The position numbers and the translations under genes are program-made. Positions 1 through 24,116 of a DNA stretch of 24,116 nt are shown in pieces (the first letter of the stretch is position 1; each line of letters starts with the position of its first letter). A model generated the notes under the pieces. It was not told the DNA's origin, ran no database searches, and saw only the letters and a program-made list of their open reading frames with translations. This DNA is from a virus. The stretch spans positions 1-24,116 of the IMG/VR virus record IMGVR_UViG_3300038701_000465; one strand, given 5' to 3'.

Positions 1-350
1 GAGCCGGTCGGTCCTGTCGGGCCTTGGGGTCCTGTCGCTCCGTCCGCTCCTGAGGGTCCTGTCGGGCCTTGGGGTCCTGTCGCTCCGTCCGCTCCTGAGG
101 GTCCTGTCGGGCCTTGGGGTCCTGTCGCTCCGTCCGCTCCTGAGGGTCCTGTCGGGCCTTGGGGTCCTGTCGGGCCTATCTGTTCGACCCATAGACCGCC
201 GACCTTTTTAAAGTAACCCGTTTCCGTTTTTACCGAATCATCTACGAGAGCCTCTCCGAATACGTGTAAATCCTCGTAAATCGGGAACTCCTGAGAAAAG
301 CCGGTCGCGGCTATTGTTATCAGAATTAAAGTTGTTAGAGCGTTTTTCAT
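1..350 (-). CDS. Secreted collagen-like repeat protein (partial, runs off left edge)
   Basis: The reading frame opens at ATG 350-348 and stays open to the window edge, giving 116 codons without a stop. Residues 1-20 form a signal peptide: MKN, a hydrophobic stretch ([13 protein letters not shown]), then a likely cleavage site at GFSQ/E, in flavobacterial style. A globular stretch of about 40 residues follows, ending [10 protein letters not shown]. The rest is collagen-like Gly-X-Y, repeating [15 protein letters not shown]. Gly-X-Y tracts in phages usually form trimeric stalks of tail fibres, but fibres normally lack signal peptides. The product may instead be exported from the infected cell or lysogen, or be a cell-surface protein. 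It starts 10 bases after the stop of the upstream 129-aa gene, so it is probably co-transcribed with the structural genes. The true C-terminus is outside the window. Confidence 0.85.
11..173 (-). repeat. 45-bp tandem repeat inside the collagen-like gene, about 3.6 copies
   Basis: Three perfect copies (11-55, 56-100, 101-145) are followed by a partial copy to about 173. The unit is 45 bp, or 15 codons and five Gly-X-Y triplets, so gain or loss of a unit keeps the frame. Perfect identity at the nucleotide level, including third positions, indicates recent expansion or homogenisation. More copies may lie beyond the left edge. Confidence 0.95.
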
Positions 351-360
351 TGTTCGACGT

Positions 361-750
361 TTAGGTATAACAGATTAGATAAACTTTTAGTCCGGTCAAT
401 TCAGCATTACTATAGACCTCGATAGCGTTCGGGTTATCGAAATCTCCTCCGAGACCGCGGAATCGGAGAGGGAGGGTTTCTCCTGAGCTCGTATCGACAA
501 CGGTACATTGACGAGCCGGCTTTCCAACGGAATGAGTTACCTCAGTCCAACCCGGGCCGATTGTAACCGGGTCCGGCGTCGTGTACGGGATTCCGTATTT
601 TACGCCGGCGTCGTCCTCGATATTTAAACAGCTATCCGTTAAATCGTTAGTCTGATTTCGGACGTCCGCCGCGCTTATATCCTGTTCCGTGTTGTCGTTA
701 ATCCGAGTGTCGGCTAAGGACTTTAATTCATTTCGGCCAAATTCTCCCAT
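361..750 (-). CDS. Putative tail fibre or virion surface protein (129 aa)
   Basis: Family not identified with certainty. The N-terminal segment around residues 15-42 ([19 protein letters not shown], then [11 protein letters not shown]) resembles the attachment segment seen near the N-terminus of many phage fibre proteins, where a 'DNT...ITPADVR' stretch precedes a short helix. The remainder (residues 50-129) is beta-rich, with many Thr, Val and Gly, and ends in alternating hydrophobic residues (LKVYLICYT). It has no signal peptide or membrane segment. It lies 9 bases after the tail-terminator-like gene and 10 bases before the collagen-like gene, so a role in the distal fibre or host-recognition apparatus is the best positional guess. 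It could also be a decoration or head-fibre protein. Confidence 0.7.
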
Positions 751-759
751 TTGTGGAAA

Positions 760-1479
760 TTATTTAAACGCCGACGAGAACGCCGACTCGTTAAATGCTT
801 TTTCATCGTTCGAAGATAAACAACCTACTCGAAACGCAAAGGAAAACGCTTTAGAAAACTCTCCCTTACAATTTCCCGAGTAAACATAACCCTCGTCCGT
901 TAGGTATAGTTTAACATACGTATCGTAACCCTTTATTAACTGAGGGTCGAGGTCGACGCCGGTTTCCCGGACGCGGACGGATATAACTATTCGACCCATA
1001 ACCATAGACTCGGAGCCCGGGGCGTCTGTAGGATTCTGGATTTCGATATCTGTAACTTGACGCCAACCGATAAAAGGAGGCTCGAAACCGAGCGTTTTAT
1101 ATCTGGAATCGTTTAAAATGGTACGGACAACCCCGAGGAGTCTTTGGAGTTTAAAAAGAGCCTGAGAGTCCGCTCGGGTCGAGGAGTCGTTCCCGGCGTC
1201 TCCTTTCGATTTCGCGTAAGCGTCGACGGCAAAATCGTAAACCCCATCGGCTCCGGTCTGATCTTGGTTATTATATTTTCCCTTTAAGAGACAGACGTTA
1301 ACGATAGGACATTCTTTAGCCTCTGGACGGGCGAACCTTTCGACGAATACGGTCGCGTCCAATTCCGGGTCCGAATTTAACGTCGACTGATTAGGTAACT
1401 CGTCCGCTAATATCTCAGCGATTCGAGCCCTAACGAGCTCAAACGCCTGTAACCCTATAGCTGTCTCTATTTGTGGCAT
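760..1479 (-). CDS. Probable tail terminator or tail-completion protein with C-terminal extension (239 aa)
   Basis: Residues 1-175 read like a tail-terminator or head-tail joining protein. They comprise an N-terminal helix, a beta strand (VNVCLLKGKYNN), the segment YDFAVDAYAKSKGD, a helical block (ADSQALFKLQRLLGVVRTIL) and a final strand (MVMGRIVISVRVRETG). Tail terminators (lambda gpU type) cap the tail tube and join it to the head. This assignment rests on fold-like pattern and position after the head-tail adaptor. Residues 176-239 are an extra segment rich in Phe, Ser and Lys (EFSKAFSFAFRVG, AFNESAFSSAFK) that I cannot assign. Its start overlaps the stop of the upstream gene by one base (TAATG), implying translational coupling. 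Confidence 0.75.
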   Translation of the reverse strand: MPQIETAIGLQAFELVRARIAEILADELPNQSTLNSDPELDATVFVERFARPEAKECPIVNVCLLKGKYNNQDQTGADGVYDFAVDAYAKSKGDAGNDSSTRADSQALFKLQRLLGVVRTILNDSRYKTLGFEPPFIGWRQVTDIEIQNPTDAPGSESMVMGRIVISVRVRETGVDLDPQLIKGYDTYVKLYLTDEGYVYSGNCKGEFSKAFSFAFRVGCLSSNDEKAFNESAFSSAFK

Positions 1480-1859
1480 TAATCCGCGGAGAGGTTCAAA
1501 AGTAGAACGATAAGACCTATAGTAGAGTCTGGAAACTGTTCCCGGACGACGTAATCGTAATCGACGCCGGACGAATCCGCGACCGTTACCCTGTAATTTT
1601 CAAGGTCGACGCGGCCCTCAGCGTCCCGGACCGTAAATCCGGCGTCTGTTAATGTCTTTTCGCTTAGGCTAACGTGGACGTTAGTTTCGCTTTTAATAAG
1701 ACCCTCCGAGTCGAGGCCGAGATTATGTTTAGCGGACAATCCCTTAACCTCCGCGGACGTCTGTCCGTCCGGAGTCGTTAAAATCATAGTAACAGCGAAT
1801 CCGTCGGAGTTCGTCGTTATATCCTTAATATCCCTATTAGCAAAATCGAGGAGTCCCAT
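1479..1859 (-). CDS. Probable head-tail adaptor (126 aa)
   Basis: The protein starts MGLLDFANRDIKDITTN and has beta-rich middle segments (AVTMILTTPDGQTSAEVKGL, NVHVSLSEKTLTDAG) and a hydrophobic end (IGLIVLLLNL). Size and position, after capsid and the FI-position protein and before the tail-terminator-like gene, match small head-tail joining proteins such as lambda gpFII (117 aa). It has no signal peptide or catalytic motif. It is the first gene after the intrinsic terminator at 1870-1909. A TATTTTTG box on the minus strand (1874-1881) overlaps that terminator's T-tract and could restart transcription here. The adaptor role is inferred, not proven by a signature motif. Confidence 0.75.
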   Translation of the reverse strand: MGLLDFANRDIKDITTNSDGFAVTMILTTPDGQTSAEVKGLSAKHNLGLDSEGLIKSETNVHVSLSEKTLTDAGFTVRDAEGRVDLENYRVTVADSSGVDYDYVVREQFPDSTIGLIVLLLNLSAD

Positions 1860-1869
1860 ATCGTAAAAC

Positions 1870-1909
1870 TAAACAAAAATAGCCGCTCCGAGTTATCGAA
1901 ACGGCTATC
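1870..1909 (-). terminator. Intrinsic terminator after the FI-position gene
   Basis: On the minus strand, ATAGCCG (1908-1902) and CGGCTAT (1885-1879) form a 7-bp stem around a 16-base loop, followed at once by TTTTTGTTTAG. It begins 20 bases past the stop of the 165-aa gene and ends before the next start at 1859. It would reduce transcription from the capsid region into the adaptor and fibre genes. Confidence 0.8.
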
Positions 1910-1929
1910 TAAATCAAAGCTCGGAACCG

Positions 1930-2427
1930 TTACCGGTTAGACAGATGCTCGGTTAGAATCTTGTAAAGGTCGGATTTCAGAGCCTTTTTATCGTACTCGA
2001 CCCCGGGACAACGGTCCAAAAGGTCGACGATATCGACTTTATTATAGTCGTCCTCAGACTTTAGCTCGAAATCGTCCGGAATCAGATTAACCTCCTCCTT
2101 TTCGGTTTCCTCTAACTGAGACTCCTCGGCTTTCTCCTCCTCCTTTTCGGTTTCCTCTACCTGAGACTCCTCGGCTTTCTCCTCCTCCTTTTCAGATTCG
2201 GACGCCTTAGAGCTTTCATTTTTAGAACCCTGTTTCTTAGCCTTGGCCTTTTTAGGCTTAGGCTCCTCGATAGGCTCGATAAAAACGTTATGCGGCTCTT
2301 TCATTAAATCCGAGGCCGGGACCGGTAATTGGTCCTCCGTTACAATGTCTCCGGATTTATATAGCTTTTTCCCTTTTCCTGTAAGGTGTAAAGCGATAAC
2401 CTTGTATTTTCTAACGCTGTCTCCCAT
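1930..2427 (-). CDS. Acidic virion protein in the lambda FI position, with C-terminal HeH/LEM-like segment (165 aa)
   Basis: Three parts are visible. Residues 1-55 are a small beta-type domain (YKVIALHLTGKGKKLY, then NVFIEPIEEP). Residues about 56-110 are low-complexity and highly charged, starting Lys-rich (KPKKAKAKK) and then carrying two copies of a Glu-rich 15-residue repeat (EKEEEKAEESQVEET). Residues 122-165 (DDYNKVDIVDLLDRCPG, then EYDKKALKSDLYKILTEHL) resemble the helix-extended-helix/LEM/SAP class of small domains found in phage head proteins and in nucleic-acid-binding proteins. It directly follows the capsid gene, the position of lambda FI, which assists terminase docking. I infer a head-associated or packaging-accessory role. 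It is the last gene before an intrinsic terminator. Confidence 0.8.
   Translation of the reverse strand: MGDSVRKYKVIALHLTGKGKKLYKSGDIVTEDQLPVPASDLMKEPHNVFIEPIEEPKPKKAKAKKQGSKNESSKASESEKEEEKAEESQVEETEKEEEKAEESQLEETEKEEVNLIPDDFELKSEDDYNKVDIVDLLDRCPGVEYDKKALKSDLYKILTEHLSNR
2091..2194 (-). repeat. 45-bp in-frame direct repeat in the acidic linker
   Basis: Two adjacent 45-bp units (2091-2135 and 2136-2180) differ at one base as read by eye (codons for L versus V). A third partial copy follows to about 2194. The unit encodes 15 Glu/Lys-rich residues and keeps the frame, so linker length can vary by slippage. The unit length equals that of the collagen repeat, but the sequences are unrelated. Confidence 0.9.
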
Positions 2428-2457
2428 TGTTAAAAGTTTGATGTTGGGCGGTCGTTA

Positions 2458-3528
2458 TTAGGCGACCGCTTGAAAAGTGTAAATCTGATCGACCGCGGTC
2501 GGAATAGTTATTCCGGCGGATTTAACGTCGAAATAGTGAGCGGTTTTCCCGGTATCTATCCAATCGTTAAAAACGTAAGCTCCTCTCTTAAGAGAGATTC
2601 CGTTCGCCGCTCCTCCCTCTTTAGTCAACAACTGAGGAACAGCCGCGAAACCGTGAGTAAATCGAGGATTTTCCGGAATCATAATAACGTCCTTAGCGTT
2701 AACGTAAGGCTGTTGAGCTCCCGACGCGTCCGTATACTCCTCCGGATATGTCCAGAGATTAACCTCAAAGGACCCGACGGTTATACGTCCGTGTAAAACG
2801 CCTCCGGTCGACTCTCTTACAAGTCGAGGCATATCGACCAGAAGAACGCGGCGGAGATTCGCCTTAGCTTGAAAAACCGGGTTAGCCTGTAGGTCTTTCA
2901 TAGCTGTAGAGCCGAGGATAGCGTTATATACGCCGCCCTGAGCCTTTCCAACACTTCGCAAGAATTTACAACCATTTTCAAGAGCGACCAACGGGTCGAC
3001 CGTAGCGGTAGCCCAATAGTTACCGGCTCCGAGGTCAACCATCGACCCGGCTTTCCGCTTAAAGTCGATATTATCGCCGCTCTCCAATTGAACGACGCCG
3101 GTTTTAAATACCTGAGACGCCATAACCTCGTAAGCTCTCTCGATTTTGTTTTGCAACCCGGACAACTTGTCGTTAATCCCGGTAATGAAATCCGCCAACT
3201 GAGAGTCTGAAATATCTCCGGCCTCAGTAAAGAGACGGTCGTACAAATCGAGCTCCGTAGCGTTGAATTTTTCGTGGTAGAACGGAGGGTCTATTACCTT
3301 TTCGGTTGACTTTCCGAATTGGTTCATATTACCCTCTCCGCCGCGGATAACGTCGACGGCGACTTTCTCCGTACCTCTCTCGACCTCGATAGACAGATAA
3401 CGAGTAGTCTTTTCTACAGGTTTAAAAAACGAGCGGAGAAACTCCGTCGGTCTTGGCATTTCCTTATAGGCCGCGACTCGGGCTTTAGTGAATGTCGATC
3501 TTGCTTGATTTGCTGGAATTGAACCCAT
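2458..3528 (-). CDS. Major capsid protein, lambda gpE family (356 aa)
   Basis: HK97-fold coat protein of the lambda gpE type, judged from several family-like segments. These are the N-terminal FLRSFFKPVEKTTRYLSIEVERG, the DVIRGGEGN loop, a long helix (LQNKIERAYEVMASQVFKTG) followed by VQLESGDNIDFKR, and the C-terminal VIMIPENPRFTHGFAA. Its length of 356 is close to lambda gpE (341). It sits after the gpD-like decoration gene exactly as in lambda. The start ATG 3528 follows an A/T-rich 40-base spacer without a Shine-Dalgarno site, normal for Bacteroidota. It assembles into the icosahedral shell together with the decoration protein and the scaffold nested in the protease gene. Confidence 0.93.
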   Translation of the reverse strand: MGSIPANQARSTFTKARVAAYKEMPRPTEFLRSFFKPVEKTTRYLSIEVERGTEKVAVDVIRGGEGNMNQFGKSTEKVIDPPFYHEKFNATELDLYDRLFTEAGDISDSQLADFITGINDKLSGLQNKIERAYEVMASQVFKTGVVQLESGDNIDFKRKAGSMVDLGAGNYWATATVDPLVALENGCKFLRSVGKAQGGVYNAILGSTAMKDLQANPVFQAKANLRRVLLVDMPRLVRESTGGVLHGRITVGSFEVNLWTYPEEYTDASGAQQPYVNAKDVIMIPENPRFTHGFAAVPQLLTKEGGAANGISLKRGAYVFNDWIDTGKTAHYFDVKSAGITIPTAVDQIYTFQAVA

Positions 3529-3568
3529 TTTACTGTCTATTGAGTGTTAAAATTCGTTTTCTTTTTCC

Positions 3569-3985
3569 TTACTGATTGTCGTAACCGGTCAAATTATCGA
3601 CGGCGACGAGCTTAATTCCGAGCGTGTCGGCGGCTATTCTGTCTCCGAGAGTTCTGTCCTCGACGTCCGTATCGAAATCGTCCGTCCCGTCGAATACGAC
3701 TTTACTTTTTACGACGTCTCCGCCGATACAGAAATTTAAAGTCGCGGACGCTCCATTAGCTACAGTTACCTCCTCGGCCAATACTCCGACCGGATATTGA
3801 GAACCATCTGTCGCGGCGGATTTTAACGGAGTTACTTTATCAGTCGCTCCGATACGACCCAAAAGAGTACCAACCTCTAAAGTTACCTCCGAGCCTGTTC
3901 CGTTCGTATAGGTTCCCTTTTCGAAACGGTTTTCTCGGATAAAGATTTTCGAGTAGTCGTAATTATTGATTTGAAGATCAGCCAT
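3569..3985 (-). CDS. Head decoration protein, lambda gpD family (138 aa)
   Basis: A small protein with a gpD-like core: NGTGSEVTLEVGTLLGRI, then YPVGVLAEEVTVANG, then TLNFCIGGDVVKSKVVFDG. Lambda gpD (110 aa) trimerises on the expanded capsid and stabilises it against internal DNA pressure. The order protease-decoration-capsid is that of lambda. It extends about 28 residues past lambda gpD at the C-terminus (TLGIKLVAVDNLTGYDNQ), the part that in some relatives carries extra surface loops. It starts 20 bases after the protease stop with an A-rich leader. Confidence 0.9.
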   Translation of the reverse strand: MADLQINNYDYSKIFIRENRFEKGTYTNGTGSEVTLEVGTLLGRIGATDKVTPLKSAATDGSQYPVGVLAEEVTVANGASATLNFCIGGDVVKSKVVFDGTDDFDTDVEDRTLGDRIAADTLGIKLVAVDNLTGYDNQ

Positions 3986-4006
3986 TTTTTAGATATTGGT
4001 CGGTTA

Positions 4007-4405
4007 TTAATCGTTTTCTTTTCCGAGGTTAAGGTTAGCCATAACCTCGGCCTCGAAATCCTTTACTTTTTGCGAATCCTCGGCCTCAGCGTTCGGCTCC
4101 TCCGTAGAAATCTCTATCTCGTTAGCGTTCTTAGCCTCCGGCTTTGCCTCCTCTCCTTTCGGAGTTTCTGTCGTTTCCTTTTGCAAACTTGCGAGGGCTC
4201 CGTTAGCGGCGGCCTTTACGGTCAATTCAGCCATTGCCGTTTGACTCATAGCGTCGCCCGATTCGATTCCGGCTTTAACAGCCGCCGGGTCCGCGTCAAT
4301 GAATACAAGATAAGCCCCGACTCTGTCGCGCTCCTCTTTCAAGATTTGCGCTTTCATAGCGGCGGCGGCTTCTGGATGTTTTCTTATAAAATCCTCGAAA
4401 GTCAT
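4007..4405 (-). CDS. Putative nested capsid scaffold, lambda Nu3-like (132 aa, internal start)
   Basis: Within the protease gene, in the same frame, an ATG at 4405-4403 opens MTFEDFIRKHPEAAAAMKAQ and runs to the shared stop. The bases just before it are unusually A-rich on the minus strand (an AAAACGAAAACCCAAAATC stretch), the kind of leader that starts translation in Bacteroidota. The product would be 132 aa, helical, Ala/Glu/Lys-rich and ending in an acidic tail, close in size to lambda Nu3, which is made the same way from inside gene C. That initiation happens here is inferred. Confidence 0.5.
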   Translation of the reverse strand: MTFEDFIRKHPEAAAAMKAQILKEERDRVGAYLVFIDADPAAVKAGIESGDAMSQTAMAELTVKAAANGALASLQKETTETPKGEEAKPEAKNANEIEISTEEPNAEAEDSQKVKDFEAEVMANLNLGKEND

Positions 4406-5026
4406 GTTTTGAGATTTTGGGTTTTCGTTTTTATCCTCTTTCGCCTCGACCTGAAAATGAGCGGCGACGTCCAGAGCGTAAGCGTCGATTTTAGCTTTTA
4501 CCTCCGGTGTTATTTTTTCGATTCGGCTAATTAAACCGATAGATTTAGCTTGTTTCGCTGTTAAAAAGACCTCTTTTCGGCCCTCCATAGAAAAGATATC
4601 GTCGACGGTTACTCCGGAAATCTTTTCGAATTTCTCGACGTCTACTTTAGCCTCAAACGCGGCCCGGAGGTCGGCATTAATCTTGTCGAGGTTAGCTTTT
4701 AGAGCGTCCGTAAACATATCAGAACCCTCGAAATACTCAGAATATCCGGCCCGGTGGACCAGAAATTGAGAAACGTCGAGAGCGGTAACATCGTCGGCAT
4801 AACAACAAAAGAACATACCCATAGAATGAGCCCTCCCGTCGACTTTGATTTTTTTAGCTCCGGTCAATTCCCGAAACTTAGCAATAACGCCCCAACAATC
4901 AACGACCGAACCTCCGTCCGTATTGATTCGCAACGTTACCGGAGAGTTACCGGCCCCTATCATTTCGTTAATAAGGTCCCGGACCGTCCAAGAGTAAATC
5001 GCGCCGTATAAGAGTATTTCTTTCAT
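4007..5026 (-). CDS. Head maturation protease, ClpP/S49-like, with C-terminal scaffold region (339 aa)
   Basis: The N-terminal 180 residues form a ClpP-like fold. The oxyanion segment is INTDGGS (34-40), the nucleophile Ser68 lies in GRAHSMGM, and His91 lies in FLVHRAG, counted from ATG 5026. An upstream in-frame TTG at 5038 exists, but it overlaps the putative minus-strand -7 box at 5036-5043. ATG 5026 is also where protease homology begins, so I chose it. Residues after about 207 are helical and charged and resemble a scaffold. In lambda, gpC cleaves itself and the scaffold during prohead maturation. The gene follows the portal in biological order, but a plus-strand RHH gene and a promoter pair intervene, so it likely has its own promoter. 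Confidence 0.9.
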   Translation of the reverse strand: MKEILLYGAIYSWTVRDLINEMIGAGNSPVTLRINTDGGSVVDCWGVIAKFRELTGAKKIKVDGRAHSMGMFFCCYADDVTALDVSQFLVHRAGYSEYFEGSDMFTDALKANLDKINADLRAAFEAKVDVEKFEKISGVTVDDIFSMEGRKEVFLTAKQAKSIGLISRIEKITPEVKAKIDAYALDVAAHFQVEAKEDKNENPKSQNMTFEDFIRKHPEAAAAMKAQILKEERDRVGAYLVFIDADPAAVKAGIESGDAMSQTAMAELTVKAAANGALASLQKETTETPKGEEAKPEAKNANEIEISTEEPNAEAEDSQKVKDFEAEVMANLNLGKEND

Positions 5027-5035
5027 AGCCGAGAG

Positions 5036-5092
5036 CAAATCAAAGGATTAAATAAACCCGTCTAAAATAAAGGTTACTTTTTCTTATATTTG
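5036..5092. promoter_or_regulatory. Divergent promoter element, copy 1 (RHH gene right, protease left)
   Basis: Plus strand: TATATTTG (5085-5092) is a perfect Bacteroidota -7 box, 5 bases before the RHH start codon. Minus strand: TTGATTTG (5043-5036) is one base off the consensus and lies 9 bases before the protease ATG. Between them, after an 18-base spacer, is a 25-bp block (5062-5086) beginning CTAAAATAAAGG and ending TTTTTCTTA. Block, boxes and spacing all recur at 18277-18333. No canonical -33 TTTG is seen, so the shared block probably binds an activator or alternative sigma factor. Confidence 0.75.
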
Positions 5093-5097
5093 AACCT

Positions 5098-5304
5098 ATG
5101 AAAAAGAAAACATCGAACGAGCCCGGGACCGACGAGAACGGTCTAACTTACATAATGATAAAGGGCGTAACTCCGGGACTTAAGAAAGACTTTAAGACCG
5201 TCGTAAAAAACCAAGGGAAAACGTTTTCCTCCGTGTTAAGGAAGTTTCTACGGGAATACGTGGACAACGCGGACGAGGCACATAAAACGCCGCTCGACGA
5301 TTAG
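5098..5304 (+). CDS. Ribbon-helix-helix (CopG/Arc-type) DNA-binding protein (68 aa)
   Basis: One of two plus-strand genes in the window. Residues 16-23 (LTYIMIKG) make the DNA-contacting beta strand, 25-39 (PGLKKDFKTVVKNQG) helix A and 41-57 (TFSSVLRKFLREYVDNA region) helix B, the layout of RHH repressors, which dimerise and place the paired strands in the major groove. The start at 5098 is preferred because Met20 would cut the strand. The -7 box ends 5 bases upstream, so the message is probably leaderless. The gene runs tail-to-tail into the portal gene and the two stops overlap (5301-5304). With no terminator between them, its transcript would be antisense to portal. A phage regulator acting on the repeated operators or promoters nearby is likely; the target is unknown. 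Confidence 0.85.
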   Translation: MKKKTSNEPGTDENGLTYIMIKGVTPGLKKDFKTVVKNQGKTFSSVLRKFLREYVDNADEAHKTPLDD

Positions 5305-6914
5305 TCCGTCCCGGACGACGGGTCCTTTTTATCCGGAATAAGACCGAGCTCCTTTAGTCTGTTATATTCGTTTGAAAATGTCGAGATATTTGTCGCGGAA
5401 TCCCCGGAGTCCAGACGTTCGGTCGACGCCTCTATAGTTGACAGAGGAGCCGTCTCTCCGAGAGGCCCGAGTTTCATTCTCTCGGCTTTAACCTCCTTAA
5501 CCGGGTCGATATGCGGAACCTGAGCTCCGACCCATCTACAGGCCGAGTAAGCGGAAAGGAGTTCCGTATTTTTCGACATAAAAGCGGAAAGGAATCCCGG
5601 GGCCGGGACGCGACCGCTAAGAACCTCCGCAAATAACCAGAACTCATAAACCCGGTTTAGGAACTGATCGGCGAAATCCTTTCTCTCGACCCGGAGTGTA
5701 TTTTCCCAATCCTTAATCGCGGCCCGGGACGCGGAGAAATTATCGTCGTAACGCTGTTTCGCTACATTGGGAGGGATTCCGACCGCGGCGCAAACGATAT
5801 CGAAATTCGTGTCGTAAAACTCTTTAAAATATAGCTCATTCTTAGACTCTAACGCCTCGACCTTGGAATCCGGAGTATTATTAATAACTGTCTTATTCGT
5901 AGTCGCGGCAACCCGACCCCGTAAAATCTCTCCGTCCTCGGTCCGAGGGATATCGTCGTCGGCGTTAACAGATTTAACGATAGCGTCCCTTAAATGAGAT
6001 TCGCCGGTCGAGTTAACGCCGTGGATAATCTGATAAACGATTTTCTGTCGCTCCTCAGCGGAACCGACCGTCGCCTCTTTATACCTTTCGAGCTTTTTAA
6101 GTGTTTCGAGGACGGTCGCTAAAAGCGGAATCCCTCTAACTGAGTCCGGGCGGTATTTATTACCGTAAACCATAAACGCGACCCGGAGGCCGGTCGCTCT
6201 GGAATAGGCCGGGATTCGCTCGTATTTTCCGAGAGGATATCCTTTCGCGTATGTTTTGACGTAATACGCGATATGTTTTCCGTTCGCGTCTATTTCGACG
6301 CCGTGTCTTATTCTATTGGAACCGGCGGCCTTTGGTCTGGAAATTGGGGTCTCGATATTCTGAGAGTCTATAACCCGTATCTCGACGCGACCGGCCTTAA
6401 GCCTAAGAATAACCAGACAATCGCCTCCGATTTTCGCGAATTTAAAAACGGATTTCGATATCTGAGATAAAGACTCCTCTCCTGAGACCGAGACCAATTT
6501 AGAGTCCGCGTATAATTGGAACCGGGCCTCGGACATTTCCGCGAATTTTGCGGCGGCCTTATCGTCAAAATCTAAGGACCCGTCGACGGCTATAACCGAT
6601 AATTTCGGAGTCGCCTGTAGCTTTAAACCGGTCGCAACCGCCCAAGTCGCGAAACGGTTTATCGCGATTTGTGTTATCTCGGATTCGACGTAACTTTGCC
6701 AAGAGCGGACCCGGAGGATTCCGTAATCCATAACGTAGTCCCGGGGCGGACCGAGCTCTCCGAGATTTTTCTCTCCGTTATACGAATAGGTCCAGACCGT
6801 ACCGATAGAACTCGGGTCCACAAAAGCCAAAGGACGCGGAGCCGGAGTCTCTTGTTTTACGTCCGGAGAGTTTCCGAACCAATTAGACGGGTTAAAAAGG
6901 GCCTTAATATCCAT
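5301..6914 (-). CDS. Portal protein, lambda family (537 aa)
   Basis: Lambda-type portal by length (lambda gpB is 533 aa) and by segments. The N-terminal region (VMDYGILRVRSWQSYVESEITQ) precedes a wing/stem region with KIGGDCLVILRL, RVIDSQNIETP and the turn YRPDSVRGIPLLATVLETLK. The clip/helical region follows (YDTNFDIVCAAVGIPPNVAKQ, then DNFSASRAAIKDWENTLR). The dodecameric ring forms the DNA entry vertex and docks terminase, then the gpW-like connector. It overlaps the upstream gpW-like gene by 11 bases. The last codons overlap the convergent RHH gene. The Ser/Asp-rich C-terminal tail after residue 490 looks disordered. Confidence 0.92.
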   Translation of the reverse strand: MDIKALFNPSNWFGNSPDVKQETPAPRPLAFVDPSSIGTVWTYSYNGEKNLGELGPPRDYVMDYGILRVRSWQSYVESEITQIAINRFATWAVATGLKLQATPKLSVIAVDGSLDFDDKAAAKFAEMSEARFQLYADSKLVSVSGEESLSQISKSVFKFAKIGGDCLVILRLKAGRVEIRVIDSQNIETPISRPKAAGSNRIRHGVEIDANGKHIAYYVKTYAKGYPLGKYERIPAYSRATGLRVAFMVYGNKYRPDSVRGIPLLATVLETLKKLERYKEATVGSAEERQKIVYQIIHGVNSTGESHLRDAIVKSVNADDDIPRTEDGEILRGRVAATTNKTVINNTPDSKVEALESKNELYFKEFYDTNFDIVCAAVGIPPNVAKQRYDDNFSASRAAIKDWENTLRVERKDFADQFLNRVYEFWLFAEVLSGRVPAPGFLSAFMSKNTELLSAYSACRWVGAQVPHIDPVKEVKAERMKLGPLGETAPLSTIEASTERLDSGDSATNISTFSNEYNRLKELGLIPDKKDPSSGTD

Positions 6915-7209
6915 TCGGGAAATTTTTAGAATCGACGAGACGGATAGTCCGCCCGTTTATCCTGTTCTTATAAAGCGTCTTTAACGACTCTAACGCCCGG
7001 ATAGATTTTAAAACCTCGTCCGGAGAGCGATAGACGGTCTTTATCTTGGTCTGAGTGTCGTCGAGAGAGTATTCCGAAATATGTCCGGTCTCCGCCGCTT
7101 TTAATAACGTGCTCTCCATTACTGAGATAACGTTATCAATTCGAGTTATTTTCTCTTGATAACTCTCGGCCTCGGCCACATAATCAGACGCGGAGTAATA
7201 AACAGGCAT
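6904..7209 (-). CDS. gpW-like head-tail connector (101 aa)
   Basis: A small, mostly helical protein: a helix (ASDYVAEAESYQEKITRIDNVISVMESTLLKAAETG), a short beta hairpin (ISEYSLDDTQTKIKTVYR) and a second helix (SPDEVLKSIRALESLKTLYKNRING). Helix-hairpin-helix just upstream of the portal gene is the signature of lambda gpW (68 aa), which seals the portal after packaging. The N-terminal helix here is longer than in lambda. It starts 16 bases after the spike stop and overlaps portal by 11 bases. In lambda gpW follows terL; here it follows the tail spike, marking the junction of tail and head modules. Confidence 0.75.
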   Translation of the reverse strand: MPVYYSASDYVAEAESYQEKITRIDNVISVMESTLLKAAETGHISEYSLDDTQTKIKTVYRSPDEVLKSIRALESLKTLYKNRINGRTIRLVDSKNFPNGY

Positions 7210-7224
7210 AGGACAAAAGTAATA

Positions 7225-7758
7225 TTATATAGTTTTAATTTCGTCTATCTTTGCTCCGGAGATATCCGCCGTCGACGCGGAGCCCTGAGAGGTCGTCGGA
7301 GAAATTACCCCGACCGGTCCGACTCCGACCGTCGCCGTCGTGGTGTGAATATGAGCGTTATAGTCTGTTACCAACTGATTAAAGTCGTCCCGGAGCTCGT
7401 TAAACGCCGACTCTAACTCAGAGTAGCGGACCATATAATCCGAATCTCCTCCGATCTCCGCGGTTCCGTCATTTTTTAGCCAAGTGTAAAAAACCTCGAC
7501 GCCGTCCGCGTCTGTTGCATAGGTCCGAAACTCTCCGACGTCCGCTTTTTGGTCTGGATTTACATATCCAAAAACGACGCCGTCTCCCGAAACGGAGGTC
7601 GGAGTATATATCGCGACGGTATTTTTAACAGGATTCGAGTCCAGACCGTAGGGAGAAACTTCTAATTTCTCCTTTACGTCCGAGCGTCCGAGCCTGTTAA
7701 ATTTAATCATACGGCGGCCCTCAGAAACGGCGGTCGATATTAGTTTTATGATATTCAC
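7225..7758 (-). CDS. Baseplate spike, Mu gp45/P2 gpV-like (177 aa, GTG start)
   Basis: The best start is GTG 7758, which overlaps the hub stop (GTGA) and yields NIIKLISTAVSEGRRMIKFNRLG, the usual beginning of Mu gp45-like proteins. An ATG at 7809 would lie deep in the hub gene, and an internal ATG at 7710 is a second choice. An OB-like domain (about 15-95; EVSPYGLDSNPVKNTVAIYTP) leads to a short helix (MVRYSELESAFNELRDDFNQLV). The C-terminal beta region begins NAHIHTTTATVGVG. The HIH motif resembles the His pair that binds a metal ion at the tip of P2 gpV-type spikes. The trimer forms the membrane-piercing needle under the hub encoded just upstream. Confidence 0.85.
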   Translation of the reverse strand: MNIIKLISTAVSEGRRMIKFNRLGRSDVKEKLEVSPYGLDSNPVKNTVAIYTPTSVSGDGVVFGYVNPDQKADVGEFRTYATDADGVEVFYTWLKNDGTAEIGGDSDYMVRYSELESAFNELRDDFNQLVTDYNAHIHTTTATVGVGPVGVISPTTSQGSASTADISGAKIDEIKTI

Positions 7759-8771
7759 GAAAAAGGATTCGACGGGGTTTCTCCTGTATATACCTCCGGC
7801 AAAACACAAGTTAAACGGGAGGTCTGTTCGGATTCGGTTCCCTTAAAGTTAACAGATTCGATAAACCATTTAGTCCGATTGTAAAGAAATATAGACGGGT
7901 CTTTAACTGTTATCGTATTATTCGGCTTTATCAACTTGTTGTCAATGGTCCAAGAGTCGATCTCTATCGTTAATTTGATAGATTTAAGCTCCGCCGCTAA
8001 TTTCATTTTTGCGACGTCCTCCGTATCGGTATCGGTCCCGGACGTTTGTTTTACTGTCCGAGGTCGAAAACTCTTAACGAGAGAGCTCGTTTCCTCAGAT
8101 TCGCCGGCGTTACCTCCTGAGATATCAGCGTCTCGGAGGGCGGTTATAGAGGAGTGTAGATTTTGACCGTTTACGGAGAGAGTCTTTTTCGTTACTGAGG
8201 AAAGGTCCGCCAACGGAGCGGCGTTAGCCTTGGCCTCAGTAAACAATAACGCCCCGGCGGACGTATGAGAAACGATAATTTTCTTTTGAGAGGCTAACTC
8301 TGTAATGTAGACGGCGACCGTCTGAGACTCCTTAGCGTCCGACGAGTCGAAAGTTTCGTCCGCTCTGGATGCGACGGCGGAATCTATAACCAACGCGATA
8401 TCGAAAGGAGCTATTACCTTTTCCGCTATCTCCTTTAAGGACATTCCGTCCGACTGTAAGGGATAAACGGAGACCGGGATATTACAGTCTGAAAAGACCC
8501 CGGAGAGAGAATATCCAGAAACAGAAACAAGAGCCGGCTCCGAGGAGGAAACAAACGTCGGAGAAAGTAATCGGCCCGTTATAAGAGTTTCGTTTCCGTG
8601 TACGATTTCGACTTTTTGATATCCGAGAGGACGTAATAGATTCTTATGGTCCGGGTTATCCGGGTCGAAATACATAGAATAAGCGAACGACGAGGAGACG
8701 TTATCGTAAGTTAACGTAACATCGACTCCGTTAAAAAATTCGTATTTCTTATTATTGACCTTTAACTCCAT
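7755..8771 (-). CDS. Baseplate hub, Mu gp44/P2 gpD-like (338 aa)
   Basis: A hub protein by order and composition. It has an N-terminal beta domain (VTLTYDNVSSSFAYSMYFD, then YQKVEIVHGNETLITGRLL), an internal region with VSVSGYSLSGVFSDCNIPV and a C-terminal domain (TIEIDSWTIDNKLIKPNNTITVKDPSIF, then WFIESVNFKGTESEQTSRLTCVLPEVY). The segment GYSLSGVFSDC, preceding a Pro-rich loop, is typical of the Mu gpP/gp44 family, as is the closing 'ESV.F....G..T.L.L..P..Y' pattern. Hub trimers connect the tube to the spike. The gene starts directly at the preceding stop (TAAATG) and its own stop overlaps the spike's GTG, so all three are translationally coupled. Confidence 0.88.
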   Translation of the reverse strand: MELKVNNKKYEFFNGVDVTLTYDNVSSSFAYSMYFDPDNPDHKNLLRPLGYQKVEIVHGNETLITGRLLSPTFVSSSEPALVSVSGYSLSGVFSDCNIPVSVYPLQSDGMSLKEIAEKVIAPFDIALVIDSAVASRADETFDSSDAKESQTVAVYITELASQKKIIVSHTSAGALLFTEAKANAAPLADLSSVTKKTLSVNGQNLHSSITALRDADISGGNAGESEETSSLVKSFRPRTVKQTSGTDTDTEDVAKMKLAAELKSIKLTIEIDSWTIDNKLIKPNNTITVKDPSIFLYNRTKWFIESVNFKGTESEQTSRLTCVLPEVYTGETPSNPFS

Positions 8772-9986
8772 TTATACGTAATAAACGATACGACGTCCGG
8801 TCTCAATTAAGAGATATTCGTTAATATGTAGGTTGTTCGTTTCGATAAATCTCTCTATCGTGGAATCGTCCGCGTCCAGACCGTAAAATCTATGAGCTAA
8901 CTCTATCGGAGTACCGGGACGGTCAAGATAGATAACGCGCTCCTGTTGGGCGGTTAACGCTATCTCGAAAAGAGCGGAGACAGTAAACGATATTAAAGAC
9001 TGTAAAGCGATAAGGGCTCCCGAATTAGGGATATAACTATCCGGCTCTCCTCCGTTTTCAGTCTGGACAGAGTCGAGGGTCGTTAGATAAAGCTCATAAT
9101 TTACGGAAATCTGATCGGCCATATCGAGGACCTCCGTTTTTGTAGTGTAATCTCCGGAGATAGCGGCGGACGCCATAGAGCTAATAACAGTCCCTCCCAT
9201 AGCTTCGAATTGACGCTTTCGAGAGACCGGGATATTATTCTCTATCGTATCGACGAGGCGTTCGAATTGAGTCGTTAATAGATTAACGCGGTCCCGGACA
9301 TTCGCCTCAAAAAGAGCCGGGGCGGTTATCATTGTCTGGATTGAACGCATAGCCGACAAAGGAGCCGCGGTCGCGTTATTGATAGCGGACGTCGCCGCTT
9401 GAAAAGCATTGTAATAAGAGGAGCCGAAATCTCCCGTCGCTAAAGTTTGACCGTCCGCGTAAATGTCCGCCGTCTGGACATTCATCGAATTAATGTCCGC
9501 GGCGTCGGGGTCGACGTTATCCGCGTAAGCCTCAGCGAGAGCCTCGTCGGTCGACGATTTGTCGTTTAGGACCTTTTCGGTCGGGTCGGTTACTGTAGAG
9601 GGACGGACCTCCGATATCGTTTCGACAAGGACGCCCGTTATCTTGGTTAAATTCTGATCTTCGTCGGAATAACCAAGGCTAACCGGTTGGACTGTTATAT
9701 CGTTATAGTACGGATGCGAGATTTTCCAAGGTCTCGGGTCCGTCGCTGAAACCTCGAATCGAGCGACCTCGTCCAAATGGTCCGCGCCTTGGAATATGAA
9801 CTCGACCGGGAATCTCCGGGCCTTGGCCGCCTTTCTCTTAACGAGGGCTCCGTTAATGTCTGGAAATTCGAACTCCTTAAGATTGAACTTAACGGCCCGT
9901 TTCGGCTTTACATAGAGCGGAGTATAGGATTTCCCGTCGCCGGTCGTTATCGTTAACTCTCCCTTTATTTTGTCTAACCAACTCAT
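8772..9986 (-). CDS. Mu gp43/gpN-like tail protein ('DNA circularisation' family) with C-terminal LysM-like end (404 aa)
   Basis: The N-terminus (MSWLDKIKGELTITTGDGKS, then FNLKEFEFPDINGALVKR, FPVEFIFQGADHLDEVARF and WKISHPYYNDITVQPVSLGYS) matches the pattern of the DNA-circularisation N-terminal family, the Mu gpN (gp43) tail component that sits next to the hub gene. Residues 110-330 are mostly helical. The last 60 residues (VIYLDRPGTPIELAHRFYGLD, then IERFIETNNLHINEYLLIETGRR) look like a LysM-type module ('T...LA..YYG.......I...N') as found in baseplate proteins that link hub and tube. Despite the family name, the role is structural. TAATG overlap couples it to the upstream gene. Confidence 0.85.
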   Translation of the reverse strand: MSWLDKIKGELTITTGDGKSYTPLYVKPKRAVKFNLKEFEFPDINGALVKRKAAKARRFPVEFIFQGADHLDEVARFEVSATDPRPWKISHPYYNDITVQPVSLGYSDEDQNLTKITGVLVETISEVRPSTVTDPTEKVLNDKSSTDEALAEAYADNVDPDAADINSMNVQTADIYADGQTLATGDFGSSYYNAFQAATSAINNATAAPLSAMRSIQTMITAPALFEANVRDRVNLLTTQFERLVDTIENNIPVSRKRQFEAMGGTVISSMASAAISGDYTTKTEVLDMADQISVNYELYLTTLDSVQTENGGEPDSYIPNSGALIALQSLISFTVSALFEIALTAQQERVIYLDRPGTPIELAHRFYGLDADDSTIERFIETNNLHINEYLLIETGRRIVYYV

Positions 9987-10732
9987 TATCGCAATATCCG
10001 GTTAAATCGTTTTGTCGCCTCAGCTATATAGATTTCCTCTAACTTTTTGGTCGACATTTCCGCGGCCTGTCTCATAAATCCGGTCGGCTTTACTTTAACC
10101 GTCCGGCCCTTTTTAAACGTGTAAACCCCAGAGGAGCGGACCTTAAATCCAGACCGACCCCGGCGGAGTGAATTTACGCGAAAAATCATTCCCTCGTCAA
10201 AAGTACCTCTAACAAGTCCGCCGCGACCGGCTTTTATAGCCGCCTTAACGAATCGCTGTTTTCGAGACCCTTTGAATCGTCGAGGGTCGACGATTCCTTT
10301 TCGGTTTATCTCCGCTATCCTGTCGCGTTTCCGAACCATTTTCCCCCGGGAACCTCCTATCCGAGCGGAGTCCGTAGGAATCAGAGATCGGCCTTTTATG
10401 GTCCCTCCGAACTCTTGGGCGACCAAGTCCTCGACGGCGAAATTATTTCCTCCTCCTGTTAATCCGGCCTCAGTCATTCCGACGGTCGAACGCATACGGG
10501 AAAGGTCTCTCCCGGAGGCAAACTCGACCCGGGAAAACCGCTTAAAGAAAGACGGAGAGCGTTTCTCGAAAACTTTCGAGGTCGTGGACTGTAGCGTTTT
10601 CCGCTTTACGTCCATAGCCGCCGCGTTAAGAGATTTCCGAACAACGTTCGGGAGGGCTGTTCTGGATAGCTTTTCGAGTTTAGCCGTAAACTTTACGACC
10701 TCGTTAGTATTGACATTAAGGGTCCGGGCCAC
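9986..10732 (-). CDS. Z-like minor tail/tail-completion protein, strongly basic (248 aa, GTG start)
   Basis: The start is GTG at 10732-10730, 3 bases after the previous stop. The overlapping ATG at 10734 is out of frame. The N-terminal helix LPNVVRKSLNAAAMDVKRKTLQ followed by PSFFKRFSRVEF and a middle VAQEFGGTIKGRSLIPTDSAR resemble the 'minor tail Z' or gp10-type tail-completion families, whose members act at the tail's head-proximal end. The protein is very rich in Arg and Lys (for example RRGRSGFKVR and FKKGRTVKVKP), which suggests contact with DNA or acidic tube surfaces. Unusually it lies inside the baseplate cluster, between fibre-like and gp43-like genes, rather than beside the tail terminator. 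Confidence 0.75.
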   Translation of the reverse strand: MARTLNVNTNEVVKFTAKLEKLSRTALPNVVRKSLNAAAMDVKRKTLQSTTSKVFEKRSPSFFKRFSRVEFASGRDLSRMRSTVGMTEAGLTGGGNNFAVEDLVAQEFGGTIKGRSLIPTDSARIGGSRGKMVRKRDRIAEINRKGIVDPRRFKGSRKQRFVKAAIKAGRGGLVRGTFDEGMIFRVNSLRRGRSGFKVRSSGVYTFKKGRTVKVKPTGFMRQAAEMSTKKLEEIYIAEATKRFNRILR

Positions 10733-10735
10733 ATT

Positions 10736-11284
10736 TTAACCGATTAAAGTTACTCGGACATTAGACCCGGAGGCGGGAGACAGACCGAGCGTTATATCTA
10801 TGTCTCCGGAGGCGGGGTCGACAGATGTAACCATTGTGGAGTTTGAGGCATTGTCCGGAGTGTGTATAGTCCAATCTCCGGAGCCGAACGCTTGGATAGC
10901 TACAGAGATATGAAAGTCTACCAGAGGGTTAACCGTGTCTCCAACTCCGACCGAAAAATCAGACGTACCGAACGCCGAGGATATCTCCGCTCCCGTAATT
11001 GTAACGACGTCTCCGTCGAGGTCCGAGACAAAGGTTTTTATAAATTTAGAACAGACCGCCGCTCTTAGAGCGTCCACATACTGAAACCCGTTAGCCTCGT
11101 TATCCGGAGTATTGTTAGGAGATATCGACCCCATTCGACAAAGTTTCGCGAAAAATTGAAAAATGTCGTCGAACGTTGTTCGGTCCATTGCAACCCCGTT
11201 CGGAGCGTTCTTAATACTCCCGTTAGGATAATCCGTCGGGTTCGTAGTGTCGACGTTATTAAAATTCTGTATTCCCTTTGCCAT
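10736..11284 (-). CDS. Putative short tail fibre or baseplate-attached structural protein (182 aa)
   Basis: Not assigned to a family. Residues 1-60 are polar with Asn/Asp-rich turns (IQNFNNVDTTNPTDYPNGS, NGVAMDRTTFDDIFQFFAKL). A segment then resembles fibre attachment regions (PDNEANGFQYVDALRAAV). Residues 85-182 are an all-beta, Ser/Thr/Gly/Asp-rich domain (ITGAEISSAFGTSDFSVGVG to SDITLGLSPASGSNVRVTLIG-type strands) without catalytic motifs. It follows the gp48-like gene, the position where Mu-type phages encode the first tail-fibre gene, so a fibre or fibre-network protein is likely. A TAGTTTTG box lies 20 bases upstream of its start and could give it an extra promoter. Receptor binding is possible but unproven. 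Confidence 0.65.
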   Translation of the reverse strand: MAKGIQNFNNVDTTNPTDYPNGSIKNAPNGVAMDRTTFDDIFQFFAKLCRMGSISPNNTPDNEANGFQYVDALRAAVCSKFIKTFVSDLDGDVVTITGAEISSAFGTSDFSVGVGDTVNPLVDFHISVAIQAFGSGDWTIHTPDNASNSTMVTSVDPASGDIDITLGLSPASGSNVRVTLIG

Positions 11285-11304
11285 TTCTCAAAAATTGTTA
11301 TTTA

Positions 11305-11312
11305 CAAAACTA
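11305..11312 (-). promoter_or_regulatory. Possible -7 promoter box before the fibre-like gene
   Basis: The minus strand reads TAGTTTTG, matching TAnnTTTG, in a 44-base A/T-rich gap, 20 bases before the ATG at 11284. No TTTG is found at the -33 distance, so this may be a weak internal promoter or chance. Confidence 0.3.
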
Positions 11313-11328
11313 ATTAAAAGTTAATACC

Positions 11329-12099
11329 TCAGACCTCGTTAACAAATGAAAAGGCGACCGTATTTCCCGGCTTAAGTTTAAGAACGAGCTCTCTATATTC
11401 TGGAATACGAGCGGCGTCGACCTCTCCGAAATCTCCGTAATTAACGCCGCCGATAAAGAACGAACAGCGATAAGAACCGCCAACGTCGAACGACGAATCG
11501 AGGTCCGGGTCGATATGGTTCGCGATTATATAGGAGCCGTTCCAACGATAAGCAAACTCACTTTGTCCGAATTGAACTTGTCCGAACTCGACCGGGGTCA
11601 ATAACTCAGATATAGCCTCGGTCCAAGCTCCGCCGAACTCCTCCTCTCCAAATTCGAGGAGTCCGAACTCTGTTAAGAGCGTAGCGACGCCGGCGACATA
11701 GTAATCGAACGGAGAGTCTCCCGGGAGGTTTTCGTGGACGTATAAATCGAATCCGGCCTCCTGTAGTGATTTCTGGATATACCTCCAATGTTGACGCGGT
11801 CGGATTGTCCCGGGGTGTTGCATTTTCCGGAGGATAGCCGCTTTTCGGTCCGTTAAAGAGACCGAGGAGTTAGTAATCATTCCGAGACGCGCCTCCCATA
11901 GCGTCGCGTCCTCTGTTGTAAATTCCGAATTATCCGGGAGGATAGCGTCCAGAATAGCGACCCCGTCCTCGACGGCCTGAGACTCAGACTCAGCGAGAGC
12001 GGCGTTAACCTTATCTAAAACCCCGCCTTTCGGATAGTCGAACGCTCGACCCCGAGGCAATAAGAGACGGGCTATTATTTTGATCGTATCGACAAACAT
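11329..12099 (-). CDS. Mu gp48-like baseplate protein (YmfQ/DUF2313 family, 256 aa)
   Basis: The N-terminal half carries family-like segments. LLPRGRAFDYPKGGVLDKVNAALA precedes a helix, then AILPDNSEFTTEDATLWEARLGM and a block with LTDRKAAILRKMQHPGTIRPRQH (the 'R..AV..K......G..P..f...A..LG' region). In Mu, gp48 forms the baseplate wedge together with gp47, the J-like protein encoded directly upstream. After residue 130, LLEFGEEEFG, VEFGQVQFGQSEFA and similar repeats make a Glu/Phe/Gly-rich stretch. The C-terminal 60 residues (beta, SYRCSFFIGGVNYGDFG) could hold a fibre-docking domain. The start overlaps the J-like stop by one base (TAATG). Confidence 0.88.
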   Translation of the reverse strand: MFVDTIKIIARLLLPRGRAFDYPKGGVLDKVNAALAESESQAVEDGVAILDAILPDNSEFTTEDATLWEARLGMITNSSVSLTDRKAAILRKMQHPGTIRPRQHWRYIQKSLQEAGFDLYVHENLPGDSPFDYYVAGVATLLTEFGLLEFGEEEFGGAWTEAISELLTPVEFGQVQFGQSEFAYRWNGSYIIANHIDPDLDSSFDVGGSYRCSFFIGGVNYGDFGEVDAARIPEYRELVLKLKPGNTVAFSFVNEV

Positions 12100-13277
12100 T
12101 AGACAAAAGTAACGGTCGGAGGGAGAGGGATTTCTCCGTATAGGAATTGATAGGAGGTAACGGGAACTCCGTTAACCTTTAAAACAAGAGAGTCGAAAAA
12201 CCCGGACGGTTGAGCCTGTTGTATTGTAAAAATAACTCCGTTAACGTCGAGACGGTCGTTTCTATCCGCGACCGGGTCCGTTCCCGACATAAAAGGCCGG
12301 ATATCATAGATAAAGTCCTCTAAGGCGGCCTCGATAGAATCCTCGATAGCCGTCGTTAAATTCAGATAATTAGTTATCTCGACCTCGACGGCTAAAGCGG
12401 TTATCGCGGCGATATTAACTTTAACTTGAATCGGGCGGCGGCCTCTGTCGTCAATAGGGAGAGACGTATCGGGGTCGAGCTCTATAGCGTCCTCGACGTC
12501 CGAAAGTATAGCGGCGGTCGGGATTCCAGAGTCGACCGGGACGGAGTCCGCCGGGGTTGCCTCGACGAAAACGTTAACCTCGTTAACGCCTCCTGTATTT
12601 ACAAAGGCGTAAACGGTTCGGACCGATTGAACGTCGCCGGACCATAGTCTATAATCGGTCCCGGCTCCTCCTTGGGCCTCTAAACGATAAGCCTCTAACG
12701 CCCTCTGTCTGTAAAGCTCTAAGGATTCCGCGCTCTGAGGAGTCGTCGAAACAGCCGTAACCTCGACGCCTCTATCGACCAAAGGAATAGGAGAGGTCGC
12801 GGTTAACGTGTCTCCGACCTCCAATAAAGAGTCCAGACCCGGAGTTAACGCTCTGATCGTTATAGAATCAGTCGTCGCGACAAGTGTATAAGCGGCGTCT
12901 AAAATAAACTGATATCCGGGATTCTCTGAGGAGTCGTCGGATTTAAACGTCTGATTTGCCGGGATGGTCGCTCCGATATCTCCGGTAACTTGGACGGTAT
13001 ATTCGCCCGGGACCGCCGGGAAAGGGTTTCGATTTAATTTAACGCGCCCGAACCTTTCGAGGGTCCCTCCGATAGACTCAGAGTCCGCGGTATCGACGAA
13101 AATGTTTTTTTGCACGAATCCGAGGCGGAGATAATACAGTTTCAGCCGGGCGGCCTGAGACGCGGTTAAGGCCCGGAGAAATACTTTTCCGACGGCGGAA
13201 ATAACGACTCCTAATCCGGACTGTAAATCGGACTTTATATCGTTATAGAGCTCCTGTAGTGTTGGGATATTAGTCAT
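12099..13277 (-). CDS. Baseplate wedge protein, gpJ/Mu gp47-like (392 aa)
   Basis: Baseplate J family. The N-terminus (IPTLQELYNDIKSDLQSGLG) leads into FLRALTASQAARLKLYYLRLGFVQKNIFVDTAD, a helix-turn typical of the family. Two beta domains follow (PGEYTVQVTGDIGATIPANQTFKS, then TDSITIRALTPGLDSLLEVGDTL). The characteristic ESLELYRQRALEAYRLEAQGG, TDYRLWSGDV, VNVFVEATP run is present, as is the C-terminal GRRPIQVKVNIAAITALAVEV. These match the order seen in Mu gp47 and P2 gpJ. The protein links the hub to the fibres and transmits the contraction trigger. TAATG overlaps join it to both neighbours. Confidence 0.92.
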   Translation of the reverse strand: MTNIPTLQELYNDIKSDLQSGLGVVISAVGKVFLRALTASQAARLKLYYLRLGFVQKNIFVDTADSESIGGTLERFGRVKLNRNPFPAVPGEYTVQVTGDIGATIPANQTFKSDDSSENPGYQFILDAAYTLVATTDSITIRALTPGLDSLLEVGDTLTATSPIPLVDRGVEVTAVSTTPQSAESLELYRQRALEAYRLEAQGGAGTDYRLWSGDVQSVRTVYAFVNTGGVNEVNVFVEATPADSVPVDSGIPTAAILSDVEDAIELDPDTSLPIDDRGRRPIQVKVNIAAITALAVEVEITNYLNLTTAIEDSIEAALEDFIYDIRPFMSGTDPVADRNDRLDVNGVIFTIQQAQPSGFFDSLVLKVNGVPVTSYQFLYGEIPLPPTVTFV

Positions 13278-13744
13278 TATTCGACGCTAAGGGTTTCTTT
13301 AACTCCGTCCCAAAGATATACGTAAACCTCCGAATCCAAATTCGAGGGCTCGTTAACCTCTATAACGAGTCGGAGTTTTCCGGGAGAGGTTATATATCCA
13401 GAGACAGAAATCTCGGCAAAGGCCGACATAAATTCGAGGTCCTTTCCAGCGGCGGACTCTATCTTAATCAGACCCGACGGCGTTAAAGGATTGTCGCGGA
13501 GAGCTTTTTCTAACGTGCTGTTAAACTGTTGGTCTGGATTCTCTCTCCAAAATAGAGAGTTTCCCCAATAATCGAACGCCTCCTCTCCCTCTGGACGGGA
13601 TTCCGGGGTCGACTGTTCCGGATTCCCTCCGAACAGGCCGAGATATATCATAGACTCGAATCCGGTAACGGTCTCGACCCGGTTTCCTTTTAGGACCGCG
13701 TCGCCGCCGTTTAGGGTTTCCGATATTAATAGATCTATTGCCAA
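13277..13744 (-). CDS. Mu gp46-like baseplate protein (155 aa)
   Basis: Matches the pattern of the phage GP46 family. The N-terminus is MAIDLLISETLNGGDAVLKG. The diagnostic middle is EAFDYWGNSLFWRENPDQQ, followed by NSTLEKALRDNPLTPSGLIKIE and a strand-rich end (KLRLVIEVNEPS). GP46/gpW-type proteins form the inner baseplate wedge next to gp47. The gene overlaps the tape-measure stop by 10 bases and the J-like start by one base, so the cluster is compact. In Mu the order is 45-46-47-48; here 46-47-48 are kept together but spike (45) and hub (44) come later. Confidence 0.88.
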   Translation of the reverse strand: MAIDLLISETLNGGDAVLKGNRVETVTGFESMIYLGLFGGNPEQSTPESRPEGEEAFDYWGNSLFWRENPDQQFNSTLEKALRDNPLTPSGLIKIESAAGKDLEFMSAFAEISVSGYITSPGKLRLVIEVNEPSNLDSEVYVYLWDGVKETLSVE

Positions 13745-15714
13745 GTCGAGGAGAGATTTACAGGAACCGGACCCGGCGTCGAATTAACGCTCGTCTGTTC
13801 GTTTCCGTTTACGTCAATAGTTACGTTTTGATTTTGAGTCGATTCGATTCGTCTCGTTAACGCCTCCTGTCTCTCGGCCTCCGGGTCCGCGGCCTCGACG
13901 GGTTCTATAGTAGCTCCGAGACCCTCTCTAAAAGACCTTATCCGCTCCGCTCCATCGGCGGCGAAAGCTCCAACTCCTCCCGGGATATTTGAGGCAATCT
14001 CTAAAATCTGTTGCAAAGGCATCAGAACGGCGTCGAGTAGCGTTACGCCGATAGCTTTTAGTCCGGCTATTATTCCGCCGGAGGAAAAAGCCTCGGAAAT
14101 CATATCCCAATTTCTCCGGAAAGACTGAATTAACGAGATAACCAGACCAAGAGGCCCGAGGAAAAGACTAACAGCCGCCCCCCAATCGTCCCATTTTTTA
14201 ACGACCGTCGTAACAATAGCGACGAGAGCGGCTATCGCGGCGACCGTTAAAGTAATCGGCCAAAGCCCAACACTAAGAGCGGCTCCGAAAGCCCAAGTCG
14301 CGGCGGAGGCTAACGCTGAGGCGATTTTATAAGAGTATAACGCGACGGTATTTTTACCGATAGCGATAGACGCGGTCCCGGACAAAGCTCCCATTATCCC
14401 GAGGCCGATATTATAACCGACCATTACAACCTTAGCCGCGATTAAAGCGATTTTCCAAGCGACCAGACCGGCGGTTATATATCCGAGAATCTTTAACGCG
14501 ACGATAGAGCGTTCGGCCCATTTTCTAACGACTTTCTGTCCCTTGTCGAGCTCCTCGGTCGCTAACGCCGTCCCGGAACCGAGATTAAACATTTCCGTCG
14601 CGACCTCGACGACGAATCTTATATTTTGAGACATTGCTCCGGTCCCGTCCTCCAAACTGAGGACGAATCCCTCGTAAGCCGATTGAAGTATCGTAATAGA
14701 GCCGCCGAGCGTGTCTAATTGTGTTTTTGCCATTTGATCGGCGAATCCCTCCGCGGCCTGTAACTCTTTAGATAACCCTCCGACGGCGTCGGCTCCGTCT
14801 ACAAATGTCGCGAAAGCGGCGACGGACCTTTTATCCGTCAATTCGAGCATTTTCGCAAGGTCGACGCCCTTTTTATCGAGGTTAACCATACCGTTAACCA
14901 TATCGTCCAGACTATTAACAGGACCGCCGAGAGCCTTAGCGAGTTTTCCGTTAGAGTCCGCAAGGTTTAAAATGATGTTCCGGGTCGCCGTTGCGGCGGA
15001 GGAGGCGTCGAACCCGGCGTCGGATAACTTTCCTAATAACGCGGTCGTGTCCTCTATCGAGAAACCAAATTTAGCGGCAACCGGAGCGACTGTCGATATC
15101 CCCGTTTCGAGTTTTGACATATCGAGAGCGGATTTAGACGTCGCGGCGGCGAATACATTAGAAACCCGGGTCGCCTCGTCCGCGTCCAATCCAAACGCCC
15201 GGAGAGCGGCTCCAACCTGAGCGGCGGCCTGAGGGAGCTCGGTTCCTGTAGCGGCAGCTAACGATAACGTCGCCTCTGTTGCTCCTAAAATCTCCTCCTC
15301 CTTAAATCCGAGCTTTGCAAATTCCGTTTGTAGTCCGGAAACCTGAGAGGCCGTAAACGCGGTCGAGGCCCCGAGGCGTTTCGCGTCGTCTGATAACGCG
15401 ACGATCTCCGTTTTAGTTTTACCCATAACGGCGGCGAGATTCGCGTTAGACTGTTCGAAATCCTTAAAAATTCCGACGACCGATATAACGCCGCCAATAA
15501 GGGCGGCTCCTCCGAGAGCCAATCCGAGACCGCCGATAGCGTTTTTAACCCGGGATATCGGAGACATTACTTTCGTAAAGGCCCGGTCCGCCCGGGCGAC
15601 CGCGATTTCCGTTTTAGTCGCGAAGTTCTGGACGCCCCTACCCATAGTCGCGGTTACTTTCGTAAACTTATCGACGGCGGTAAATATTGCCGGTATTTTC
15701 AATTGGCCGGCCAT
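13735..15714 (-). CDS. Tail tape measure protein (659 aa)
   Basis: Phage minor-tail/TP901-type tape measure core. Residues 1-65 are basic and helical. A small-residue hydrophobic segment (IGGLGLALGGAALIGGVISVVG) precedes the conserved FEQSNANLAAVMGKT, LSDDAKRLGASTAFTASQVS and LQTEFAKLGFKEEEILGATEA blocks. These are followed by VSNVFAAATSKSALDMSKLE and FGFSIEDTTALLGKLSDAGF. Residues about 390-520 hold several hydrophobic helices (ILGYITAGLVAWKIALIAA, TLTVAAIAALVAIVTTVV), the part thought to insert into the host membrane at DNA ejection. By the usual rule of 0.15 nm per residue, the tail would be near 100 nm. The ATG overlaps the stop of the chaperone frameshift extension (TAATG). Confidence 0.93.
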   Translation of the reverse strand: MAGQLKIPAIFTAVDKFTKVTATMGRGVQNFATKTEIAVARADRAFTKVMSPISRVKNAIGGLGLALGGAALIGGVISVVGIFKDFEQSNANLAAVMGKTKTEIVALSDDAKRLGASTAFTASQVSGLQTEFAKLGFKEEEILGATEATLSLAAATGTELPQAAAQVGAALRAFGLDADEATRVSNVFAAATSKSALDMSKLETGISTVAPVAAKFGFSIEDTTALLGKLSDAGFDASSAATATRNIILNLADSNGKLAKALGGPVNSLDDMVNGMVNLDKKGVDLAKMLELTDKRSVAAFATFVDGADAVGGLSKELQAAEGFADQMAKTQLDTLGGSITILQSAYEGFVLSLEDGTGAMSQNIRFVVEVATEMFNLGSGTALATEELDKGQKVVRKWAERSIVALKILGYITAGLVAWKIALIAAKVVMVGYNIGLGIMGALSGTASIAIGKNTVALYSYKIASALASAATWAFGAALSVGLWPITLTVAAIAALVAIVTTVVKKWDDWGAAVSLFLGPLGLVISLIQSFRRNWDMISEAFSSGGIIAGLKAIGVTLLDAVLMPLQQILEIASNIPGGVGAFAADGAERIRSFREGLGATIEPVEAADPEAERQEALTRRIESTQNQNVTIDVNGNEQTSVNSTPGPVPVNLSSTWQ

Positions 15715-16300
15715 TATTTAGATTTTAGTTTCTCGATACATTCCAAAACGTCCAAATACCAAAACTCTAAACCTTCGTGATTAAGAGAGTCTAAATATAG
15801 GGAGGAAATCTCAGACGGCGCGAAATGATGTTCGCGGACGACTGTTTTTATCCAACTCTCGACGTTTTCGAAGAAAATAACGAAATCCTCCGGGACGTCT
15901 AAAGAAAAAAAACGGTAATCGAGAGAGCGAGACTTTTATCCGTTGACGAATCCAGAGTCCGAGGGATATTAATAGTCTGAGACGTTAGGGCCGCTATCAT
16001 TGCGTTCAAACGACCGTCGCCGTCTCCGGCTTTTATCCCTTTCATTCTTTTGTCCATTTCGACGCCCTGTAATCGTGCCTTATAGGTTAACTCCTCGATA
16101 GAATTATCGGGACCGACCGGAAACGCTAATTTTTGAGTTAGAGTATAGTCGTCGTTAACGACTAATAATCCCTCCTGTACGGCGGAGACGAGGTCCTCGA
16201 TATATTCAGCGTGAGCCTCTCTCTTATTAGCTCGGATTTTCTTAAAATCCAACCAACTATCGACGGCCTGTTGAGCCGTAGAAAAATCTACTTTGTCCAT
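15714..16300 (-). CDS. Tail assembly chaperone, -1 frameshift fusion (G-T type, 195 aa)
   Basis: The zero-frame protein (133 aa) stops at 15899, leaving 184 bases before the tape measure that are fully open in the -1 frame. Slippage of one base on the T-run at 15905-15911 continues the protein as LDVPEDFVIFFENVESW, through REHHFAPSEISSLYLDSL, to YLDVLECIEKLKSK, ending at TAA 15716-15714, which shares its last A with the tape-measure ATG. Arithmetic fits: 587 bases plus one re-read base is 196 codons. Long and short chaperones expressed by frameshift just before the tape measure are nearly universal in long-tailed phages; they coat the tape measure while the tube polymerises. Confidence 0.88.
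15899..16300 (-). CDS. Tail assembly chaperone, short form (Mu gp41/lambda G-like, 133 aa)
   Basis: This is the product made without frameshifting. A helical N-terminus (STAQQAVDSWLDFKKIRAN, EYIEDLVSAVQEGLLVV) and DDYTLTQKLAFPVGPDNSIEELTYKAR lead to an internal region (LNAMIAALTSQTINIPRTLD), consistent with the family's small helical chaperones. The last residues ITVFFL are encoded by the slippery run and its in-frame stop TAG. The gene is 24 bases after the tube gene, as expected for the order tube-chaperone-tape measure. The ratio of short to long form is set by slippage efficiency. Confidence 0.9.
   Translation of the reverse strand: MDKVDFSTAQQAVDSWLDFKKIRANKREAHAEYIEDLVSAVQEGLLVVNDDYTLTQKLAFPVGPDNSIEELTYKARLQGVEMDKRMKGIKAGDGDGRLNAMIAALTSQTINIPRTLDSSTDKSLALSITVFFL
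15905..15911 (-). promoter_or_regulatory. Programmed -1 frameshift site (T TTT TTT)
   Basis: The minus strand reads G followed by eight T, then CTTTAG. In the zero frame it is GTT TTT TTT CTT TAG, so both the P-site and A-site codons (TTT TTT) can re-pair one base back. The zero-frame stop follows after one codon. This is the canonical X XXY YYZ form. I did not identify a clear downstream pseudoknot. Confidence 0.85.
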
Positions 16301-16324
16301 TTTGTTTGATGTTTAGAAAAGTTC

Positions 16325-16720
16325 TTACTTAGCCATTTTTCCGCCGCCTGAGATAGATAAAGGGATAGTCCCCTCGTTCATATCTCCGTTAAGGTCGCCG
16401 ATAACGACTCCCTCTCCGACATAATCGACGCCGTTAATATGCGAAACCGTCCAAGTAGTCGGAGCGAGGTCCTCAGACAGAGCGAGGAGCTTTTCCATAT
16501 CCTCCCGTCCGTTCATATCCCAAGCGACCGAAACCTCGACTTTCCAAGGCGCGTTATTCATTTTCCGGATCATATCTCCGGAGCCTGTAGTAGAGACCTC
16601 GTTACGATAGCCTCCCGGGTCGAAATTGTGAGTTTCTCCCGATTTGATTTGTAGGGTTCCAGACCCGACGTTATCGTTAGCGAAAGCGATTTCGAGAATA
16701 TCTCCGGCTATTGAGCTCAT
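16325..16720 (-). CDS. Tail tube protein, Mu gpM-like (131 aa)
   Basis: Tube protein of the Mu gpM type by order (sheath-tube-chaperone-tape measure), size and pattern. The N-terminus is ILEIAFANDNVGSGTLQIKSG. A loop with FDPGGYRNEVSTTGSGDMIRK precedes VEVSVAWDMNGREDMEKLLAL, and the end is TIPLSISGGGKMAK. Mu and P2 family tube proteins carry the same 'a.G..t..L.VkaG......PGG..RE....g..g' style. Hexameric rings stack inside the sheath and form the DNA channel. Its start shares a 16-bp sequence with the sheath start (16711-16726), probably a common translation signal for two abundant proteins. Confidence 0.9.
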   Translation of the reverse strand: MSSIAGDILEIAFANDNVGSGTLQIKSGETHNFDPGGYRNEVSTTGSGDMIRKMNNAPWKVEVSVAWDMNGREDMEKLLALSEDLAPTTWTVSHINGVDYVGEGVVIGDLNGDMNEGTIPLSISGGGKMAK

Positions 16721-16726
16721 TTCTTG
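16711..16726 (-). repeat. 16-bp start-site repeat, tube copy
   Basis: The minus-strand sequence CAAGAAATGAGCTCAA spans the tube start codon and is identical to the sequence at the sheath start (18243-18258). It contains the ATG and the codons for Met-Ser-Ser, plus six upstream bases. Confidence 0.9.
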
Positions 16727-16737
16727 CTTTTTTCCTG

Positions 16738-18252
16738 TTAGTTACTTCCTAAATTGAACCCGGCGACCGCTGTAGTCGACGCGATTCTAACGATACTACT
16801 CCTCTTATATCGGAACCGAGTTTCCAGACGGTCCGGATTAGTCGAGGAAATAACGACCGAAATTTCCGATTTGAAAAAGTCCGGGTCGACTATAAGTCCG
16901 CGACGGGTCAATCCGTCGGCGTAAGTCGATAGAACGGCTTTCCACATTTTCGGCTTTATTACTTTTTCAGCCGTTACCGTGTCTTTATCGTTAGCGATAA
17001 CGTGATCGACTACGTTAATCAATTCGAGGAGATAATATCCGAAATAGACGTTAAAATCTAACATTAGATTTCGGCAATATTTGAATTGAGGAGGAATCTC
17101 TCCGGCCTTATGATAGGTCGTTATAAAGTCTTGAATCTTGTAAAGTCCCTCGGAAAGCGAAACAGTCGAACAGCCTTTCTTAGAAATCGCGTCGCGGTTA
17201 ACATAGGAACCCATAGACCCGATATCTGTAGGCGTTGGCATATCCGGGTAATAGTCTCCGCCGACGTCTAATTGAGGTGTATCTTGCACCTTACGAGCAA
17301 AAACGCGGACCATATTAGCCGCGGCCTCAAAAGGTAATCCAGAGGAAAGCGGAGCCGGAGCGACCGCGTTAGTAACCTCCAAGGACCGAGCGTCCGTAAT
17401 AGAGCTCGGGTCGTCAACTGTCGAGCCCGAAACAGCGACAAACGGTTTAAATACAATTCCGGCAAAACGCCCGGTCGGACTTGACGCGTTAGGGATTCCG
17501 TTAAAAGCCTCTAACGTATCGAGCACCGTAGAAACAAGGCCGTAACCGTTTAAAACGATTGTATTCCACTCGTTACCGAACATATCTAACGCCGCCTGTA
17601 TAGACGGAGTCCCGGCCCCTGTAGTTACGGAGGCCGTGGCGTAAGAAATACCCAAGGCGTCGCCGTTAGTGTCTACAGTAACGACCAAATCCTCAGCGGT
17701 TAACCCTTTCCATTTAGAGGTAAGTGTTACTTTAGTCGTCCCGTCGACGGCGGTCATAGGACAGCCGAGAACATTGTTAACGGCGTCTGTAATCTTGTCG
17801 CAAATATCCGCGACCGTGTCTCCGTCCTCGATATTGATATCGTAGAACTCTCCGTCCAGACCCGGACGACCGGCGATTTTTATAGTATGTGTTCCGTTAC
17901 CGGTAGCCGTACCGGTCGGAGTTAGGTCGATTTCCTTTTCAGACGCGCCGGCGGGCTCGTCCTGAGCGTAAACGATTGTCGGAATACCTCCGACGCCTCC
18001 TCCTGAGTTCGGGCGGAGGATTCTCATAATCAAATGGAGCGGCGAACCGTAACCGTAAAGGTCTCCGGCCTGTTGAGCCGAGGTTATTTCCGTTCCTGAG
18101 TTATCTAACTCTCCCTGATTTAAGTTATTAGCCTCTCCGAAAATTGCGATTCGCATAGGGAGATTGGGCGTTACTTGTTGAAAGTTTCCCGGTTCGATTT
18201 TATAACCTACAACTCGGGATAGATATTCAGTCGGGACGGCGTTTGAGCTCAT
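16738..18252 (-). CDS. Contractile tail sheath protein, Mu gpL-like (504 aa)
   Basis: The Mu gpL-type sheath family is recognised by the N-terminal LPMRIAIFGEANNLNQG, the AGDLYGYGSPLHLIMRILRPN block and the conserved DALGISYATA region. The C-terminal GLIVDPDFFKSEISVVISST is followed by NPDRLETRFRYKRSSIVRIAS. The frame extends upstream to an ATG at 18279 (MFHVKHFQE). I prefer ATG 18252 because it shares its start context with the tube gene and because the putative -7 box lies at 18284-18277, over the longer start. Sheath rings contract on infection and drive the tube through the cell envelope. The gene heads the tail run. Confidence 0.93.
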   Translation of the reverse strand: MSSNAVPTEYLSRVVGYKIEPGNFQQVTPNLPMRIAIFGEANNLNQGELDNSGTEITSAQQAGDLYGYGSPLHLIMRILRPNSGGGVGGIPTIVYAQDEPAGASEKEIDLTPTGTATGNGTHTIKIAGRPGLDGEFYDINIEDGDTVADICDKITDAVNNVLGCPMTAVDGTTKVTLTSKWKGLTAEDLVVTVDTNGDALGISYATASVTTGAGTPSIQAALDMFGNEWNTIVLNGYGLVSTVLDTLEAFNGIPNASSPTGRFAGIVFKPFVAVSGSTVDDPSSITDARSLEVTNAVAPAPLSSGLPFEAAANMVRVFARKVQDTPQLDVGGDYYPDMPTPTDIGSMGSYVNRDAISKKGCSTVSLSEGLYKIQDFITTYHKAGEIPPQFKYCRNLMLDFNVYFGYYLLELINVVDHVIANDKDTVTAEKVIKPKMWKAVLSTYADGLTRRGLIVDPDFFKSEISVVISSTNPDRLETRFRYKRSSIVRIASTTAVAGFNLGSN

Positions 18253-18258
18253 TTCTTG
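18243..18258 (-). repeat. 16-bp start-site repeat, sheath copy
   Basis: Identical to 16711-16726 and placed identically over the start codon, it supports ATG 18252 as the sheath start. Confidence 0.85.
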
Positions 18259-18262
18259 AAAA

Positions 18263-18278
18263 TGTTTTACGTGGAACA
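18263..18278. other. parS-like palindrome near the sheath transcription start
   Basis: The 16 bases TGTTTTACGTGGAACA match the widespread chromosomal parS consensus TGTTTCACGTGAAACA at 14 of 16 positions and are centred on ACGT. The site overlaps the sheath -7 box by two bases and covers the expected start of transcription. ParB binding is a guess; it may be a chance near-palindrome. Confidence 0.3.
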
Positions 18279-18333
18279 AATCAACCCATAAAACGGAGGG
18301 AGCTAAAATAAAGGTTACTTTTTCTTAAGTTTG
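18277..18333. promoter_or_regulatory. Divergent promoter element, copy 2 (sliding clamp right, sheath left)
   Basis: Same layout as 5036-5092. Minus-strand TTGATTTG lies at 18284-18277, followed by an 18-base spacer, the identical 25-bp block at 18303-18327, and plus-strand TAAGTTTG at 18326-18333. The clamp ATG is 25 bases past the plus -7 box, and the sheath ATG (18252) is 24 bases past the minus box. Apart from the conserved parts the two regions differ in sequence, so the conservation is selective. Confidence 0.75.
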
Positions 18334-18358
18334 TTCGATAAACTATAAACATCAGACA

Positions 18359-19408
18359 ATGAAAGTTAATCCATCAGATTTTCTAAAGGAGCTCTCGTTC
18401 CTTTCAAAAGTAGTTAACCCGAAATCGACTCTCCCTATTTGTCGAGCGGTCCTTTTCTCGGACGGAGAGCTAAGAACTACAGACCTCGACCGGACTATAA
18501 TAATCCGGAGAGAATGTAGTTTCGAGGCCGCGGTAAATATCCGGACGCTCCGGAATGTGATTTCCGCCCTTAAGGACCTCGAATGTATTACAATAACCAG
18601 AGCCGGAGAGACGACGATAAAAGTCGTTAGCGACCTCGGGACGACCATTATCGGCGGATTTGAACCCCGGGAATTTCCAAAGGTTCCGGAATACGATTTA
18701 ACGAATTACGCCGAGAGCTTAGATAGTGAAGTCCTCCGACGAGCGAATAAGTTTTCCGGGAAAGACGGGCTCCGGCCCGTTATGTCCGGGGTGTTTTTAG
18801 GAGAGGATATCGTAGCGACGGACGCGCGTATCCTTTTCAGAACTAAAAACAAAGCGAAACTAAAGGAGGGAGAGTCCGGAATAGTTATTCCGCGGACAAT
18901 TATTCCGCTACTTAAAGGAGAGGTCGATATCCAGACCTCGACGGACGACGCTTTCGGAAAGTGTGATCTCCCGGGCGGAATCTCTGTATATTGGAGAAAT
19001 ATCGACGGACGTTATCCAAATTACGCGGCGGTTATCCCGGATATCGTTTCGGCCCAAGTCGTCGCGACTCTGGATAAGAGACAGTTTTTAGCAATGGTTA
19101 ACAGCGGTTTAGCCGTATGTAACAAAACAACCCATAAAGGAGAGCTAAGATTTACAGAAAAAGAGTCTTTTGAGCTCCGGGTCGATAACGATTTCGACGT
19201 TTCTAATTTTTACTCTGGAAAATTACCGGCTAAATACCGAACAAAGATTCCAGAAAAAGGAATCGTTATCGGGTTTAACCTGAGGTTTTTAAAGGCCGTT
19301 ATTTCCAATACTAAGGACGCGGACGTTACTTTCTATCTGTTCGAACCTAATAAGGGCGGAATTATTAACGAGGAGTTTCTAATTATGCCTGTAATGTTGA
19401 ACAATTGA
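18359..19408 (+). CDS. dnaN: DNA polymerase sliding clamp, DnaN-like (349 aa)
   Basis: A three-domain beta clamp by pattern. Domain I has LSKVVNPKSTLPICRAVLF and LRTTDLDRTIIIR (12-50). Domain II has GLRPVMSGVFLGEDIVATDARIL (137-159) and the hallmark RNIDGRYPNYAAVIPD (213-228). Domain III has FNLRFLKAVIS (306-316) and the C-terminal LIMPVMLNN, equivalent to MPMR at the end of bacterial clamps, which lines the partner-binding cleft. Bacterial clamps are about 366 aa. The clamp ring tethers the polymerase to DNA. Its placement next to tail genes, opposite in strand, with a promoter element shared with the head genes, is unusual. GCA/TGC is as rare here as in neighbouring genes, so it is not a recent host gene capture. 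A role in late transcription, as for T4 gp45, is speculative. Confidence 0.9.
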   Translation: MKVNPSDFLKELSFLSKVVNPKSTLPICRAVLFSDGELRTTDLDRTIIIRRECSFEAAVNIRTLRNVISALKDLECITITRAGETTIKVVSDLGTTIIGGFEPREFPKVPEYDLTNYAESLDSEVLRRANKFSGKDGLRPVMSGVFLGEDIVATDARILFRTKNKAKLKEGESGIVIPRTIIPLLKGEVDIQTSTDDAFGKCDLPGGISVYWRNIDGRYPNYAAVIPDIVSAQVVATLDKRQFLAMVNSGLAVCNKTTHKGELRFTEKESFELRVDNDFDVSNFYSGKLPAKYRTKIPEKGIVIGFNLRFLKAVISNTKDADVTFYLFEPNKGGIINEEFLIMPVMLNN

Positions 19409-19416
19409 AAAAGAAA

Positions 19417-19453
19417 GCCCCGGAGTCCTAATCGCTTAACGGAGCTCCGGGGC
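19417..19453 (-). terminator. Intrinsic terminator of the accessory cassette (possibly bidirectional)
   Basis: GCCCCGGAG (19417-19425) pairs perfectly with CTCCGGGGC (19445-19453) over a 19-base loop. On the minus strand the stem is followed by TTTCTTTTTC, a good T-tract, so it ends transcription coming from the 73-aa gene. On the plus strand it lies 9 bases past the clamp stop without a T-tract and may stop or stabilise that transcript less efficiently. Confidence 0.88.
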
Positions 19454-19478
19454 AAATCAACCTAAAAAATCCAAGGCT

Positions 19479-19700
19479 TTAAAAGTAGCGAATTTTAAAC
19501 AGAATCCAAGTAAGGGCGGCTTTTTTCATTTTTAACCAAGATTCCCGGTTTTTCAACTGTCCAAAATAGACGGTCCTACGGAATCCCGGGCCGAGAGTAT
19601 TGTCATAATAATCCAAGGTCTCCGCCGCTGTTTCCAATTCAGAATCGAGGCCGTCGATTCTGTTTAATACTCTGGATTTTACGTTATCAATAAATCCCAT
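19479..19700 (-). CDS. Small hypothetical protein (73 aa), last gene of accessory cassette
   Basis: No family recognised. Residues 1-35 are an amphipathic helix with acidic and basic residues (FIDNVKSRVLNRIDGLDSEL, then ETAAETLDYYDN). A short turn (TLGPGFRRTVYFG) follows. The C-terminal half is basic with a hydrophobic end (WLKMKKAALTWILFKIRYF) that could bind a membrane or another protein. It starts 3 bases after the stop of the Zn-ribbon gene, and the intrinsic terminator begins 25 bases beyond its stop, supporting it as a true gene. Coding composition is like its neighbours. Function unknown. Confidence 0.7.
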   Translation of the reverse strand: MGFIDNVKSRVLNRIDGLDSELETAAETLDYYDNTLGPGFRRTVYFGQLKNRESWLKMKKAALTWILFKIRYF

Positions 19701-19703
19701 TAT

Positions 19704-19940
19704 CTAAAGTTTAACAGACTTTAAAACCTTTATAGCTGAGAGACATTCGGGACAAGTTATTCCGCCGCGTTCGACTGTCTTTGATTCGAAAACGACCTCG
19801 GACTCTCCGAAACCGTAAGCCTGTCCGCTACATAGGGACCGAGAACAATCCGTCGAGGCCGGGTTCGATAAATGCCAAACGTTAGCGTCGTCGCACTCTC
19901 CGCCGTACTCGTCTGTTTTGATTTTTACTAACGTATTCAT
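19704..19940 (-). CDS. Small Zn-ribbon-like protein (78 aa)
   Basis: Cys/His placement suggests a zinc site. Potential ligands are C16 (GECDD), H23 (VWHLS), C32 and C37 (TDCSRSLCSG), and the closely spaced CPEC near the C-terminus (GGITCPECLSAIK). The end IKVLKSVKL is basic. Such 'WHL...C....C ... GG-TCPxC' proteins occur as small genes of unknown role in phages of Bacteroidota, as far as I can recall. It could bind nucleic acid or a host protein. It lies 2 bases after the 221-aa gene and 3 bases before the 73-aa gene, so it belongs to the same cassette. Confidence 0.75.
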   Translation of the reverse strand: MNTLVKIKTDEYGGECDDANVWHLSNPASTDCSRSLCSGQAYGFGESEVVFESKTVERGGITCPECLSAIKVLKSVKL

Positions 19941-19942
19941 TA

Positions 19943-20608
19943 TTAAAATTTCGATATTAGTTTTCCGGAATTTAGATTCTCTAAAAGGACCGACGGAGCG
20001 TCGCCGAATTGATTATGCACAAACTCCGCCAGATTTCCGAGCTTATCGTCCAGAGACCTAAACCAGAGCTCTAACTCGTCCGTATGTTCGACGATTTTAT
20101 ATTTTCTCTCTATTTCGTGTCTGGACTCGGTCCTCGGACCTCCGGCGACGAGATTTTCCGTTTCGGAGGACGGTCTATAATCTCCGCTTACATTGTAAAA
20201 AACGGATTCCCCTATAGTCGTTCTGTAGATTATTTGAAAGGAGACGCCGACTAACGAATCCGCGTCTAATAATCCGGTCGAGCCGAATTTAACGCCCTTT
20301 CTTAAGTGTAGACCGAGAACGTTATAGGCGATTACTTTCTCGGTCTTTATTTCCGTGTCGTAATACCGATCGAACGTCTTTTTAACTCTGAGCTTTAACT
20401 CCTCGACCGTTACGCCGTAAATTTTTCCGTCTGAGGAGTTACCCAACTCCGGATCGTGCTTCAAATTATTGTACCAATCCGAAAATTTATCCGGTACGAA
20501 CATAGAAAACCGACCTCCGTCGGATTTATAATAGTGGATATCGTAAACGATTCCAATATCCGAAACTCCTTTCGGGGCGTAATAGGCTCCTTTGTCTATT
20601 TTAGGCAT
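19943..20608 (-). CDS. Hypothetical protein (221 aa) of accessory cassette
   Basis: No family recognised and no signal peptide or transmembrane segment seen. The N-terminal half mixes strands and aromatic residues (YDIHYYKSDGGRFSMFVPD, KFSDWYNNLKHDPELG). It is followed by a helix (VTVEELKLRVKKTFDRYYDT) and strands (EKVIAYNVLGLHL, VGVSFQIIYRTTIG, ESVFYNVSGDYRP). The C-terminal part is acidic and helical (DELELWFRSLDDKLGNLAEFV). The abundant Tyr, Asp and Lys and lack of Cys suggest a soluble cytoplasmic protein. A hairpin lies just upstream of its start. Its neighbours are a Zn-ribbon protein and a 99-aa helical protein under one promoter, which hints at a joint function but does not identify it. 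Confidence 0.75.
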   Translation of the reverse strand: MPKIDKGAYYAPKGVSDIGIVYDIHYYKSDGGRFSMFVPDKFSDWYNNLKHDPELGNSSDGKIYGVTVEELKLRVKKTFDRYYDTEIKTEKVIAYNVLGLHLRKGVKFGSTGLLDADSLVGVSFQIIYRTTIGESVFYNVSGDYRPSSETENLVAGGPRTESRHEIERKYKIVEHTDELELWFRSLDDKLGNLAEFVHNQFGDAPSVLLENLNSGKLISKF

Positions 20609-20624
20609 CTGTAAAAGTTTATCC

Positions 20625-20640
20625 CCGGGAGAAATCCCGG
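20625..20640 (-). other. Hairpin between cassette genes (attenuator-like)
   Basis: On the minus strand CCGGGA, loop TTTC, TCCCGG form a 6-bp stem, extendable by a G-U and a C-G pair. A weak T-rich run (ACTTTT) appears further on, before the ATG at 20608. It might reduce read-through from the 99-aa gene, protect the downstream message or influence translation. It is weaker than the terminators at 1870 and 19417. Confidence 0.45.
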
Positions 20641-20647
20641 AGCGGTT

Positions 20648-20947
20648 TCAATCTTTAATTATTTGTCTCAAAACGACCCAATCGGCGACATATTCAAAAC
20701 GGGCCAAATAATCCGAGGAGACGGACGAAATCTTGGATTTCGCTCCGAAATGACAGTCTAACAGTAAAGCGGAGACATACTCTAAAGTCTGTAAATCGTA
20801 ATCCCGGGCCGTAAATGTCGGGTCTACTCCTGTAATTAATTCGGGAGCGGAAATCCTGTCCAGATACTTAGATAAACTCAAATCCTCCTCCAATACCGAC
20901 AATATTCCGGAGATTTTCAAAAACTCGACTCTCTGTTCCGTGTTCAT
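20648..20947 (-). CDS. Hypothetical helical protein (99 aa), first gene of accessory cassette
   Basis: No family recognised. The protein is predicted mostly helical: TEQRVEFLKISGILSVLEED, LSKYLDRISAPELITGV, DLQTLEYVSALLLDCHFG, SDYLARFEYVADWVVLRQI. It has no membrane segment, signal peptide or clear DNA-binding motif. It begins 25 bases past the -7 box at 20977-20984 and so is the first product of the operator-controlled promoter. First genes of such small operator-controlled units are often regulators of their own promoter; nothing in the sequence proves that here. Confidence 0.75.
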   Translation of the reverse strand: MNTEQRVEFLKISGILSVLEEDLSLSKYLDRISAPELITGVDPTFTARDYDLQTLEYVSALLLDCHFGAKSKISSVSSDYLARFEYVADWVVLRQIIKD

Positions 20948-20971
20948 TTTTTAGGTCTTTGTGTTAAACGA

Positions 20972-21019
20972 TGGTCCAAATATATAGACCATATCGTTAC
21001 GGTCCAAACTTTTAGACCA
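20972..21019 (-). promoter_or_regulatory. Canonical promoter within two operator-like dyads
   Basis: On the minus strand TTTG (21008-21005), a 20-base spacer and TATATTTG (20984-20977) form a textbook Bacteroidota -33/-7 promoter. Each box lies inside one copy of a 20-bp dyad: copy A 20972-20991 (plus strand TGGTCC....AGACCA) and copy B 21000-21019 (plus strand CGGTCC....AGACCA). The copies match at 16 of 20 bases and are spaced 28 bp, nearly on one DNA face. A dimeric repressor bound to both would block the promoter of the four-gene cassette. Confidence 0.85.
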
Positions 21020-21024
21020 GAAAT

Positions 21025-23031
21025 TTACGATTTACTCGTAATTAAGTCGACCCAATCAGCCCAAACGAACCCGGGCCGCTTTAACTGTTTCCCGATTATT
21101 GATAACAGAATCTCCCGGAGAGCAATATTATAAACCCGGACGTCGAAAAAGTGATTTTGTACGGCGGAGTTTTTCTTTTTCCATTTCATCCCGACGCCGA
21201 CGCCTGAGGCGTCCTTATGTACGACCCGGTGTTCGGCCTCGAATTGGATATAAAAGCCGCTGTAAGTGTATTTCCCGGCCTCCGGCGTTGGGAAATTCAT
21301 AAACCCGGTCGGCTGAGTCTCGTCGAACTGAGGCGAATAACTGAGAGACATTAACGCGGCTAATTGGTCCTTTATTAGATCAACCTCCAAAATATAGAGC
21401 TTTTTCCGGGTCCGGGACGGTTTAAATATAGGGAGGTCGCCGCCGAATTTAGTATATCCGGTTTTCGCGTCTCCCTTAAGGCCGACGACATTGTGAGGAG
21501 TCTCGTCGATATAACGATAAGCGTGTTTCGCAAAATGCCCCGGAGCGTCTATTCCGGCTATAGCGACGCGCATTTTACGACCGTTATCCTTTATCCATAC
21601 CTGAGATATCAACTCGTCCAGAACAGGCCAAACGGACCGGGCTCGATTATGTTCGTAAGTCCATTTCTCCCGGTCTGTTTCTGTTTTCTCTTTTGGAACA
21701 AACGTTCCGATAGAGCCTTGGTCGACCGAGTAGGTCGCTCCGGATTCCGACCAAGCTAAAACCTCCCAATCGACCCGAGCGTCCTCCTCTTTTCCGTTAA
21801 GGTCGACGGCCAAGGTCAAAAGAACTATAGTTCCGTTACCGTCCTCTATAGACAGAGCCTCCGGAATAGTTCCCGGGGCGTAATTTCTCGTATTCCGCTG
21901 TAATTGATTAGCCGAGGTCTCGGTCCCTTTTTCCTCGTAAGGCAATCCGAGGCAAAGGTTATAAAAGGCTTTCATTTCGTCCTCCTTTTCCTTTCCTCCG
22001 GGCGGAGCCGCCTCTAAATACTGTTGTACGTAATGAGTCCAATCGGACATACCGACCGGGGCGTAAAGGGCGGATAAGTGATAACTCCGATACTCTGGAT
22101 TCTTAGGGATAGCGGTCGGAATCCAACGCCCGGCGGAAAGGAGTTCCGTTTTATTCGTGTCGTCGAAAAAGTCGCCGCACTTATAACAGACGTAACCGAC
22201 GGAGTCGCGGATTAAAACTCCCCTATCGTCGAGCTCCCAATATATCCCGGCCATAACGTCCGGTCTGGACTCCATAGGTCGCTCCCAATCTAAGACTATC
22301 ATATCTCCACAACAAGGGCAAGGGATATGATATTTTCTCTGATCTCCCATAACGTAAGCCGGATAGATATTACTCGTCTCCATTAGCTCCGGGGTCGATA
22401 TATAAAAAATCTTCTTTTTAGACTCGTAAGCGGCGAACCGCTGTTCTATCATTTTCCGAGTATTCCCGGCCTCTTTTGTTGCGGATTTTGCGGCGTCGAA
22501 ATCGTCGATGAATCCGTACATCATAGACCGTTGACGGAGGAGCTTATGATTTCCGGCGGACCCGGCGATTAACTGTCCGCCGGCGAACTCCTTAGACTTG
22601 TTCGTATCTCCGGACCTTGTTTTCCGGGCGCGTTGGGCGGAGGCTTTGATTAAATGTCTAATCCCGGTATTGTCGATTAGATTGTCGATTTTACCGGTTA
22701 CGGCCTCCTCCGCTAAATCTGAATGTCCCGTAAGAAATAGAATATTTCCGGGAGCCTCCGCTATAATCCAACCGATACCGGCCTCGATAACCCCGGTACT
22801 AAATCCGACTTGTGCTCCTTTCATTATCGAGATAACCTTACAAGGGACGGACTGAGACAAACAGTCGACGACCTCCCTTAGATACGGCGTATATTTGTAC
22901 GTAAACGGACCGGGCCTCGGAGATACCTCCGTAGTCATAACGCGATTTTTCTCGTTCCAATCCGAGGGACTGATATCCGAGAGGAGGACTTTTCCGGCGG
23001 AAAATATGTTCGAAATCTGTCCCGAATACAT
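21025..23031 (-). CDS. Terminase large subunit, GpA family (668 aa)
   Basis: Lambda GpA-type packaging ATPase/nuclease. The ATPase part has a Walker-A variant KGAQVGFST (71-79), a Walker-B segment FIDDFDA (174-180) and the coupling segment FYISTPELMETS (209-220). A Zn-ribbon-like insertion follows: CPCC at 238-241 and CYKC at 282-285. The nuclease part starts near TLAVDLNG (Asp410) and includes GIDAPGHFAKHAYRY (Asp495). Length is close to lambda gpA (641). It cuts concatemers and pumps DNA into the prohead through the portal. Its ATG directly abuts the stop of the ubiquitin-like gene (TAAATG). Just after its stop lies the operator/promoter of the accessory cassette. Confidence 0.95.
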   Translation of the reverse strand: MYSGQISNIFSAGKVLLSDISPSDWNEKNRVMTTEVSPRPGPFTYKYTPYLREVVDCLSQSVPCKVISIMKGAQVGFSTGVIEAGIGWIIAEAPGNILFLTGHSDLAEEAVTGKIDNLIDNTGIRHLIKASAQRARKTRSGDTNKSKEFAGGQLIAGSAGNHKLLRQRSMMYGFIDDFDAAKSATKEAGNTRKMIEQRFAAYESKKKIFYISTPELMETSNIYPAYVMGDQRKYHIPCPCCGDMIVLDWERPMESRPDVMAGIYWELDDRGVLIRDSVGYVCYKCGDFFDDTNKTELLSAGRWIPTAIPKNPEYRSYHLSALYAPVGMSDWTHYVQQYLEAAPPGGKEKEDEMKAFYNLCLGLPYEEKGTETSANQLQRNTRNYAPGTIPEALSIEDGNGTIVLLTLAVDLNGKEEDARVDWEVLAWSESGATYSVDQGSIGTFVPKEKTETDREKWTYEHNRARSVWPVLDELISQVWIKDNGRKMRVAIAGIDAPGHFAKHAYRYIDETPHNVVGLKGDAKTGYTKFGGDLPIFKPSRTRKKLYILEVDLIKDQLAALMSLSYSPQFDETQPTGFMNFPTPEAGKYTYSGFYIQFEAEHRVVHKDASGVGVGMKWKKKNSAVQNHFFDVRVYNIALREILLSIIGKQLKRPGFVWADWVDLITSKS

Positions 23032-23310
23032 TTACTCCGAGTCTATTTTAGCACAATGGATAAACATTCCGTCGAACTTTTCGACCGAATCCTCCGGGGT
23101 TAGAACTCTGGACCTCCGCCCGGTGTATTCCGAACCGTCAATCGTTACCAGATAACTAAAGTCGGAAAGGTCCGCCGGGGTCTTTGGAAAGGCTTTTCGG
23201 ACGATTTGTTCGTAAGATATGCTCGGTCCGTCAAATTCTACAGAGACTCCGTTAAGGTTAACTCGGTAGAATTGAGAGTCCTCGTCTTTCATTGTGTGAT
23301 GGATTCCCAT
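23032..23310 (-). CDS. Ubiquitin-like beta-grasp protein (multiubiquitin/DUF2604-like, 92 aa)
   Basis: Residues 13-92 follow the pattern of bacterial multiubiquitin-type domains. There is strand FYRVNLNG, strand VSVEFDGPS, the signature helix ISYEQIVRKAFP (31-42), strand YLVTIDG, and the closing TPEDSVEKFDGMFIHCAKID (family form roughly 'G.SV.VKDGM.F.V..TD'). This assignment is by remembered family pattern. There is one domain only and no C-terminal Gly-Gly; it ends IDSE. An alternative start at Met7 (23292) would still leave the domain intact. It lies 3 bases after terS and abuts terL, an unusual place for such a protein. No E1, E2 or JAB-type peptidase gene is visible in the window. It might be a packaging accessory, or a decoy against host ubiquitin-like anti-phage conjugation. 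Neither role is shown. Confidence 0.65.
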   Translation of the reverse strand: MGIHHTMKDEDSQFYRVNLNGVSVEFDGPSISYEQIVRKAFPKTPADLSDFSYLVTIDGSEYTGRRSRVLTPEDSVEKFDGMFIHCAKIDSE

Positions 23311-23313
23311 AAT

Positions 23314-24003
23314 TTACGCTCTACGTTGACCGACGCCGCGTTTATTCGCGTAATCAGTGGAAATTCTATCGACCGCTCGATGTGATTCGTCGACGGCTTT
23401 TTCGACCGCCTCGTTAGTGATTGAAACTATTTTCGTCCGTAACTCCGCCTCGGATTCGCTGTCGATTTTGTGTTTATGAGCGAACTCGGTTAAAAGATTG
23501 TCCGCGGCGGAGCGGAAACTCGACGTTATAGCCATAGCAAACTGAGCGATTATCGGAGACATTAGCTCGGTCGGAATTATTTCTCCCTGTTCCTTTTGGA
23601 TTTTCAAGAGGTTAAGGTCCCGGACCGTTTCGATTCTCTGGATATCGGCGGCTATTTTCCTGTTTTCGAGAGAGAGAATCCCTCCGGACTGTTGGATAAT
23701 CTTGTCGATATCGTCGTCCGTCGCGTCTTTTAGGTCTGGAATATCTGTAATCGGGAGCTCCGGGTCTGATATTTTCGGACCCGGCGGCCTTGGAACCTCC
23801 GCGGTCGAGCCTTTCTCAGCGGCGGAGGCGGCTTTTTTAACTAACAGTTTCGAGCGTTTCCGAACAAATTCCGCGTTTATCGGGTGTGAATCGTCGATAA
23901 GCTCTCCGGACATAACGACCTTTCCCCTCTTAATGTAGTTCGTGAGGTTCCCGGTTTTCATTCCCATTTCCCGGGCAAAGTCCGATTTAGTATAAAAAGC
24001 CAT
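23314..24003 (-). CDS. Terminase small subunit (GpNu1-like, 229 aa)
   Basis: Position just before terL, an N-terminal helix-turn-helix and a helical C-terminal region support this call. FYTKSDFAREMGMKTGNLTNYIKRG (residues 3-27) is a winged-HTH-like DNA-recognition segment. Residues 65-95 are a Pro-rich linker. Residues 108-160 (LENRKIAADIQRIETVRDLN, then LLKIQKEQGEIIPTEL) make the long coiled helix and 'G.liPTe.v' turn common to Nu1-type small subunits. The final section is an oligomerisation helix bundle and ends in a basic tail (RGVGQRRA). It binds the packaging site and recruits terL. A TAGCTTTG box ends 4 bases before its ATG, so the message may be leaderless. Confidence 0.85.
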   Translation of the reverse strand: MAFYTKSDFAREMGMKTGNLTNYIKRGKVVMSGELIDDSHPINAEFVRKRSKLLVKKAASAAEKGSTAEVPRPPGPKISDPELPITDIPDLKDATDDDIDKIIQQSGGILSLENRKIAADIQRIETVRDLNLLKIQKEQGEIIPTELMSPIIAQFAMAITSSFRSAADNLLTEFAHKHKIDSESEAELRTKIVSITNEAVEKAVDESHRAVDRISTDYANKRGVGQRRA

Positions 24004-24007
24004 TTCC

Positions 24008-24015
24008 CAAAGCTA
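24008..24015 (-). promoter_or_regulatory. -7 box of the terS promoter
   Basis: The minus strand reads TAGCTTTG, a perfect TAnnTTTG, separated from the terS ATG by only GGAA. If used, transcription would begin at or next to the A of ATG. No TTTG is found 19-21 bases upstream; that region instead holds the TGTAGC palindrome, suggesting activator dependence or overlapping control. Confidence 0.5.
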
Positions 24016-24029
24016 AAAATTTGTCGCGA

Positions 24030-24063
24030 TTTTGTAGCGGCTACAGGCTACAAAAGGGCTACA
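24030..24063. repeat. TGTAGC/GCTACA repeat cluster (operator or terminase recognition site)
   Basis: Four hexamers lie within 31 bases: TGTAGC 24033-24038 and GCTACA 24040-24045, 24047-24052 and 24058-24063. The first two form a perfect 13-bp palindrome around a central G. TTTTGTAGC (24030-24038) and GCTACAAAA (24047-24055) form a second, wider inverted repeat. The cluster lies 15-48 bases upstream of the terS -7 box. It may be an operator for the packaging operon or a cosB/pac-type binding site for the small terminase, which commonly lies beside terS. Confidence 0.85.
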
Positions 24064-24116
24064 GGAGTTTGAAATAGTAGATAGACCCCTTTTTCCGCGC
24101 TCTTTCTTCTCTCTTC

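Follow-up and report, generated by a model that had tools for sequence, protein, structure and literature searches.

The phage contig analysed here carries, between the genes for the small and large terminase subunits, a gene (ubl) that encodes a variant of a known modifier family: an orphan BubA-family protein with an altered tail, placed in a phage cargo slot. The whole contig, hereafter called the window, is a virus contig of 24,116 bases that is classified as linear and possibly a fragment, and at least half of the phage genome lies outside it. According to the ORF listing, coding is almost entirely on the minus strand, and the gene content is that of a contractile-tail phage (terminase, tape measure, baseplate J, portal, protease, decoration protein, and a major capsid protein of family E). 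The region around ubl is organized as follows:

21025..23031, minus strand: terL, GpA-type terminase large subunit, 668 aa (Pfam and PHROGs)
23032..23310, minus strand: ubl, predicted single-domain beta-grasp protein of the Multi_ubiq/BubA type, 92 aa (PF14452, AF2, Foldseek)
23035..23046, minus strand: codons of the C-terminal ubl tail, I-D-S-E (alignment with the tails of bacterial relatives)
23314..24003, minus strand: terS-like terminase small subunit, 229 aa (phrog_57, 1.6e-9; phrog_5193, 1.8e-12)

The ubl ORF begins with an ATG at 23310 and ends with a TAA at 23032-23034, but translation might alternatively start from an internal ATG, that of residue 7. A plus-strand reading of 23032-23310 is not the gene, as the ubl ORF is on the minus strand. 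Three nucleotides separate the terS stop codon from the ubl ATG, and the ubl stop codon is followed by the terL ATG with no spacing at all (0 nt). Thus, both the location of a 92-aa ORF between the two terminase genes and its tight coupling to them, as given in a preliminary description made from the sequence alone, were borne out. TerL matches GpA_ATPase (PF05876, 8e-53), GpA_nuclease (PF20454, 3.1e-42) and phrog_15 (3.8e-138). The GC content of ubl (0.47; GC3 0.53) resembles that of its neighbours, and hence there is no sign of a very recent acquisition. The phage gene is known from this one sequence only.

Almost no gene in the window is preceded by a Shine-Dalgarno motif and the leaders are A/T-rich, which is a trait of Bacteroidota. 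The best annotated terminase relatives are found in Cellulophaga and Flavobacterium phages. Based on these two observations, the host of the phage probably is a member of the Bacteroidota. Elsewhere in the window, a DNA sliding-clamp-like protein (18359-19408, plus strand; phrog_947 1.5e-28, weak DNA_pol3_beta match) is encoded by a single plus-strand gene within the minus-strand late region. A small plus-strand ORF at 5098-5304, convergent with the portal gene, has a weak ribbon-helix-helix match below the cut-off (PF19839), and a 165-aa protein containing Glu-rich, near-identical repeats (EEEKAEESQVEETEKEEEKAEESQLEETEKEE) is encoded next to the major capsid gene (1930-2427, minus strand).

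Family assignment and predicted fold

In Pfam, Ubl matched Multi_ubiq (PF14452) with an E-value of 1.4e-6 and 28.8 bits (curated cut-off 24.5), and a six-frame search of the window recovered this family with 28.2 bits. The match spans positions 1-55 of the 69 profile positions and does not cover the C-terminal end of the domain. Profile searches could also have assigned the protein to an unrelated terminase-accessory family, but Multi_ubiq was the sole Pfam match at E ≤ 1. When a profile built from bacterial relatives was used, Ubl scored 18.9 bits, whereas the highest score among 5,000 shuffles that preserve its composition was 8.2 bits, and Ubl was the only good match among the 432 stop-to-stop frames of the window.

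AlphaFold2 (AF2) predicted a beta-grasp model of the order EE-H-EEE (pLDDT 78.5, pTM 0.64) from an alignment of 45 rows, Ubl and 44 bacterial relatives, whose BubA domains may imprint the BubA fold on the model; the Pfam match is independent of this alignment. In a Foldseek search of the PDB, the best match to this model was the bacterial multi-ubiquitin protein 9cd2 (E 8.6e-5, query TM 0.70), and further multi-ubiquitin and BubA chains were among the top matches. The beta-grasp fold anticipated in the preliminary description is thus reproduced by structure prediction. Its family assignment held for multiubiquitin and failed for DUF2604, to which no Pfam match was obtained at E ≤ 1. Searching Ubl against the PDB by phmmer yielded chance matches to RNA polymerase and tags only, the fold search of BFVD with the Ubl model gave no match at E ≤ 0.001, and PADLOC returned no match. 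A tail assembly protein I of the lambda TAPI type, which is ubiquitin-like, was ruled out: neither Pfam nor PHROGs contained a match to this family at E ≤ 1, and the gene sits in the terminase pair.

Some of these data would also be compatible with a protein that is not ubiquitin-like and resembles the family by chance, since its identity to the bacterial members is just 12-26%, the alignment-based model leans on BubA sequences, and the model obtained from the single sequence is poor by itself (pLDDT 51). However, the curated Pfam cut-off is passed, the shuffled controls score far lower, and even the single-sequence model retains the order EE-H-EE-E. A chance match was rejected on these grounds and is extremely improbable; judged by profiles and models, Ubl almost certainly is a member of the ubiquitin-like family with a beta-grasp fold.

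Orphan status, C-terminus and ubiquitin-like proteins of other phages

Of the 67 bacterial loci that one search with a BubA-type query returned, all have an E1-like gene beside the relative and 64 have a DUF6527-like gene there. Rhizobial plasmids have the same layout, with genes annotated as multiubiquitin, ThiF and DUF6527. In contrast, no E1, E2 or JAB protein was detected in the window ORFs scanned (no E1-like match at E ≤ 1), DUF6527 is missing from the window, and ThiF was found neither in the six frames of the window nor in 19 related phage records. Partner enzymes could be encoded elsewhere, because the contig covers at most half of the phage genome. Ubl also lacks a C-terminal Gly-Gly and ends in I-D-S-E, as opposed to the T-(G/D/N)-x-S of its bacterial relatives, where Ser is the last residue in all 72 distinct C-termini and Thr occupies position -4 in 68 of these. 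The absence of partner genes from the window and of the Gly-Gly motif had both been noted correctly in the preliminary description.

Conservation reaches 85% or more of the bacterial set at 22 alignment columns, of which 14 are hydrophobic and eight are Gly or polar. Ubl has a hydrophobic residue at 12 of the former, but is identical at only one of the latter, for which bacterial sequences reach seven to eight, partly by construction because they define the columns. The positions that Ubl has lost are 60, 68, 73, 77, 79, 89 and 92. This pattern suggests that the fold was kept, whereas the original enzyme-facing features may have been given up.

The BubA/multi-ubiquitin proteins of Bub operons (PF14452; PDB 9cd2, 9d5a, 8u38, and 9ea8, which is BubA in complex with the Bub E1) are among the closest known systems. 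Ubl resembles them in its family profile, predicted beta-grasp fold, domain length and conserved hydrophobic core, but has neither an E1 or DUF6527 neighbour nor a terminal Ser, is changed at seven of the eight conserved Gly/polar positions, and is encoded in a phage packaging operon. With BilA, the ISG15-like modifier of the Bil anti-phage systems, it shares the ubiquitin fold and the bacterial-phage setting. BilA consists of two ubiquitin-like domains, carries a reactive Gly at its processed C-terminus and has BilB-D as partners (PMC11354881), whereas Ubl has one domain of 92 aa, the tail IDSE without Gly, and no partners.

Ubl might nonetheless be a real modifier, in which case enzymes of the host, or enzymes encoded by the phage outside the contig, would process it and attach it to virion or host proteins. 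Its family comprises conjugated modifiers, and the phage LR756511.1 (595 kb) possesses a Multi_ubiq protein plus a ThiF and JAB cassette elsewhere in its genome. The I-D-S-E tail in place of the otherwise invariably Ser-ending motif, the missing Gly-Gly, and the lack of E1, DUF6527 and ThiF in the window and of ThiF in the 19 related records argue against this scenario, which we regard as improbable. Ubl is probably not a working modifier. The altered C-terminus also makes the virion substrate that had been proposed before less likely, and the conjugated tag was rejected in view of the tail, the missing Gly-Gly and the lack of partner genes in the window.

LR756511.1 was the one weak real match in direct tblastn searches of phage and plasmid collections with the 92-aa protein, and the only match to Ubl in the annotated phage collection; the plasmid matches were rpoC fragments. 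Its Multi_ubiq protein (71.8-72.0 kb) scores 24.6 bits, just over the cut-off, and is the best pairwise match to Ubl among the domains compared. Like Ubl it is phage-encoded and has a tail without terminal Ser (TGDA), but it is longer at the N-terminus by about 70 residues, which include a CxxC motif, and retains five of the eight Gly/polar columns, and no terminase gene is evident in the 10 kb surrounding its gene. At about 280-282 kb of the same record (L205:1414-3339), a ThiF gene (E 6.8e-32) adjoins a Prok-JAB gene (8.2e-8), a cassette that the window lacks. This pair is not adjacent to the Multi_ubiq gene but about 209 kb away from it, and pieces of a ubiquitin-like system are thus scattered over one phage genome.

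IMG/VR scans with Ubl or its alignments revealed nothing beyond a Bub operon at a contig edge (L091/L203) and a contig of 512 kb (L204). In the former case, a BubA-type gene like those of bacteria, with a product that ends in GES, is located at the extreme edge of a 67.7-kb viral-classed contig (L091:5971-6222), with helix-turn-helix and ImmA-like genes upstream. The latter, viral-classed contig (IMGVR_UViG_3300028654_000001) encodes a stand-alone Multi_ubiq-like protein of 76 aa that ends in TSGA and keeps six of the eight Gly/polar columns (L204:5986-6216); it may be bacterial, because its GpA-like match is weak and genes for a transposase and a response regulator are present on it. Both other ubiquitin-like proteins of large phage-classed contigs, those of LR756511.1 and L204, also lack the terminal Ser.

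The terS-terL junction in related phages

IMG/VR was scanned twice with terminase alignments; one scan provided 80 loci, and 49 loci that were new in the other were examined as well. The terS-ubl-terL synteny, whose occurrence in other phages had been raised in the preliminary description, was found at none of these about 130 related TerL loci. Their ORFs gave no match above noise to the ubiquitin-like profile, and Multi_ubiq was likewise found in none of the six frames of 91 related phage records. At 111 related loci, a set that was not dereplicated and includes near-identical contigs, terS was located upstream of terL by a terS profile; here the gap between both genes is shorter than 60 nt in 74 cases, at least 150 nt in 33 and intermediate in four.

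About a third of the relatives carry other inserts at this junction. These share the genomic slot with ubl, but belong to families unrelated to it and to each other (SEC-C, N6 and D12 adenine methyltransferases, C5 cytosine methyltransferase, DUF4406, and others). Three DNA methyltransferase types occupy the gap upstream of terL at the loci L017, L019 and L053. ORFs between terS and terL also occur in Cellulophaga phage phi38:2 and Flavobacterium phage FCL-2, where they have no ubiquitin-like match. In the closest relative, a 45-kb contig (L212) whose TerL is 65% identical to that of the window, the ORF preceding terL is 41% identical to the window's TerS over 231 columns, and terS and terL overlap by 4 nt with nothing in between. 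Because ubl is absent from the sampled relatives and their gap is either empty or filled with unrelated genes, the junction is an optional insertion slot, and ubl is very likely optional cargo at this site. The junction may even be a general counter-defence hotspot of this phage group.

The association of ubl with the terminase is accordingly positional and not conserved across relatives. Ubl might still serve as a small ubiquitin-fold adaptor on TerS or TerL that tunes genome packaging: its close spacing within the terS-terL pair implies co-transcription and probably co-translation, and its base composition is like that of the operon. This function is unlikely, however, given that no sampled relative has ubl, that terS and terL overlap in the nearest one, and that unrelated genes fill the slot in others. 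A terminase cofactor with a conserved tie to the packaging genes, one of the roles suggested initially, was rejected for the same reasons.

Proposed role of Ubl and alternatives

As the best explanation overall, we tentatively propose that Ubl is an orphan BubA-family cargo protein that is not conjugated, is made late and antagonizes a ubiquitin-like pathway of the host. The bacterial BubA-family (Multi_ubiq) fold would have been put to new use in a contractile-tail phage whose terS-terL junction received the gene as optional cargo, and the protein would be produced late, alongside the packaging proteins. Rather than being attached to other proteins, it would bind non-covalently. We consider such non-covalent action likely, because Ubl has lost the C-terminal motif as well as the conserved Gly/Lys positions but retains its hydrophobic core.

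The target conceivably is a host ubiquitin-like conjugation pathway of the Bub or Bil type, which a non-conjugable Ubl could block by antagonizing the E1/E2 enzymes, the protease or the modifier itself. This pathway would be the most economical target, because the family consists of such modifiers, Bacteroidota carry them (Multi_ubiq is present in 22 of 395 sampled genomes), and Bil is reported to act on phage assembly. Bil reportedly conjugates a ubiquitin-like protein and interferes with phage assembly in this way (Hor et al. 2024, cited in PMC13373217), an activity that would fit late expression of ubl. What speaks against this target is that, according to the citing source, protection against phage is not shown for Bub operons (PMC13373217). 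The more specific scenario that a BubA-type protein was captured by the phage and deprived of its conjugation tail, and now serves counter-defence by inhibiting the ubiquitin-like conjugation of the host in a dominant-negative manner, is less probable and on balance doubtful. A simple E1 decoy would be awkward to reconcile with the sequence, since the E1-binding surface should then be kept, whereas most of the conserved non-core positions, which may include E1 contacts, are lost. A decoy or inhibitor of host ubiquitin-like defence was also among the roles suggested initially, and may still apply.

Alternatively, Ubl might share the fold alone and function in counter-defence or host takeover by binding a target unrelated to ubiquitin-like pathways. 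Retention of the core with loss of seven of the eight conserved Gly/polar positions is expected after a change of partner, and DNA methyltransferases, often anti-restriction genes, are among the inserts that fill the slot in relatives. Yet no particular target is indicated and Ubl still scores above the curated Multi_ubiq cut-off, and we therefore deem such a binder rather unlikely. Still less probable is a decaying or neutral cargo gene with no current function. The loss of family-specific positions and the patchy distribution would fit decay, but the ORF is intact, tightly spaced on both sides and has kept 12 of the 14 hydrophobic core positions, which leaves this option little room.

Ubiquitin-like pathways of bacteria joined the list of anti-phage immune systems only recently, and no description of a phage inhibitor of these pathways was found in the searchable literature. 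A phage-borne orphan of the modifier family whose tail is altered, as proposed here for Ubl, is a concrete and cheap candidate for such an inhibitor. If the dominant-negative reading were true, Ubl would represent phage counter-defence against bacterial ubiquitin-like immunity. Furthermore, the terS-terL junction of this phage group is a cargo slot where more counter-defence genes may turn up.
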